The position numbers and the translations under genes are program-made. A stretch of DNA of 64,000 bases from Chitinophagales bacterium (lineage in GTDB: Bacteria > Bacteroidota > Bacteroidia > Chitinophagales > UBA2359), in contig JAHDFD010000019.1 in assembly GCA_020628375.1 (NCBI GenBank), forward strand, positions 1 through 64,000. The letters are read 5' to 3'. The notes beneath the pieces were generated by a model. That model made no database searches, was not told the DNA's origin, and worked only from the letters and a program-made list of their open reading frames with translations. Every line of letters starts with the position of its first letter. Positions within the stretch are counted from its first letter, which is position 1. Below are positions 1-64,000 of the stretch, one piece after another.

Positions 1-60
1 GAGATAGATGTTTTTTTGCCATTTACAAAGATATTCATTTTGGGGTAGATTATTTATTTC

Positions 61-846
61 CTACTCCCTAAAATTGGGTTTTCTTTTTTCCAGAAAGGCA
101 GAAATACCTTCTTTACCGTTTTCAGAACTGGCACAAGCTGCTATGCCTCTTGCTTCCATTTCCAATTGTGTTTCTAGGCTATTATCGTAAGAAGCGAGCA
201 ATAGTTTTTTCACCGTTGCAAAAGAACCAGTTGGACCGCTTGCCAATTTCAGGGCAATCTTTTCAGCTTTTTCGTTCAACTCTTCATCGGGAACAACTTG
301 TGTAACCAATCCCCATTCCAATGCTTCCTGTGCTGATAGTCTTCTGTTCAGAAAAAGTAGTTCGGTAGCTCTGCGCAAGCCTACTAAGCGAGGTAGTCTG
401 TGGCTTGCTCCGCCGTCGGGGCTTAAGCCTGCCGCTGTATATGCCAATGTGAATTGTGCCGATTCAGCTGCTATAACGATATCGCCACTAATGGCAATGC
501 TGAAACCTGCGCCCGCAGCCATTCCATTTACTGCCACGATCAGCGGTTTTTCCATTCTCGCCAGTATAGCCATACAACGATGCAGCTCGTCGGCGAGGTG
601 CTTTACAGTTGGTCCTAAATTTTCGAAATTTTCCTCCATGTATTTGAGATCGCCACCTGCCGAAAAGAACTTTCCGTTGGCATTGATCAACACTGCTCGT
701 ACCGAACCATCGAGATCTATTTGTCGTACGATTTCATAAAGTTCTTTCCCCAATTCCATGTTCAAACCATTGGCCGCTTTGGGGCGGTTGAGCGTGATGG
801 TAGCAAGGTTATTTTCTACTTTGAATAGTATAGGCTTCTCCGACAT
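61..846 (-). CDS. Enoyl-CoA hydratase/isomerase family protein (PaaG-like)
   Basis: Crotonase-fold acyl-CoA hydratase or isomerase, cytoplasmic. The two oxyanion-hole segments are visible (SAGGDLK and GMAAGAG), followed by the GLSPDGGASHRLPR stretch and the segment ending EWGLVTQVV that is typical of the family. An Asp in the GLxPD position resembles the PaaG/epoxyphenylacetyl-CoA isomerase branch more than a classic hydratase with two Glu residues, so the substrate is uncertain. I start it at the ATG at 846 (MSEKPILF) because a longer version beginning at 882 adds 12 residues absent from typical family members. It is monocistronic here and divergent from the restriction-modification pair. 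No other fatty-acid or phenylacetate gene is nearby. Confidence 0.9.
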   Translation of the reverse strand: MSEKPILFKVENNLATITLNRPKAANGLNMELGKELYEIVRQIDLDGSVRAVLINANGKFFSAGGDLKYMEENFENLGPTVKHLADELHRCMAILARMEKPLIVAVNGMAAGAGFSIAISGDIVIAAESAQFTLAYTAAGLSPDGGASHRLPRLVGLRRATELLFLNRRLSAQEALEWGLVTQVVPDEELNEKAEKIALKLASGPTGSFATVKKLLLASYDNSLETQLEMEARGIAACASSENGKEGISAFLEKRKPNFRE

Positions 847-1052
847 ATTTATTTGCTTGAATTTTAAAATGTTGTGGTGCAAATATCGGGGAATTTGGTG
901 GGATGGAAGCGGGTTCTTCTTTAATTCAACAAATGATTATTGCATTACCAAAATATAAATATTGATGTGATATTGTTATTAGCCAATTAAGCTAGATATG
1001 TAAGCTATTGAGAAATAATAAAAATCAATATTTATTAAACAAAGTAAACATT

Positions 1053-1090
1053 TGTCCGTAATATTGTCCGTGTTCGCAAAAGTGTCCGTA
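1053..1090 (+). repeat. Three TGTCCGT(A/G) direct repeats upstream of the methyltransferase
   Basis: TGTCCGTA occurs at 1053-1060, TGTCCGTG at 1065-1072 and TGTCCGTA at 1083-1090, ending 13 bases before the ATG at 1104. The spacing is 12 and 18 bases. Three GC-containing 8-mers in an otherwise very AT-rich leader suggest an operator, or a relic of the recombination site or leader of an integrase gene. The role is inferred only. Confidence 0.5.
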
Positions 1091-1103
1091 AAAATGTTAT
1101 AAA

Positions 1104-3308
1104 ATGGCAACAATAAACTTTTATTTAGATAAGAAAGATAAGAAAGGATTTACCCCTATTCATTTGAGAATCAATTGTAAAGGATCTCAAATCAAATTAT
1201 CAACTGGTAGAAAAGTAGATCCTCAATATTTTGACAAAGAGATTCAAAGGGTAAAAGGAAGCTCAAAACACGCAAATATAACTAATCATTATCTAGACTT
1301 CTTAGAGGAACGAGCTGACGAATTACTCCATAATTCGGATAAGAAGAAATATACACACCAACGAATTAAAGATATACTTAATCAACATATAGAAAGCTAT
1401 AAAGAAAATAACAATGTAAGTATTGTCAAAGAACAGATTTCGTTATATGGAAAACCATTCACATTTATTGATTTGTTCGCTGGTGCAGGTGGATTTAGTG
1501 AAGGCTTTTTACAAGCAGAACATAATAACAAATATTTTGATTTTATTTTAGGAAATGATATAAATGAAAATTGTGAATTAACCCATATAATTAGATATAA
1601 TCATCAACTTGGTTTAGATGCAGAATTTTTATGTCAAGACATAACAGAACCTGACTTTTTAGATAACTTATTAGAAAAAATAGGTAATAAAAAAATTGAT
1701 GTTGTTTGTGGTGGACCTCCTTGTCAAAGCTTTAGTCTAGCTGGAAAAAGGAAAAAGTTTGATAAAAAAGATGATCTATTCTCCCACTACTTAGAAGTTA
1801 TCAAAGTTTTACAACCAAAATATTTTGTAATGGAAAATGTTAAAGGAATTCTGACAAAAGAAAAAGGGCAAATTAAAGATATTATTATTAATCAAATCAA
1901 CTCTATTATAGATGTTAATGAAATTCCTCAACTAATACAATTCATTCGTAATATAAAAAATAATACAAATTCATTCATAATAGATGTTATAATTAAACGC
2001 ATTGAAATTGAAGAAAAAAGAGAAAATGAAAAAGATAAAGTAGAAGAAAACTATATCAAATTTATTGATTCTAAATTTAAGCAATTAACTCCTAAGATTG
2101 TTGATTATAAAACAAGTAAAACAGATACAAGAATTAATACAATAAGACATGGGTTCAATATTTTAGCCAGAAAAAAACAATGGGAAAAGTTAAAGCATAA
2201 TATTATTAAGGAAAAGGATTTTTGTAATATTGATAATGATTTCTTTGTAAATGACTTCACTGTTTTCCTTACTAGAATAAGTACAGATAGTGTAATTCAG
2301 GAAATTCAATCATCATTTCAATCATTAGAAATTCCATCAGACTTTAAAAAGGATTGTGACAATATAATTTTTGCACTTAAAATTTATACATCTACATTTG
2401 ATGAAGTAGTAAGAAACTTATCAAGTTACTGTACGGAAATAGAAAAAAAAGAACTAGAAACTATTCTTAAAAATATAAGGTTGTACAAGATAGAAAAGCC
2501 TTTTATTGCTAATGCTTCAAATTACGGAGTTCCCCAAAATCGAGAAAGAGTTTTATTTATTGGATGCCGGAAAGATCAAAAATTTATTTCAGATATTCCA
2601 CCAACAGTTAGAGAAGAAGAAAAAGTTTCAATTTTTGAAGCTCTTTATGATTTAGATTTCATAGGAAATAATGAAGAAGCAAGAAGATATGAATCAATCA
2701 ATATATCTAAACAATACAATGGCACAGCAAAGAAAATGAAGAGTTTGTTGAAGAAGAGAGCAGTTAGTGGCAAAATCAATCCTAAAGGAAAAACATTTTC
2801 TGAATGGTCAAGAGAGGGCAGACTAATTAAAAGATACAAAACTAAGAATAAGCCCTTTTATGTAAGAAACTCAGAAGCTTTAAAAAATGGAGAAAAATAT
2901 TTTGATATTTTGAATAACCACAAAACTAGCAACCAAAATAAAATAGTTATCAAGCGATTAGAGATAATTTTAAAAAATGGAGATTATAAAAAAGCTCTAA
3001 AGGAATTAGAAGAAAAAGGACTTGCATCAAAAAAGCGAAACTACAATGTTCTTAAACCGGAAGAACAAAGTTCTACAATAATGACCATCCCAGATGACTA
3101 CATACACTATAATTCTCCAAGACCTTTGACAGTAAGAGAAATGGCAAGACTCCAATCATTTGATGACTCATTTGTTTTCCAAGGTAAAAGATCAACAGGC
3201 GGAAACAACAGAAAATCTGAAGTTCCACAATATACATTAGTAGGCAATGCAGTCCCTCCACTGTTGGCAAGAGCTATTGCATCTGAAATTCTGAAATTCA
3301 TAAAATGA
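1104..3308 (+). CDS. DNA (cytosine-5) methyltransferase with N-terminal integrase-type Arm domain
   Basis: C5-cytosine DNA methyltransferase of a type II restriction-modification system. Motif I is FIDLFAGAGGFSEGF (about residues 121-135), motif IV GGPPCQSF with catalytic Cys207, motif VI ENV at 244-246, motif VIII YGVPQNRER at about 474-482, motif IX LTVREMARLQSF, and motif X GNAVPP near the C-terminus. Residues 1-75 (INFYLDKKDKKGFTPIHLRI, then a basic LSTGRKV segment and QRVKGSS) look like the Arm DNA-binding domain of Bacteroidota tyrosine recombinases, which is unusual on a methyltransferase. About 210 residues of charged sequence are inserted between motifs VI and VIII, which helps explain the 734-residue length. 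The stop overlaps the restriction gene start (ATGA). The AT-rich composition unlike dxs suggests transfer. Confidence 0.93.
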   Translation: MATINFYLDKKDKKGFTPIHLRINCKGSQIKLSTGRKVDPQYFDKEIQRVKGSSKHANITNHYLDFLEERADELLHNSDKKKYTHQRIKDILNQHIESYKENNNVSIVKEQISLYGKPFTFIDLFAGAGGFSEGFLQAEHNNKYFDFILGNDINENCELTHIIRYNHQLGLDAEFLCQDITEPDFLDNLLEKIGNKKIDVVCGGPPCQSFSLAGKRKKFDKKDDLFSHYLEVIKVLQPKYFVMENVKGILTKEKGQIKDIIINQINSIIDVNEIPQLIQFIRNIKNNTNSFIIDVIIKRIEIEEKRENEKDKVEENYIKFIDSKFKQLTPKIVDYKTSKTDTRINTIRHGFNILARKKQWEKLKHNIIKEKDFCNIDNDFFVNDFTVFLTRISTDSVIQEIQSSFQSLEIPSDFKKDCDNIIFALKIYTSTFDEVVRNLSSYCTEIEKKELETILKNIRLYKIEKPFIANASNYGVPQNRERVLFIGCRKDQKFISDIPPTVREEEKVSIFEALYDLDFIGNNEEARRYESINISKQYNGTAKKMKSLLKKRAVSGKINPKGKTFSEWSREGRLIKRYKTKNKPFYVRNSEALKNGEKYFDILNNHKTSNQNKIVIKRLEIILKNGDYKKALKELEEKGLASKKRNYNVLKPEEQSSTIMTIPDDYIHYNSPRPLTVREMARLQSFDDSFVFQGKRSTGGNNRKSEVPQYTLVGNAVPPLLARAIASEILKFIK

Positions 3309-4483
3309 GATCATTAAGTAATATTGAAGAGTACAGATTAAAAATTCTCACTCAAAATCAAGTATCTGTAAGTATTATAGAACCAACAGAAACAGCCCTT
3401 AAGAAATCAATTATGGATGCAACTGGATCAGTGAGGTATTACTTAAAAGAAAATGATGTACATGATTATGCTCAACAAGGACAAGGCCCCAACAATAAAG
3501 TAATAATTGATACACTTATATATTTAGAAACAGAAGTTGTTAAATCTAATGCCTCCTTATACAGACCTAAAACCAAAAAGGGGGATCCTAGAATATGGTT
3601 CTCTGGATTAAAAAGATACGCATCTCCAAATGATTTAATTGCCATTCTAGCATTCGATAATAAATTACATATATTTAACTTAACAACCTTAGATATAGTT
3701 AAGTTACTATCAGATAAAAATAAAAATCCTTTGAAAGAATTAATCGAGGAAATTAATGGGGATGCTAATCAAATAGCATTCGAATTATTAGGAATGCTGA
3801 GAAAAATAGCATCTTCTGGACCAATTCCTTCGATAGTAGCCGCTGATACATCTGTAGGTAGAACACTAGAATCATTATTAGGAATTGATATCAATTCCTC
3901 AAAGAAGCCGGACTATAAAGGAATTGAACTAAAATCATTCAGAGGAAATCGTTCAAACAGAAAAAATTTATTTGCACAAGTTCCGAATTGGAAAATAAGC
4001 AAATTCAAAAGCTCTGCAGAGATTCTAAATAGTTTTGGTTATGAACGTGGTGATGACTTTAAATTATATTGTACTGTTTCTGCTATTACAAGAAACTCTC
4101 AAGGGTTAAAACTACGGTTAGATAGTGAGCTTAGGTACTTAGCTGAAAATTCAAACAAAAATGATGTTGGTGATTTTGTAGTTTGGACACTAGATAAATT
4201 GCATGAAAGACTTCAAGAAAAACACAAAGAGACTTTTTGGGTAGAAGCTGAAAGCATAATAATTAATGAAAAGGAACACTTTCTATATAAATTAGTAGAG
4301 CATACTAGAAAGCCTATTAATTCTCAATTCGATATTTTAATAAATCAAGGTATTATTACTTTAGATCATTTGATAAAAAGAAATTCTAAAGGAAAAGTAG
4401 TTGAAAAAGGACCATTATTCAAGATTAAACCTAAAGGAATAAATTTGCTTTTCCCTCCAAGTATAAAATATAGTTTATTGTAA
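3305..4483 (+). CDS. Type II restriction endonuclease, MvaI/BcnI-like
   Basis: Cognate endonuclease of the preceding methyltransferase, inferred from the 4-bp ATGA overlap and a PD-(D/E)xK site. Residues 183-210 carry the family pattern: SVGRTLESLLGI, then PDYKGIELK with Asp203, Glu208 and Lys210 as candidate metal-binding catalytic residues. This layout matches the MvaI/BcnI family, whose members cut CCWGG or CCSGG as monomers; the actual target cannot be read from sequence. About 180 residues precede the catalytic core, longer than minimal MvaI or BcnI and possibly a separate recognition domain. Translational coupling after the methyltransferase would ensure the host is protected first. No controller (C) protein gene or Vsr gene is visible. 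Confidence 0.85.
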   Translation: MRSLSNIEEYRLKILTQNQVSVSIIEPTETALKKSIMDATGSVRYYLKENDVHDYAQQGQGPNNKVIIDTLIYLETEVVKSNASLYRPKTKKGDPRIWFSGLKRYASPNDLIAILAFDNKLHIFNLTTLDIVKLLSDKNKNPLKELIEEINGDANQIAFELLGMLRKIASSGPIPSIVAADTSVGRTLESLLGIDINSSKKPDYKGIELKSFRGNRSNRKNLFAQVPNWKISKFKSSAEILNSFGYERGDDFKLYCTVSAITRNSQGLKLRLDSELRYLAENSNKNDVGDFVVWTLDKLHERLQEKHKETFWVEAESIIINEKEHFLYKLVEHTRKPINSQFDILINQGIITLDHLIKRNSKGKVVEKGPLFKIKPKGINLLFPPSIKYSLL

Positions 4484-4705
4484 AAGAGAGATTTAAAATT
4501 TATTAGATTTATTATCGTTTCAAAGTTTTCTCAATGTTCAATCATATTATTTCTCTTGTTAAAAAAATCCTCCTCCCAAAATTTAATATCCCTTAACACA
4601 GCCCTAATACAAGCTAATGCCACTTCTGTGCGTTATTTTTGCAGATTAGCATTAAATCGTTGAACTTTTTTATAGGTTCATCCATTTCAGTAAAAAATAT
4701 TTCGC

Positions 4706-6631
4706 ATGAAAGTCGAAGCAGGTCCTTTACTATCAGGCATCAACACTCCCGAAGATTTACGTAAGTTAGGAAAAGATAAAGTTTTTCAGCTTTGCTCTGA
4801 ATTACGTGATTTTATTATAGATACCGTTTCTATCAATGGCGGACACTTTGGTGCCAGCCTCGGTGTGGTAGAAATGACCGTTGCGCTGCACTATGTGTAC
4901 AATACTCCCGAAGATCAAATCGTCTGGGATGTTGGGCATCAGGCTTACGGACATAAAATTCTTACCGGACGACGCGAGGAATTTCATACCAACAGAACTT
5001 ATGGTGGTATATGTGGTTTCCCAAGCCGCTTCGAAAGTGAATACGATACCTTCGGCGTAGGACATTCTTCTACTTCTGTTTCGGCAGCCTTAGGTATGGC
5101 GGTAGCCAATAATTACCTCGAAAACGATCGTAAGCACATTGCTATTATCGGCGATGGTGCCATGACGGGTGGCTTAGCATTTGAAGGTTTGAATAATGCA
5201 GGTATTACCAATTCCGATGTTCTGATCATACTGAATGATAATTGCATGTCTATCGATCCGAATGTGGGTGGACTTAAAGAATACTTAACCGATATTACTA
5301 CCTCACCTACTTATAATAAAGTTCGCGACGAAGTTTGGAAAATGTTGGGGAGCATTAGTAAGTTCGGCAAAAGTGCGCAGGAAGTTGCTTCTAAAGTAGA
5401 AGCTTCGATGAAAGGCGTTCTTAACAAGCAAAGTAATTTATTTGAAGGGCTGGGCTTGCGTTATTTTGGTCCTGTAGATGGACACGATGTAAATAAACTT
5501 GTAGAAATTTTTGAAGACCTTAAAAATATCAAAGGACCTAAAATTCTGCATTGTATTACCACAAAAGGAAAAGGTTATTTACCTGCTGAAAAAGATCAAA
5601 CAAAATGGCATGCTCCGGGACTTTTTGATAAAATAACCGGGGAAATAAAAAAGAAATATCCTACTACACCACAAGCACCTAAATTCCAAGATGTTTTCGG
5701 GCATACGATAATAGAATTGGCAAAAGAAAATCCGAAGATCATGGGTATTACCCCGGCAATGCCGAGTGGATGTTCTTTAAAATATATGATCGCCGAAATG
5801 CCTGACAGGGCTTTTGATGTCGGTATTTGCGAGCAGCATGCGGTTACTTTTTCTGCTGGTCTGGCAACACAGGGCTTGGTTCCTTTCTGTAATATTTATT
5901 CTACCTTCATGCAGCGTGCTTACGATCAGGTAATTCACGATGTGGCAATTCAAAATTTACACGTTGTTTTCTGTCTGGATCGTGGTGGTTTGGTCGGTGC
6001 CGATGGTGCAACCCATCATGGCGCATTCGATCTCGCCTATTTCCGTTGTATTCCGAATATGGTAGTGGCTGCGCCGATGAACGAAGAAGAGTTGCGCAAT
6101 ATGATGTACACCTTCCAGCTCGATAAAAATGCTTTCCCATCTTCTATTCGTTATCCGCGTGGTCAGGGAGTAATGCCTGAGTGGAAGACACCTTTACAAG
6201 AATTAGAGATTGGTAAAGGTCGTTGCGTGGCCGAAGGTGAAGAAGTTGCTATTCTGACCATAGGAAATACCGGAAACTTTGCCGTTGAGGCTTGTAAAAA
6301 CTTAGGTCGCGATAATTTATATCCGGCACATTATGATATGCGTTTTGTGAAACCACTCGATGAAGATTTACTGCACGAAATTTTCACAAATTTCAATAAA
6401 GTTGTAACTGTTGAAGATGGTGTTATTCAGGGTGGTTTTGGTTCTGCTATCATTGAGTTTATGGTCGATCATGGCTATTCGGCACGTGTAAAACGCTTGG
6501 GTGTTCCCGATAAATTTATCGAACACGGTACTCAACAACAACTTTGGGCTGAATGTGGTTACGATGCCAATGGCATTGTAAAGGCAGTTCGTGCTTTTGC
6601 TCAGGTTGAAGACAGTATTGAACTAGTTTAA
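4706..6631 (+). CDS. dxs: 1-deoxy-D-xylulose-5-phosphate synthase
   Basis: Thiamine-diphosphate enzyme that condenses pyruvate with glyceraldehyde 3-phosphate, the first step of the MEP isoprenoid pathway. The N-terminal half has DVGHQAYGHKILTGRR and the ThDP-binding GDGAMTGG...NDN; the transketolase pyrimidine domain has the conserved VGICEQHAVTFSAGLA segment, and the C-terminal transketolase domain is complete. At 641 residues it has the usual length. An AT-rich 222-bp gap separates it from the restriction gene. TATTTTTG at 4634-4641 fits the Bacteroidota -7 element (TAnnTTTG), although no good -33 element precedes it, so it probably has its own promoter. A strong terminator follows. Confidence 0.98.
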   Translation: MKVEAGPLLSGINTPEDLRKLGKDKVFQLCSELRDFIIDTVSINGGHFGASLGVVEMTVALHYVYNTPEDQIVWDVGHQAYGHKILTGRREEFHTNRTYGGICGFPSRFESEYDTFGVGHSSTSVSAALGMAVANNYLENDRKHIAIIGDGAMTGGLAFEGLNNAGITNSDVLIILNDNCMSIDPNVGGLKEYLTDITTSPTYNKVRDEVWKMLGSISKFGKSAQEVASKVEASMKGVLNKQSNLFEGLGLRYFGPVDGHDVNKLVEIFEDLKNIKGPKILHCITTKGKGYLPAEKDQTKWHAPGLFDKITGEIKKKYPTTPQAPKFQDVFGHTIIELAKENPKIMGITPAMPSGCSLKYMIAEMPDRAFDVGICEQHAVTFSAGLATQGLVPFCNIYSTFMQRAYDQVIHDVAIQNLHVVFCLDRGGLVGADGATHHGAFDLAYFRCIPNMVVAAPMNEEELRNMMYTFQLDKNAFPSSIRYPRGQGVMPEWKTPLQELEIGKGRCVAEGEEVAILTIGNTGNFAVEACKNLGRDNLYPAHYDMRFVKPLDEDLLHEIFTNFNKVVTVEDGVIQGGFGSAIIEFMVDHGYSARVKRLGVPDKFIEHGTQQQLWAECGYDANGIVKAVRAFAQVEDSIELV

Positions 6632-6653
6632 GCCTACAAAATACGATTTTACT

Positions 6654-6700
6654 AAATCCCTCAATGAATAATAATCGTTCATTGAGGGATTTTTATTTTA
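6654..6700 (+). terminator. Rho-independent terminator after dxs
   Basis: A perfect 15-bp stem (6654-6668 with 6678-6692) around a 9-base loop is followed directly by a T-rich run. It separates dxs from the small peptide array. Confidence 0.9.
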
Positions 6701-6874
6701 CCTTTTTTCTTCTTTAAAACTTAAGCCATTATTCCCATAAGCTTCTGTTTTTCAAAACCTTACTTCTAAGTATAAATATTTAGAATCTTACATTACACCT
6801 AGTATTTGGATTTCTTAGTATTGTTTCTTTTCTGAAATTTGGAGTTATTAATTAATTCTTTAAAAATTCAGAAA

Positions 6875-7039
6875 ATGAATAAGAAATTCAAAGCTTTAGC
6901 ACTAAAAACAAAAGACCAAAAAGCCATTAAAGGTGGAGTGATAAATAATTCTCATAGCCCTACCTATTTTTCATCTAATGGTCAGGATTCAGTGTTGGCG
7001 CTTACTAGTGCTAATGGAGAAACTGGATCAATTGCCTGA
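6875..7039 (+). CDS. GG-leader small peptide 1 (Ser/Thr-rich core)
   Basis: A 54-residue peptide starting at the ATG at 6875 (MNKKFKALALKTKDQKAIKGG). A longer reading from 6839 is possible, but the later ATG gives the short lysine-rich leader shared by its neighbours. The leader ends in KGG at about residues 19-21, and the remaining 33 residues are rich in Ser, Thr, Asn and Gly with no Cys. This resembles the GG-leader natural-product precursors annotated in Bacteroidota (leader removed by a C39 peptidase-transporter), but its core is unrelated to the four Cys-ending peptides downstream. No modifying enzyme is visible nearby. Function is inferred from the leader only. Confidence 0.65.
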   Translation: MNKKFKALALKTKDQKAIKGGVINNSHSPTYFSSNGQDSVLALTSANGETGSIA

Positions 7040-7071
7040 AACAAATTCTATTAGTCCTGAAAATTCAGAAA

Positions 7072-7206
7072 ATGAAAAAGATCAAACTTAAAAACATTGG
7101 AACAAAACAAGCTTTGAAAGAAAAAGAATTGCTTGTAGTGAAAGGCGGAAATGGTGGAAATAACGAGCGAGCTTATAAAATCACACAACTTTGCCTTGAA
7201 TGTTAA
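7072..7206 (+). CDS. GG-leader small peptide 2 (CLEC type)
   Basis: A 44-residue peptide beginning MKKIKLKNIGTKQALKEKEL and continuing LVVKGGNGGNNE; it ends in CLEC. The leader is the same as in peptides 4 and 5, with the KGG cleavage-type motif at about residues 24-26. The proposed core is about 18 residues with two Cys in a terminal CxxC. The gene lies 32 bases after peptide 1. The spacer before the next gene (about 17 bases) is repeated later in the array, showing expansion by duplication. Likely a secreted, post-translationally modified or disulfide-bonded peptide; no product is known to me. Confidence 0.75.
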   Translation: MKKIKLKNIGTKQALKEKELLVVKGGNGGNNERAYKITQLCLEC

Positions 7207-7223
7207 CCTTTAAAACTGGAAAA

Positions 7224-7373
7224 ATGAAAAAGATCAAACTTAAAAACATCGGAAAAAAACAGATTTTAAAACCAACGCAAACTACTTCTGTTAAAGGTGG
7301 GGGAAATGATGCGATTACCGTTTACGGTGAAGAAGAACAGAGAAAGATTAATGGGTTCTGCTTAGAATGTTAA
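7224..7373 (+). CDS. GG-leader small peptide 3 (divergent CLEC type)
   Basis: A 49-residue peptide. The first 13 residues (MKKIKLKNIGKKQ) and the last four (CLEC) match its neighbours, but the second half of the leader (ILKPTQTTSVKGG) and the core (GNDAITVYGEEEQRKING) differ. It is the most diverged member of the Cys-ending set, suggesting it is older than the near-identical peptides 2, 4 and 5, or selected for a different activity. The retained KGG and CLEC mark these as the functional constants of the family. Confidence 0.72.
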   Translation: MKKIKLKNIGKKQILKPTQTTSVKGGGNDAITVYGEEEQRKINGFCLEC

Positions 7374-7391
7374 GCAAATAAAATTGAAATT

Positions 7392-7532
7392 ATGAAAAAA
7401 ATTACTTTAAAAAATATTAGTAAAAAACAAGCTTTGAAAGAAAAAGAATTGCTTGTAGTGAAAGGCGGAAATGGTGGAAATAACGAGCAGGTAAGAGGCT
7501 ATAAAACTACTTTTTCTTGCCTTGAATGTTAA
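7392..7532 (+). CDS. GG-leader small peptide 4 (CLEC type)
   Basis: A 46-residue peptide. The leader MKKITLKNISKKQALKEKEL continues LVVKGG, and the core is NGGNNEQVRGYKTTFS followed by CLEC. Compared with peptide 2, the core gains two residues and changes from NNERAYKITQL to NNEQVRGYKTTFS. The nucleotide sequence from the second half of the leader through the start of the core (about 7429-7488) is the same as in peptide 2, which indicates recent duplication or gene conversion. Confidence 0.75.
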   Translation: MKKITLKNISKKQALKEKELLVVKGGNGGNNEQVRGYKTTFSCLEC

Positions 7533-7549
7533 CCTTTAAAATTGGAAAA

Positions 7550-7690
7550 ATGAAAAAGATCATACTTAAAAACATTGGAACAAAACAAGCTCTGAGAGAG
7601 AAAGAATTGCTTGTAGTGAAAGGCGGAAATGGTGGAAATAACGAGCAGGTAAGAGGGTATAAGATTACACAATCTTGTCTTGAATGTTAA
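7550..7690 (+). CDS. GG-leader small peptide 5 (CLEC type)
   Basis: A 46-residue peptide, the last of the array. The leader is MKKIILKNIGTKQALREKEL then LVVKGG; the core is NGGNNEQVRGYKITQS plus CLEC. It differs from peptide 4 in only a few leader and core positions. The spacer before it repeats the one between peptides 2 and 3 (TTAACCTTTAAAA, one variable base, TGGAAAA, then ATG). The array ends here. The following 280 bases hold no peptide gene. Confidence 0.75.
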   Translation: MKKIILKNIGTKQALREKELLVVKGGNGGNNEQVRGYKITQSCLEC

Positions 7691-7729
7691 TCGAATAAAC
7701 TTAATGAATTAACTTTGTAAGTTATTGTG

Positions 7730-7841
7730 TACCTTTGCGTGTACATTATATTCCTTTTCGGTAATTTCTATAAAATACCTGCTACTACTATTAATCAGTT
7801 ATGGTTAGACGGCTTGTGAAAACTTTGCAAGCCGTTTTTTA
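7730..7841 (+). ncRNA. Candidate small RNA transcript (about 100 nt)
   Basis: TACCTTTG at 7730-7737 is an exact match to the Bacteroidota -7 consensus TAnnTTTG, though no well-spaced -33 TTTG is present. A perfect 8-bp GC-rich hairpin (7809-7816 with 7828-7835) followed by six T ends the segment. No open reading frame of note lies between, so a transcript of roughly 100 nt is predicted. Its length would suit a 6S-like or other regulatory RNA, but I see no diagnostic structure. It could also be the terminated leader of nothing. Confidence 0.35.
7809..7841 (+). terminator. Rho-independent terminator
   Basis: Stem ACGGCTTG / CAAGCCGT (7809-7816 and 7828-7835), 11-base loop, then TTTTTT. It closes the candidate small RNA and lies between the peptide array and the convergent minus-strand genes. 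Confidence 0.8.
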
Positions 7842-7971
7842 TATGCAAAATTCAGGTTATGAAATGTAGTAAAGAGCCATCGAAATTATATCAAGTTCAA
7901 TGCCGAACAAATTTATAATACAATTTTTAACAGAACGCCTCTATACACCTTCAAGGTGAAAAGACTTAAAA

Positions 7972-8478
7972 TTAAAGTCGGTTATGCTTAAAAGCCTCGT
8001 TCAATTCTTTGTAATCAAGCATGCCACCCGTTGATTTAAGGTAACTGATAATAACAATTGCTTTGGTAAGTCTGGTGTTTGAAGTTTTGGGTTTACCGAT
8101 AATATGCAGCAGGCTTCTTTGTTTGCCGGGTGTTAAACGGTGAAATAAGGTATCGCCTTCCGGGTCCTGATTCAGTAGCTCCTGAAATTCTTCCGGCATG
8201 GGCATTCCATATTTACTATCGTCTTTTTCTAAGCTGATTTCGATGGTATCACCAACATCTTTGCCCAATTTTTTTCTTCTTTCTTTATTTAAAAGAACAA
8301 AGAATCCTCCACTGCCATCGGGAATCAGCGCTGCCTGAAAACGCTCTTCTTCGATAGTACAAACAACCCGTTTTTCACCTTCCTTAACCAATTCTTTACT
8401 TATCTTATCTGGTATTGGAATACCTACTTGCCAAACATGACCACCAATACTGGATATTATCGATTGAAACGTTTTCAT
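7972..8478 (-). CDS. YdeI/OmpD-associated family protein with DUF1905-like domain
   Basis: A 168-residue cytoplasmic protein. The N-terminal half (TIGGHVW-type start, then VVCTIEEERFQAALIPDGSG and ISLEKDD) matches DUF1905. The C-terminal half (ELLNQDPEGDTLFHRLTPGKQRSLLHII...TRLTKAI) matches the YdeI/OmpD-associated helical domain. Biochemical function is unknown for the family. I choose the ATG at 8476-8478 because it overlaps the stop of the upstream gene as ATGA, implying translational coupling; a start at 8505 would overlap that gene by 31 bases. Family assignment comes from sequence pattern recall. Confidence 0.8.
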   Translation of the reverse strand: MKTFQSIISSIGGHVWQVGIPIPDKISKELVKEGEKRVVCTIEEERFQAALIPDGSGGFFVLLNKERRKKLGKDVGDTIEISLEKDDSKYGMPMPEEFQELLNQDPEGDTLFHRLTPGKQRSLLHIIGKPKTSNTRLTKAIVIISYLKSTGGMLDYKELNEAFKHNRL

Positions 8479-8843
8479 GCTTCTTCCAAGTTGTAAGGAC
8501 ACCAAACAAAATCCATTTGCTCAGGAGTAACCAGAAAAATACAAGCTATTTCTTTCGGGTTATTATATACTTCCCGAAATTCCAGAACCTTTTCTTTTTC
8601 AACTATTTGCTTACCAACCAATTCTTCAAGCATAGAAGCATTGAACGACCAGTTCGTTTTACTGCGTTCCGCATCAATAACTGGTTTACCCAATTGTATG
8701 GCGGTTTCTTTATGTGCAATAAAAACCGGATACCGACTGATATTATGTTCTTTCATTTGCTGCGCTATTTCCTGAAGATATTCTCCTAAAACCTTCATAT
8801 CTTCACGCAAACTCATCATGTTCTGCTCTGAACTTTGCTCCAT
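8475..8843 (-). CDS. Conserved hypothetical protein, coupled to the YdeI-like gene
   Basis: A 122-residue soluble protein with no signal peptide or membrane segment. The N-terminus is amphipathic helix (SLREDMKVLGEYLQEIAQQM) and the C-terminal half mixes hydrophobic strand-like segments (ACIFLVTPEQMDFVWCPY). I do not recognise a named domain. The 4-bp overlap with the downstream YdeI/DUF1905 gene indicates they are co-translated and probably act together. Confidence 0.7.
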   Translation of the reverse strand: MEQSSEQNMMSLREDMKVLGEYLQEIAQQMKEHNISRYPVFIAHKETAIQLGKPVIDAERSKTNWSFNASMLEELVGKQIVEKEKVLEFREVYNNPKEIACIFLVTPEQMDFVWCPYNLEEA

Positions 8844-8887
8844 ATTTTCAAATTAACTTTTAAAGCACAAATGTTTATAATAACGTC

Positions 8888-10765
8888 CTATCGTACTATG
8901 ACTTTTTTCTCAAAAGAATATTCAGGTTGTTCTTCGTTTAATACTTTGAGAATATACATACCTGAACTTAATGGGTGTGTACTGAAAATAAACTGATTGG
9001 CTCCTTTCGTTACTTTAGCTTTTAATAGAATTTTCACGAGCTGACCATTAGCATTATATAATTCCATGCTATACACATCACCAGCAGGAGCTTCAAAAGA
9101 AACTTCAAATAGATCACCAACTGGATTAGGAGCAATTCTTGCCTGTGGCGTTGTAAGTGCTTCAGTACTGGTTTCGATTAATTCTCCAGACTGATCTGGA
9201 CTTGTAAGCTGTGCAACCCAGGTTTCTCCCTGACCGCCGATACCACCAAAAGTATTGCTTAACCAAACAGTTCCGGGTGTATCATATTTATATTGAATTC
9301 CGCTATAATCACCCCATCTGTATTGGTTGTTTCCGCCTGAGTAATAAATCGTTCCTATCCCATCTTTAATAAAAAGAATATCGGAATATTCACCATCCTG
9401 ATAAAAAATAGCGGCTACACCCGGAAAATCATCAGGAGAACAATAGCTGAAAGCAATAATGTACTGTTCATCCATTGGTTCCTGCCCGGTAAAGCAAAGG
9501 TTCGGATAACCAAAGTCATGAATGCCATTGCTGATAAACGTTCCTTTTACTTCTGGTTGTTCCTGATAAGGATCATCAATAATTCCGTGATACACTTCTA
9601 CGAAACCCGTTTCCGGATTTTTACTATTACAAACAAAATGAATATTGCCAATTTCTATACAAGCACCTAAAATACGGGCATCGTTGGTTTGTAGTTCTCT
9701 GTTATTGGGTTGCCTTCCATTAGGTGGCATAGTGTAAGGTAAGTCGGTTAAAGCATACTTAATGCTCAGTTCCGTATTTTCATCGTCTTGTACACCACTT
9801 ATATTCAGCACGAAAATAGTATCATTATTCTCTGCAAAATTTCTATTGGATAAAAAGAATTGATCAGGACCTTTCGAAGAAAAGCCCCCCTCAACCGGAA
9901 TAAGATTTCTTATCGGATCACCTTCAAAATTTATGTCATACCACAAACGAGTATCCAGTTCTTGTCCGGAAAAACCATCGTTTTTATCGATTTGCCAGAT
10001 AAGTGTTTGCGTAAAACCTTCCTGCCATGAAACGCCTTCTTTTATCAGATTTATAGTAAGAAATAATTCATCTTCGGAAAAAGAAATCATAGGATAATCA
10101 CTCCAGATATCGGATGCTGAAAAAGGATTTCCTTCCAATTCGTACAAGAACCATAATCCGTTAGGATTTCCACTCAATGAAAAACCCAGAACGATATTGG
10201 TATTATTAGCCGTATAACCATTCAAAAACGCAAGAACAAAAGCTCCGGTTTCAGGATCGTACTCCACTTTGGGATCGTAAGCGAAACTGTAAGTACCTAA
10301 AGATTCGGCAAAGTATTGAAGCGAAATAAGCGTAGGATCTTCTTCAGTGTTATTTACATCTTCAAAGTGAATATGTGAATTAACAACAGAAATCATCCAA
10401 CCCTCATCGGAAATAGCAAAGTCGTTATCGTTAGGTCTGCCTGTACTTAGCGTATTGGTTTCAAAACCCTGTATAATATTGGGTTCTGGTTGCTCTCCAA
10501 GGCTTGCAATATTTTTTTCCGGAATATCATATAATGGTTCGGCTTTCATTTTTTCCTTTACACTAGCCAAATACGAACGATAGCTTTCACCATCGGGTGA
10601 AGGAGCTTCAAGCTTTTGTAAAGCAGGAAAAAAATCACTGTTAAAATCAGCTTTAGACAGATCGACAATGGCAGACCTTTTTACTTTCAGCGATTGATGC
10701 TTGGCATTCTGAGCCGATAGTGCTATTGTGAAACACGATAGCAGCAACAAAAAGACATTTTTCAT
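8888..10765 (-). CDS. Secreted protein with T9SS type A sorting domain
   Basis: A 625-residue cargo protein. A Sec signal peptide (MKNVFLLLLSCFTIALSAQ) starts it, and residues about 540-625 form a type A T9SS sorting domain: IAPNPVGDLFEVSF, then a YSMELYNANGQLVK strand pair and SSGMYILKV, ending in a basic VIVR. The middle (residues 100-530) has no domain I can name; repeated phrases such as NDNDFAISDEGWMISVVN and YDPKVEYDPETGAFVLAF suggest a beta-propeller-like fold. Predicted to be exported through the outer membrane by the T9SS encoded in this window and anchored or released by PorU. Confidence 0.85.
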   Translation of the reverse strand: MKNVFLLLLSCFTIALSAQNAKHQSLKVKRSAIVDLSKADFNSDFFPALQKLEAPSPDGESYRSYLASVKEKMKAEPLYDIPEKNIASLGEQPEPNIIQGFETNTLSTGRPNDNDFAISDEGWMISVVNSHIHFEDVNNTEEDPTLISLQYFAESLGTYSFAYDPKVEYDPETGAFVLAFLNGYTANNTNIVLGFSLSGNPNGLWFLYELEGNPFSASDIWSDYPMISFSEDELFLTINLIKEGVSWQEGFTQTLIWQIDKNDGFSGQELDTRLWYDINFEGDPIRNLIPVEGGFSSKGPDQFFLSNRNFAENNDTIFVLNISGVQDDENTELSIKYALTDLPYTMPPNGRQPNNRELQTNDARILGACIEIGNIHFVCNSKNPETGFVEVYHGIIDDPYQEQPEVKGTFISNGIHDFGYPNLCFTGQEPMDEQYIIAFSYCSPDDFPGVAAIFYQDGEYSDILFIKDGIGTIYYSGGNNQYRWGDYSGIQYKYDTPGTVWLSNTFGGIGGQGETWVAQLTSPDQSGELIETSTEALTTPQARIAPNPVGDLFEVSFEAPAGDVYSMELYNANGQLVKILLKAKVTKGANQFIFSTHPLSSGMYILKVLNEEQPEYSFEKKVIVR

Positions 10766-10874
10766 ATTACAGAGAATTTAAACACTTTCTATCAAGAATA
10801 AGCAACGATAAATGAGCGATCAGACAAGTAATATTAAAAATGAAGTAAAAGACTATGTTTGACTTCGATCTTGT

Positions 10875-12647
10875 TTATTCAGCATCATTTACACCGCTAA
10901 AATACACCTTTTTTACTGCTTCATCGCGTTTGTACACGTCTTGCATAAAATAGGGATTACCTTCTTCATCTACCCAAACTGACCAGTACATAATAAATAT
11001 CGGAACCGGTGTTGTTAAATTAACCCTTTTGGTCTTTCTTCTGTTTAAAATTTTCTGTATTTTTTCAGCGCTATATTGATCTGATAAAAGATAGTCTGCC
11101 AATTCCTTCGGCTTATGTAAACGAACGCAGCCATGACTAAAAGCACGGGTATATCTATTGAACTTACTCTTCGATGGTGTATCATGTAGATATACATCAT
11201 ATTTATTTGGAAACATGAACTTCATTGTGCCAAGTGCATTACTTCTGCCCGGCTCCTGACGAACGCCGTAGGGGAAATTAGAGGCGTTAATACTATACCA
11301 GTCAACGCTATAAGGATCAACCCTTCTACCACCAGAAAGTAAAACCATATTCTGGTTATCGAGATAAGCTGGATTGTTTTTAAGTTTAGGTAAAATTTCT
11401 TTAGAACGAATACTATAAGGTACGTTCCAGGTTGGATTGAATTCAATATAACTGATTATATCGCTGAAAACTGGTGTACTTGTATAAGGTTTACCAACTA
11501 CTACTTTTTTGGTAAAAGAAACAGTATCAGCATCGTAAACCTGCATGAAGTATCCTGCTATGTTCACGATAATATAGCGGTCGCCTATATTTCGTGGCAT
11601 CCAACGCCAACGTTCCAGATTAATACTTAATGCCTGAACACGGTCTTTCAGATTCATATTCAGGGCTTTAATTGTTCCTTTACCTATTTCTCCGTCAGGT
11701 GTTAAACCATGTCTTAGCTGAAAGTCTTTTATTTGATCGACAAATAGACTGTCGTAGCGCACAAAGCTTGAATCAATATTAATCAGGGTTTCACCTGTGT
11801 CATCACCGGATGCCAATACTTCAAGTCTGTATTTTATATAAGGTAAACGATCATCGGTCATACCCGGTTTGATCGTTTCTCCATCGGGAAGGTTGGTCCA
11901 ATCTGTATAAACCTTTGCTTTTTCGACATAATCATCTAAAACGATCTGTAACTTTTCATATTGATCGAAATATGGAGCAATACCCATATAATAATCATTC
12001 AATGATTCAGCATTCAGAGCAGAAATAAGGTCTTCAGCAACATAGGCAGTATCTTGGGCAATGTCGAAATTCAGCTCAACTTCTGTTGGCTTAATGCTTC
12101 CTATACGCATATCGTGTGCATAACTGATGGCTGCATCGGTCATTAGTATTTCAAAATCGAGTAATTCATCTTCTTTAATCGGCTTTTCCAATGAGGTAAG
12201 CATAACCAGCTTGTTATAAATTGCTGATAAGGTATCGAGGTGATAATGTTCTGCTTTCAAGCCATGTGCATCTACCTGATTCAGAACACTCATCAATGTA
12301 TCGGCATTTTGAAAACCCGAATTAATATTGAACCAGCTTGTTTCACAACTTCTTTGCTGATAGAAATTATATATTTCATCAGGGTAGTTCAGTCGTTCTC
12401 CAAGAATGTAGAAGTAAATTTCGTCAGACAAGGCAATACCTTCCTGATCCAGAGAGTCTTTTACCGTTTCCAGAGAAATAGTACCAGTGTTGGAATTAAG
12501 TCGCTTTTCTGCAAGGATAGAATCGGGGGCATAGGTGCTGACCCGATCACAGAGTAAGGTATTTATCTCTCTGATTCCTTTATCCTGAGCGAATAGCTCG
12601 TTGATAAAAACGATTAATATAAAAGGTAGTAGTAATTGTTTACGCAT
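10875..12647 (-). CDS. L,D-transpeptidase (YcbB/LdtD-like)
   Basis: Periplasmic peptidoglycan cross-linking enzyme that forms 3-3 links or attaches proteins. A signal peptide (MRKQLLLPFILIVFINELFAQ) is followed by a scaffold domain, a peptidoglycan-binding segment (QIKDFQLRHGLTPDGEIGKG) and the YkuD catalytic domain with SHGCVRL, Cys507 being the nucleophile. The HDTPSKSKFNRYTRAFSHGC spacing is typical of the long YcbB-type enzymes, and 590 residues fits that class. It is monocistronic, divergent from the PorV-like gene at 12917. Confidence 0.92.
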   Translation of the reverse strand: MRKQLLLPFILIVFINELFAQDKGIREINTLLCDRVSTYAPDSILAEKRLNSNTGTISLETVKDSLDQEGIALSDEIYFYILGERLNYPDEIYNFYQQRSCETSWFNINSGFQNADTLMSVLNQVDAHGLKAEHYHLDTLSAIYNKLVMLTSLEKPIKEDELLDFEILMTDAAISYAHDMRIGSIKPTEVELNFDIAQDTAYVAEDLISALNAESLNDYYMGIAPYFDQYEKLQIVLDDYVEKAKVYTDWTNLPDGETIKPGMTDDRLPYIKYRLEVLASGDDTGETLINIDSSFVRYDSLFVDQIKDFQLRHGLTPDGEIGKGTIKALNMNLKDRVQALSINLERWRWMPRNIGDRYIIVNIAGYFMQVYDADTVSFTKKVVVGKPYTSTPVFSDIISYIEFNPTWNVPYSIRSKEILPKLKNNPAYLDNQNMVLLSGGRRVDPYSVDWYSINASNFPYGVRQEPGRSNALGTMKFMFPNKYDVYLHDTPSKSKFNRYTRAFSHGCVRLHKPKELADYLLSDQYSAEKIQKILNRRKTKRVNLTTPVPIFIMYWSVWVDEEGNPYFMQDVYKRDEAVKKVYFSGVNDAE

Positions 12648-12916
12648 AGTCTGGTTTTGAATTACTCTACTAATTTAGTTTTATTCAGCTATTATTTGTT
12701 CAGATAAATTCAAATTCGCTGGTAGCTGAATTAAATTAGTTACTATGTAAATTGATTCAAGTCAAAGTATTTGGGAAAAATCGCTCCTTATCACAATAAT
12801 TTGCAAACTTTAACAGTTTGTGATTAAGTTATTTTTGGAATAAGCCTTCTTAATGTCCTACGATGTACTTAAGCGTTTGTTTCAATACTTTAATTTTACT
12901 CTAAAATAAATCCTCT

Positions 12917-14035
12917 ATGAGGCTTTTTACGCTTGCTTTATTTACTTTAATTTTCTTTTATCAGGAATCCTCTGCACAGATACGTACTTACAGTAATGAA
13001 TTTCTAGCAATTGGTGTTGGTTCAAGAGCGCTTGGTATGGGAAATGCACAGGTTGCGATCACAAACGATGTAACGGCAGCTTACTGGAATCCAGCAGGAC
13101 TTAATGAAGTCGATAAAACCCAGATCGGATTTCAACATGCTCAATGGTTTGCCGGAGCAGGTAATTATAATTATGGTGGTATTGTTATCCCTTTAGAACA
13201 GGGTTTAAGAAATGTTGGTATTTCTTTTATTCGTTTTGCAGTCGATGATATTCCGAATACATTGAACCTTATTCAGCCCGACGGAACGATCGATTACGAT
13301 CAGATCGAATATTTTTCTGCTGCTGATAATGCGATCATTCTTTCTTACGCACAAACTTTCAGGAAACTGGAAGGGTTGAATGTAGGTGGAAATGTCAAGA
13401 TCATTCGTCGTAAAGTAGGGCCTTTTGCCAACTCGTGGGGTTTTGGAATTGATTTGGGAGCACAGTATAATTTCGATTTCGGATTAAAGCTGGGAGCCAA
13501 TCTTCGAGATGCAACCACAACACCTAATTCATGGACATTCAACTGGTCGGAACAAGAACAATTAATACTTGCACAAACCGGCAACATTATACCAGAAAAA
13601 TCTGTTGAATTAACAGGACAACGCTTGATACTAGGTGCAGCTTATGAGTTGAGATTTGGTAAGGAAAGTATTGAAACAGGGCAAAAGAAGTTTGGTTTAC
13701 TTACAGCTTTAGATATGGATTTCACTTTTGATGGCAGAAGAAACACTTTGATCAGTTCAGCTCTAAGCATTGACCCGCATTTTGGTCTTGAATTGGATTA
13801 CGATCAATTTATTTTCTTAAGAGCAGGATTCAATAATATACAGAGAAAGCTGAAAGAAGGCAGTGAAACAGATAAGCAATTAAGTATTCAGCCTAATGTA
13901 GGAATCGGACTTAAGATCAAAAACTTCAATGTAGATTATGCTTTTACAGGTCTGAATAATTTGAATCAGGGCTTTTATTCCAATGTTATTTCTTTCTCTT
14001 TTACGCTAGACAGAGGTAGTAAAAAATATAATTAA
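12917..14035 (+). CDS. PorV/PorQ family outer-membrane barrel protein
   Basis: A 372-residue outer-membrane beta-barrel of the PorV/PorQ (UPF0164-like) family. A signal peptide ends at SAQ (about residue 21), and the mature start has the family hallmark VGSRALGMGNAQVAITND then AAYWNPAGL. Alternating strands run to a C-terminal aromatic residue pattern. In P. gingivalis PorV shuttles T9SS substrates and partners PorU. Here it sits 45 bp upstream of a giant PorU-like peptidase, so it is probably that enzyme's barrel partner. The canonical PorV lies at 45472. Which of the two serves which substrates cannot be told from sequence. Confidence 0.88.
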   Translation: MRLFTLALFTLIFFYQESSAQIRTYSNEFLAIGVGSRALGMGNAQVAITNDVTAAYWNPAGLNEVDKTQIGFQHAQWFAGAGNYNYGGIVIPLEQGLRNVGISFIRFAVDDIPNTLNLIQPDGTIDYDQIEYFSAADNAIILSYAQTFRKLEGLNVGGNVKIIRRKVGPFANSWGFGIDLGAQYNFDFGLKLGANLRDATTTPNSWTFNWSEQEQLILAQTGNIIPEKSVELTGQRLILGAAYELRFGKESIETGQKKFGLLTALDMDFTFDGRRNTLISSALSIDPHFGLELDYDQFIFLRAGFNNIQRKLKEGSETDKQLSIQPNVGIGLKIKNFNVDYAFTGLNNLNQGFYSNVISFSFTLDRGSKKYN

Positions 14036-14080
14036 AACAATTCTCTCTCATTTTCCCATTATTAACACAATCATCAAAGT

Positions 14081-17000
14081 ATGAATCGTATTTTCAACAA
14101 AGTTATTTTTACATTTTTACTTGGTGTTTTCACGTTTTCTTTAGAAGCGCAGAATCCCAATATTAATCAATGGATCGACTATGAAAAAACTTATTATAAG
14201 TTTTTTGTAGAAGAAGATGGTCTTATTCGCATTCCTTACAGTACACTCGAAAATGCTGGAATTCCACTTGTCGGCAGCGACTTCAAACTGATTCGTCACG
14301 GACAGGAAGTGCCAATTTATGTTTCAACTGAAGGACAGTTTCTTGAAGGAGATTACATAGAGTTTTTGGGTAAAAAGAATACAGGTTCTTTTGATACACA
14401 ACTTTATAAAAATCCAGCATGGCAGGTTACACCGGAAACAAGTATGTTTACCGACAGAGCCACTTACTTTCTTGTTTCAGATAGTGAAGCCAATCCGATT
14501 CACCTGGCAAGCTTCAGTAATAACATCGATAATGTTCCACCAAAAGAATTATCATTTGAACACACAGTGCATAGAGATTTTCCCGAATCGGAAACACCTG
14601 GTTTAGCACCGCGTATTGTTGGTGGTGTTTATAACCACTTTGCCGACTTTAACCCGAACGAAGGTTTTGCTAGTTTGGCTGTTGATGGTGGGGATTTCAG
14701 AAACTTTACACTGAATACACCTGGTGTTGTTTATAATGGAGAAACAGCTACAGTTGAGTTTAATATTTTAGGAAGAAATGATGATGTATTCGCCATTCCC
14801 GATCACCATATTATTTTTGGTTTAAATGGAACAGAGGTTATTGATACTTGCTATGAAGGATTTGAAAATGTGCATAAGATCAAGCAACTGCCTATGTCTG
14901 CGCTTCAAGAGCAGAACGCTTTTAAGCTTGAATGTATAGGCGATAAGTTTTCAAGCTTAAGTCAGGAGCAAAACCCTGCAATAGATAGAAACTCTTTGGC
15001 TTATGTAACCGTAACCTATGAGCGCGATTTTGATATGAAAAATGGTCGTAGCTTTGAATTCAAGATAGATAATGAAGCGAGTTACCTTGAGTTTACCAAT
15101 TTTTCAGGAGGCTCAGCACCTGTGATATTTGATTTTACCAATCGCATTCGATTAGATGTAATTGCAGATAATAGTAGTGGAGAGGTTATTCATAAAGTAT
15201 TCCTTCCGGAACCCAATTTTGCGGATGAAAAACGCCACTTATTTCTTGTAAATAGTAATTCTGTTTTAAGTACAACTGAAATTGAAAGTCTCGAATCAAC
15301 CAACTTTACTGACTTTTCAGCAATTGATGGTGATTACTTATTGGTTTATCATAAAGATCTGACAGTGGCAATTGATGGTGAAGATCAAATAGCACGTTAC
15401 AAAAACTATCGTGAATCGGAAGATGGGGGTGGTTATAAGGTAGTGCTTGCTGAAATTAATGAATTGTACGATCAATTTGCTTATGGTGTACTTCAGCATC
15501 CTATGTCCATTAACAACTTCGTGAACTACGCAGTAAACCAATATAATATTGGTAATTGGAATACAGAACCAGAGTATTTACATTTAGTTGGTAAAGGTGT
15601 TCGATATACACAAGCAAAAGGTACTGCCAATGATTTTGTACAAAATCTAGTACCAACATACGGCTCAGGAGGTGATATATTGCTCGCTGTACCGGATATA
15701 CATAACACCTATATTCCACAATTAGCTGTAGGTAGAACATCTGCCAGAACACCTCAACAGGTAAAAAACTATTTGGATAAAGTAATTGAACACGAAGCTA
15801 TCACGAATAACGTTCCATGTGATCCCGAAATATTACATGGCTTGAAGAAAGTTGTTCATATTGCCGGTGGGGTTTCTGGTGATGAAGCAATTAGTTTTAA
15901 ATCACATTTAGATGATTACAAAGAAAAAATAACCGGACCGAATATTTGTGTTGATGTTGTTGCAGAGTTTATTAAAGAGCAGCAGGGAATTGTGGAAACA
16001 GAACAACTACACCCATATATTAATGACGGTTTAATGCTAATGACTTATGTTGGTCATTCTGGTGGTACCGTTTGGGAGTTCGATATTAGAAAGGCAGCAG
16101 AATACACCAACTATGGTAAATATCCTTTCATTATTTCAAACTCTTGTTTTGTTGGAGATGTTTTTCAAACACAACAGTCAGAAGAAATTATGTCTATCGA
16201 TTGGACAACTGAAGAAGACTTAGGCGCCATCGGATTTTTGGCAACAGTAAAATTTGGCTTTCCGACTTATTTACATACATTTACCAACAGACTACATACG
16301 CTTTTCACAGAACAGCAGTACCTTGCTCCTATCGGAAAATGTGTTCAGCAAACAATTAACGATATTTATATGCAGAACGATGTAAGTTCTGAAGGAGTAG
16401 GTAGGAAAATCACTTGTCAGGAGTTCACTTTATTAAGTGATCCTGTAATTAAGATCGGGCGTTTTGATAAACCAATTCTGCATTTCGATGAAAACGACCT
16501 TATCATTGAACCACAAGTTTTAGATACCTCTGTAGATTCATTTCTGGTTTCTCTGGCGCTTACCAATTATGGAGCTTGTAATGGTGATTCTGCTAACGTT
16601 GTAATAGAAAGAACTTTCCCCGATGGTAGTGTTCAAACGGTAATAAATGAACCTTTCATGGTAGGTGGTTTTGAAGATACACTTTCTTTCTGGGTACAAA
16701 CACTTCCACTGGAAGGTTTAGGAACGAATAGCCTACGAGTATATATCGACGAACCATCAGGATTCAGTGCTGTTGATTGCTTCGAAGCCGATGAAATACA
16801 AAAAGATATTTTTGTTGTACCTAATGCTGCAACGCCTGTTAGTCCTTGTGATTTTGGTATCGTTGGAACAGCACCAACCTTGCGTGCTTCTACATCTTTA
16901 ACTAGCTGGAGTTTAGAGAATGAGTATGTAATGGAAATTGCTGGTGATGGTGCATTCAATAATATACTGGCAACGTATTCAACCAATGGTATTGGTGGCG

Positions 17001-19270
17001 TAATCGAATGGAAACCGGAAATTGAATATGAAGAAGAAAAAGTTTATTACTGGCGTGTAGGGCAAACTCCGGAAGGAGATACTGAGCCTGTTGACTGGAG
17101 AGAGAGTTCATTCATTTATATGGATGGTGCTGAAGGCGGATGGAATCAGTCAGATTATTTCCAATATATACAAAATCGTTTTGAAGGCTTGAGAATAGAT
17201 TCTTTAAGTCAGGAATTTGATTACTTTAGTTCTGATAACTTCCTTACTTGTACAAGTGGTTTCTTTGTACCAAATGGTACCTTCGCTACATTCAATAATC
17301 AGGAACTTGCTTCAAACTCATGTTTGTTTGGTTGCCCCGATGCTTTGGGAGGAATTATGATCTCTGTATTCAAACCTTCACAGGTATTAGAACCTTTACC
17401 AAGTGAGAATAGTAACGGTGAAAGTGGTTGTGCCGGATTGGGACAATGGGGTAATATACTATGTTCAGGGAATTCGCAGGAAGATATTTTTGGTTTTCAT
17501 ACTGGAACCGCTGACAAAATAAATCAATTCAATAACTTCTTGAACAGCATTCCTAACGGTTATTACATCTTCGCTTATGCGATCAGAAACCACCGCATGG
17601 AAGCAGATGCAGAGAACGCAGCCGACATGCAACCAATTGTTGACTTCTTTATCAATGACCTTGGATTGGATGGAATGGCTGATATTGAAAAAGAATTTCC
17701 ATTTATCGTGTTTGGTAAAAAAGGAGACCCCGACTATTTTAACAGACAACAGGTGTATGCCAATGCCAAAGATGAAGTCATCAATTTAGAGATAACAGTT
17801 GATGGTAAAGATGATAATGGAACTATGCTTTCAACACTGATCGGACCTTCTGATCAATGGACTTCATTGGTTTGGGAAGGTACTTCATTGGATAACCTCG
17901 ATAACAGAGACGAATACACGGTTGAAGTTTATAAAAGAAATAAGGCTGGAGAAAGTGAATTACATGCTATTGTTAATGCTGAAGATGCTGTTGAAGAAGG
18001 GTTTAATTTAGGAGATATTTTGGCAGAAGACTATCCATTCCTTGAATTGGTTTTCGGAACAAGAGATACTTTCAATTATTCTGCACCTCAGTTAGATTAC
18101 TGGCGCGTTTATCATACTTCTTATCCCGAATTGGCACTCGACCCTTCAACTTTGCTTTCTTTCCAAAGTGATACTTTATTTGAAGGACAATATGGAATAT
18201 TAAACTTAGGTGTTAATAATGTAATGCCAATGCCTTTAGATAGCATAACTGCTCAATTTACCGTAACTGACCTGAGTTCTAATACGATTATTAGTCAGGA
18301 AACAGTGAGCTATGGACCATTTGAAGGTGAAACAGTTTTCGATATGACTTATAGTGTACCAACTAACGGACTGTCGGAAGATTGTTATGTGTTCATTCAA
18401 CTGAATCCTGAAAGTGCTCAGAATGAAAAATTCTCTTTCAATAATCAGATGTTGATTCCTTTCTATGTGCTTTCTGATAAGTTGAATCCGATTGTGGATG
18501 TAACTTTCGATGGTGATCATATTTTGGATGGAGATATAATTTCATCGAATCCATTAATTGATATTCAATTGAAAGATGAAAATACTTTTCTTGCATTGAA
18601 TGATACAAGTTTAATGGATATTGAATTGGTATTCCCTAACGGAGATGTGCGTACTGTAGGCTATAACGATCTGGATGTAGAATACACACTTGCCAACACA
18701 AGTGATGCACAGGAAAAGAATAACGTTTTCAGCGTTCAGGTTAATCCTGAATTTTTACAAGACGGAACTTACCAATTACAGATAAATGGAAAAGATGTTT
18801 CTGATAACGAAGTAAGTCAGGTTGATTATTCTATCTCTTTTCAGGTAATTACAACTGCAGCAATTTCTAATGTGGTTAATTATCCAAATCCATTTACGAC
18901 TTCTACCCAATTTGTTTTCAATCTTACCGGTGCTGAAGTGCCCGACGATATTCGTATTCAGATCATGACTGTTTCGGGTAAAGTTGTAAAAGAAATCACC
19001 CGTTCTGAATTAGGAGATCTTAGAATAGGACGTAACATTACCGAATATGCCTGGGATGGAACCGATGAATATGGTAATGAGCTGGCGAATGGTGTTTATT
19101 TTTATAGAGTAACTGCAAGTAATGATGGTGAAGAATATACTTATTTTTCTCAGGATAGTGAAAATGGAAATGTTTCTTCAACAGCAAATCTCGATAAGAT
19201 GTACAGTGATGGAAAAATTGGTTCACGTTATAAAAATTTCCGAATCGGAAAAATGTATAAGCTGAAATAA
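14081..19270 (+). CDS. Giant C25 (gingipain-type) peptidase, PorU-like T9SS sortase homologue
   Basis: A 1729-residue secreted protein with an N-terminal signal peptide (ending SLEAQ), an Ig-like beta-rich N-terminal region, a C25 peptidase domain at about residues 400-790 with the catalytic dyad His659 (YVGHSGG) and Cys689 (ISNSCF), and over 900 residues of Ig-like or CARDB-like repeats. The C-terminal 130 residues resemble a FlgD-type Ig module (NYPNPFTTSTQFVFNL, then YAWDGTDEYGNELANGVYFY), the same module that ends canonical PorU at 45.3 kb. It probably corresponds to the family annotated as putative sortase PorU2. PorU removes sorting domains and attaches cargo to A-LPS; the larger homologue may have distinct substrates. 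It is paired with the upstream PorV-like gene. Confidence 0.88.
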   Translation: MNRIFNKVIFTFLLGVFTFSLEAQNPNINQWIDYEKTYYKFFVEEDGLIRIPYSTLENAGIPLVGSDFKLIRHGQEVPIYVSTEGQFLEGDYIEFLGKKNTGSFDTQLYKNPAWQVTPETSMFTDRATYFLVSDSEANPIHLASFSNNIDNVPPKELSFEHTVHRDFPESETPGLAPRIVGGVYNHFADFNPNEGFASLAVDGGDFRNFTLNTPGVVYNGETATVEFNILGRNDDVFAIPDHHIIFGLNGTEVIDTCYEGFENVHKIKQLPMSALQEQNAFKLECIGDKFSSLSQEQNPAIDRNSLAYVTVTYERDFDMKNGRSFEFKIDNEASYLEFTNFSGGSAPVIFDFTNRIRLDVIADNSSGEVIHKVFLPEPNFADEKRHLFLVNSNSVLSTTEIESLESTNFTDFSAIDGDYLLVYHKDLTVAIDGEDQIARYKNYRESEDGGGYKVVLAEINELYDQFAYGVLQHPMSINNFVNYAVNQYNIGNWNTEPEYLHLVGKGVRYTQAKGTANDFVQNLVPTYGSGGDILLAVPDIHNTYIPQLAVGRTSARTPQQVKNYLDKVIEHEAITNNVPCDPEILHGLKKVVHIAGGVSGDEAISFKSHLDDYKEKITGPNICVDVVAEFIKEQQGIVETEQLHPYINDGLMLMTYVGHSGGTVWEFDIRKAAEYTNYGKYPFIISNSCFVGDVFQTQQSEEIMSIDWTTEEDLGAIGFLATVKFGFPTYLHTFTNRLHTLFTEQQYLAPIGKCVQQTINDIYMQNDVSSEGVGRKITCQEFTLLSDPVIKIGRFDKPILHFDENDLIIEPQVLDTSVDSFLVSLALTNYGACNGDSANVVIERTFPDGSVQTVINEPFMVGGFEDTLSFWVQTLPLEGLGTNSLRVYIDEPSGFSAVDCFEADEIQKDIFVVPNAATPVSPCDFGIVGTAPTLRASTSLTSWSLENEYVMEIAGDGAFNNILATYSTNGIGGVIEWKPEIEYEEEKVYYWRVGQTPEGDTEPVDWRESSFIYMDGAEGGWNQSDYFQYIQNRFEGLRIDSLSQEFDYFSSDNFLTCTSGFFVPNGTFATFNNQELASNSCLFGCPDALGGIMISVFKPSQVLEPLPSENSNGESGCAGLGQWGNILCSGNSQEDIFGFHTGTADKINQFNNFLNSIPNGYYIFAYAIRNHRMEADAENAADMQPIVDFFINDLGLDGMADIEKEFPFIVFGKKGDPDYFNRQQVYANAKDEVINLEITVDGKDDNGTMLSTLIGPSDQWTSLVWEGTSLDNLDNRDEYTVEVYKRNKAGESELHAIVNAEDAVEEGFNLGDILAEDYPFLELVFGTRDTFNYSAPQLDYWRVYHTSYPELALDPSTLLSFQSDTLFEGQYGILNLGVNNVMPMPLDSITAQFTVTDLSSNTIISQETVSYGPFEGETVFDMTYSVPTNGLSEDCYVFIQLNPESAQNEKFSFNNQMLIPFYVLSDKLNPIVDVTFDGDHILDGDIISSNPLIDIQLKDENTFLALNDTSLMDIELVFPNGDVRTVGYNDLDVEYTLANTSDAQEKNNVFSVQVNPEFLQDGTYQLQINGKDVSDNEVSQVDYSISFQVITTAAISNVVNYPNPFTTSTQFVFNLTGAEVPDDIRIQIMTVSGKVVKEITRSELGDLRIGRNITEYAWDGTDEYGNELANGVYFYRVTASNDGEEYTYFSQDSENGNVSSTANLDKMYSDGKIGSRYKNFRIGKMYKLK

Positions 19271-19308
19271 CAAGTGTATAGCTTATATGCTATACTTTTG
19301 GTTGAATA

Positions 19309-19347
19309 GAAAAGCCGCCGAAACACTTTTGTTTTGGTGGCTTTTTT
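19309..19347 (+). terminator. Terminator after the giant C25 peptidase gene
   Basis: AAAGCCGCCGAAACA pairs with TGTTTTGGTGGCTTT (with two G-U pairs) around a short loop and runs into TTTTTT. It ends the PorV-like/C25 peptidase transcription unit. Confidence 0.8.
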
Positions 19348-19390
19348 CTTTGCTTTAATTCTAGTACAACCGCCCTGACTGGGTGGTCAA

Positions 19391-19563
19391 TACAATTTTA
19401 ACTTTAATATATCGTACACTTAGGAGAACGTGAACCACTATCAAATTAAGCCCAATACACAAATTATCCCCCGAAAAATAGGAAGATGTCTATATTTCGA
19501 CTTCATTGCATTGCGCTCAATATGACACGAAAATTTGTACGTTTTTTAATTTTTAAATGTGTA
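19391..19563 (+). mobile_element. 173-bp MITE-like element, copy 1
   Basis: One of three copies in the window (others 54556-54728 and, inverted, 56282-56454), all exactly 173 bp. It begins TACAATTTTAAC and ends in GTGTA, with imperfect terminal inverted repeats of about 28 bases sharing an inner CGTACA. There is no coding capacity. This copy is the most diverged and lacks a clear target duplication (CAA on the left, CCA on the right), suggesting it is the oldest. Confidence 0.75.
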
Positions 19564-19573
19564 CCAATACACT

Positions 19574-21409
19574 TTAATGTTTTATGAATTTAAGTTTTTC
19601 AGTACGATCTGAACCCTGTTCTTGAAACTTGAACAAGTAATGACCTTGCTGCCAGTTTTGTGTTTCAATACGCGTTTCACCTACTAAAATACTTTGCTGA
19701 TATACCAGCTTACCGTCTATCGAATAAATACTTAGTAAACCCGCTCGGTCCGTATTTAAAATAGTAAATTCATTTGATGGGTTGGGACTTAATGAAATCT
19801 TAGAATCCAACTGAATTGGTTCATTAACCGAAGTAATGATATTATAATCGAGCGTTTCGGCTGTTGGTGTTAAAAGCGTATCTCTGTTCCATCGGTTGGC
19901 GCCATTATACATTACATAAGCTCCGGCAAAGGTTTTCTCATCACTTATTTCAAGTTTCGGACAATACCAGAATTCAACTACTAAGCTATCAGGTTTTATA
20001 TCTACCACACCATAGCCATGACTGAAAAATTCATTATGAACATGGTGCGGATTCAAAGGCATTATAACAGAAGCAAGCCCATTATTCAATTCAGCAGGAA
20101 TTCCGGTTTCCTCATCGATATTGCCGCGTGTTATGCTAGAAGCAATAAATTCACCACCTACACAACCCAAACCAGTTTCAGGATCATACAGCAAACTATC
20201 ACGAGGATCTACTGCCAAATCCATAACGAACGACATGTGAATATCGCCACTTACAACTACATTATTGTTTATTTCTTTTTCCTGAAGGAATTCAAAAAGC
20301 TGGCGACGTTCCTGAATATAACCATCCCAACTATTTGCATCGAAAACGGGGCCGTCGGTTTCAATCGGTAAAGGAATGCCCAAACCTTCGGCATACCAAC
20401 CACCCATCATTTTCTGATTACCGATCAATCTCCAGGTGCTTTGTGAATTTTCAAAAGTATCGAACAACCATTCGCTTTGCTCTGCACCTAAAATACTAGG
20501 CGCTCCGGAAATTACTTCATCAATATCTCTTAAATTGGTAATATCAACCATTATAAGATCCAATAAATTTCCGACTTCTATTTTTCGGTATATTTTATTT
20601 TCATCTTCATTATGTTGTAAACGTACCGGAAGATATTCCTGAAATGCTTGTATTGAAGCAGCACTTTGTTCAGGATTCCCGGGTTCAGTAATATCATGGT
20701 TATCCCAAATAGCGATCATCGGATGATTTTGGCGCATTGCTCTTAAATCGGGATCCATAAGATATAATTTGTGTCTTTCCCGCCATTCTTCTAAAGATTG
20801 AGGCACTTGTGGATATGGTTCCGGTACACGAACTTCTTCATCTGCATCTACAAAATCATATATATAATCACCCAAATGAATCACAGCATCGAAGGCTTCG
20901 CTTTCAGCAACTTTACGATAAGCATTGAAATAACCGGAAAATAAACTGCTACACGACATAGTAGCAAAGCGTAAATGTTCGGTACTCCCTTTCGGGAAAG
21001 TTTTTGTTTTACCAATTACTGAATAATTACCTGCTTCATCATAAAAACGATAAAAATATCGGGTATTGTCTTTTAAATTATCGATTTGCACTTTAGCAGT
21101 AAAGTCAGTTGTTTCACTTATTGCTTGTGTTCCTGCAGCTAATATTATTTCAAAATTTTCGTCGGCAGCTAATTCCCAGAAAACAGTAGCTTCGTTCAGT
21201 GTTTCTGTTGCACTTACCTGTGTCCATATTATAATAGATTCAAAAGTTGGATCAAAAGAGCCTACTCCATAAATAAAAGGTGCGTGTTCATCATCGACAT
21301 ATAAATTACAATCGAATAAACCTCCTTCACAATCGTTTTGTGCACTTAGAAAGTAGAAGCAAAGGCAACAAGCAAAAATCAGAACAAACAGATGTTTCAT
21401 ATTTTTCAA
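19574..21409 (-). CDS. PhoD-like alkaline phosphatase/phosphodiesterase with T9SS sorting domain
   Basis: Secreted metallophosphatase of the PhoD family, 611 residues. A signal peptide ends near FYFLSAQ. An N-terminal Fn3-like PhoD domain (FTAKVQIDNLKDNTRYFYRF) leads into the metallophosphatase core: FATMSCSS, HLGDYIYDF, IWDNHDI and VVSGDIHMSFV carry the metal ligands. The last 80 residues are a T9SS type A sorting domain (LSPNPSNEFTILN...GHYLFKF). Predicted to release phosphate from phosphodiesters or monoesters at the cell surface. A MITE lies just past its 3' end. No phosphate-regulon neighbours are seen. Confidence 0.93.
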   Translation of the reverse strand: MKNMKHLFVLIFACCLCFYFLSAQNDCEGGLFDCNLYVDDEHAPFIYGVGSFDPTFESIIIWTQVSATETLNEATVFWELAADENFEIILAAGTQAISETTDFTAKVQIDNLKDNTRYFYRFYDEAGNYSVIGKTKTFPKGSTEHLRFATMSCSSLFSGYFNAYRKVAESEAFDAVIHLGDYIYDFVDADEEVRVPEPYPQVPQSLEEWRERHKLYLMDPDLRAMRQNHPMIAIWDNHDITEPGNPEQSAASIQAFQEYLPVRLQHNEDENKIYRKIEVGNLLDLIMVDITNLRDIDEVISGAPSILGAEQSEWLFDTFENSQSTWRLIGNQKMMGGWYAEGLGIPLPIETDGPVFDANSWDGYIQERRQLFEFLQEKEINNNVVVSGDIHMSFVMDLAVDPRDSLLYDPETGLGCVGGEFIASSITRGNIDEETGIPAELNNGLASVIMPLNPHHVHNEFFSHGYGVVDIKPDSLVVEFWYCPKLEISDEKTFAGAYVMYNGANRWNRDTLLTPTAETLDYNIITSVNEPIQLDSKISLSPNPSNEFTILNTDRAGLLSIYSIDGKLVYQQSILVGETRIETQNWQQGHYLFKFQEQGSDRTEKLKFIKH

Positions 21410-21576
21410 AGATATTGAGTGTTAACGATTGAAATTGATAACTTTTGTTAAGAAATAATTATATAATTGACTTATGGCAAGCACTTAGTGTAACTTTTTT
21501 TTCATATATAAAGAATTATTTTTCATTTCAGATGATGCTTTGTATTTTAATCTGATAATTAATTAAATCTATTCTT

Positions 21577-22953
21577 ATGAAAAAAATTATTACATTTCTA
21601 ATTGTCTTACTCACTACCTCACATTCCAGCTTTACTCAGGTTATTGAAGAGCTGTGTGAAGAAAATACAGATGGTTTTGTTGTTGCTATGCGTGAATTCA
21701 ACGGAACAATTTATGGAGCCGGTTTTTTTGAAGAAATATGCGGTGAAGAAGCGAGCTATTTAGCTGAATGGAATGGAACGAACTGGGAAGCTTCAGAACT
21801 CGCTTTATCCGATGCGAATCATTCGATGAAGCAAATTGGCGATAAATTATACTTTGCTAATTACAGAAGATCGGCAAATGATACAAGTTGGCTATATGTT
21901 TACGATGGAACAAGCATCGAAAAATTCGGAGATGGATTTATATACGAATTTGGTGGAGGAAACTGGCCGAATATTTACGATGTTGTAGAGTTTCAGGGCG
22001 ATATTTATGTGAGCGGTGAGTTTAACCGTGCAGGTGGAAATGAGATATTGGGTATTGCCAGATGGGATGGTAATGAATGGATAGATGTAGGTGGTGGGTT
22101 GAAACAATATATTCCGGGAGCTTCTGTCATTTATCCGCATTCGATGTTGGTGTTTAACGATGAACTATATGTTGCCGGTAACTTTCGTAAAGCCGGAGAG
22201 TTGGATGTATATGGTCTTGCTAAATGGAATGGTACAGAATGGGCTGACTTAGACGGTGGCTTTAACAGTACTGTTTACGGTATAGGTGTGTATAATGATG
22301 AAATTTATGCCGGTGGTGACTTTACAGGAACACAAAATGGTGAAGTAGATTTGAACGCCTTTGCCAAATGGAACGAGGAAACTGGAAAATGGGAATCTCC
22401 GGGATTCGGTTTTGCCGGATTGACTTCTCAGGATTACACTTTTGTTCACACCATTACACAGATCGATACAATGTTAATCGTTGCAGGTGGTCTGAAGAAT
22501 TTGGTTTATGACGATGGAACGGAAGAAGTTTGTAATGCTATAGTTGCTTTCGATGGAACGAATGTAAATACTTTTGAAGGTGGTTTGGAAGGACAAGATG
22601 TGGAGGCTGTTGCACTAACCCCCGAAGGTGACTTGCTTATAGGTGGAGGCGTATGGGAAGATGGTTATTGGGGCATAGCCAGAGAATTCTTATTACCTTA
22701 TGAAATCGAAACCTCCAATCAAAACCTCGATGAAAATGTGCACATTAATATAGCTCCGAATCCTTTTAAGGATAATATATCGGTTGAAGCAAGTATGAAT
22801 ATCTTAAAATTGAGCTTAAGCGATTTAAGTGGTAAAACGATTGATCTTCCTGTTAACGATAGAATTGATCTTAGTTTTTTACAAACAGGTGTTTATTTAT
22901 TACAAGTGACTACTAAAAATTCAGTTACTACCCATAAGATTATGAAAGAGTAA
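21577..22953 (+). CDS. Secreted propeller-type repeat protein with T9SS sorting domain
   Basis: A 458-residue T9SS cargo protein. A signal peptide (MKKIITFLIVLLTTSHSSFTQ) precedes at least five repeats built around phrases such as ARWDGNEWIDVGGGL, AKWNGTEWADLDGGF and DEIYAGGDFTGT, spaced 45-60 residues apart. This is the pattern of Bacteroidota surface beta-propellers. The C-terminal 75 residues (INIAPNPFKDNISVEAS, then LQTGVYLLQV) are a type A sorting domain. Binding partner or enzymatic role is unknown; there is no catalytic motif. Confidence 0.85.
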   Translation: MKKIITFLIVLLTTSHSSFTQVIEELCEENTDGFVVAMREFNGTIYGAGFFEEICGEEASYLAEWNGTNWEASELALSDANHSMKQIGDKLYFANYRRSANDTSWLYVYDGTSIEKFGDGFIYEFGGGNWPNIYDVVEFQGDIYVSGEFNRAGGNEILGIARWDGNEWIDVGGGLKQYIPGASVIYPHSMLVFNDELYVAGNFRKAGELDVYGLAKWNGTEWADLDGGFNSTVYGIGVYNDEIYAGGDFTGTQNGEVDLNAFAKWNEETGKWESPGFGFAGLTSQDYTFVHTITQIDTMLIVAGGLKNLVYDDGTEEVCNAIVAFDGTNVNTFEGGLEGQDVEAVALTPEGDLLIGGGVWEDGYWGIAREFLLPYEIETSNQNLDENVHINIAPNPFKDNISVEASMNILKLSLSDLSGKTIDLPVNDRIDLSFLQTGVYLLQVTTKNSVTTHKIMKE

Positions 22954-23009
22954 AATCACTACCCTGACAGCGTTTTTCAATTAACTCCCTTTAGATATGA
23001 GTCCGATCA

Positions 23010-23444
23010 TTACTTACTCTTCCATTTGGGTTTAACAATGAACTGTTGCATTTTCTGCTCTACGAACTCTTCTTGTTCTTCATTCAATGTTTCATCCCAA
23101 TAGTTGCCTAACCATACATTCTGTTCCTCATTGAGTGATAAAGGTGTATGACAATGAAGACACTTTCTCGCAGCGTTTAATTTGAACTGACCTCCACAGG
23201 AACATTTTTCCAACCTTTTTTCAAATTCTAATAAAAGATTGTCGTAACTCAGATCATCTACCGATTCAATTTCGTCATATACTGGTTCATACAAACCAAT
23301 ATCGACTCTTTTAGGACAGGTATTACAATACAAACGGTAACTATGCTCAAAAGGAGAATGATCACAAACCAATAAGGTTTCATTACAAGAAGGGCAGTTG
23401 ATATATTTTTTATTCAACCAATTATCATCTTCTAATTCATTCAT
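23010..23444 (-). CDS. Small zinc-ribbon protein
   Basis: A 144-residue cytoplasmic protein with four CxxC or CxC-type knuckles: CPSC, CNTC, CSC and CLHC, consistent with two zinc ribbons. The rest is acidic and helical (LNEEQEEFVEQKMQQF). I do not recognise a named family. Its first 40 codons are duplicated as a truncated copy at 26542-26667, on the same strand and 3.2 kb away, with the acylase and Crp genes between. It lies 29 bp downstream of the acylase stop and may be co-transcribed with it. Confidence 0.75.
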   Translation of the reverse strand: MNELEDDNWLNKKYINCPSCNETLLVCDHSPFEHSYRLYCNTCPKRVDIGLYEPVYDEIESVDDLSYDNLLLEFEKRLEKCSCGGQFKLNAARKCLHCHTPLSLNEEQNVWLGNYWDETLNEEQEEFVEQKMQQFIVKPKWKSK

Positions 23445-23473
23445 AAGCTTATGTATATTATGTGTATAGAATC

Positions 23474-25576
23474 TTACTGAGGATTATAAATTTTCCCGAC
23501 TGACTTTAATTTTACTAAATCGAGTTCAATTTTCTTAGTTTGCATATTTACATGCATTTCTGCTTGACTTAAACTATGTGGATGACCTTTTTTGGTACTA
23601 TTTCCAAAAGCATTAATCGTATTGAATTCCTCTAAGCCGTTTTCACCATACTTTGCATAAAAAACAAAGCTATCTCCACCTTCCATTTCTAATTTTCCAT
23701 TTTTCCCTATTTTGAACGACGCAGCAGCAAGGGTATTACCACTACCATACATTGGCAAGGATAAATCAAATCGTTTTGCTCTTTGAACAGTACCTAGTTC
23801 AACTTCCAAATCACCATAATGTTTCATCAAGAATTTACTTGCTTTTCGGAAAGCATCAAGAATTACATCTTCTGGAATATCTTTATCTTCGTTTCCAAAG
23901 TTAGCTGTAATATATTCTACTAAGTACACAGAGGCAACTTGAAATATAGTGGCTTGTTTGTTCTTTATATCAAATGATCCATTCCATTTATCAAATATTT
24001 CCGTAACTTTTCTAAATTCTGGATAGGAAGCCAATAGCTTTGGGATATCCCCACAGTTCATGCAATTCCTAAAGGACATATCATATTTATCTACCATAAT
24101 ACTTTCTCTAATTTTACGTACATCCGCAAATGAAACTTTTTCCTGCTCAGCAATAAGTCGTTCAAAGGTTTTTGAACGTACATTATTAGAGTGTAAAATT
24201 CCAAAGTGTTTAGGAAAATCTTCTGGCTTAGGATTTTCCCCTGCCCCAGTCATATTGTATGGTGTATTATTAGTATTAAATACATAGCCACATTGGGGGT
24301 TAGCAACTTGTGGTAATGTATTTATTGGATATTTTTTATCTAATAACCAATTATTTTTAGAAGTATTGCCTGGCAGAATAGTAGTATTGCCCTTGGTTAC
24401 CGCAGTCCAATCATATTGATTATGCCTGTAAGGGTGAGCAAAATTGCTTATATGGAAGATGTTCATATCTTTATCTGCATAGGTAATCGTTTGATTTCCT
24501 AATCCCTGAATGGCAAGAGCTTCCATGAACTCTTTTTTGTTTTTCGCCATACCCATCTTAAACCATTGTTCAGGTAACTTCAGGTTATAAAACGCAAAAC
24601 TTTTATATGAATAATAGCCGGATTTTTTCTCTAATGTTGGACCATATTTACTGATGAAATATTTTTTCTTTACAGGAATGATAAAGGGCCCAATTTTGAC
24701 CTTCAGCTTGGCTTTCTTTTTTTCCAAAGGAATCCATTCCTCATCATACTTGTAATAGTGTTTTTTAGTTGGGTGCATTTCTAATTTGTAAATATCTGCA
24801 CTATTCTGATAATTCATAGTATGACTCCAACCTAAATTTCTATTGGTTCCAAAAAAAGGAAATAAACCACCAGCAGCAAAGGTTGCTCCAAAAAATTCAT
24901 AGCCTTCTTCACTATGAATACTAACTTCCCAGAAATTCCCTATTGTATTTACAGGCTGATGAGGATTTCCTACCAGATATGCTTTTTCGTCTGTAGTGAT
25001 ATTAGGAGAATATGCCATAGCATTTGAACCACTTGTAACACCTGCCATACTTTCATAATCGAATTCATCAACTATAAATTTACCTAATTCTGCTGCTGTT
25101 GAGTTAGTCAATTGGAACTGTAGTAAGTATAGGGCAAGTATCTCTTTTTCATCAATAGGAAATATTTTTTTATGCTTGATTTCTTTGGGATGCAATTCTG
25201 CATAACGATTTACAGCAGAAGTATAAGCGAAAAGATAGTTTTCCATTTCAGATGAAATATCCCTTGAATAGTTTTCCTCTACAAACTCTTTGAATGAGAA
25301 TATTTCATAAACAAAATCTACAACAGCACCCTTCTTACCCAAAAACCGACCACCTAGTCCTTTAACTAATGAGAAATTATCTTGCATCATATTGAAATTA
25401 TCTTCGCATTGCGCCCAGGCAATACCATAGATGGCTTCAGTATTCGTTTTTGTGAATATATGAGGTACTCCATAATCGTCTCGGACAATTTCAATATTTT
25501 TAGTGTTTATGTTTTGTTGAGCTGATAAGCTGAATAAACTAGTAAGCAATAGAGTCGAAATTAATATAAATCTCAT
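23474..25576 (-). CDS. Penicillin acylase family protein (Ntn hydrolase)
   Basis: A 700-residue secreted amidohydrolase precursor. Signal peptide ending LFSLSAQ, then an alpha-chain with VRDDYGVPHIF and YGIAWAQCEDNF, and the autocatalytic processing site at TSG-SNAMAYSP, where Ser184 would become the N-terminal nucleophile of the beta chain. NPHQPV and the Asn-containing FGTNRNLGWSHT segments follow. Relatives hydrolyse penicillins, acyl-homoserine lactones or cyclic lipopeptides; the substrate here is not predictable. A Crp/Fnr regulator gene lies 224 bp upstream on the same strand and could control it. Confidence 0.92.
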   Translation of the reverse strand: MRFILISTLLLTSLFSLSAQQNINTKNIEIVRDDYGVPHIFTKTNTEAIYGIAWAQCEDNFNMMQDNFSLVKGLGGRFLGKKGAVVDFVYEIFSFKEFVEENYSRDISSEMENYLFAYTSAVNRYAELHPKEIKHKKIFPIDEKEILALYLLQFQLTNSTAAELGKFIVDEFDYESMAGVTSGSNAMAYSPNITTDEKAYLVGNPHQPVNTIGNFWEVSIHSEEGYEFFGATFAAGGLFPFFGTNRNLGWSHTMNYQNSADIYKLEMHPTKKHYYKYDEEWIPLEKKKAKLKVKIGPFIIPVKKKYFISKYGPTLEKKSGYYSYKSFAFYNLKLPEQWFKMGMAKNKKEFMEALAIQGLGNQTITYADKDMNIFHISNFAHPYRHNQYDWTAVTKGNTTILPGNTSKNNWLLDKKYPINTLPQVANPQCGYVFNTNNTPYNMTGAGENPKPEDFPKHFGILHSNNVRSKTFERLIAEQEKVSFADVRKIRESIMVDKYDMSFRNCMNCGDIPKLLASYPEFRKVTEIFDKWNGSFDIKNKQATIFQVASVYLVEYITANFGNEDKDIPEDVILDAFRKASKFLMKHYGDLEVELGTVQRAKRFDLSLPMYGSGNTLAAASFKIGKNGKLEMEGGDSFVFYAKYGENGLEEFNTINAFGNSTKKGHPHSLSQAEMHVNMQTKKIELDLVKLKSVGKIYNPQ

Positions 25577-25800
25577 AAATAAAAGTTTGCAATTTGACTA
25601 ACAGTATGTTTGAAAATTGAAAGTCAATAACTTATGGTTTTGAACAAGAAATATCATTGGAGCCAAGCAAGTAAGATATTTCTAAATCAAGTTTATAAGG
25701 TATTCGTTTTCAGTTTATAGAAGTTTAAACATACACTAAGTTGCAAATTTAAAACTTAGGTATCTGTAGAAATTTAACGCACGTTAAATAATAAAAGAAA

Positions 25801-26370
25801 TTATAATTTTCCTGCTCTGACTCTACTTAATGTCCCTAAAGCCATATTAAGATAAGAGGCAATATAAGTTAATGGTATTCGATTAATCATTTCAGGTCGT
25901 AATTTCAGAAATTCTTCATATCGTTTTCTTGATGAAGAAATACTCAATAATTTATTCCTGTCTTCCAGCTGTTTAAGCCCTTCACTACTTATTTCACAAA
26001 TTACTCTGTAGTATTTCGGATTTTGATCGAGTAGCCTTAGAAAGTTATCTCGATAAATGCCTATAAGGACTGTGTCTTCAATTGCTTCTGCATAGGCTTC
26101 TGATTCTGTTTGGGCAATAATTCCCTTGTATTTTCCTATTGGGCTTTTTTCAATAGCAAAGTCAAAGGTTTTTTCTTCTCCATATTCATCAATGTAAAAA
26201 AAACGAACAGCTCCTTTTTCTATAAATGCAAGATATTGGTGTATATCCCCTTCCCTGAAAAATGTTTCTTTTTTATGGAATTCTTTACGAATGATTAATT
26301 CTCGAATTGTTTGAATTTCTTTTTCGTCTAACTTCACATACTGAGATAAAAATGCAATTAGATTTTCCAT
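25801..26370 (-). CDS. Crp/Fnr family transcriptional regulator
   Basis: A 189-residue regulator with an N-terminal cyclic-nucleotide-binding fold (ETFFREGDIHQYLAFIEKGAVRFFY) and a C-terminal helix-turn-helix (IPLTYIASYLNMALGTLSRVR). The ligand-binding loop lacks the canonical GE...RxA cAMP signature, so it may not bind cAMP, as is usual for this Bacteroidota clade. I start at the ATG at 26370 (MENLIAFLS); the longer version from 26457 runs into a hairpin repeat. It is probably the regulator of the adjacent acylase. Confidence 0.88.
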   Translation of the reverse strand: MENLIAFLSQYVKLDEKEIQTIRELIIRKEFHKKETFFREGDIHQYLAFIEKGAVRFFYIDEYGEEKTFDFAIEKSPIGKYKGIIAQTESEAYAEAIEDTVLIGIYRDNFLRLLDQNPKYYRVICEISSEGLKQLEDRNKLLSISSSRKRYEEFLKLRPEMINRIPLTYIASYLNMALGTLSRVRAGKL

Positions 26371-26422
26371 ATCAATTATTATACAATTTGAAATATAATT
26401 TTTCGTATAAATATTTTGAGAA

Positions 26423-26503
26423 AAAAGCTCAATTATTGAGGCGAAAAACGCAGACATAGCCTAAGCTACGGCGAGTATTTTCAACGAAGTTAATTGAGCT
26501 TTT
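26423..26503. repeat. Long inverted repeat (hairpin, 13-bp perfect arms)
   Basis: AAAAGCTCAATTA at 26423-26435 is the exact reverse complement of TAATTGAGCTTTT at 26491-26503. Partly palindromic sequence between them (GCC TAAGC TACGGC) extends the structure. It is a candidate factor-independent terminator for minus-strand transcription entering from the truncated gene, or a dispersed palindromic repeat. Confidence 0.65.
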
Positions 26504-26541
26504 AATTGAAATATGTACGGTAAAATATTTTTTATATTGTA

Positions 26542-26667
26542 TTATTCTATTTTTTGTTGCACACAACTATACTGAGGATAGTAATCACAAATCAACAAAA
26601 TTTCATTACAAGAAGGGCAGTTGATATGTTTTTTATTCAACCAATTATCATCTTCCAATTCATCCAT
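26542..26667 (-). pseudogene. Truncated duplicate of the zinc-ribbon gene (5' end only)
   Basis: Reads MDELEDDNWLNKKHINCPSC and continues NEILLICD, almost identical to the first 30 residues of the protein encoded at 23010-23444, then diverges and stops after 41 codons. DNA identity is high over about 85 bases from the ATG (23360-23444 compared with 26583-26667). Only one of the zinc knuckles survives, so it is probably non-functional. It marks one end of the acylase-Crp segment. Confidence 0.8.
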
Positions 26668-26673
26668 ATATGT

Positions 26674-29600
26674 TTAATGTACAATTAATTTTTGTTCAAA
26701 GGTACTTGTTCCGTCTTCAATAAATAAAATGTACATACCCGCTTGTAAATGATTAAAATTTACTGAAGTATTTGTGCTTGAAATAATTTCAGAAAAAACT
26801 TCTTTTCCGTTTATGTGAAATAACTTCAGAACGAAATTATTGGTTTGTTCATTTTCTATATTTATAACTGGAGATTCGCCGTTTAGTATATTAGGATAAA
26901 TACGGAAATAGGTTTTAGAACTTATTGAATTATTACTAGGAACGCAATTAAATGGTGAAAGCAATAACTGTGCTTCCTGACAGCTTAAAGCCGTATTACC
27001 ATAAACTGAAAAACCGACTAGTCCGGCTTCATTAGCCGGTAAATTCGGAATCAATCCCAGACCAAAATAATCTGAACTACCATCATCATTAATATCTATC
27101 CCCCACTCTACATTCAAATTTTCACAATTCGTTTGTAATTCAATATAACAATCTTCCTGTACTATAATTTCTGCTTCAATAGGTTTATAGATCTCAAAGT
27201 CAATATTGTTCGTAAGTACAAATGTGGAATCACTACCACAATATACTTCATAGTTCAAACTGAAATTTTCTGAACAGCTCTCAATTTCCGGGCTTGTAAT
27301 ATTTATTTCATTATTGGAAATAGCAGACAGATCAAAGGTATAATCGTTTTCTTCGATCTTAACAGCTAAAGTTGCTTGTGGCAATTCGTTGTTATTATCA
27401 AAAACCAATACTAACTCATCGCCTTCGCAAAGCTGGTTTTCTGTAAGGCTGATATAAATTTGATTGACTAATTGTTCACAGGAATTATCTACGATCACTG
27501 GTTCAACACCAACTAATGAATCGATCGGATAACTTAAAATAGATCGGGCAAAAGTACCAACAAATAATGTTCGTTCTTCAGGGTTAAACTCAAGATCCAT
27601 TGCAGGAACAAATGGCATGTTATTACCTAGTCTTTCCCAACTTTCACCGGCATTGATACTTGCATAAACACCTATGTCAGTTCCAACAAATAAAACTGAA
27701 TCGGCATGGTTGGGTAAAATATAAATATCGTTTATACCGGCTTGAGGTAAGTTCGCAGAAATATCTTCCCATGCTGTTCCATTATTAACAGAACGATGAA
27801 CATGAGGGATATATTCATTGCTTCTATAACCAGAATGGGTAACGTAAACGGTGTTTTCTGTGTCAGGAGATGCTTTAATACTAGTGATGAATCGTTCGGG
27901 TAAACCTTCATCGATACGCTCCCAGTTATCAGCATTGTCTAAGGTTCGCCATGCTCGTCCATCACCGGTTCCGGCATAAATAATACTCTCATTCACATAG
28001 GAAAGATCAAGTGAAGTAACTGAACGTGTAGTACTTGGTACATCTTCCAAAAGCTCATTTGTAAGGCGTGGACTGATTTCGGTTACTTCTTTTGTGCCAA
28101 AAAATGTAGAAGGATTCCAATCTACTTTAAAAATCGATTCCCCGCCGGTAAACATAACTAAAGGGTCTTCTTTGCTGAACGTGTAAGGCGTATTCCAATT
28201 GGCATTCAAACCATTGGTATAATCGGTAACACTTAAAAAATCAAGGTTAGAAGCATCTTCTTCTACTCCACTATTCATAATAATATTACCACGTTGATAT
28301 TCCGTAAAATAATATTCTTCGCTAGGATGATAATAGAGCTGAAAACCATCACCTACCGAAAATCGGAACCAGTCATTGAGGCTTTCAGCATTTCCTTTTG
28401 CGCAGTTATTATCTTGTGCTCCACCTTGGTACGAATTGCTTTGTCTTGGATTATAAGCAACTCTGTAAAATTGGGTAACAGCATTATTCTCAATTTTTTC
28501 AAAGGTTTCTATATCGGGATATTTTTTATACAAGCCTCCGTCTGTCGCCAATAAATAACTACCGTCTGAAAGAAAATGAATATCGTGTGTATCGGGATGG
28601 TAATTACTGATCCAATTACCTGAATTATAACCAATAAAAGATTCGTAAATACTTCCTACCAGATACATATTTACTCCTAAGCGGTAGAATTCTTCATTGT
28701 TATCGGGGTTTATCTGTAATTTATCGAAGTACCATCCAAAGCTGCTATAAGTAAAATACAAATCAAAATATGCCCAGCTTTCTCCGCCATCAATTGATTG
28801 AAAATAGCCTTCAGCATTAAAACTATCGTTAAGAAAAATGGCAAACAACCGATCAGCGTTTTGTTCATCAACGGTAAAAATTACTTTGGTTGAAAAAACA
28901 GGAACCTGACCTTCTGTAATATTACTCCATGTTTCACCTCCATCATTCGTTTTATAAATATGATTGCTTTCTGCTCCCATGAAAGATTCAGTATTTGTAC
29001 GAATGCGGGCAAATCCGGAAGCATATAATTGGTCTGGATTTGCCGGGTTGATATAAATATCAAGTGCCCCCGTCTGGTCATCAATAAAAAGTATTTGATT
29101 CCAGTTCAGCCCACCATCTTCAGATTTATAAACTCCTCTATTTTCGTTACGAACCATAGGTACTCCCATACAAGCCGCATATATAACCGATGAGTTTTCA
29201 GGATGTACAACAACCTTACTTACAATACCCATTTCGTTTAATCCTGAATTTTCCCAACTTTCACCACCATCGGTGCTTTTATAAATACCATCACCAATAT
29301 GAGCAGAATATGGAATACTATTATCGCCCGTTCCTGCCCAAATAATTTCAGGATTAGTGGGGTCAAAAGCGATATCGCTCAAAGAAAGCGAAGCTTCATT
29401 GTCAAATACTGGATACCAGTTTTGTCCACCATTAATGGTTTTAAAAATACCCCCAAAAGCATAACCTATAAGAATTATATCCTCATTCTCAGGATGTACA
29501 GCAATGGTAGAAATTCTACCGCCTATATTTCCCGGTCCTTGCGTTGTCCAGGGTTCATCAAACTTGTTACTTGCTTTAAAGTTTGTTAAGTTTTGTTGTT

Positions 29601-29796
29601 CTGTTTTTAATACTTTTTTGAATTGCTGATGATCGTAGCTTTCATCAGGAAAAGTACGCATTGCCAGCAAGTAGTTATAAGGTGCTTGTTTTTCGTGTAT
29701 GCGTTTGTGTACATTCTCGGTTGTTGTAACTTCAGCCGAAAAAAAATAAAGACCTGCTAAAATGATGATAATTAAAATGGATACAGATTTTTTCAT
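26674..29796 (-). CDS. Large BNR/sortilin-type propeller protein with T9SS sorting domain
   Basis: About 1040 residues, with an N-terminal hydrophobic export signal (KKSVSILIIIILAGLYFFSA). Residues 90-750 are a long series of BNR/VPS10-like repeats, including GGIFKTINGGQNW, GIYKSTDGGESW, GVYKSEDGGLNW and IYKTNDGGETW, the Asp-box pattern of sialidase and sortilin propellers. An acidic, Cys-containing segment follows, then a type A T9SS sorting domain (YRIYPNILNGESPVINI...LQAGMYILFI). I prefer the ATG at 29796 (MKKSV) over 29811. Likely a surface adhesin or glycan-binding protein; no catalytic residues are recognised. Confidence 0.88.
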   Translation of the reverse strand: MKKSVSILIIIILAGLYFFSAEVTTTENVHKRIHEKQAPYNYLLAMRTFPDESYDHQQFKKVLKTEQQNLTNFKASNKFDEPWTTQGPGNIGGRISTIAVHPENEDIILIGYAFGGIFKTINGGQNWYPVFDNEASLSLSDIAFDPTNPEIIWAGTGDNSIPYSAHIGDGIYKSTDGGESWENSGLNEMGIVSKVVVHPENSSVIYAACMGVPMVRNENRGVYKSEDGGLNWNQILFIDDQTGALDIYINPANPDQLYASGFARIRTNTESFMGAESNHIYKTNDGGETWSNITEGQVPVFSTKVIFTVDEQNADRLFAIFLNDSFNAEGYFQSIDGGESWAYFDLYFTYSSFGWYFDKLQINPDNNEEFYRLGVNMYLVGSIYESFIGYNSGNWISNYHPDTHDIHFLSDGSYLLATDGGLYKKYPDIETFEKIENNAVTQFYRVAYNPRQSNSYQGGAQDNNCAKGNAESLNDWFRFSVGDGFQLYYHPSEEYYFTEYQRGNIIMNSGVEEDASNLDFLSVTDYTNGLNANWNTPYTFSKEDPLVMFTGGESIFKVDWNPSTFFGTKEVTEISPRLTNELLEDVPSTTRSVTSLDLSYVNESIIYAGTGDGRAWRTLDNADNWERIDEGLPERFITSIKASPDTENTVYVTHSGYRSNEYIPHVHRSVNNGTAWEDISANLPQAGINDIYILPNHADSVLFVGTDIGVYASINAGESWERLGNNMPFVPAMDLEFNPEERTLFVGTFARSILSYPIDSLVGVEPVIVDNSCEQLVNQIYISLTENQLCEGDELVLVFDNNNELPQATLAVKIEENDYTFDLSAISNNEINITSPEIESCSENFSLNYEVYCGSDSTFVLTNNIDFEIYKPIEAEIIVQEDCYIELQTNCENLNVEWGIDINDDGSSDYFGLGLIPNLPANEAGLVGFSVYGNTALSCQEAQLLLSPFNCVPSNNSISSKTYFRIYPNILNGESPVINIENEQTNNFVLKLFHINGKEVFSEIISSTNTSVNFNHLQAGMYILFIEDGTSTFEQKLIVH

Positions 29797-30010
29797 TTTA
29801 TGAAAATACAACTTTCGGCAGAGCTTTATAGTCGTTCTTTTTACTTTATCTGTTTTAATTAATTCACTCTTTGTATTTGGTAAAGATGAATAACTTAAAA
29901 ATTACGGCATAGTTATTGGATATTAGGAGTTTACGTAAGTAAAATAAGAGTATTTTTAAAAATACTTTTACACGACTACTTAAGCTCAAATTGAAGTTTA
30001 CATACAAGTA

Positions 30011-30026
30011 AAGGAGAGGGGTTTTG
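30011..30026 (+). promoter_or_regulatory. Strong Shine-Dalgarno preceding a TTG start
   Basis: AAGGAGAGGGG (30011-30021) lies at normal spacing from the TTG at 30024-30026. Strong SD sequences are uncommon in Bacteroidota, where most genes here have only A-rich leaders, so this supports the non-ATG start of the sensor kinase. Confidence 0.65.
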
Positions 30027-32333
30027 AAAATTATTGCCGAATATAACCATACAAAATATAAAGGATATTTTAACTTTTTTGCTAAGTTATCACTGCTTCT
30101 TTATTGTTTCCTACTAACATATAACGTTGTAGCACAGCCTACTTTAAAGATCTCGGATAAGCGTGATAATTATGAATTAACATCTTATATAGAAGTTTTA
30201 GAAGACAAAAAAGGAACCTTATCACTTAAGGAAGCGATAACCAATGAATTTACACCAATAGATGACTGGAATCAACCTGATTATGATGTAAATGTTTATT
30301 GGGCTAAGTTCAAGCTATACAATGCTTTCCCGAAGAGTAAAATGGTTCAGGATTGGTTATTAGCATTCAATCCGTATAATGTTGATATAACCGTTTTCTT
30401 ACCCGATACAGATAGTAAGTCAGGATATAGTGAATTACGATCGGGCTCAGGAGTTCCTTACGACGAAAGAGCATATCACCCGGTAGCAGATATGTCCAGA
30501 TCCAATGTAAGAGTAAGCCTTCCAAGTAGTAAAGCCGTCGAAGTTTATGTAAAATTTCAAGACGACAGACCAGGAAGACATGCCTATTTTGATACCAAAC
30601 TTTTTTCTATAGAGAAGTTCGGAAGACAAGCCTTAATACATTCTATTTTCAACTCTTTCTTAGTGGGAGGATTGTTTATGATGCTTATTATTGTTGTCAT
30701 TCTCAACTGGTTTTCATGGAGAATCGAATATTATTACTACATTCTCTATTTGGCTTGTTTGTTAGTTATCGAGTTCTTTTATATGGGGGTCGATAATATG
30801 TATCTATCTTCTAATCTGGGAATATTGAGTTTCTGGACAGAACAGAACCTATTTGCCGAAAAACCCGAACATCGTTTGTTAGTGAATATAGTATTCTATA
30901 TTACCTATGTTTCTTACCTGCTATTCATTCGGGAGTTTTTAGAGTTACCTAAAAAACTACCACACTGGAACAGAGTATTCCAAATGTTAATGCTTATTGG
31001 ACTGATTGCTATGTTAGCAGCGCAAATACAGCTGGTAGTAAGCGATTATGATATTTCTGCATTTATGAGAATAACAGGTGCTTACATCGCTGTTGTTTAT
31101 ATTGTATTATTTGTCTTCATGTGTTCGTTGGTTAATTATCCTATAAAACGGAAGCTTCTTATAATACTTGGTTTATTCATCACAATTTTAGGTGGTATTC
31201 CATTGGTGGTTATCTCTATTTTTCAAACACACCCACTTTATTCTTATGCAGCAACCATACTTTTAGTAGCGTTCTTTATAGAAAAAATAATTTTCACTTT
31301 TGCGCTTAGTTTCCGACAGAGAGATATTGAAACGAAGCTTCGTAAAAACGAAGAAAAGCAAAAGATGGTACTTAGAAAACAAAATGAAAAATTAGAGGCT
31401 GCTGTTAAACAAAGAACAAAAAAACTAACCGAACAGCAAACAGCATTAAAGTCAACAATATCTACTTTAAAGAATACACAATCAGAATTGGAGAGTTCTT
31501 TTACAAACCTTCAGAACGCGCAAACTAAACTGGTTGAAAGCGAGAAGATGGCATCTTTAGGTGTCTTGACAGCGGGAGTTGCCCATGAAATAAACAACCC
31601 TATTAACTTTATTGCCAATGGTATAGATAATATCGAGTACAACTTTGTTGATCTCATAGAAGCTATTGAAAAATATAAAGAATTGGATCCAAATGGCAAT
31701 GTAGAAGAACAATTAGCTGACATCAACGAGTTTAACGAAACTATCGAATTAGAAGATCTGATAGATGATTCTAAGAAAATGTTTGTGAGTATTAGAAATG
31801 GAGTTAGTAGAACAGTAGGCATCGTTAAAAGTCTGAAGAACTTCTCCAGACTCGATGAAGAAGCGTTTAAAGAAGCCGATATTCATGAAGGTATAGAGAG
31901 TACCCTAGAGATTCTAACCAATAAAATAAAAAATCGAGTTGAAATAATTCGTAATTATGGTGTTTTTCCAAAAATTCTTTGTAATCCGGGTAAATTGAAT
32001 CAGGTATTTATGAATATTATTGGAAATGCTGCACAAGCCATTGAAGGTGAGGGAACTATAAAAATTACCACTAAAACAATAGATGACGGTAAAACACTTC
32101 AATTAGAATTTGAAGATAGTGGTTCGGGCATGGATGAAGAAACAAAAAACCGTATCTTTGAACCTTTCTTTACAACTAAGGAAGTCGGACAAGGAACCGG
32201 ACTAGGGCTTTCTATTACTTATGGAATCATTCAGGAACATGAAGGAGACATAGAGGTGGAAAGCGAACCTGGAAAAGGAACTAAATTTATCATTCGAATT
32301 CCTTTTAGAAAACAGGTGAAAAATAATGAGTAA
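30024..32333 (+). CDS. 7TMR-DISM sensor histidine kinase
   Basis: A 769-residue membrane sensor. Signal peptide, an extracytoplasmic 7TMR-DISM extracellular domain (about residues 30-200; WAKFKLYNAFPKSK...QDWLLAF), seven transmembrane helices (about 205-430), a coiled coil, then the kinase core: H-box with His521 (GVAHEINNPINF), N-box (NIIGNAAQAI), DSGSGM and GTGLGLSI. The ligand is unknown; related extracellular domains are thought to bind carbohydrates or small molecules. It starts with TTG and a strong SD, and overlaps the next gene by 8 bp, so the receiver-kinase downstream is the likely phosphorylation partner. The ammonium transporter follows in the same unit. Confidence 0.93.
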   Translation: MKIIAEYNHTKYKGYFNFFAKLSLLLYCFLLTYNVVAQPTLKISDKRDNYELTSYIEVLEDKKGTLSLKEAITNEFTPIDDWNQPDYDVNVYWAKFKLYNAFPKSKMVQDWLLAFNPYNVDITVFLPDTDSKSGYSELRSGSGVPYDERAYHPVADMSRSNVRVSLPSSKAVEVYVKFQDDRPGRHAYFDTKLFSIEKFGRQALIHSIFNSFLVGGLFMMLIIVVILNWFSWRIEYYYYILYLACLLVIEFFYMGVDNMYLSSNLGILSFWTEQNLFAEKPEHRLLVNIVFYITYVSYLLFIREFLELPKKLPHWNRVFQMLMLIGLIAMLAAQIQLVVSDYDISAFMRITGAYIAVVYIVLFVFMCSLVNYPIKRKLLIILGLFITILGGIPLVVISIFQTHPLYSYAATILLVAFFIEKIIFTFALSFRQRDIETKLRKNEEKQKMVLRKQNEKLEAAVKQRTKKLTEQQTALKSTISTLKNTQSELESSFTNLQNAQTKLVESEKMASLGVLTAGVAHEINNPINFIANGIDNIEYNFVDLIEAIEKYKELDPNGNVEEQLADINEFNETIELEDLIDDSKKMFVSIRNGVSRTVGIVKSLKNFSRLDEEAFKEADIHEGIESTLEILTNKIKNRVEIIRNYGVFPKILCNPGKLNQVFMNIIGNAAQAIEGEGTIKITTKTIDDGKTLQLEFEDSGSGMDEETKNRIFEPFFTTKEVGQGTGLGLSITYGIIQEHEGDIEVESEPGKGTKFIIRIPFRKQVKNNE

Positions 32334-33483
32334 TAAACCTACAGTGCTTTATTTAGATGATGAAGCTGACAATCTCACTGTGTTCAAAGCAGCATTCAGA
32401 CGCGATTTTCGTGTAATAACCACTACCTCTCCATTAGAAGCGTTAGACATTTTAGAAAAAGAAGAAATTCCGGTAATTATTACCGATCAACGTATGCCCG
32501 GAATGACAGGAGTGCAATTCTTAGATGCCATTCCGGAAAAGAATAAGGCAATGCGTATGATATTAACAGGGTTCAGTGATGTGGAAACCATTATTCATGC
32601 GATTAACAAGTGTAATGTTAGTCAATACATAACCAAACCCTGGGATAGAACCGAACTGAAAGTTATCATCGAAAAGGAAATTGAGAAATTCAAGTTAGAG
32701 AAAAAAACAAAAGAAATGCTCGATAATCTCAGAACTTCCAATGAAGAGTTGATGGAGCAAACCATGAATGCGAAGTTAAATTCCAAATCACTACAAGAGT
32801 TCATGAACATGATTAGTCATGAATTAAGGACACCAATGAATGGAATAATAAACATTGCTAACCTTAGTCTTTCTGATGAAGATGAAGATTCTAAAGCAGA
32901 AAATTTAAAACAAATAATTGCTTCCGGGCAAGCCTTACTCGAGGTCGTTAACACACTGAAAGATAAGCTCGAAGTAGCATCTAAAGAAAATATTATTAAC
33001 CTACCATTCAAACTGCTAGACATAAGTGATGAAATTATAAATCGTTATAAAGGCAATAATAAGAATCTGGCGCTAACCATAGAACAGGAACACGTTAATA
33101 CTTATGAATACTATGGTGAAATATTGGGAAATCCAGACAACTTACGCCTTATTTTAGACAATCTTGTAAGTAATGCTGTGAAATATACGCCCGAAGGAAG
33201 TGTAACACTATTTTCTGAGATTAAGAATAAAACCAACAATAATATAGAAATTCTTTTCAAAGTTATAGATACTGGAATAGGTATAGCAGAAGCACAACAA
33301 AAAAGTATTTTAAGCCTTTTCAACCCCGATAAAAGAGATAAAATCAATCAGGCTGAGTTCGATGTCGGTTTACCCCTTGTAAAGCGATTAATTCGTTCTG
33401 AAAATAGTGAGTTAAACATTGAAAGTGAACTAGATAAAGGAAGTGTTTTCAGTTTTAGTATGAAATTTGCTTTACCTAAATAG
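32326..33483 (+). CDS. Response-regulator receiver fused to histidine kinase
   Basis: Receiver domain at residues 5-125 with phospho-acceptor Asp54 (IITDQRMPGMTG), conserved Lys in ITKPWD, then a coiled coil and a kinase core: H-box ISHELRTPMNG with His165 and N-box LDNLVSNAVKY, DTGIGI. The ATP-lid G2 box is degenerate (FDVGLPL instead of GTGLGL), so catalytic activity may be weak and phosphotransfer from the upstream kinase more important. It overlaps the upstream gene by 8 bp and precedes amt by 19 bp. The receiver is closely similar to that of the cyclase at 36080. Confidence 0.9.
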   Translation: MSNKPTVLYLDDEADNLTVFKAAFRRDFRVITTTSPLEALDILEKEEIPVIITDQRMPGMTGVQFLDAIPEKNKAMRMILTGFSDVETIIHAINKCNVSQYITKPWDRTELKVIIEKEIEKFKLEKKTKEMLDNLRTSNEELMEQTMNAKLNSKSLQEFMNMISHELRTPMNGIINIANLSLSDEDEDSKAENLKQIIASGQALLEVVNTLKDKLEVASKENIINLPFKLLDISDEIINRYKGNNKNLALTIEQEHVNTYEYYGEILGNPDNLRLILDNLVSNAVKYTPEGSVTLFSEIKNKTNNNIEILFKVIDTGIGIAEAQQKSILSLFNPDKRDKINQAEFDVGLPLVKRLIRSENSELNIESELDKGSVFSFSMKFALPK

Positions 33484-33502
33484 TAAAGTAAAATAAGATG
33501 GA

Positions 33503-34717
33503 ATGGAGAACATAACTCCTGAACAATTTGAAGAATTAAGGAAACTGAGTGAGTCTGCACTATTTGCTGCCAATAACACTTGGTTATTGAATGCAACAGT
33601 TCTTGTGTTTATGATGCACCTTGGTTTTGCTATGCTTGAAGCAGGGTTTGTTCAGCCTAAGAATATCATCAATATCCTATTTAAGAACACTATGGTAATC
33701 TGTATCGGATTATTGTCGTATTACTTTATAGGTTTTGGATTAATGTATCCGGGAGATGCATCGGCAGGTGGTTTTTTTGGTTTTGCCGGCTTCGGAGCAA
33801 ATTTACCAGATGGTTATGATCCTTTGACTTATGCAGAAGGGAAATACACCTATTGGACCGAATTTATATTCCAGGCGATGTTTGCTGCAACCGCTGCAAC
33901 AATCGTATCAGGTGCTGTTGCCGAGAGAATTAAATTATCTGCTTTCTTGGGATTCACCATATTTTTGGTAACCTTTAGTTATCCTATTACAGGATTCTGG
34001 CATTGGGGAGGCGGTTGGTTGGCAAAATTGGGTTTCCATGATCTTGCCGGATGTGCCATGATCCATATTGTAGGTGGAACTGCCGCTTTGGTAATGGCTG
34101 TTTTACTTGGTCCACGTGTAGGAAGATATGGTGCAGATGGAAGTATTAATGTTATACCTGAAAATAATTTACCTTTTGTTGCCGTAGGTGTATTCTTACT
34201 ATGGTTCGGGTGGTTTGGTTTTAATGGTGGTTCGGTTTTAAGTGCCGACCCCGAATTAGTCTCCAAAGTATTTGCAGTTACAGGATTAGGTAGTGCTGCT
34301 GGGGCAATAGGCGCTTTAATCGCTGCTTATGCCCGATTCAAAACTTATGATTTAACCATGACCCTGAACGGTATATTGGGTGGATTAGTTGGCATTACAG
34401 CAGGAGCCGACCTGCTTTCTCCGGCGCAAGCTGTTTTTATTGGATTCGTTGCAGGTTTAATGGTACCTTATGTTGTGCACATGTTCGACCTAATCAGAGT
34501 AGATGACCCGGTTGGTGCAACTACTGTACATTTAGTAGGTGGATTGTGGGGTGCTTTAGCAGTAGGTATTTTTACAGAAGTTAGCTTCTTAGTGCAACTT
34601 GTTGGTTGTATTTGCGTATTTGCCTTTACGCTAGTGTTCTCATTCTTAATTGGTTATATACTTCAGGCAACACTTGGGCTTAGAGTTTCAGCTGAAAAAG
34701 AAAAACAAGGACTCTAG
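33503..34717 (+). CDS. amt: Ammonium transporter
   Basis: Amt/MEP/Rh channel, 404 residues, about 11 transmembrane helices in the inner membrane. Family signatures: HLGFAMLEAGF, FWHWGGGWLAKLGFHDLAGC containing the DFAGG-like segment, FGWFGFNGGS and VGATTVHLVGGLWG with the second pore His. It has no N-terminal signal extension. No glnK (PII) gene is adjacent, unlike in most Proteobacteria and many Bacteroidota. The upstream sensor genes and the downstream porin suggest an operon for ammonium sensing and uptake. Confidence 0.97.
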   Translation: MENITPEQFEELRKLSESALFAANNTWLLNATVLVFMMHLGFAMLEAGFVQPKNIINILFKNTMVICIGLLSYYFIGFGLMYPGDASAGGFFGFAGFGANLPDGYDPLTYAEGKYTYWTEFIFQAMFAATAATIVSGAVAERIKLSAFLGFTIFLVTFSYPITGFWHWGGGWLAKLGFHDLAGCAMIHIVGGTAALVMAVLLGPRVGRYGADGSINVIPENNLPFVAVGVFLLWFGWFGFNGGSVLSADPELVSKVFAVTGLGSAAGAIGALIAAYARFKTYDLTMTLNGILGGLVGITAGADLLSPAQAVFIGFVAGLMVPYVVHMFDLIRVDDPVGATTVHLVGGLWGALAVGIFTEVSFLVQLVGCICVFAFTLVFSFLIGYILQATLGLRVSAEKEKQGL

Positions 34718-34770
34718 TTTTTTATTTGAAAAATTATTGAATAGATTTGTTCCTAAAAATTGTATTTATC

Positions 34771-35862
34771 ATGAGCTTTTCACTCAAACTTTTCTTATTC
34801 TTTTTTGCTTCTACATTCATTTGTGTAGCTCAGCAAAACACTTTCGATACTATTGAAGAAGAAATAATTGAAGAAGACACACGTTTCAAATTGCCTTTTG
34901 AGGTGTCTGGTTTCGTAGATGGTTATTACCAATATAATTTTAATGAAACTGGTTTTGGAACAAGTTTCACCGACAGGCATAATACTTTTGCTTTAGGAAT
35001 GGCAAATGTGGTGTTAAGCCGTGAAGGAAAAGTGGGCTTTGTAGCAGACCTTGCGTTCGGCCCTCGAGCTACGGCTGCAAATGGACTTTGGAATGATGAT
35101 CCAACCCTTTCAGCAATAAAGCAATTGTTCATAACTTATACACCTGCTGATTTCCTAACCCTGACCTTTGGTAATTTCTCAACTTTTGTTGGTTATGAAT
35201 TGATCGATTCGCCGGGTAATGTTAATTATAGTACCTCTTATTTGTTTTCAAATGGTCCTTTCTTCCATACTGGTTTGAAGGCAGACTTTACACTGAATGA
35301 AAATTTCGGAGCCATGATCGGTGTATTCAATGATACAGATGATAAGTTCGATGAAATTTCCGGAAAACACTTAGGTGCGCAATTGTCTGCAAATGTTGGA
35401 GAGTTCAGTGGTTACCTGAATTTTATTGCTGGTAAAGACGGTGAGATCATAAATGCAGATGGGGAGACAGAGAACATCAACGAATATGAAATAGATTTAA
35501 CTGCTACTTACCAGGCAAGCGACGATATTATGATTGGGTTGAATGTAGCAAATTATGGTTCAGCATCTAAATCGTTCGATACAGGAGGATTTATGGGAGC
35601 TGCTTTGTATCTAACCTTCGCAGCAAGTGAAACTTTCGATCTTGGTTTAAGAGCCGAACACTTCAGAACAAGAAATGGATACTTCAATGAAGAAGATCCT
35701 TCAGTTACTGCTTTAACAGCTTCGGGTAATATTAAAATTGGTAACTTAACCATTATTCCTGAATTCAGAGCAGACCTTGCTTCAAGCGATTACTTCTCTA
35801 AAGATGGAGAAGCTAGAAACAATCAATTGGGTGTTTTAGTTGGAGCTGTTTATTCTTTCTAA
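34771..35862 (+). CDS. Outer-membrane porin (OmpL-like beta-barrel)
   Basis: Mature beta-barrel protein of the OmpL-like porin-2 type. I start at the ATG at 34771 (MSFSLKLFLFFFASTFICVAQ), which gives a signal peptide cleaved near CVAQ; the longer version from a TTG at 34747 adds an implausible extra stretch. Strands such as FEVSGFVDGYYQYNFN and GVLVGAVYSF (terminal Phe) are typical. Location 53 bp after amt suggests co-transcription and a role in ammonium entry across the outer membrane, inferred from context only. Confidence 0.85.
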   Translation: MSFSLKLFLFFFASTFICVAQQNTFDTIEEEIIEEDTRFKLPFEVSGFVDGYYQYNFNETGFGTSFTDRHNTFALGMANVVLSREGKVGFVADLAFGPRATAANGLWNDDPTLSAIKQLFITYTPADFLTLTFGNFSTFVGYELIDSPGNVNYSTSYLFSNGPFFHTGLKADFTLNENFGAMIGVFNDTDDKFDEISGKHLGAQLSANVGEFSGYLNFIAGKDGEIINADGETENINEYEIDLTATYQASDDIMIGLNVANYGSASKSFDTGGFMGAALYLTFAASETFDLGLRAEHFRTRNGYFNEEDPSVTALTASGNIKIGNLTIIPEFRADLASSDYFSKDGEARNNQLGVLVGAVYSF

Positions 35863-35880
35863 TATTTAATTAAACAATTA

Positions 35881-35915
35881 TTCCTCAGTTTTTATTAAAC
35901 TGGGGAATTTTTTTT
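35881..35915 (+). terminator. Terminator after the amt-porin operon
   Basis: TTCCTCAGTTT (35881-35891) pairs with AAACTGGGGAA (35897-35907) with a 5-base loop and one G-U pair, followed by eight T. Confidence 0.88.
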
Positions 35916-36079
35916 GTTTTATGGTGTACTTAGCTAAACATATACTAACTTTATACGTTCAATCTGTTGACCTTTAGAGGCAATTAAAGATTAAACACTC
36001 AGTTAAAATACTATACTAAAGACTACTACTAAATTGATTGATTTTTTGAACAAATATTGTTCTAAATATATAAGTAAGA

Positions 36080-37192
36080 TTGATACCTGCTAAGCCAACA
36101 ATATTATACGTTGATGATGAAGAAGATAACTTATTAGTTTTTAAATCAGCCTTCAGAAGACAGTTTAAAGTACTCGTTACTTCTTCAGCGGAAGAAGCAC
36201 TTGAAACGATTAAACAGGTTGAAATACCCTTAATCATCACAGATCAACGGATGCCTGAAAAAACAGGAGTAGAGCTTTTGAAAGAAATTCCTGAGGAAAA
36301 CCCTATTTCTAAAATTATACTTACTGGTTTCAGTGATGTTGAAGTAATTATTGAAGCGATTAATAATTGCAATATCTTCAGGTATATAACCAAACCCTGG
36401 GATAAAGAGGAGCTGAACCACACGATTACACTTGCCTTAGAACATTATTATCTCAATAAAGATAATACCAAACTACTAGAAGAACTGAAAGAAATTAACG
36501 AAGGTTTGGAAAAACAGGTTGAGTTGAGAACAAATGAGTTAATGGAAGAAAAAGAGCGCGCAGAGCGACTTTTACTGAATATTCTTCCAGCAGAAACAGC
36601 TCGCGAACTTCAAACTAAAGGCAGAGTAACTCCACGCAGATTTGATAATGTGACGATTATTTTTACAGATATTGTCGATTTTACTATTATTTCTGAAAAC
36701 TTTACACCCGATCAGTTAATCAGCGAACTAGACTATTATTTTAGAAAATTCGATGAAATTTTTGAGAAATATGGTGTTGAAAAAATCAAAACCAGCGGAG
36801 ATGCCTACATTGCTGTTTGTGGTGTGCCAATGAAATATCCCGACCACGCAACAAGAGCGGTTAATGCAGCACGTGAAGCAATGGCATTTGTGAATGAAGA
36901 GTATGAAAAAAGAAAGTTAAAGGGGGAAGTTCCTTTGTTAATGCGTATGGGTATTCACTCGGGAAGTGTAATTGCCGGTGTAGTTGGTAAAAGTAAGTTT
37001 GCTTTCGATATCTGGGGAGACGATGTAAATTTAGCTTCAAGAATGGAAAGTAGCGGTGAAGTTGGTAAAATCAATATTTCACAAACTACCTATAATCTGA
37101 TCGAAAATAACTTCAACTGTACGCATCGTGGAAAAGTACTTGCTAAAAATAAAGGTGAAATTGATATGTATTTTGTTGACGAACCTAAATAA
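36080..37192 (+). CDS. Receiver-domain class III adenylate cyclase
   Basis: Response regulator with a cyclase output. Receiver at residues 5-125 with phospho-acceptor Asp55 (IITDQRMPEKTG), a coiled coil at about 128-175, then a class III nucleotide cyclase domain. Metal-binding Asp197 and Asp201 (FTDIVDF) are present. Lys237 (KTSGDAY) and Asp310 (FDIWGDD) are the residues that select ATP over GTP in this class, and an SRM motif follows. So it should make cAMP. Translation starts with TTG at 36080 because no ATG precedes the receiver. It has a leader of over 150 bp and is likely a separate transcript from the amt operon, but shares its receiver type. Confidence 0.92.
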   Translation: MIPAKPTILYVDDEEDNLLVFKSAFRRQFKVLVTSSAEEALETIKQVEIPLIITDQRMPEKTGVELLKEIPEENPISKIILTGFSDVEVIIEAINNCNIFRYITKPWDKEELNHTITLALEHYYLNKDNTKLLEELKEINEGLEKQVELRTNELMEEKERAERLLLNILPAETARELQTKGRVTPRRFDNVTIIFTDIVDFTIISENFTPDQLISELDYYFRKFDEIFEKYGVEKIKTSGDAYIAVCGVPMKYPDHATRAVNAAREAMAFVNEEYEKRKLKGEVPLLMRMGIHSGSVIAGVVGKSKFAFDIWGDDVNLASRMESSGEVGKINISQTTYNLIENNFNCTHRGKVLAKNKGEIDMYFVDEPK

Positions 37193-37198
37193 CCTCAA

Positions 37199-37642
37199 CT
37201 ACTCGTCATCACCAAAAGAAATTTCATTTGGTAGTTCATCAATATCACCCTCTTTAAATGGAAAGTGATCTGCTAATTGACTCCCAATAGTTTCTAGTGC
37301 TGTACAAAGTCCGTCACAGTATTTCTCAGCCTTAAAATCATTACCTAACTGCTCAATTATATTTTCCCAGAAATGTTCAGGGACTTTAGCATTTATCCCC
37401 TTATCACCAACGATAGCTATTTTGTGGTCTTTAACTGCAACGTATAATAAAACCCCTGTGTTCTCCTCTGTTTCATGCATTCCCATTTCATGGAACACCA
37501 TACCTGCATGCTTAAGCGTATTATCAGCACAATGATTTTCGAGATGTACTCTTATTTCCCCTGTGGTGTTAAGTTCCGCTTCTTTTACTGAACGAACAAC
37601 TTTTTGTTCTTCTTCTTTTGTTAAAAAATTTCTTACATTCAC
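37199..37642 (-). CDS. TPM domain-containing protein
   Basis: A 147-residue protein with the TPM domain (TPM_phosphatase): NTTGEIRVHLENHC at the start, NTGVLLYVAVKDHKIAIVGDKGINAKV in the centre. There is no signal peptide, so it is probably cytoplasmic, and no TM anchor at the C-terminus, unlike many LemA-linked TPM proteins. Biological role is uncertain. It is convergent with the cyclase, their stops only 6 bp apart, and divergent from hflX. Confidence 0.85.
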   Translation of the reverse strand: MNVRNFLTKEEEQKVVRSVKEAELNTTGEIRVHLENHCADNTLKHAGMVFHEMGMHETEENTGVLLYVAVKDHKIAIVGDKGINAKVPEHFWENIIEQLGNDFKAEKYCDGLCTALETIGSQLADHFPFKEGDIDELPNEISFGDDE

Positions 37643-37689
37643 GAATAATGTGATTTTTTCCGATAAAATTACAACTTTTCATAACAACT

Positions 37690-37719
37690 TTTGAAGAACA
37701 GTTCATTCAGCTACCTTTG
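37690..37719 (+). promoter_or_regulatory. Bacteroidota-type promoter upstream of hflX
   Basis: TTTG at 37690-37693 is separated by 18 bases from TACCTTTG at 37712-37719, matching the -33/-7 pattern of the primary sigma factor in this phylum. Transcription would start near 37726, 60 bases before the hflX ATG. Confidence 0.6.
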
Positions 37720-37785
37720 TTGAACTTTTTCTTTTCTTAAAAGGTTATAGAAACTTTTTGTTCAGGCTAAAATACCAGAAAATTT

Positions 37786-38970
37786 ATGAAAGGGCATATT
37801 ACAGAAACTAAAGCTGAACGCGCCATATTGATTGGACTTATATTCAAAGAACAAACAGAAGAGCGTGTAGATGAATATTTGGATGAATTGGCTTTTTTGG
37901 CACAAACAGCAGGAGCAAAAGTGCTTAAAAAATTCAAACAGAAGCTATCACATCCCGATAAACGAACGTTTGTAGGAAAAGGTAAACTTGAAGAAATTCA
38001 AATTTATGTAGAAACACATGATATCGATCTTGTGATTTTTGATGATGATCTCTCCCCTACTCAAACATTTAACATCGAAAAAGAACTGAAGGTGAAAATT
38101 GTTGATCGTAGCTTTCTGATACTCGACATTTTTGCCAGCAGAGCGCAAACGGCACAAGCAAAAACACAGGTAGAACTAGCGCAAATGCAATACCTGCTTC
38201 CTCGTTTACGTGGTTTATGGACACACCTTGAAAGACAACAGGGGGGAATTGGAACCCGTGGTCCGGGTGAGAAAGAGATCGAAACAGACAGACGTATTGT
38301 TAATCGAACTATTTCGAATTTGAAAGAACGGCTTAAAACAATCGATAAACAAAACGAAACCCGCAGAAAACGCAGGGGCGAATTAATAAGAGTGGCATTG
38401 GTCGGTTATACGAATGTAGGAAAATCTACTTTAATGAATTTGTTGTCAAAATCGGAAGTGTTTGCCGAAAATAAGTTATTTGCAACACTCGATACAACAG
38501 TTCGTAAAGTCGTTTTCGATAATACTCCTTTTTTGTTATCAGATACTGTTGGATTTATCAGAAAACTACCACATAGTTTAATTGAAAGTTTTAAATCAAC
38601 ATTAGATGAAGCTATTGAATCTGATATACTCTTACATGTTGTCGATTTTGCTCATCCACAAGCAGAAGACCAATTAAAGGTTGTACAGAAAACCTTACAG
38701 GAATTAAAAGCCGACGATAAGCCTGTACTTACAGTTTTTAATAAAACCGACCTATATGAAAAGAATTATTTCGATGAATATTTGGGCGATAAGGTAAAGG
38801 ATGAAATTATAAGAGAAACGAAAGATCGCTGGTGTGAAATAGCTGGTACTGATTGTATTTTTATTTCTGCTTTAGAAAAAGTTAATATTGACGCTTTCAG
38901 AAAGCAATTGATCGAAATGGTACGTGAACAATATTCGGTACGTTACCCATACAGAACACAGTATTATTAA
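37786..38970 (+). CDS. hflX: GTPase HflX
   Basis: Ribosome-associated GTPase of the Obg-HflX superfamily, 394 residues. The N-terminal HflX domain (HPDKRTFVGKGKLEEI) and the glycine-rich linker (GGIGTRGPGEKEIETDRR) precede the G domain: G1 ALVGYTNVGKST, G2/G3 DTT and LLSDTVGFI, G4 FNKTD. HflX splits stalled or stress-inactivated 70S ribosomes. It has its own upstream promoter and a bidirectional terminator shared with convergent gldJ. Confidence 0.97.
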   Translation: MKGHITETKAERAILIGLIFKEQTEERVDEYLDELAFLAQTAGAKVLKKFKQKLSHPDKRTFVGKGKLEEIQIYVETHDIDLVIFDDDLSPTQTFNIEKELKVKIVDRSFLILDIFASRAQTAQAKTQVELAQMQYLLPRLRGLWTHLERQQGGIGTRGPGEKEIETDRRIVNRTISNLKERLKTIDKQNETRRKRRGELIRVALVGYTNVGKSTLMNLLSKSEVFAENKLFATLDTTVRKVVFDNTPFLLSDTVGFIRKLPHSLIESFKSTLDEAIESDILLHVVDFAHPQAEDQLKVVQKTLQELKADDKPVLTVFNKTDLYEKNYFDEYLGDKVKDEIIRETKDRWCEIAGTDCIFISALEKVNIDAFRKQLIEMVREQYSVRYPYRTQYY

Positions 38971-39000
38971 GAATAAATGCAATCTCTCCTGAATTCTCCG

Positions 39001-39045
39001 AACCCACAACCTTGAAGATCTATCAGACCTTCAAGGTTGTGGGTT
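39001..39045. repeat. Perfect 17-bp inverted repeat
   Basis: AACCCACAACCTTGAAG (39001-39017) pairs exactly with 39029-39045 across an 11-base loop. There is no immediate T-run on the + strand, so it looks like an inserted hairpin element between hflX and the terminator rather than the terminator itself. Confidence 0.75.
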
Positions 39046-39053
39046 GAAACAAA

Positions 39054-39092
39054 AAAACCTCTGTATCGAATGACACAGAGGTTTTATATTTT
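39054..39092. terminator. Bidirectional terminator between hflX and gldJ
   Basis: AAAACCTCTGT (39054-39064) pairs with ACAGAGGTTTT (39075-39085); A-run upstream and T-rich tract downstream make it work from both directions between the convergent genes. Confidence 0.85.
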
Positions 39093-39109
39093 TAATTATT
39101 TCAAAGTGC

Positions 39110-40567
39110 TTACTTTCCGTCAGGACTTCCTACACGAATCATAGCACAACGGAAACCAATAGTTGCCGAACCCTGGTCCTGATCTCTGTAACGACGAGTT
39201 CCAGGAGATAAATAATATGCTAAATCTTTCCATGAACCACCTTTGATCACACGCGATTTATCTGAAATTAAAGTTACAGCTTCATCATATTCAACACCAG
39301 ACTGATTATCACCATCCATATAGCTAATGGCATTACTCTGACGGTAATTTTCACGATTCCCAATTTCTTCCTGTGTATAATCACGGTACTTAATACGTCC
39401 AAGACTATCACGTTGAGCACGGTTTTCATCATCTAAGTCCAATGTCTGGAAAACGTTTCCACGGAAAGGATTGAAATCTTCAGCATCCATACTTGTTAAA
39501 GGTCTGTAAACGTCCAATACCCATTCACTTACATTTCCACCCATATTATACAATCCGAAGTCATTTGGTGCATAACTAACAACTGGTGCTGTAATTTCAG
39601 CATTATCATTCAAAGCACCTGCTAATCCCATATAATCACCAGTTCCTCTTCTATAGTTGGCTTTCATTTCTCCCTGTGTTTTTCCATGTCTTTGCTCACG
39701 CAATGAATTTCCACTCCAAGGATAACGGCGACGCTCTAAGTAGCGCTCTTCACCTTCTTGAGGTAATGTGCCTTTCATAGCCAATGCAGCATACTCCCAC
39801 TCAGCTTCTGTTGGTAAACGATAATCTGGTAACATAATACCATCTTCAAAACGAACACGACGAGATTCACCTTCTTCAGCACTTAAATCTTTCTTACCTC
39901 CTCCGGCAGGAGTAACTCCTTCGTACTGACCAAGCGAGTAAGAACGCGTTGTAAAGTGATCTTCACCTGCTTGCTCAGGATCATAATCTAAATATCCTTT
40001 TTTGATCAAAATAGCTTCGTTAACACGATCTGAACGCCATTTACAGTATTCATTAGCTTGCTCCCATGTTACACCAACAACCGGGTAATCGTTATAAGCA
40101 GGATGGCGGAAATAATATTCTACATAAGGCTCATTATATGAAAGTTCCTCACGCCAGCATAAAGTATCTGGAACAGCAGCTCTTACAAATTCAGGGTAAA
40201 CTTCCCCGAAAACTTTCGCCATCCATTCTACATATAAACGGTAATTCTGGTTTGAAACCTCTGTTTCATCCATGTAGAATGAAGAAACGGTTACACGTCT
40301 TGGGTGACTATGATGCTCGAAAAGTACATCTTCCTGAGTATTACCCATTACAAATGTTCCTCCTTCGATCAAAACCAAACCCGGTCCTGTTTCTTGTTCT
40401 ATGTATTCAGTGGTTTCATACCCACCCCACTTGGGATCGTTATAAACCCAGCCGGTTTTAGAGTCTGACCCACCAGCTCCGTTCTTAGAACACGAACTAA
40501 GTGTAAACAAACCAACCGTTAAAATCAGGAGTGTTAAGCGTGATACTGAAAAGCTCATCAAATTCAT
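39110..40567 (-). CDS. gldJ: Gliding motility / T9SS lipoprotein GldJ
   Basis: Lipoprotein with a signal sequence and lipobox ending at Cys26 (FTLSSC). The body is a formylglycine-generating-enzyme-like (SUMF1) fold: GLVLIEGGTFVMGN, SFYMDETEVSNQNY, YPVVGVTWEQANEYCKWRSD, LPTEAEWEYAA, NMGGNVSEWVLDV and a C-terminal GFRCA. The mature N-terminus (TGWVYNDPKWGGYE) and the PDTLCWRE segment match GldJ rather than the shorter GldK. In F. johnsoniae GldJ is needed for GldK stability, T9SS function and gliding. It is followed on the same strand by no other gene; upstream lies the PorP/SprF gene, likely co-transcribed. Confidence 0.9.
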   Translation of the reverse strand: MNLMSFSVSRLTLLILTVGLFTLSSCSKNGAGGSDSKTGWVYNDPKWGGYETTEYIEQETGPGLVLIEGGTFVMGNTQEDVLFEHHSHPRRVTVSSFYMDETEVSNQNYRLYVEWMAKVFGEVYPEFVRAAVPDTLCWREELSYNEPYVEYYFRHPAYNDYPVVGVTWEQANEYCKWRSDRVNEAILIKKGYLDYDPEQAGEDHFTTRSYSLGQYEGVTPAGGGKKDLSAEEGESRRVRFEDGIMLPDYRLPTEAEWEYAALAMKGTLPQEGEERYLERRRYPWSGNSLREQRHGKTQGEMKANYRRGTGDYMGLAGALNDNAEITAPVVSYAPNDFGLYNMGGNVSEWVLDVYRPLTSMDAEDFNPFRGNVFQTLDLDDENRAQRDSLGRIKYRDYTQEEIGNRENYRQSNAISYMDGDNQSGVEYDEAVTLISDKSRVIKGGSWKDLAYYLSPGTRRYRDQDQGSATIGFRCAMIRVGSPDGK

Positions 40568-40717
40568 TTCTTCTTATTTTTTACACTGAATAATTTCCAG
40601 AGCCCGAAAGGAAATTATTAATTATATACAAATTTATTGAATAGGAATAGAAATCTAGTATTATAGACAAATAATTGATAAAAGGTTTACCGATTATTTA
40701 TTTTTTTATTTAATTTA

Positions 40718-41752
40718 TTATTTGAAAACAGATGGGCATCTACCCATTTCCTGATACCTTCTTTTTTTCTCTAAATTAGGATTTTTTCCCATGTCTAAAG
40801 TCACTGTTAATTCGTGTGCTCCAGCCGAAGTTCTTAATCCCGATATCGTTTGATCGTAACTATAAGCAAAACGCATTAGCCCTACCCGATAACCAACCAT
40901 ACCAATTAACGCATCAAAATTGCTTAAAGTATGTCGCAACCAAAAACCTCCGAAAATTTTTCCATGCCCGACCCAGGCTCCACTGTTAACCTGTACATGT
41001 CCTGCCTGATAAGTAGCCAATACATTAGGCACTAGGTCAGTTTTACCTCTCGGATTATATTCGCTTCCAAATGCAAAAGTTTTGCCAATTGTGAAAGTTG
41101 ATTTAATTCTTAGTTTATTAAATTCATCATTATAGCTGCTGAATGCCAGATTTGGACTGGTTAAGTGTTTGGCAGAAACGCCAAGAAAGAACGATTCAGA
41201 GAAAAATAAAATACCACCGGCAGCATCAAAGTTTATTTTATTTGTACGTTCAAAATTGCTATCGAAGCTTGTTCCCTGATTGGGACTTGAGCCATCAGGG
41301 TCTATTTCATCACCGAAATAGATATTACCTACATTCAGTGAATTTTGTAAATAACTTAATTCAACACCGGCTTTAATACTGAATTTTTCATTCAATGGCA
41401 ATAAATAAGCATAAGCAGCGCTTACTTTATAAGTGTTATAAAGACCACCTGCAAAATCTGCCATGATATTCATTCCAACACTAGAGCGATATTTGTGGAA
41501 ATGTTGATCGTAACTCGCAAAAACGGTTACATAGGCGTTAGAAAAAGAAGTTAGCTGATCTCTGAAAGCGAAGGTAAACCTTGGAGCATCCCCCATTCCA
41601 TTCATTGCCGGATTAATATAAGACGGTGTTGCGTAAAACTGGCTGAATTCAGGATCCTGAGCTTTGAGCTCATTTATGTTTACACACAATAAAAACAACA
41701 GTAAACCCAAGTACTGTTTGATCTGTGATTTTGTCAACTGGAAAACTTTCAA
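40718..41752 (-). CDS. PorP/SprF family T9SS outer-membrane protein
   Basis: A 344-residue outer-membrane beta-barrel. Signal peptide ends at ELKAQ, followed by the hallmark DPEFSQFYATPSYINPAMNG. Strand-rich body and a C-terminal tail with a Cys (GRCPSVF). PorP/SprF proteins help anchor or secrete T9SS cargo with a type B sorting domain, such as the gliding adhesin SprB, and often accompany that cargo; no large type B cargo gene is adjacent here. It shares a divergent region with porU and is 150 bp upstream of gldJ. Confidence 0.93.
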   Translation of the reverse strand: MKVFQLTKSQIKQYLGLLLFLLCVNINELKAQDPEFSQFYATPSYINPAMNGMGDAPRFTFAFRDQLTSFSNAYVTVFASYDQHFHKYRSSVGMNIMADFAGGLYNTYKVSAAYAYLLPLNEKFSIKAGVELSYLQNSLNVGNIYFGDEIDPDGSSPNQGTSFDSNFERTNKINFDAAGGILFFSESFFLGVSAKHLTSPNLAFSSYNDEFNKLRIKSTFTIGKTFAFGSEYNPRGKTDLVPNVLATYQAGHVQVNSGAWVGHGKIFGGFWLRHTLSNFDALIGMVGYRVGLMRFAYSYDQTISGLRTSAGAHELTVTLDMGKNPNLEKKRRYQEMGRCPSVFK

Positions 41753-41848
41753 TTACTTTACTCTTTTGGCGCGTAAAATTAGTTTAAATGAAAACAATAA
41801 GCGTATAGTCCTTACGTTTTCAGTTAGTTATTCTTAGAATAAATAAGC

Positions 41849-44800
41849 ATGCTATACCTATTCAATATTAAAACCAACCGATTGCTACAACGCTGTTTTT
41901 TTCTTTTTTATTGTTTTAATCTGTCATTTAACTTAATTGCACAGTTAGAATATACAAATGAATCAGTTTTAGCGGTAGGAGATTTTTATAAAATCAGTGT
42001 TGAGGCTACGGGTATCTGTAAAATTGATAAAGCCTTTTTATCATCATTGGATGTCGATACCGACAATGCTCCGTTAGATCAACTGCGTGTATATGGAAAT
42101 GGAGGAAGTATGCTGCCTGAACGTTCTGGTAATACCATACACGATGATTTGGTCGAGAATAGTATAAAGGTGGTCGATCAGAATGGAAATAATCGTATGG
42201 ATGATGGAGATTATGCTTTATTCTATGCCGAATCGCCCAATCAATGGACTTTTGCCAATAACAACTATCATTTCCAACGACATTATTACTCGAATACGAA
42301 TCATTATTTTATAAGTTTTGATAAAGGAAGCGGTAAAAGAATAAATACGGAATCGGCTTCCGGTAGTGCAGATATTAATATTGATTATTTTGATGCACTG
42401 CGTAATTATGAAGAAAATGTTTTTAATCCGTTAGAGAGTGGGAGAGAGTGGTTTGGCGCAACCATGGTTCCCGGTAATACATTCAGTACCGATTTTAATT
42501 TTCCGAATATCGTTCCGAACAGCGAAATAGAAGTTCGTTTAGCTTGTGTGGGTTCAAGAAGTGAACAATTTAACAGATTTAGTATTTATGCCAATAATAG
42601 TCTTATTGATGAATTGACTAAAATAACTTCAACTTTTGAATTGGAAGCTGAATTGGATGTTGCTGCTTATGGTGAACTTAAAACTAGTGTTAATACTATT
42701 CCCGCAACTGAGAATGTAAATCTGCGTTTTGATTTTGCCTCTAATTCGAGCTCGGCACGTGGTCATATCGATTTTGTCGATCTAATCGCAAAATCACATA
42801 TTGATTTTTCCGGAGCAATGCTTAGTAATGGATATTTGATTATCCGAAATAAAGATCTGTTTGAACAATCGGGTAATATTCGTTATGAAATAAGCAATTA
42901 TTCTAACGATATAGAAATATGGGAAATAGAAGGAAACGGGAATATTTCAAGAAAAGAAATTAACACGATGGGTGGTTCAACACACTTTATTAGTAATAAG
43001 TCAGCAAACGAAATGGCGAAATTTATAGCTTTTAATGAATCAAAGTTTGTAGAAGCGCAGTTTGTAGAAAAAATCGTTAATCAGAATTTACACGCAACGA
43101 ATTTTCCTGATTTTGTGATCGTGAGTCATGCTGAATTTATGGAAGCGGCCAATGAGCTAGCCGATTTTCACAGAGCTGAAGATAATATGGATGTGTTGGT
43201 TGTTGATATTGAACAAGTCTATAATGAATTTTCTTCCGGTAATGCCGATCTTTCAGCGATACGCAATTTAATGAAGATGTTTTATGATCGGGCAAAAGCA
43301 TTAGAGGATGATAGCAAATTACCTGAAAATCTATTGCTATTGGGCGATGCTTCTTTTGATTATAAAAACATTTTTGTACAAGCAGAAAATAATTCAAATT
43401 ATATACCTACCTACGAAAGTAAAGAATCACTTTTAGCGCAGAGCTCTTTTTGTACCGATGATTATTTTGCTTTTCTCGATGACCACGAAGGAGCGACCAT
43501 AGTTAATACGGCAACCATCGACCTCGATATTGGGGTAGGAAGATTTCCTGTTTCTACGGATCAGCAGGCAATGGATATGGTTGATAAGATCAAACATTAC
43601 AAATCGTTAGAATCGAAAGAAGCGTGGTTGAACACTCTAACTTTTATTTCTGATGATGGAAATGGAAATTTACACTTCAATGATGCCGAAGCACATGCCA
43701 ATAATATGAGCAATAAGGTTCCGGTATATAATATCAGTAAAATTCATTGCGACGCTTATCCACAGATTTCAACTTCGGGAGGCAGTACTTACCCAGCGGT
43801 AACAACTGCTATTAATAACCAAATGTTTACAGGTTCTTTTATTATGAATTTTGCCGGACATGGTGGTGAAAATGGATGGACGGATGAGCGTATTCTAACA
43901 AGTGATATTATCCGTTCATGGAAAAATAAGGATAAACTTCCGCTTTTCATTACTGCAACTTGCAGTTTTACGCGTTATGATCGACCAGAAAGTGTTTCGG
44001 CGGGTGAATGGCTCGTATTGAACCCTGAAGGAGGCGCCATTGCTTTAATGACTACCGTTCGAGTGGTTTATGCAAGTAGTAATGAGGTTTTGAATGCCAA
44101 CTTTCTGAATGCTGCTTTCGATTTTTCAGATGGTGTAAAAACGCTTGGAGAAATTGCCCAACAGTGTAAAAATAATATTCCCCATTCTGATAATTCACGT
44201 AAGTTCGTTTTAATGGGCGATCCGGCTTTAACGCTGAATTATCCGGAAATGAACATCGAGACTGATCAGATTATTAATCAATCGCTTGGAGAAGAAAGCG
44301 ATACGATAAGAGCTTTGGAACAAATTACCATTAGTGGCAAGATCACCGATCGCTCGGGAAATATAATTCCCAACTTCAATGGAACATTAACACCTGTTGT
44401 TTATGATAAATCGGAAATTCTTACTACGCTAGGTAACAATTTACCCGATGGATGGGATGGGGAAGGAGATTGTCCTGAATCTAACCAGAAAGAGGCGAGT
44501 TGCCCAGCTGATTTTGAATTGAGAAAGAGCATCATTTTTAAAGGGAATACGAGTGTAGAAAATGGCTTGTTTGAATTCAGTTTTATTGTTCCAAAAGATA
44601 TTGCCTATAATTTTGGTGAAGGTAAGATCAGCTATTTTGCTGTAGATGAAAATGGCATAATGGCAAACGGATTTGATGATAATTTGATTATTGGTGGTAT
44701 CAGCGATAATGCACCTGATGATGATACAGGGCCGGAAGTAAATGTTTATCTGAACGACCAATCGTTCGTGTACGGTGGTATGGTTAATGAAAGTCCTTTA

Positions 44801-45382
44801 TTACTTATCGAACTAGAAGATGAGCAGGGAATTAATACAGCAGGGCGGGGGATAGGTCATGATTTAACTGCCTTATTGAACGACGATCAACGAAACATGC
44901 TTATTCTGAATAACTATTACGAAGCTGCCCTGAATAATTTTCAGAAAGGAACAGTAAGTTATCCTTTGGAAAATTTACCGGAAGGACGGCACACAGTGAA
45001 TGTTAAGGCATGGGATATATTAAATAACTCAGGCGAAGGATATACAGAATTTGTTGTAGCTGAGTCGGAAGACTTTGCTTTGGAGCATGTTTTGAATTAT
45101 CCGAACCCTTTTTCAGACAATACTGCCTTCTGGTTTGAACATAATAGAGTCGGAGACGTATTAGATGTACGCGTACAGATTTTTACGATTTCAGGAAGGT
45201 TGGTAAAAACGATCAGTACCCAAATTCCGGCCGCTCAAACGCGTGTAAGTGACATAAATTGGAATGGTTTAGATGATTTCGGCAATAAATTGGGTCGTGG
45301 AGCGTATGTTTATCAGCTTTCGGTGAAAACATCGAATGGACAACAGGCACATAAAATTGAAAAACTGGTGATCTTAAAGTAA
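41849..45382 (+). CDS. porU: Type IX secretion system sortase PorU
   Basis: C25 gingipain-like peptidase, 1177 residues. N-terminal hydrophobic signal, an Ig-like N-terminal region (PLDQLRVYGNGGSMLPE), the catalytic domain with His671 (NFAGHGGENGWTD) and Cys705 (TATCSFTRYD), and a C-terminal FlgD-like Ig module (LNYPNPFSDNTAFWFEH). PorU cleaves the C-terminal sorting domain of T9SS cargo and transfers the mature protein to anionic lipopolysaccharide. The length and the adjacent porV make this the canonical sortase; the larger homologue is at 14081. Promoter region is shared with the divergent PorP/SprF gene. Confidence 0.94.
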   Translation: MLYLFNIKTNRLLQRCFFLFYCFNLSFNLIAQLEYTNESVLAVGDFYKISVEATGICKIDKAFLSSLDVDTDNAPLDQLRVYGNGGSMLPERSGNTIHDDLVENSIKVVDQNGNNRMDDGDYALFYAESPNQWTFANNNYHFQRHYYSNTNHYFISFDKGSGKRINTESASGSADINIDYFDALRNYEENVFNPLESGREWFGATMVPGNTFSTDFNFPNIVPNSEIEVRLACVGSRSEQFNRFSIYANNSLIDELTKITSTFELEAELDVAAYGELKTSVNTIPATENVNLRFDFASNSSSARGHIDFVDLIAKSHIDFSGAMLSNGYLIIRNKDLFEQSGNIRYEISNYSNDIEIWEIEGNGNISRKEINTMGGSTHFISNKSANEMAKFIAFNESKFVEAQFVEKIVNQNLHATNFPDFVIVSHAEFMEAANELADFHRAEDNMDVLVVDIEQVYNEFSSGNADLSAIRNLMKMFYDRAKALEDDSKLPENLLLLGDASFDYKNIFVQAENNSNYIPTYESKESLLAQSSFCTDDYFAFLDDHEGATIVNTATIDLDIGVGRFPVSTDQQAMDMVDKIKHYKSLESKEAWLNTLTFISDDGNGNLHFNDAEAHANNMSNKVPVYNISKIHCDAYPQISTSGGSTYPAVTTAINNQMFTGSFIMNFAGHGGENGWTDERILTSDIIRSWKNKDKLPLFITATCSFTRYDRPESVSAGEWLVLNPEGGAIALMTTVRVVYASSNEVLNANFLNAAFDFSDGVKTLGEIAQQCKNNIPHSDNSRKFVLMGDPALTLNYPEMNIETDQIINQSLGEESDTIRALEQITISGKITDRSGNIIPNFNGTLTPVVYDKSEILTTLGNNLPDGWDGEGDCPESNQKEASCPADFELRKSIIFKGNTSVENGLFEFSFIVPKDIAYNFGEGKISYFAVDENGIMANGFDDNLIIGGISDNAPDDDTGPEVNVYLNDQSFVYGGMVNESPLLLIELEDEQGINTAGRGIGHDLTALLNDDQRNMLILNNYYEAALNNFQKGTVSYPLENLPEGRHTVNVKAWDILNNSGEGYTEFVVAESEDFALEHVLNYPNPFSDNTAFWFEHNRVGDVLDVRVQIFTISGRLVKTISTQIPAAQTRVSDINWNGLDDFGNKLGRGAYVYQLSVKTSNGQQAHKIEKLVILK

Positions 45383-45471
45383 TTAATATAAAAACTATTT
45401 ACGATTTAATTCTCACCGATATATAAAATAAAAAAAACACTGTAATTTTGAACTTCATTTTAAGTAAACAG

Positions 45472-46662
45472 ATGAACTGGAAAAAATCTCTTTTAACGAT
45501 ACTCGCCGTTTTACTTACCTGCACCACCGGCATAAATGCACAAGATGATGATTGCACCGGAATTAATGGTAGCGTTGATGATGGCGAATGCTTGAACGCA
45601 ATTTTTACGGCAATTCCTTTTTTAAGAATTAACCCTGAAGGAAGAACTGGAGCTTTAGGTGATGCTGGAATTGCAATCTCTCCTGATGCTTCAGCTATTT
45701 ATCACAATTTGTCGAAAATAGCCTTCGCTGAAGAGAAACTGGGTTTATCACTGACTTTTACACCATGGTTACGTGCATTGATCGACGATATGTACATTGG
45801 ATACGTGAATGGTTATTATCGATTGGATGACAGACAAGGTTTAGGTTTCTCACTACGCTATTTCGATATGGGTAGTATCCAATTCACCAATTCAGGTGGC
45901 TTGGAAATAGGTGAATCCAATCCTAACGAATTTGCCCTTGATTTTGGCTATGCCAGAAAATTATCGGAAAAATTCTCTTTAGGATTAACGCTTAAGTATG
46001 TGTATTCGAACTTAGCACGTGGTCAGGTGATCGAGCAAACACAGATCAATGCTGCTCATGCTGCTGCTGCTGATATTTCTATGTTCTATAATACAGATAT
46101 TGATGTTTCAGGATTCGATTCAAAACTAGCAATTGGAGCTGCAATAACCAATATTGGTAATAAAGTAGCTTACCAAGATGATGATACGCGTGATTTTTTA
46201 CCAATTAACTTAGGTATTGGAGCAGCTTATACCCTGAACTTCGATGATTATAACAAATTAACCATAACTACCGATATAAATAAGCTTTTGGTTCCTACAC
46301 CAGATGGTGAATTCGAAGGAGGCGACCCACTTATCGCTGATTACCGTGAAAAGTCATTACTTTCCGGAATGTTCGGTTCTTTTGGTGATGCACCTGGTGG
46401 TTTTACAGAAGAAATGAAAGAGTTTATGCTTTCAACGGGTATCGAATATTGGTATGATGACCTTTTTGCTGTTCGTGCCGGATATTTCAATGAAGCAGCT
46501 TCTAAAGGAAATCGTAAGTTTTTAACACTTGGTTTGGGTGTTCGTTATAATGTATTCGGATTTGACTTTTCTTATCTTGTACCTACACAAGGTGTTCAGA
46601 ACAATCCTTTACAAAACACACTAAGATTTACTTTCCGTTTCAATTTAGCTGAAGAGAATTAA
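45472..46662 (+). CDS. porV: T9SS outer-membrane channel/shuttle protein PorV
   Basis: Outer-membrane 14-strand FadL-like barrel. I start at the ATG at 45472 (MNWKKSLLTILAVLLTCTTG), giving a signal peptide ending INAQ; the upstream TTG at 45448 only adds eight residues. The mature sequence has AIPFLRINPEGRTGALGDAG and ISPDASAIYHNLSKIAF, the PorV/LptO signature. PorV binds the sorting domain of cargo and hands it to PorU. It is encoded 89 bp after porU and is followed by a terminator. Confidence 0.94.
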   Translation: MNWKKSLLTILAVLLTCTTGINAQDDDCTGINGSVDDGECLNAIFTAIPFLRINPEGRTGALGDAGIAISPDASAIYHNLSKIAFAEEKLGLSLTFTPWLRALIDDMYIGYVNGYYRLDDRQGLGFSLRYFDMGSIQFTNSGGLEIGESNPNEFALDFGYARKLSEKFSLGLTLKYVYSNLARGQVIEQTQINAAHAAAADISMFYNTDIDVSGFDSKLAIGAAITNIGNKVAYQDDDTRDFLPINLGIGAAYTLNFDDYNKLTITTDINKLLVPTPDGEFEGGDPLIADYREKSLLSGMFGSFGDAPGGFTEEMKEFMLSTGIEYWYDDLFAVRAGYFNEAASKGNRKFLTLGLGVRYNVFGFDFSYLVPTQGVQNNPLQNTLRFTFRFNLAEEN

Positions 46663-46683
46663 TCTAATTTATTACTAAAATTG

Positions 46684-46720
46684 AAAAGCTCGGAGATCTT
46701 ATTTTCTTCGGGCTTTTTTT
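46684..46720 (+). terminator. Terminator after porV
   Basis: AAAAGCTCGGAGA (46684-46696) pairs with TCTTCGGGCTTTT (46705-46717) with two G-U pairs, then a T-run. It ends only 4 bases before the next ATG. Confidence 0.8.
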
Positions 46721-46724
46721 ATAG

Positions 46725-47756
46725 ATGAATAAAAAAATAAACTTTGCAATAATTGGTTGTGGTTATGTTGCTCAGCGGCATGCCAAGCATATTGCTTTAC
46801 ATGACAATGCAGAACTAACTGGGGTTTTCGATATCGATATTGATAAAGGAAAAGCTTTCTCCAATGCTTTTGATTGTATCTATTTCAATACTTACAACGC
46901 GCTTCTCGAAACAGAAGCAATAGATATTGTTTCTGTTTGTACGCCTAATGGTCATCATCATTTGGCTACGCTTGAAGCTTTGAATTCGGGTAAATCGGTG
47001 TTGGTAGAAAAACCGATGTCGATAAAAAAAAGCTGGTGTGAGCAAATGATAAAAGCCGCTTTTGCGAATAATAAAGCTTTGTTTGTTGTTAAGCAAAACC
47101 GTTTTAATCCTCCGGTTCAGGCAGTTTATAAACTACTTAAAGAAAATAAATTAGGAGAAATTTATTCTGTAAATATAAATTGTTTCTGGAATCGTAATGA
47201 ACGCTATTATCAGCAATCGGCATGGAGAGGAACAAAAGCATTGGATGGCGGCACACTATTTACACAATTCAGCCATTTTATAGATGTTTTGTATTATTTG
47301 TTTGGTGATATTGATGTTCATTCGGGATTGGTCGCCAATATGAACCATGAACAGCTAATAGAGTTTGAAGATACAGGGCATTTTGTTTTCAGTTTGAAAG
47401 AACACAATGCACTCGGACAGTTAAGTTATTCCACTTCAGCCTATAAGCAGAATATGGAAGGCTCTATCACCATTCTTGCAGAACACGCTACTATTAAAAT
47501 TGGTGGTAAATATTTGAATACGATCGATTATCAGGTAAGTAATGGCTTTGATATTGAAGGTTTGCCAGAATCGAATGCTTCTAATAATTACGGTTTTTAT
47601 GAAGGTTCTATGTCTAACCATGAGGCCGTGATCAAAAATGCAGTTGCAGCGTTAAATGGCCAAGAACCTATAATGGCAAATGCTTATGATGGCTTAAAAG
47701 TTGTTGAAATTATAGAACAAATGTACGATAAAGCAATATGGAGAAAAAGCGTGTGA
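46725..47756 (+). CDS. Gfo/Idh/MocA family sugar-nucleotide dehydrogenase (WlbA/WbpB-like)
   Basis: NAD(P)-dependent oxidoreductase, 343 residues. The N-terminal Rossmann motif is FAIIGCGYVAQRHA; the catalytic segment VEKPMS carries the conserved Lys. VVKQNRFNPPVQ and LDGGTLFTQFSHFIDVL match the WlbA/WbpB branch that oxidises UDP-N-acetylglucosaminuronate at C3 in O-antigen biosynthesis, so a sugar-nucleotide substrate is more likely than free sugar. It overlaps the downstream formyltransferase by 19 bp. Confidence 0.82.
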   Translation: MNKKINFAIIGCGYVAQRHAKHIALHDNAELTGVFDIDIDKGKAFSNAFDCIYFNTYNALLETEAIDIVSVCTPNGHHHLATLEALNSGKSVLVEKPMSIKKSWCEQMIKAAFANNKALFVVKQNRFNPPVQAVYKLLKENKLGEIYSVNINCFWNRNERYYQQSAWRGTKALDGGTLFTQFSHFIDVLYYLFGDIDVHSGLVANMNHEQLIEFEDTGHFVFSLKEHNALGQLSYSTSAYKQNMEGSITILAEHATIKIGGKYLNTIDYQVSNGFDIEGLPESNASNNYGFYEGSMSNHEAVIKNAVAALNGQEPIMANAYDGLKVVEIIEQMYDKAIWRKSV

Positions 47757-48502
47757 TTTTCATGGGTAGCAAAATGATTGGTTTTAATTGCCTTGAATAC
47801 CTATTGCTCAATCAGTTATCTTTTGATGTAGAAATTCAAGCTATTTTCTCTAAAAAACTTAATCAGCATAATAATAGTTTTGATTTTAGACAACTTTCTG
47901 AAAAATACAATATTCCTCTATATCGATCTGTTAAGGAATTAAACAAATTGGATTCGGCAGATTTTATTATTTCTGTGCAACATCATGAAATACTGAAAGA
48001 ACAACATTTAAAGAAGGCTAGACAATTAGCAATTAATTTACACATGGCTCCAGTGCCTGAGTATCGCGGGTGTAATCAGTTTTCGTTTGCTATAATAGAC
48101 GAAGCAGAGGAGTTTGGGACTACAATACATGTAATGGATACCAGTATTGATGGTGGAGCCATTCTGTTTGAAAAAAGATTTCCTATTCCTGAAGGGTGTT
48201 GGGTAACGGAATTACATGAACTAACTGTTAAATATTCATTTGAGCTTTTTAAAGAGAATATTGCCGATATTTTTTCAGGGAATTATACACCAAAACCACA
48301 ATCAGCTTTCAAGAACAGAAAATCTGGTTTTCATCTACGCTCTGAAATAAATGAAATTAAGCAAATCGACCTTAGTTGGGATAAAGAGAAAATAGAACGG
48401 CATGTAAGGGCTTGTTATTTTCCGCCATTTGAACCGCCGTATTGTACAATTAATTCAGAGAAGGTTTATCTGACTCCAGATTTTCCTGATAATGATTCTT
48501 AA
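47738..48502 (+). CDS. Formyltransferase family protein (probable amino-sugar N-formyltransferase)
   Basis: A 254-residue enzyme with the formyltransferase fold of methionyl-tRNA formyltransferase and sugar N-formyltransferases. The catalytic triad segment is visible: INLHMAP (Asn, His) and TTIHVMDTSIDGG (Asp), with PEYRGCNQF between. It lacks the C-terminal tRNA-binding domain of Fmt. It overlaps the Gfo/Idh/MocA dehydrogenase, so together they probably make a formylated amino-sugar for surface polysaccharide. No aminotransferase is adjacent. Its 3' end overlaps the convergent minus-strand gene by 53 bp. Confidence 0.8.
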   Translation: MEKKRVIFMGSKMIGFNCLEYLLLNQLSFDVEIQAIFSKKLNQHNNSFDFRQLSEKYNIPLYRSVKELNKLDSADFIISVQHHEILKEQHLKKARQLAINLHMAPVPEYRGCNQFSFAIIDEAEEFGTTIHVMDTSIDGGAILFEKRFPIPEGCWVTELHELTVKYSFELFKENIADIFSGNYTPKPQSAFKNRKSGFHLRSEINEIKQIDLSWDKEKIERHVRACYFPPFEPPYCTINSEKVYLTPDFPDNDS

Positions 48503-49205
48503 TTTTACCAACCGGAGGTGCTGTTATATCAGGAGCAGAATAAATATTTGATACAATCTTCCAACTTCCTTGTCTTTTTTCAACTACATAGAGTTGTTCG
48601 TTAGTATTCTTATAAATGTAATTGTAATCTTTTTCAATGAAAGAATACCATTTCAAAAACCAATGCTCGTAAGTTTCTACAAACACCCGATTTCCACTTC
48701 TTCTTTTTATAACAATATCTAATAATTCACAATACGAAGGGTTAAAATCATCTTGCATCGTCCATTGTCGTGCAGTAACTCTGCCAATAGTGTTAAGAAT
48801 ATGCTTATATGCTTGCCCATCTTCATACATAAATGCCTTAAGTTCATTGAGTGCATTCTCAACCATAGGAACACTTTTATAAAGCTCCAATTCTAATTTT
48901 ACCGCACGGTCTATTAATAAAAATATTTTTTGTTGGTCGCCAGGAGCTACAATAATATTTTCAGAACTACCTTTTAGTGAATGCCAAACGAGCTTAAGTC
49001 CTTGTAAACATTTATTGAGTTTTTCTTTTTTTGCAGGACCTTTCCAACGCTTATTATTGAAAACTTTTAGCAGGTTTATATCTTTTGCATAGAAGTTTAT
49101 GCCCGTCTGTTCAGTAAGCAGTTGAGCAATCATTTCTTGTGTATGTTTTGCCTCTAAATGAACAATAAGTGTTCTGATCTCCTCTCTAATCTGTTGATAA
49201 TCCAT
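48450..49205 (-). CDS. Hypothetical protein
   Basis: A 251-residue soluble protein, no signal peptide. The N-terminal 60 residues look like a helix-turn-helix-like module (TQEMIAQLLTEQTGINFYAKDINLL, then VFNNKRWKG). The middle is helical and the C-terminal quarter is basic and aromatic (VFVETYEHWFLKWYSFIEKD). I do not recognise the family. It could bind nucleic acid, but this is a guess from composition. The tail-to-tail overlap with the formyltransferase means both mRNAs are complementary at the ends. Confidence 0.6.
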   Translation of the reverse strand: MDYQQIREEIRTLIVHLEAKHTQEMIAQLLTEQTGINFYAKDINLLKVFNNKRWKGPAKKEKLNKCLQGLKLVWHSLKGSSENIIVAPGDQQKIFLLIDRAVKLELELYKSVPMVENALNELKAFMYEDGQAYKHILNTIGRVTARQWTMQDDFNPSYCELLDIVIKRRSGNRVFVETYEHWFLKWYSFIEKDYNYIYKNTNEQLYVVEKRQGSWKIVSNIYSAPDITAPPVGKIKNHYQENLESDKPSLN

Positions 49206-49327
49206 TGCTTAGATAAAAACGGTAATAACTTATTACCAAAAATAATACCGTTTAAATGAAAAAACAAGGAAATTTTTTTTCATTTTTGCAATCAACTTTA
49301 TTTGGTTATAAGGTGATTTCCAATGGT

Positions 49328-49391
49328 AGGCTTCCCTTGAAAAGACTCGAAGCCTGTGAGCAGATACCTCTTCCCGTAGTATCTGCTCACA
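49328..49391 (-). terminator. Double hairpin overlapping the photolyase stop codon
   Basis: A perfect 13-bp stem (49355-49367 with 49379-49391) contains the TGA stop at 49389-49387, and a second stem (49328-49334 with 49349-49355) follows on the minus strand. It is a likely terminator or 3'-protective structure, though no long U-run follows. Confidence 0.6.
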
Positions 49392-50937
49392 AATCATCCA
49401 CTTTTTTCAGGTACTTTTCAGCTTGATCTAGTATCTTTTTCTTTTCTATAATTTCCATTTTATCTAATATTCTGTACATCATCCCTATTCTTGGATTTTT
49501 AGCCAATTTATTGCGGTGTGTTTCATAAAAATGCCAGTAAAGGCTATTAAATGGGCAGGCTTTTTCTCCGTATTTCAACTTCCTGTCATAATAACAATTT
49601 GAGCAATAATCACTCATTTTGTGCATATAATTAGCACTACCTATATAAGGCTTAGTCCCTACAATTCCACCATCGGCAAATTGGCTCATTCCTCTCGTAT
49701 TGGTAATTTCAACCCATTCAATAGCATCAATATAAATACCCAAATACCAGTTATCCACTTCATCGGGATGTGTTTGGTTCAGCAGTGCAAAACTTCCGGT
49801 AACCATTAATCTTTGAATATGATGTGCATAGGCATATTCGAGCGATTGCTGAATACTATGTTGCAGGCATTTCATTTTAGTATTACCGGTCCAGTACCAT
49901 ACTGGCAATTTATTTTTGTGTTCAAAAAAGTTGAGATCAGCAAATTCAGGCATTTTATCCCAGTAAATGCCACGCATATATTCTCGCCAACCAATAATTT
50001 GTCGAATAAAACCTTCTACCTGTGCTAAAGAAATTGCCTGTTCACGTTCTTGCCAGGCTTCTATTGCTCGGTTTACAACTTCAAGTGGATTTAATAATTT
50101 TACATTCAGCGCAAAAGACAAACGAGAATGAAATAAAGACCAATGCTGATCGGTCATTGCGTCTTGATAAGTTCCAAACCAGGGAAGGCAATATTCCATA
50201 AAAAATTCAAGCAAGTCGAGTGCATTTTTACGGCTTACAGGCCATATAAATTTTTGGGCATCAATTTTGCCTATCGTTTTTAAATTGGCAGTTTTGCACA
50301 TTTCCACAAGGTTTTCCACATTTTCCACATAGGTTTTGGGGATTGGGACTGGAATTTCGCCTTTATACTTCTTTCTATTCTCCTTATCGTAGTTCCATTT
50401 ACCTGAAAATGGCTTTTTTCCACAAGGTTCCATTAAAATATTATGCTCTTTGCGCATTTGCCGATAGAAAGACTCCATGAGGTACATTTTCTTTCCTTCA
50501 AAAAATCGACGTATATAAAAGCGATCAGTGAGGAAATGTTCAGTATCGAAAGCTTTGGTATCAACATCTGACATATTCAATTCAGCACATAAAATATTTA
50601 ATTGTTGATCTAAACGATACTCGTCGGGTAGCTGATATTGAAAGAAAGTATAGTTTTTTTCTTTTATGAGTTTTTTGATATTAGCTGATATTGATTGCTG
50701 GTTATGCTCATCATCAAGCTTCAGATATAAAACATGGTATCCCTTTTCTTCCAACACTGAAGCAAAGGATCGCATGGCACTGAAAAAGGCAATAACTTTC
50801 TGAATATGGTGAGCAACATAATCTGTTTCCTGACGCACTTCCATGAAAACATAAGTAATACTTTCAGAAACATCATTAAACCAGGAATGCTGTTGATTGA
50901 GTTGGTCGCCAAGAATTAAGCGAAGTGTTTTTTGCAT
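49387..50937 (-). CDS. FeS-type photolyase/cryptochrome (DPRP family)
   Basis: Photolyase-related flavoprotein, 516 residues, of the FeS-BCP group that includes bacterial (6-4) photolyases such as PhrB. N-terminal LILGDQLNQQHSWF starts the antenna domain. The FAD domain has SRKNALDLLEFF...FGTYQDAMTDQHWSLFHSRL, GWREYMRGIYW, and MSQFADGGIVGTKPYIGS. Four cysteines suited to a 4Fe-4S cluster are present: one in MKCLQHS, two in YCSNCYYD, one in KACPFNSLYW. It repairs UV photoproducts or senses light; which one cannot be told. It stands alone with a hairpin at the stop. Confidence 0.92.
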   Translation of the reverse strand: MQKTLRLILGDQLNQQHSWFNDVSESITYVFMEVRQETDYVAHHIQKVIAFFSAMRSFASVLEEKGYHVLYLKLDDEHNQQSISANIKKLIKEKNYTFFQYQLPDEYRLDQQLNILCAELNMSDVDTKAFDTEHFLTDRFYIRRFFEGKKMYLMESFYRQMRKEHNILMEPCGKKPFSGKWNYDKENRKKYKGEIPVPIPKTYVENVENLVEMCKTANLKTIGKIDAQKFIWPVSRKNALDLLEFFMEYCLPWFGTYQDAMTDQHWSLFHSRLSFALNVKLLNPLEVVNRAIEAWQEREQAISLAQVEGFIRQIIGWREYMRGIYWDKMPEFADLNFFEHKNKLPVWYWTGNTKMKCLQHSIQQSLEYAYAHHIQRLMVTGSFALLNQTHPDEVDNWYLGIYIDAIEWVEITNTRGMSQFADGGIVGTKPYIGSANYMHKMSDYCSNCYYDRKLKYGEKACPFNSLYWHFYETHRNKLAKNPRIGMMYRILDKMEIIEKKKILDQAEKYLKKVDDL

Positions 50938-50989
50938 GTAGTAAATACAAAAAGGGTAGGGGATTTGTTTTATATGTTAAAAATTTTAA

Positions 50990-51532
50990 AGAGGAATTAT
51001 CACAGATAGAGTAAGCATAGAAGATCGCTCAGGTATAGTGGATGAAAAGACAAGAGTTGGAGATTTAGAAATAGATACTATCAATAGGGAGAAATCATCG
51101 GGGAGCTATTCTTACCATCAATGATCGAAAAAGTGGTTTTTTGCAAATGAAAAAATTACCCAATCGAAAAACGGATATAGATGAAAAAGCAATGATTGGG
51201 TTATTAAGTCCCTATAAAAAATGGATTAAAACAATCAGAGCGGATATTGGAAAAGAATTTGCTAATCATAAAGCAATTGCTCAGGTACTGGAAATTGATT
51301 TTTATTTTGCCCATCCTTATCATTCCTGATAGCGTGGCGCAAATCGCAGTGGCGAACCGTGAAAATTTAGATAGACTTATTAAAAGAAGACTTTAATAAC
51401 CACTCTGATTCGCAAATAAAAGAAATCGAAATCAAGCTAAAAATAAGACCAAGAAAGAGACATAAATATGAATGTCCTACTTTTGTGCTTATTCAAGATT
51501 TAAAAAATTCAAATGTTGCGTTTATGACTTGA
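50990..51532 (+). pseudogene. Degraded IS30-family transposase
   Basis: Readable only in shifting frames: IITDRVSIEDRSGIVDEKTR and then RVGDLEIDTI, a frameshift, AILTINDRKSGFLQMKKL, ADIGKEFANHKAIAQVLEID then FAHPYHS, an in-frame stop, NENLDRLI-like and HKYECPTF, ending in FMT and a TGA at 51530-51532. These are IS30 catalytic-core segments, with the second catalytic motif changed from DNGKEF to DIGKEF. The N-terminal helix-turn-helix portion is missing. It is a dead remnant; no intact IS ends were found. Confidence 0.85.
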
Positions 51533-51594
51533 ATTCTGCTAATTTTTGAATGGAGTAGAGCAATTAATAAGCAACTATAAAATAAATAACAACA

Positions 51595-52131
51595 ATGAGT
51601 GAAGATAAGTTAGGTATAGGATCGCAGGTACGCCATACCCATTTTGGAGAAGGTGTTATTGTGGAGGTAAACCTTGGAACTTATACCGTTTGGTTCAAAA
51701 ACAGAGGAGAAAAAGATATTCCTCATGCAGATGAGCGATTAACCGTCGCAGAATTAGTAGAAGACGAGGTTAACCGGATAACACTTGAAGAGGTAAAATT
51801 CGCCTTAAAAGATGTGTTGGAATCCTATAGTGATATTTCACCCGATATTGAAGGGCTTGGCAATAAGTGGGTAGGCGGAACCATGAGTCTTCAACCTGCT
51901 AATGAAAATCTTAAAGCTAAAGAAATTCCGATTGAAGCTTTTTTTCACAAAATAGTGATGACCAGAGATCGCCTTAGAGTAATGGAACAAAAGATCAATG
52001 CTTCCAAGGGATTGAACGATGAGGAAAAGGTAGCGCTTCAGCAATACATAACCCGCATTTACGGTTCATTGACAACTTTCAATGTTTTATTCGATTCGCC
52101 GGATGGGCATTTCAAAGGAACTGGTAGTTAG
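51595..52131 (+). CDS. Conserved protein with UvrD/PcrA C-terminal-like Tudor fold
   Basis: A 178-residue cytoplasmic protein. The first 45 residues (IGSQVRHTHFGEGVIVEV, then TVWFKNRGEKDI) resemble the small SH3-like Tudor domain at the C-terminus of PcrA/UvrD, which contacts RNA polymerase. The remainder is helical and acidic and not recognised; it resembles conserved hypothetical proteins of this phylum. It follows the IS30 remnant, and bshA lies 145 bp downstream on the same strand. Confidence 0.75.
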   Translation: MSEDKLGIGSQVRHTHFGEGVIVEVNLGTYTVWFKNRGEKDIPHADERLTVAELVEDEVNRITLEEVKFALKDVLESYSDISPDIEGLGNKWVGGTMSLQPANENLKAKEIPIEAFFHKIVMTRDRLRVMEQKINASKGLNDEEKVALQQYITRIYGSLTTFNVLFDSPDGHFKGTGS

Positions 52132-52276
52132 ACAATTACAAACATCTAAGTAGTCGGATAAATTTTGTTCAACTACTTATTTCATTAAAAAACTGCATAT
52201 TTGCAGAATCTGAACAAAAGGCTCTTTACTGCATTCATAAACTATTGTGTAAAGAGAAATCAATAATTTTATCTCT

Positions 52277-53419
52277 ATGAAAATAGGCATAGTTTGTTAC
52301 CCAACCTACGGTGGAAGTGGTGTGGTTGCTACAGAGTTAGGTAAAGCATTGGCACGCGTAGGTCATGAAGTACATTTTGTTTCTTACAAACAGCCCTTTC
52401 GTTTAAGTTCCTTTGAGCAGAATGTTACCTTTCATGAAGTAAGTTTTACCAATTACCCTTTGTTTGAATTTCCGCCTTATGAAACAGCTTTGGCAAGTAA
52501 ACTGGTAGATGCAGTTAAATACAGCAATCTCGATATCATTCATGTTCATTATGCTATACCTCATGCTTCAGCCGCATTTCTTGCTAAACAAATTCTGGCA
52601 GCACAAGGTATTCATATTCCTATAGTAACTACCTTGCATGGTACCGATATAACATTGGTTGGTAAAGATGTTACTTATGAACCGGTTGTTACTTTTTCTA
52701 TTAATCAGTCAGATGGTGTAACGGCTGTTTCTGAAAATCTGAAGAAAGAAACACTCGATTCTTTTGATGTAACAACAGAAGTAGAAGTTATTCCTAACTT
52801 CATCGATCTATCGACTTTTCAACACAGTAATAAAGCACATTTTAAAACAGCAATTGCTCCTGATGGTGAACCAATACTGATTCATATTTCCAATTTCAGA
52901 AAAGTAAAGCGTGTACACGATGTAATCGATACTTTCCGACAATTAGTAGCGCGTATTCCAGCTAAATTATTATTGGTTGGCGATGGCCCTGAACGAAAGA
53001 AAGCAGAACAACAATGTCGCGATCTGGGAATATGTAATAATATTCGCTTTTTAGGTAAGCAACAAGCTATTAATGAATTGCTTTCAGTTGCCGATCTGTT
53101 TTTAATGCCTTCAGAAAATGAAAGTTTCGGATTAGCTGCTTTGGAAGCCATGGCATGTGAAGTTCCTGTAATTTCAAGTAATGCCGGAGGTTTACCGGAA
53201 ATCAATATTCATAACGAAACAGGATTTTTGGCAGAAGTTGGCAATACTGCTCAAATGGCACAGTATGCTTATCTTTTACTTACTGATGAAGAAAAGATGG
53301 CTACATTTCGTAAAAATGCACTCGATCAGGCGAAATGTTTCGATATTAAACGCATTATGCCTAAATATGAAAAGTATTACGAAAAAATCATCGATCAATC
53401 GAAGAAGCTGAATTCCTAA
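52277..53419 (+). CDS. bshA: N-acetyl-alpha-D-glucosaminyl L-malate synthase BshA
   Basis: GT4 glycosyltransferase that couples UDP-GlcNAc to L-malate, the first step of bacillithiol synthesis. The N-terminus KIGIVCYPTYGGSGVVATEL and the HVHYAIPHA segment are diagnostic of BshA; the acceptor-binding TTLHGTDI and the donor-binding ESFGLAALEAMACEVPV (E-x7-E) are present. 380 residues is the usual length. bshB and bshC are not in the window, which is common as they are unlinked. Confidence 0.95.
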   Translation: MKIGIVCYPTYGGSGVVATELGKALARVGHEVHFVSYKQPFRLSSFEQNVTFHEVSFTNYPLFEFPPYETALASKLVDAVKYSNLDIIHVHYAIPHASAAFLAKQILAAQGIHIPIVTTLHGTDITLVGKDVTYEPVVTFSINQSDGVTAVSENLKKETLDSFDVTTEVEVIPNFIDLSTFQHSNKAHFKTAIAPDGEPILIHISNFRKVKRVHDVIDTFRQLVARIPAKLLLVGDGPERKKAEQQCRDLGICNNIRFLGKQQAINELLSVADLFLMPSENESFGLAALEAMACEVPVISSNAGGLPEINIHNETGFLAEVGNTAQMAQYAYLLLTDEEKMATFRKNALDQAKCFDIKRIMPKYEKYYEKIIDQSKKLNS

Positions 53420-53475
53420 AAGGAACTTAATTTTGTATTTCTGTATTAATTCTTAATGATAACCGTAAATAACTG

Positions 53476-53871
53476 ATGAAGTATTTATTTAATATCTTAG
53501 CCGTAAGTGCTTTATTCGGTGCACTGTTTTTCACTTCTTGCTCCGATGATGACAGCGATAATGATTGTTTTGTCGATAATCTTTTAATTGTTCCTACAGA
53601 TACTACAGATTATGCACTTTCAAATTCTGTTACTATAGATTTTGATGTTACGAATACTTCAAGTAGAGATTTTGATCCAGCTTCAAATCTGGGTTATATC
53701 AATTATACCATGATCGTAACCACAACCGATGGTACTTCTTACGAAACGAGTGATCTGTTCCCGATTTTATCGTTATCGGCCGGTGCTACTACTACAACCT
53801 TTATTTCCGGCGATTATGGTGCAGGTAAAACTTTTGCAAGTTATACTTACAGTTTAGAATGTCGCTTTTAA
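53476..53871 (+). CDS. Small lipoprotein
   Basis: A 131-residue lipoprotein with a signal sequence and lipobox FFTSC followed by an acidic DDDSDNDC stretch, which in this phylum can act as a surface-export signal when it follows the lipid cysteine. The mature part is beta-strand rich (SVTIDFDVTNTSSRDFDP) like a small Ig or CARDB module. Function unknown. It sits 57 bp after bshA and 11 bp before the IscA-type gene. Confidence 0.75.
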   Translation: MKYLFNILAVSALFGALFFTSCSDDDSDNDCFVDNLLIVPTDTTDYALSNSVTIDFDVTNTSSRDFDPASNLGYINYTMIVTTTDGTSYETSDLFPILSLSAGATTTTFISGDYGAGKTFASYTYSLECRF

Positions 53872-53882
53872 TTGTTTAGCTT

Positions 53883-54233
53883 ATGAATAATTTAGAATTA
53901 GAATGTCCGGTAAAATTTACCGAAGGAGCCTTAAAAGAAATTCGTCATTTATTATATGATCAAGACGTTCCTGAAAACTATGCTTTACGTATTGGCGTTA
54001 AAGGCGGTGGTTGTTCTGGCTTATCGTATATTTTGGGCTTTGATGAAAAAACAGATAAAGACGACGAATATGTATATGAAGATATTCGTGTGATAATGGA
54101 ACGTGGGCATGGTATGTACCTTGTTGGTTTAGAAATAGACTTTGTTCATGGTTTGAATAATCGTGGGTTTATCTATAACAACCCGAATGCTACCGATACT
54201 TGCGGATGTGGAACTTCTTTTTCTACAGAATAA
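53883..54233 (+). CDS. HesB/IscA/SufA-type iron-sulfur carrier protein
   Basis: A-type carrier that receives and delivers 2Fe-2S or 4Fe-4S clusters. The three conserved Cys are visible: GGGCSGLSY and the C-terminal TCGCGTSF pair. 116 residues is normal. It follows the lipoprotein by 11 bp, and no suf or isc operon is adjacent. The repeat island starts directly after its stop. Confidence 0.92.
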   Translation: MNNLELECPVKFTEGALKEIRHLLYDQDVPENYALRIGVKGGGCSGLSYILGFDEKTDKDDEYVYEDIRVIMERGHGMYLVGLEIDFVHGLNNRGFIYNNPNATDTCGCGTSFSTE

Positions 54234-54251
54234 AAAATCATTGTTAATCTG

Positions 54252-54554
54252 ATAAGAACACCAACGTCCTTTTGCTTGTGAATTATACTTTTTATGGTAG
54301 TGATTGAGTAATTTTTTTCATTTTACATCAATCCCATTATTATCTAAATTTTTCAGAAAGAGATATTAGACGATATACATTAGACTTCCTAAATATGGTT
54401 TTTAGTAAACTTTTGAAATATTAGACTTTAAAATGATTTGTTTTATACAATTATTTTACAATGTACAGACGTAGTATTGCTACGTCTCTATCAAAAATCG
54501 TTTTAAACTTTATTCTAATGTCTTTTTTAATTTTTTAAAATCACTCGTAAAGTA
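54252..54554 (+). repeat. Spacer repeat S, copy 1
   Basis: About 300 bp of non-coding sequence, nearly identical to 56133-56281 plus 56456-56604. It contains the hairpin AGACGTAG / CTACGTCT (54467-54487). MITE copy 2 interrupts its right end. It carries an uninterrupted target site (TTTTTAGTAAAC) for the MITE in the other copy. A 40-bp remnant of the same spacer lies between the two gene copies at about 55423-55460. Confidence 0.8.
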
Positions 54555-54555
54555 A

Positions 54556-54728
54556 TACAATTTTAACTTTAATATATCGTACATTTATGAGAGCGTGAAC
54601 CACTATCAAATTAAGCCCAATATACGAGTCATCCCCAGAAAAATAGGGAGGTGTCTATATTTCGACTTCATTACATTGCGCTCAATATGACACGAAAATT
54701 TGTACGTTTTTTAATTTTTAAATTTGTA
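54556..54728 (+). mobile_element. 173-bp MITE-like element, copy 2
   Basis: TACAATTTTAAC at the left end and TTTGTA at the right, flanked by the 3-bp target duplication TAA (54553-54555 and 54729-54731). The unoccupied site (GTAAAGTAACAC) survives at about 56601-56612, which gives exact boundaries. There is no coding capacity. Confidence 0.85.
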
Positions 54729-54816
54729 TAACACTACCTTTTATATAAAATTGCTTGGCTTGCAAAGAGACATTACGTTGGAGAAACGCGCTCATAGAAA
54801 AGGAAAGAATTTAGCT

Positions 54817-55296
54817 TTATTCCTCACCTCCACTAGATTTCATTGTTAAACTTATAGATATTACATTGGTATCATTTATCAATCTATCAATTTGTGATAC
54901 ATTAAATTGAACATTATAAGCACTCACTGTACTTCCTATCTTTACAACAACCTTCTTAAACCCATCATCAAATCCATAACTTTTATAATCTAATGTGTCT
55001 TTTAATTTTAAATTTGCTTTAAAATTAACATTACATAGTGCATCTATCGTTATATGATAATTCCAAAATTTACCCTCAAAATATTTCAAATATTCATCAT
55101 CCGATATTAATCCTTCCTGATGTTCATTATACTTATCATAAATTTGCAATAATGCTCCTCCAAACTTACCACTATCATGATGTGTAGGTCCTCTATAAAT
55201 TTCTTGTCCCAAAACCATGAAAGTATTTAAAGTTGTTTGACTTAAGGTCAATAGACTATAAAAAAACATTAAGGAAATAGACAGTTTCTTTTTCAT
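54817..55296 (-). CDS. Secreted protein of unknown function, copy A
   Basis: A 159-residue exported protein. The signal peptide (MKKKLSISLMFFYSLLTLSQ) is followed by a mature chain with TTLNTFMVLGQEIYRGP, HHDSGKFGGALLQIYD and a basic beta-rich C-terminal half (VVVKIGSTVSAYNVQFNV). Its end is ISLTMKSSGGEE. It has one Cys in the mature part and no sorting domain or TM anchor. I do not recognise the family. It is one of two near-identical tandem copies flanked by repeats, a context of recent gene amplification. Confidence 0.75.
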   Translation of the reverse strand: MKKKLSISLMFFYSLLTLSQTTLNTFMVLGQEIYRGPTHHDSGKFGGALLQIYDKYNEHQEGLISDDEYLKYFEGKFWNYHITIDALCNVNFKANLKLKDTLDYKSYGFDDGFKKVVVKIGSTVSAYNVQFNVSQIDRLINDTNVISISLTMKSSGGEE

Positions 55297-55526
55297 TGTA
55301 TGAAAATTTAAAAGTGGGCTTTGTAACGAATATACGTAAACAAGTTAAGTTTTTCAATTGAAGTAAATGGTTTTCCTTCTTTTAAAATATAGGTTAGCTA
55401 TTTTTGACTATTGAGAGAACACTAATGTCCTTTGCTTATAAATTATGTTTTTATACAAAGTTGCTCGGCTTGCAAAGAGACATTGCGTTGGAGAAACGCG
55501 CTCATAGAAAAGGAAAGAATTTAGCT

Positions 55527-56006
55527 TTATTCCTCACCTACACTAGATTTTATTAATAAACTTATAGATATTACATTGGTATCATTAATTAATCTATCAA
55601 TTTGTGATACATTAAATTGAACATTATAAGCACTCACTGTACTTCCTATCTTTACAACAACCTTCTTAAACCCATCATCAAATCCATAACTTTTATAATC
55701 TAATGTGTCTTTTAATTTTAAATTTGCTTTAAAATTAACATTACATAGTGCATCTATCGTTATATGATAATTCCAAAATTTACCCTCAAAATATTTCAAA
55801 TATTCATCATCCGATATTAATCCTTCCTGATGTTCATTATACTTATCATAAATTTGCAATAATGCTCCTCCAAACTTACCACTATCATGATGTGTAGGTC
55901 CTCTATAAATTTCTTGTCCCAAAACCATGAAAGTATTTAAAGTTGTTTGACTTAAGGTCAATAGACTATAAAAAAACATTAAGGAAATAGACAGTTTCTT
56001 TTTCAT
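55527..56006 (-). CDS. Secreted protein of unknown function, copy B
   Basis: Same 159-residue protein as the copy at 54817-55296, identical except at the C-terminus (ISLLIKSSVGEE instead of ISLTMKSSGGEE). The upstream region is also identical, so both copies should be expressed alike. The changed residues and the nearby silent changes all sit within about 60 bp, which looks like a conversion tract boundary or selection on the tail rather than general drift. Confidence 0.75.
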   Translation of the reverse strand: MKKKLSISLMFFYSLLTLSQTTLNTFMVLGQEIYRGPTHHDSGKFGGALLQIYDKYNEHQEGLISDDEYLKYFEGKFWNYHITIDALCNVNFKANLKLKDTLDYKSYGFDDGFKKVVVKIGSTVSAYNVQFNVSQIDRLINDTNVISISLLIKSSVGEE

Positions 56007-56132
56007 TGTATGAAAATTTAAAAGTGGGCTTTGTAACGAATATACGTAAACAAGTTAAGTTTTTCAATTGAAGTAAATGGTTTTCCTTCTTTTAAAATAT
56101 AGGTTAGCTATTTTTGACTATTGAGAGAACGC

Positions 56133-56630
56133 CAATGTCCTTTGCTTGTGAATTATACTTTTATATGGTAGTGGTTCATATTGAGTAATTTTTTTTATTT
56201 TACATCAATCCCATTATTATCTAAATTTTTCAGAAAGAGATATTAGACGATAGACATTAGACTTCCTAAATATGGTTTTTATACAAATTTAAATATTAAA
56301 AAACGTACAAATTTTCGTGTCATATTGAGCGTAATGTAATGAAGTCGAAATATAGACACCTCCCTATTTTTCGGGGCATGACTCGTATATTGGGCTTAAT
56401 TTGATGGTGGTTCACGCTCTCATAAATGTACGATATATTAAAGTTAAAATTGTATTAGTAAACTTTTGAAATATTAGACTTTAAAATGATTTGTTTTATA
56501 CAATTATTTTACAATGTACAGACGTAGCATTGCTACGTCTCTATCAAAAATCGTTTTAAACTTTATTCTAATGTCTTTTTTAATTTTTAAAATCACTCGT
56601 AAAGTAACACTGCCTTTAATATAAAGTTAA
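56133..56630 (+). repeat. Spacer repeat S, copy 2 (interrupted by MITE)
   Basis: Matches 54252-54554 on both sides of the inserted inverted MITE, including the hairpin AGACGTAGC / GCTACGTCT (56520-56540). Its right end continues into AAGTAACACTGCC, the uninterrupted target site of MITE copy 2, then a weaker match to the start of the 710-bp unit (CGGCTTACAAAGAGACATTA). Confidence 0.8.
56282..56454 (-). mobile_element. 173-bp MITE-like element, copy 3 (inverted)
   Basis: Reverse-complement orientation to copies 1 and 2. The flanking 3-bp target duplication is TTA (56279-56281 and 56455-56457), equal to TAA in element orientation. The matching empty site (GGTTTTTAGTAAAC) is preserved at about 54399-54412. 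Same length as the other copies. Confidence 0.85.
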
Positions 56631-56766
56631 TCGGCTTACAAAGAGACATTACGTTGGAGAAGTTCTACCCCAAAAAGACTAAGAAAGGTAATTTACTGAC
56701 TTTTTTATCGAAAAAAAAAGTCATAAATCAATTAGGTAATTAATAAATTAGCATCAAAACGAATAT

Positions 56767-58062
56767 TTGACAATAACCCGGAAATATCTGTTGCTAATTG
56801 GATTGACTTGCATGCTTGTCATTGTTAATCAGTTTATAATTCAGTATGCCATTAGTCAAAAGGCAAATGATGCATATTCGATAAATATAAGTGGTAAACA
56901 AAGAATGTTAAGCCAAAAGATAATTGCTTTAGCAGCAGAGAATAAAGAACAACCTAGTCAAAGTAATTCTCTGAAACTTAAAAACACCTTTGAAGAATGG
57001 GAAAAGGTACATTACGGTTTTCAATATGGTAATAAAGAAATAGGCTTAGAAAAGTTAAGTAAAGAGAATATTTTATTAGTTAAAGCATTAGACCAATATG
57101 TAGAAAAAGCGAAAGAGAAAATCGAACAAGCTTCAGATAATTCAAATACAATTGATATTAAAGATCTGGCAAATAATCAGAATCTGTTTTTGGTGAAAAT
57201 GGATAAAATCGTTAAAAAGTTAGAGTCGGATTCTGATGAAAGATTACAATTCATTAAGTATATAGAATTGTTATTAGCGGCTATTACCATTTCATTTATA
57301 ATGGCAGAAGTATTGCTTATATTCTTACCAATAACTAAAAACCTTCAGAGAAAGAATAAAAGCTTAGAAAATACAAATAAAACACTAGCAGAATACAATT
57401 ACGCTGCTTCACATGACTTAAGAACTCCGGTTATCAATATTCTGAGTTTTGCCAATTTACTTAAAAACAGAAAGGGCGACAATATTGATGAAGAAGAAAA
57501 GGCATATCTCGATTTTATTATTCAGGGAGCAGAATCAATGGATGAAATGACCAATGATCTAATGCACTTTTCTTTACTTAAGGAGATCAATAAAGAAATG
57601 GTGGAAACTAAAAAAGTGATCGAAGAAGTTGATAACCTGTTCAAAAAGAATAAAGCTTATGAATTAATCGTTAAGGAAATTCCAGTAGAAATAGAAGCTG
57701 ACAAAATGCTTATTAAAACTGTGTTTAAGAACATAATTGATAACTCTTTAAAATTTGTTGAACCCAATAAAAAGCCTTGTATAATAATAAGTGGAGCCGA
57801 AAATGATCTGAATTATTCTATAAAAATTGAAGATAACGGAATAGGAATAAAAGCTCATAATAAGGAAAAGATTTTCGGGATTTTCAAAAGACTTAATAAT
57901 AAAAAGCTTTATAATGGCAGCGGAATAGGCTTGTCGATCGTAAAAAAAATTATTGATCTTCACGATGGTGAAATTTGGGTGGAAAGCGAAATAAATACAG
58001 GTACAGTTGTCAATTTTACACTTCCGAAAAGTAAAAAAAGTATTATACAATTTAAACTTTAA
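56767..58062 (+). CDS. Sensor histidine kinase with PilJ/NarX-type N-terminal domain
   Basis: A 431-residue membrane kinase. TM helix at about 8-28, then a periplasmic helical domain with the PilJ/NarX signature (NISGKQRMLSQKIIAL), second TM at about 165-190, and a kinase core: H-box EYNYAASHDLRTPVINIL, N-box FKNIIDNSLKF, EDNGIGI, and GSGIGLSIVKKI. Translation starts with TTG at 56767. There is no response regulator next to it. It is convergent with rny, sharing a terminator. Confidence 0.9.
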   Translation: MTITRKYLLLIGLTCMLVIVNQFIIQYAISQKANDAYSINISGKQRMLSQKIIALAAENKEQPSQSNSLKLKNTFEEWEKVHYGFQYGNKEIGLEKLSKENILLVKALDQYVEKAKEKIEQASDNSNTIDIKDLANNQNLFLVKMDKIVKKLESDSDERLQFIKYIELLLAAITISFIMAEVLLIFLPITKNLQRKNKSLENTNKTLAEYNYAASHDLRTPVINILSFANLLKNRKGDNIDEEEKAYLDFIIQGAESMDEMTNDLMHFSLLKEINKEMVETKKVIEEVDNLFKKNKAYELIVKEIPVEIEADKMLIKTVFKNIIDNSLKFVEPNKKPCIIISGAENDLNYSIKIEDNGIGIKAHNKEKIFGIFKRLNNKKLYNGSGIGLSIVKKIIDLHDGEIWVESEINTGTVVNFTLPKSKKSIIQFKL

Positions 58063-58150
58063 ATGGTGCGACTGAAAGTTATAGTAAACACAAATATCAC
58101 ATCTTGATAGTGAATATTTGCTGGTCAGGATACACGGTAGAGGTTCAAAA

Positions 58151-58186
58151 AAACCTCACAGAATCTAAAATTCTGTGAGGTTTCTC
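58151..58186. terminator. Bidirectional terminator between the sensor kinase and rny
   Basis: A perfect 14-bp stem (58151-58164 with 58170-58183) around the 5-base loop CTAAA. A-rich on the left and T-rich on the right, so it works for both convergent genes. Confidence 0.9.
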
Positions 58187-58213
58187 TATTGGAATTATTG
58201 ATGATTTGGGGCT

Positions 58214-59929
58214 CTATTTCGCAAAGTTCACCGCTCGTTTTTCACGAATAACGGTAACCTTTATTTGACCCGGATATTGCATTGTATTCTGGATTTCGTT
58301 AGCAATCTCGAATGATAGTTTTTCAGAAGTATCATCATTCACATTATCGCTTGAAACAATTACCCTTAATTCACGACCTGCCTGTATTGCGTAGGCTTTA
58401 TCAACGCCTTCTTTAGAAGCTGCTAATTCTTCCAGGTCTTTAATACGCTTCAGGTATTGCTCTAATATTTCGCGACGTGCTCCCGGACGTGAACCAGAAA
58501 TAGCATCACAAGCCTGTATGATCGGTGAGATCATATACTTCATTTCTATCTCATCGTGGTGCGCACCGATTGCGTTACAAACCTCTGGTTTCTCTTTATA
58601 TTTTTCGGCTAACTTCATACCAAGTAGAGCATGCGATAAGTCCGGATCTTCATCCGATACTTTTCCTATATCGTGCAATAAGCCGGCACGCTTTGCTATT
58701 TTAGTATCTATCTTCAATTCAGCTGCCATGATCGCACACAGGTTGGCTGTTTCTCTGGAGTGTTGTAGCAGGTTTTGTCCGTACGAGGAACGGAACTTCA
58801 TTTTTCCTACCAAACGAACCAGTTGTGGATGTAAACCATGAATGTTCATGTCGATCACTGTACGCTCGCCAATTTCTACAATTTGTTGTTCGAGCTGCTT
58901 ACGCGTTTTTGCTACAACTTCCTCGATACGTGCCGGGTGAATACGTCCATCTGCCACCAGTCGTTGCATCGACAATCGGCATATTTCACGACGGAACGGA
59001 TCATAACCAGAAATGATAACCGCTTCCGGAGTATCATCAACGATAATTTCAACACCGGTTGCCGATTCCAATGCACGAATATTTCTTCCTTCACGCCCAA
59101 TGATCTGTCCTTTCAATTCATCTGAATCGAGGTTGAAAACCGATACTGCGTTTTCGATCGTATGCTCAGCTGCCACACGTTGAATGGTTTGGATAACCAG
59201 CTTTTTAGCTTCTTTGTTGGCCTGCATCTTTGCCTCGTCGATAATATCTTTTGTAATGGCTAAAGCTTCTGTTTCTGCTTTCTTTACCATTGCTTCTTTT
59301 AAGCGCTCTTTAGCTTCTTCGGCTGAAATTCCGGCAATCTTCTCTAACTCCATTGCCAATTTCTCATCTATTGCATCTTCTTTGGTACGTAGTCGTGCTT
59401 TTATATCATTAACTTCCTTACGTTCGCTTTCTAGGTTAACTTTTGTACTCTCAACTTCTTTGCTTCTTGATTCAAACTTCTGTTTCAGTTTTTCAACCTC
59501 TTTTTCTTTCGTTTTAATGTTATTGGTTTTCTGATTTAAGGTGTTTTCCAGATTTTTGATCTTGTTTTGTTCATTCCTTAAATCATTTTCTCTTTTGTTC
59601 AACTCTTTGTGAGCTTTGTTAGCTTCTTTTTCCGCATCAGCTTTTGCTCTTTCTGCCTCGGCTTTAATTTTCAATGCTTCTTCTTTAGCCAATAATTTAC
59701 GCTCTTTTAATTCTGCTTCTGCTTTTAACTTATTAGCATCAACTTCCATTTTTGCAGAACTCAGTAATTGTTGTACTTCTGTATTAGCAATTTTAAGCTT
59801 TTGTGCTGCTTCTTTTTCTGCTAGCTCTAATGCTTTGGCATCTTCTGTTTTAGCACTGCTTTTCCCGACAAACAGCCCGGCGACTAAGGCGACTATTGCT
59901 GCTATGACGGGTATTAATATCTGTTCCAT
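58214..59929 (-). CDS. rny: Ribonuclease Y
   Basis: Membrane-anchored endoribonuclease that initiates mRNA decay. An N-terminal TM segment ([20 protein letters not shown]) precedes a long coiled coil (about 30-200), a KH domain ([20 protein letters not shown]) and an HD domain with metal ligands in LLHDIGK and AHHDEIE. 571 residues matches the family. It lies after zapA on the same strand, a common order in Bacteroidota, with a 239-bp gap that holds a hairpin. Confidence 0.97.
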
Positions 59930-60004
59930 ACGTTTGTTTATTTATCTTCAGGTTTTTATTTATTTGAATAATATTTTTTTCAGAATTTATTTTTAAAGCT
60001 TTAA

Positions 60005-60029
60005 CTTATACCACAAAGGTTGGTATAAG
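60005..60029 (-). other. Hairpin in the zapA-rny gap
   Basis: CTTATACCA pairs exactly with TGGTATAAG around a 7-base loop. It lies in the leader of rny on the minus strand. It could regulate rny, be a processing site, or belong to a structured RNA; no long U-run is attached. Confidence 0.4.
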
Positions 60030-60168
60030 AACTAAACTTATCTAACAATACTTAAAATTTATGTTTCCGATGTGTAATTATATTACAGTCATCGTGCCAT
60101 AAACAGCCTTACTATTTTAAAATTAATGGTCAGAAGTGGTATATGAACAAACCCGATGAAAGGTTTTA

Positions 60169-60468
60169 TTATTCAATTGCTTTCAGGTAATTACTAAGTA
60201 TTTCACTGGTTTTATCAAGTTCATCTTCAACGAGTTCCAATGAATCTAGGCTATTTTCCTTTTTCAGTGCATCTACGGCAAGCGTCAGAGCGGCCATTGC
60301 CAGATAATCTTGTCGGTCTTTTACACGGTATGATTGTTTTAATTCACTCAATTTAGTTTTGATCTGTTCACAGGCTTTCATTACCAAAGCTTCTTCGTCA
60401 GTGGCAATTTTCAAGCGATAATTGCGATCGGCAATAACTAAATTAATGTATTTGGTTCCGGTACTCAT
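60169..60468 (-). CDS. zapA: Cell division protein ZapA
   Basis: Z-ring-associated protein, 99 residues. The short N-terminal strand-helix domain (INLVIADRNYRLKIATDEEALV) is followed by the dimerising coiled coil (AALTLAVDALKKENSLDSLE). It crosslinks FtsZ filaments. The coiled-coil gene upstream may encode its partner, as ZapB does in E. coli. Confidence 0.88.
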   Translation of the reverse strand: MSTGTKYINLVIADRNYRLKIATDEEALVMKACEQIKTKLSELKQSYRVKDRQDYLAMAALTLAVDALKKENSLDSLELVEDELDKTSEILSNYLKAIE

Positions 60469-60613
60469 AGTTTATTCAGCATTCTGCTAAAAAGGAAAAG
60501 TATTTAAAATTATGAAATATGTATTATTTAGCATTTCAGCGTATTCCTTCTGAAAGTAAATTATCTTCTGCCATTTACAATTTTTAAATCGTAAAACTTT
60601 ATAAAGTTAATAT

Positions 60614-61273
60614 TTATTGTTTTAATAACTCAAGACATTTGTCGATCTCTTGGATATAATGATCTAATTTTCCTTCAAAATCGACAGTTTTTTTATTTTT
60701 CTCAGCCAAAACTAATTTTTCTTCATTTGATTTTGCATTTGCAAGTAGTTGATTCAACTGTGAATTCTTTTGTTCAAGTTCCTGAATTTTATGTTGTAAA
60801 ACCTGATTCTTTTGATTCAGCCCATTTATTTCGTTTTCCAGGCGGTTACTTTTTTCATATTCTTTGAAGCCCTCTTCCTCTCTTTTTCGGTTGTCTTCTT
60901 CTAATTGCTGAATACTATCTTTAAGCATTTGATTTTCGGCATTCAAGCGAATTTGAGCCTCATTGGCTTCATTGCCATTTTCTTGCTGCTGTTGATTCAA
61001 ATAATTGATCTGTTCTTTCAGACGTTGGTTATCGTTCCTTAACTCGTTATTTTTCTCGTTTAGTAATCGGCTTTCTTCTTCAATTTTAATTTGCTGATTT
61101 TTTACTTCCTGAGACTGACCATAAAGTTTGTTTTTTTGTTCGTTGATGGTTTGTAAAAGCGCGTGATTTTGTTGTTCAAGACTTTTTTTATCTTTGATCA
61201 GGCTAGCACATACATCCATTAGTCGTTTCGACTTTTCATTGATGGTTTGTACTTTTTTCAGAATTTCTATCAC
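60614..61273 (-). CDS. Coiled-coil protein upstream of zapA
   Basis: A 219-residue protein that is almost wholly coiled coil (residues about 10-190), with heptads rich in Gln, Glu, Asn and Lys, and a short conserved-looking tail (DHYIQEIDKCLELL). No signal peptide or TM. Its place directly before zapA suggests a division-related role like ZapB, though its length is greater than E. coli ZapB. This is inferred from context. Confidence 0.75.
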   Translation of the reverse strand: MIEILKKVQTINEKSKRLMDVCASLIKDKKSLEQQNHALLQTINEQKNKLYGQSQEVKNQQIKIEEESRLLNEKNNELRNDNQRLKEQINYLNQQQQENGNEANEAQIRLNAENQMLKDSIQQLEEDNRKREEEGFKEYEKSNRLENEINGLNQKNQVLQHKIQELEQKNSQLNQLLANAKSNEEKLVLAEKNKKTVDFEGKLDHYIQEIDKCLELLKQ

Positions 61274-61475
61274 TTATTATAGTCTTTGCTTTTTCAAATA
61301 TAAGGTATAAGGCACATGATTGATTTTGAATCTTATTTTGATTAACATAAATCAATTTTATAAAGCTTAGAACTTAGCAAAAATCAAGAAATTGTTTCTA
61401 GCTCGAACTTTTATCCTATTTCCTATAATAAAAGGCTTTATTTAATCATATCTTTTGGGAAATAGCTAAGCTTCA

Positions 61476-63032
61476 ATGAAATATTTTTTCCTTTTTCTAT
61501 TTAGTTTTTATTCTTTTTTTCTAATTGCTCAAGAGAATAAACTTCCTTACATAGATATACATTTACATGCGAGTATCAAGCCTTTTAATTCCTTGAAAAG
61601 TTCTTCTTTCAACCATTGGGAAATTATTGAACATAGCTGTGAAAATAATTTTTCTAAATTCTTTATTAAAAATGCCAACGAATTACCTCGTCGTTCGCAA
61701 AGCAATTTTGAATCGTTGGTTAAAGGAAATGTGCGTTTGGGATTTCTTTCGCTTACGCCTTTAGAAGAAAAAATGCTGCAACCCCGACTATTGAACATCA
61801 ATAAGCGTGGAGTTGCCACTTTTAATTGTATTTCAGGTGTGCAAACTTCCTTGTGGGAGATAAAGCAGAAAGACCGAGACTATTGGGTTGATCTGCATGA
61901 AAATTTACGTTTTGTTTTACGTGATGAAAAAAAGCCATATTACATCAAAAATGAAGTATTTCATTACCAGTTTATCAGAAATAAACAAGACTTAGAGACA
62001 GTATTAAAAAACCCTAAACTAATGGGAGTTTTATTGAATATTGAAGGAGCGCATGCGCTTGGACACTCTTTTCATATTAGTCGTAAGTGGACACATAAAT
62101 CGGAGTATGAACAAATGGTTTTACAGAATGCTGATCGTTTGAAGGGAATAGTTCCTTTAAATAATAATGACGCTTATAAATTGGATGTTCCTCTTTTATC
62201 ACTTGGGCTTTGTCATTTTTTCTGGAATGGTTTGGCGGGTCATGCGCGTACATTTACCGGAACACAAGAGTTCATCTTCGGAAAGCAGAAGAAGTCGAAT
62301 ATAGGCTTTACAGCTTTAGGTAATAAACTGGTTCGTCGTTTATTGGATAAAGAAAGTGGGCGTCGGGTTTTGATAGATATTAAGCACATGAGCCTTCAGT
62401 CGAGAAAAGAATATTATGCCCTTCTTGATTCGATGATGGAAAAAGGAGATACCATTCCGATTATTTCGAGCCATTCGACCGTAAGTAGCTTAGCCTGGAC
62501 AGATAAGGCATATAGCAAGAAGAAAGATAATTATCGGAAGAATAAAAAAACATATCTTAATGAATGGACGATCAGTCTGGCAAAAGAAGACGTAGAAAAA
62601 ATTGCAGAAACCAAAGGACTCGCTGGTATAATGCTCGATAAATATCGTTTGATGGGTGGAAAAACTAAAAAGCTACACAAAAAAACGGTGTATGGTTCCA
62701 AGCAAAGAAATCAATTGATGATAGATATAATTATGGCTAATGTTTTTATGGTCATCAAACATCTCGATACAGTTGAAGCCTGGGATATTGTTTGTTTGGG
62801 TTCTGATTATGATGGAATGATTATTCCGCCAGACAATTATGTCACAGGTGAAGACTGGCCTCAAATGGCAGATGATTTCCGTAACTTCCTTACTTACCCT
62901 CATGCTCTTTTCGATGTTTTCACAAAAGAAGAAGTGGAAAGATTGATGTTTGATCTAAGTCCCGAAGAAATTGTAAATAAACTTATGTCGGAAAATGGTA
63001 TAGCATTTTTAAGAAGAAATTTACCGGAATAG
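61476..63032 (+). CDS. Peptidase M19 / membrane dipeptidase-like hydrolase
   Basis: Secreted amidohydrolase-fold peptidase, 518 residues. The signal peptide (MKYFFLFLFSFYSFFLIAQ) precedes metal-binding motifs: IDIHLHAS, NIEGAHALG, IDIKHMS, ISSHSTVSS and LGSDYDGM. The gaps between motifs are longer than in classic renal dipeptidase, as in larger bacterial homologues. It probably hydrolyses dipeptides in the periplasm or at the surface. The following gene, 26 bp away, looks like a wall-peptidase, suggesting a joint peptidoglycan-recycling role. Confidence 0.85.
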   Translation: MKYFFLFLFSFYSFFLIAQENKLPYIDIHLHASIKPFNSLKSSSFNHWEIIEHSCENNFSKFFIKNANELPRRSQSNFESLVKGNVRLGFLSLTPLEEKMLQPRLLNINKRGVATFNCISGVQTSLWEIKQKDRDYWVDLHENLRFVLRDEKKPYYIKNEVFHYQFIRNKQDLETVLKNPKLMGVLLNIEGAHALGHSFHISRKWTHKSEYEQMVLQNADRLKGIVPLNNNDAYKLDVPLLSLGLCHFFWNGLAGHARTFTGTQEFIFGKQKKSNIGFTALGNKLVRRLLDKESGRRVLIDIKHMSLQSRKEYYALLDSMMEKGDTIPIISSHSTVSSLAWTDKAYSKKKDNYRKNKKTYLNEWTISLAKEDVEKIAETKGLAGIMLDKYRLMGGKTKKLHKKTVYGSKQRNQLMIDIIMANVFMVIKHLDTVEAWDIVCLGSDYDGMIIPPDNYVTGEDWPQMADDFRNFLTYPHALFDVFTKEEVERLMFDLSPEEIVNKLMSENGIAFLRRNLPE

Positions 63033-63058
63033 CGTTATAAGCCTAAAATTTAATTTCC

Positions 63059-63862
63059 TTGAAATCACTTTTTAAGTACACATTACATCTATTATTGATT
63101 ATTCTGCTCACGCTACTAACTCAGGTGGGTGGGTTGATATATCTGGTAAGCTTAATAATCAACTTTTATTGGAATCGTACTTTTAAAGGGAAGCTTATTA
63201 TTGTTTTTTGCGCACTTTATTTATTGGCTACTTTTGTTGTCATTCCTTTGATTGCTCCGATTGGAGGCAGGGAAAAGATCAAACACAGTTCAACTATTCG
63301 AGCGGCGAATTATGGTACAGTGTTGTTGAACCGGAATTATACTTCGTCTGCCCTTCATGATATTTTACAAAATACAGAGAAAATTTTAAAGGAAAATGAT
63401 CCGGATATCAAAATTCAATATTTAGATGCTTGTTTTCCTTTTCTCGATGGTTTTCCCCTTTTGCCACATTTGAGCCATGATGATGGAAACCAAATAGACC
63501 TAAGCTTCATATACGAATTAAATGGTGAAATTACAGACCAACGTAAATCTTTCAGTGGTTATGGTGTTTTTGTTGAACCTGCTTTGTGGGAACATAACCA
63601 GACACTTTTTTGCAAGGAAGCAGGACATTGGCAATACGATTATTCCAAGTATTTCAGTTTTGGAAGTATTAATAATGATCTTGAGTTTTCTGAAAGTGGA
63701 ACAAAATCGCTTGTAAAAGCTTTGCTGAAACAAAAACAATTGGGCAAAATTTTCATAGAACCACATTTAAAATCCCGTTTGAAACTTCGAGATAAACGCA
63801 TACGTTTTCATGGTTGCCATGCTGTTCGGCACGACGATCACATTCACTTAGAACTGAAATGA
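63059..63862 (+). CDS. Membrane-anchored MepA-like (LAS superfamily) metallopeptidase
   Basis: A 267-residue protein starting with TTG at 63059; two TM helices at about 8-32 and 45-66 precede the globular part. The zinc-site pattern of penicillin-insensitive murein endopeptidases is visible: HLSHDDGNQIDLSF, followed by a long loop and HDDHIHLEL near the end, giving His, Asp and two further His. The rest differs much from E. coli MepA. It probably cleaves peptide cross-links in peptidoglycan. The family match is my reading of motif spacing only. Confidence 0.65.
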   Translation: MKSLFKYTLHLLLIILLTLLTQVGGLIYLVSLIINFYWNRTFKGKLIIVFCALYLLATFVVIPLIAPIGGREKIKHSSTIRAANYGTVLLNRNYTSSALHDILQNTEKILKENDPDIKIQYLDACFPFLDGFPLLPHLSHDDGNQIDLSFIYELNGEITDQRKSFSGYGVFVEPALWEHNQTLFCKEAGHWQYDYSKYFSFGSINNDLEFSESGTKSLVKALLKQKQLGKIFIEPHLKSRLKLRDKRIRFHGCHAVRHDDHIHLELK

Positions 63863-63864
63863 TT

Positions 63865-64000
63865 TTATGCTTCCACCCAAGCCCATAAAGCATGACAAGC
63901 GTAGGAACGGTAAGGTTTCCAATCAGCGGCAATTTCTTCCAGTTTCTGATATAATTCTTTATTGTTTTCGTATTGGGGTTCATAAATTTCGATCATTGCC
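63865..64000 (-). CDS. DNA-3-methyladenine glycosylase II-like protein, 3' end only
   Basis: The window cuts this gene: 45 codons are visible on the minus strand, ending in a TAA at 63867-63865. They read YEPQYENNKELYQKLEEIAA and then DWKPYRSYACHALWAWVEA, matching the C-terminal end of AlkA-type HhH-GPD glycosylases, where WKPYRS-ACxxLW follows the catalytic domain. Such enzymes excise alkylated bases. It is convergent with the MepA-like gene, only 2 bp apart. Confidence 0.75.
   Translation of the reverse strand, partial: AMIEIYEPQYENNKELYQKLEEIAADWKPYRSYACHALWAWVEA

Follow-up and report, generated by a model that had tools for sequence, protein, structure and literature searches.

Short double-glycine leader peptides with a conserved C-terminal Cys-x-x-Cys, encoded at three loci of a Chitinophagales genome

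Five tandem peptide genes next to dxs

The 64,000-nucleotide stretch analysed here (the window) is C2:1-64000 of a genome that comprises 3.30 Mb in 41 contigs and is 69% complete. Flanked by dxs and a DUF1905/OmdA (YdeI-like) gene, the window carries five short genes, P1 to P5, hereafter array 1 (Table 1). A sequence-only reading of the window had described them as a tandem series of GG-leader peptide genes, and this is what they are: all five lie on the plus strand, and KGG is present in every product. It had also seen, correctly, that P2, P4 and P5 are nearly copies of each other (87-91% at the amino acid level), that the last four products end in C-L-E-C-stop, and that P3 shares with the others little beyond the leader start and the tail, retaining MKKIKLKNIG(K)KQ, VKGG and CLEC. 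The "invariant" character it gave to CLEC stands for P2-P5 but not beyond them, as the family-wide form is C-[LF]-[ED]-C and P1 has neither tail nor Cys.

Table 1. Genes and predicted terminators of array 1 (window positions)
Feature	Position	Strand	Length	Description
Predicted terminator of upstream dxs	6654..6701	+		Hairpin at 6654-6692; sets dxs apart from array 1
P1	6875..7039	+	54 aa	GG-leader peptide without Cys and without CLEC tail
P2	7072..7206	+	44 aa	Precursor MKKIKLKNIGTKQALKEKELLVVKGG/NGGNNERAYKITQLCLEC
P3	7224..7373	+	49 aa from ATG 7224	Divergent precursor MKKIKLKNIGKKQILKPTQTTSVKGG/GNDAITVYGEEEQRKINGFCLEC
P4	7392..7532	+	46 aa	Precursor MKKITLKNISKKQALKEKELLVVKGG/NGGNNEQVRGYKTTFSCLEC
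P5	7550..7690	+	46 aa	Precursor MKKIILKNIGTKQALREKELLVVKGG/NGGNNEQVRGYKITQSCLEC
Predicted intrinsic terminator closing array 1	7807..7843	+		Hairpin at 7807-7837; region folds at z = -3.2

P1 has the leader MNKKFKALALKTKDQKAIKGG, and its 5' flank, AAAATTCAGAAAATGAA, matches the 5' flank of P2. An alignment of P2-P5 spans 52 columns, 22 of them invariant, including K24-G25-G26 and C43-L44-E45-C46. The repeat unit of P2, P4 and P5 measures about 155 nt and takes in the intergenic DNA, which suggests recent tandem duplication of these three genes; P3 has diverged further. An Rfam search of positions 6500-8100 gave no match, and the Bacteroidota promoter TAnnTTTG was not convincingly found 5' of the arrays.

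Two other features of the window may be recorded. At 1104-4483 a C5 cytosine methyltransferase has at its N-terminus an Arm DNA-binding domain of the type found in tyrosine recombinases (PF17293 + PF00145), a fusion that looks unusual, and an MvaI/BcnI-family restriction endonuclease follows it directly. On the minus strand, two 159-residue ORFs (54817-55296 and 55527-56006) start 710 bases apart, have identical first 60 residues and belong to no Pfam family.

Arrays 2 and 3 on contig C30

A single-sequence search of the window's genome returned four matches in the window and a weak one at C30:155549. Reading the DNA around the weak match revealed array 2 (C30:155255-155669), three tandem GG peptides that all end in DCLEC. 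A profile built from the seven sequences then recovered array 3 (C30:222254-222875), whose four peptides end in DCLDC (three) or DCFDC (one). The family thus comprises 11 precursors in three unlinked, operon-like arrays of one genome. The leaders are Lys-rich, end in GG and are 26-29 residues long, and across the 11 precursors K3, K7, K12, G25, G26, C43 and C46 are invariant. Array 1 is predicted to yield products of 18-23 residues after GG, array 2 products of 12 and array 3 products of 12-14; a D precedes the C-L-E/D-C tail in the peptides of arrays 2 and 3. The average masses calculated for the reduced products are 2026.3 (P2), 2588.8 (P3), 2220.4 (P4) and 2213.4 (P5). Arrays 2 and 3 are each followed directly by hairpins that have a T-run or a short T tail. 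Arrays 1 and 3 have a 13-nt stretch, TTAACCTTTAAAA, in common 5' of internal genes, which is consistent with a shared origin.

Conservation of leader and tail

Synonymous and nonsynonymous differences were compared as pN/pS from Nei-Gojobori counts; the pairs are non-independent and the tail is only four codons long, so the figures are descriptive. Leader, core and tail gave 0.32, 0.75 and 0.10 in array 1, 0.37, 0.84 and 0.00 in array 2, 0.14, 0.30 and 0.18 in array 3, and 0.53, 0.96 and 0.13 between arrays. The leader and tail are under purifying selection, and the core is close to neutral. The tail codons vary synonymously (TGC/TGT, CTT/TTA/TTG, GAA/GAG), and hence the tail is held at the protein level. 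The earlier suggestion of GG precursors with a conserved Cys tail is thereby strengthened, both by the two further arrays and by the purifying selection on the tail. No Ser, Thr or Lys is conserved in the cores; the only constant chemistry left is that of the two Cys and of the residues that separate them.

Distribution of the tail

Of the 11 places in the 3.3 Mb genome that fit C-[LF]-E-C-(stop or Trp), seven are GG-leader peptides, from two arrays. A search with C-[LF]-[DE]-C-TAA gives 11 places in this genome, every one of them a GG-leader peptide; among 19 genomes of the same family the latter pattern occurs about 55 times, never in a GG-leader frame. The CLEC pattern in the window is more than chance.

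Searching 398 order-level and 395 class-level genomes (partly overlapping sets) with profiles yielded weak leader matches only, without the tail. The array 1 and array 3 profiles found no homologue among GTDB contigs, nor was one found among viral contigs, plasmids and PHROGs. The peptides have no model in Pfam or PHROGs, and none in NCBIfam above cut-off. Within the genus, the sister species is represented by a genome of only 61% completeness. From these searches the family looks lineage-restricted. Whether homologues exist elsewhere, a question on which the sequence-only reading had staked its claim, thus receives a divided answer: the other genomes searched contained none, and seven lie at unlinked positions of the window's own genome.

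In several genomes of the same family, tandem GG-leader arrays encode peptides whose recurring C-terminal motifs are of another kind: LELGTVDLV/LDLGTLDLL in G010, NIQEG/LEG in G003 and the YPPPFDE type in G016. The group may therefore have a wider habit of following a GG leader with a constant tail. The G016 array (G016:C173; L046:7078-8559) encodes six GG-leader peptides, alternately of two kinds of precursor, which have the motif GYPPPF(D/G)E in common. A TPR histidine kinase adjoins the array, and the two may form a pair of peptide and sensor. A weak order-level match (G069:C56; L012:764-1409) consists of four tandem GG peptides that end in SGRPELL or SGRPQLL. The window's own genome also contains, at G000:C40 (L044:8404-8577), a lone 57-residue GG-leader-like ORF without Cys, near an adenylate/guanylate cyclase TPR protein.

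Neighbouring genes and the exporter

The sequence-only reading had pointed to nearby maturases, and this part found no support: none flanks any array, the sole C39 exporter detected is unlinked, and the sole grasp-with-spasm locus detected lies 10 kb from the nearest array. No recognisable maturase, exporter, immunity gene or thiol oxidoreductase stands beside the three arrays. The neighbours of array 2 are a TetR gene and a protein with an M43-peptidase domain; those of array 3 are a gene run resembling a cell-shape operon and a BT2802-like protein. BT2802-like proteins were dropped as candidate partners, being present at only one of the three arrays. As a separate observation, such proteins (NF058569, weak) adjoin GG arrays in two genomes of the family (L047:4758-7854 in G003:C35, and L043:10255-12441).

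The only C39 domain detected in the genome (C18:53697-54113) belongs to a 728-residue C39-ABC protein that adjoins an HlyD protein; the pair is unlinked to all three arrays. The C39-ABC protein is intact, starting with DSMDCGPTC (the Cys lies in DCGPTC) and having His and Asp candidates in the expected regions. In the C39 protease LahT, V-4, L-7 and L-12 are the residues that seat the leader in the groove, and V-4T was tolerated (PMC6363468). The leaders of P2, P4 and P5 have all three. The pattern is only partial in P3 and in the leaders of arrays 2 and 3, which depart from it by T at -4, T at -7 (array 2) and E at -12 (array 3).

The sole SPASM match in the genome marks a grasp-with-spasm RiPP locus (C30:142282-145172; L053:10283-13173), 10 kb from array 2 and on a different contig from array 1. 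It encodes a SPASM protein (TIGR04193, 215 bits, above cut-off) in which Pfam recognises no radical-SAM domain, a TIGR04192-like ATP-grasp protein that scores below cut-off, and its own GG precursor of 70 residues, without a CxxC tail; a thioredoxin-like protein stands between the ATP-grasp protein and the precursor. TIGR04149 (GG_sam_targ_CFB) is a family built from precursors adjoining SPASM maturases. Against it the CLEC-family leaders score at best 22.6 bits, all below the cut-off of 25.

Interpretation

Judged from its sequences, this is a real peptide family. Its general kind, GG-leader secreted peptides, is known; the conserved CxxC at the C-terminus is unusual, and the genes occupy three loci. 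The explanation that we favour, at about even confidence, is of lineage-restricted, multi-locus short secreted peptides that are exported by a C39 system and carry a constant C-terminal Cys-x-x-Cys loop. The C39 peptidase-ABC exporter with HlyD on C18 would recognise the leader and cut after GG, releasing peptides of 12-23 residues. Outside the cytoplasm the two tail Cys would close as a small C-terminal disulfide loop, a disulfide being the default, and this loop may form the functional or receptor-binding end; the variable core would give each paralogue its own specificity, like bacteriocin or pheromone families. The fixed tail and the freely changing core suggest exported peptides that may act as signals or antimicrobials. 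In favour of the proposal are the two additional arrays, which repeat the leader logic and the tail, the pN/pS values of leader, core and tail, the terminator-like hairpins after each array, the V-4/L-7/L-12 residues of P2, P4 and P5, and the intact C39-ABC protein next to HlyD; the lack of conserved Ser/Thr or Lys in the cores favours a chemistry of the Cys alone. The unlinked transporter counts against it, as do the partial fit of the array 2 and 3 leaders to the C39 pattern and the lack of a thiol oxidoreductase or immunity gene by the arrays, and since the genome is 69% complete, closer partner genes may be missing from it.

Other fates of the tail can be envisaged. The peptides might be in-trans substrates of the grasp-with-spasm locus, its ATP-grasp and SPASM proteins binding the TIGR04149-like leader and modifying the acidic/Cys tail before export, which we think unlikely. 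The sub-threshold TIGR04149 scores and the gene content of the locus near array 2 lend this idea some weight, but the scores are all under cut-off, the local precursor lacks the tail, the SPASM protein has no radical-SAM domain by Pfam, two of the three arrays are far from the locus and none adjoins ATP-grasp or SPASM genes. Graspetide cores, moreover, require a conserved Ser/Thr (or Lys) together with Asp/Glu, and in the CLEC peptides the E/D is conserved without such a nucleophile. In its support, branch-5 graspetide precursors of Bacteroidota are highly diverse and often have conserved Cys (PMC8939145). A broader version, in which C-[LF]-[ED]-C is the site of a new C-terminal modification made on all 11 precursors by one unlinked enzyme acting in trans, defining a new RiPP subclass, appears similarly doubtful. 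It is quite improbable that the CxxC becomes a cypemycin-like aminovinyl-cysteine ring or is altered by another Cys-modifying enzyme. A Cys strictly at the C-terminus, with another three residues before it, would suit such a ring. Cypemycin, in which Cys-19 gives rise to Dha-19 and the C-terminal Cys undergoes oxidative decarboxylation (PMC10880069, PMC9927463), is a precedent for the remodelling of a C-terminal Cys; against this, no decarboxylase or linaridin-type enzyme was seen among the flanking ORFs, inspected by eye, and the MNIO enzyme PF05114 was not found in the 69%-complete genome.

That the tail binds metal through its Cys and Asp/Glu, as the end of a small metallophore or of a peptide that buffers metal, is in our estimate very improbable: its two Cys and the acidic residues of C-L-E/D-C would be plausible soft-metal ligands, but neither His nor any other ligand is conserved, and none of the genes beside the arrays was recognised as a metal regulator, an uptake receptor or an efflux gene. 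That the arrays make no peptide product, being relics or spurious tandem repeats, as near-copy repeats that include intergenic DNA might suggest, we consider extremely improbable, given that frames are open in 11 of 11 copies at three loci, that change in leader and tail is biased to synonymous sites and that each array is followed by a terminator-like hairpin.

In RiPP families the leader is more often the conserved part. The three arrays illustrate that one genome can hold a four-residue tail constant over separate loci while the core drifts. Should the tail serve for modification or for receptor binding, 11 natural variants would be at hand for identifying the enzyme or receptor. The case also illustrates why Bacteroidota families of this kind escape annotation, the genes being very small and without an adjacent maturase.

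Comparison with known systems

Like the prochlorosins, the CLEC family consists of many GG-leader precursors with a conserved leader and a diversified core; prochlorosin leaders are of the double-Gly type (PMC6363468), and one promiscuous enzyme modifies the precursors (PMC10783134). Unlike them, the CLEC family keeps the C-terminal tail as well and has no conserved Ser/Thr to pair with Cys as a lanthipeptide core would, and no lanthipeptide synthetase (dehydratase/cyclase) was recognised beside the arrays. Cypemycin, a type A linaridin, resembles it in that the C-terminal Cys has another Cys-derived residue close by as its partner; the CLEC family differs in the GG leader, the Gram-negative host and arrays in which no linaridin enzymes were seen.

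Closer to the phylum, the precursors of TIGR04149/branch-5 graspetides (PMC8939145) resemble the CLEC peptides in the Lys-rich MKK-type leader, the GG, the diverse cores and the common occurrence of Cys, whereas the CLEC peptides score below cut-off, have no adjacent ATP-grasp/SPASM genes and lack the conserved Ser/Thr plus Asp/Glu pair. The bacteroidetocins (class IIf) are likewise short Bacteroidota GG precursors with Cys in the mature part, exported by a C39 peptidase-ABC protein and most probably disulfide-bonded; their locus has four genes, including those for a TM protein, a thiol oxidoreductase and the C39 exporter, and the product is about 42 residues long (PMC6671954). None of the genes of that locus was recognised at the three CLEC arrays, which are tandem and without a linked transporter, TM protein or thiol oxidoreductase, and the CLEC products are shorter (12-23 vs 42 residues) and have two Cys only, at the very C-terminus. 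Bacteroidetocins are nonetheless the nearest tested case of Cys-bearing GG peptides in the phylum, a precedent that speaks for the C39 export and the disulfide proposed for the CLEC family.
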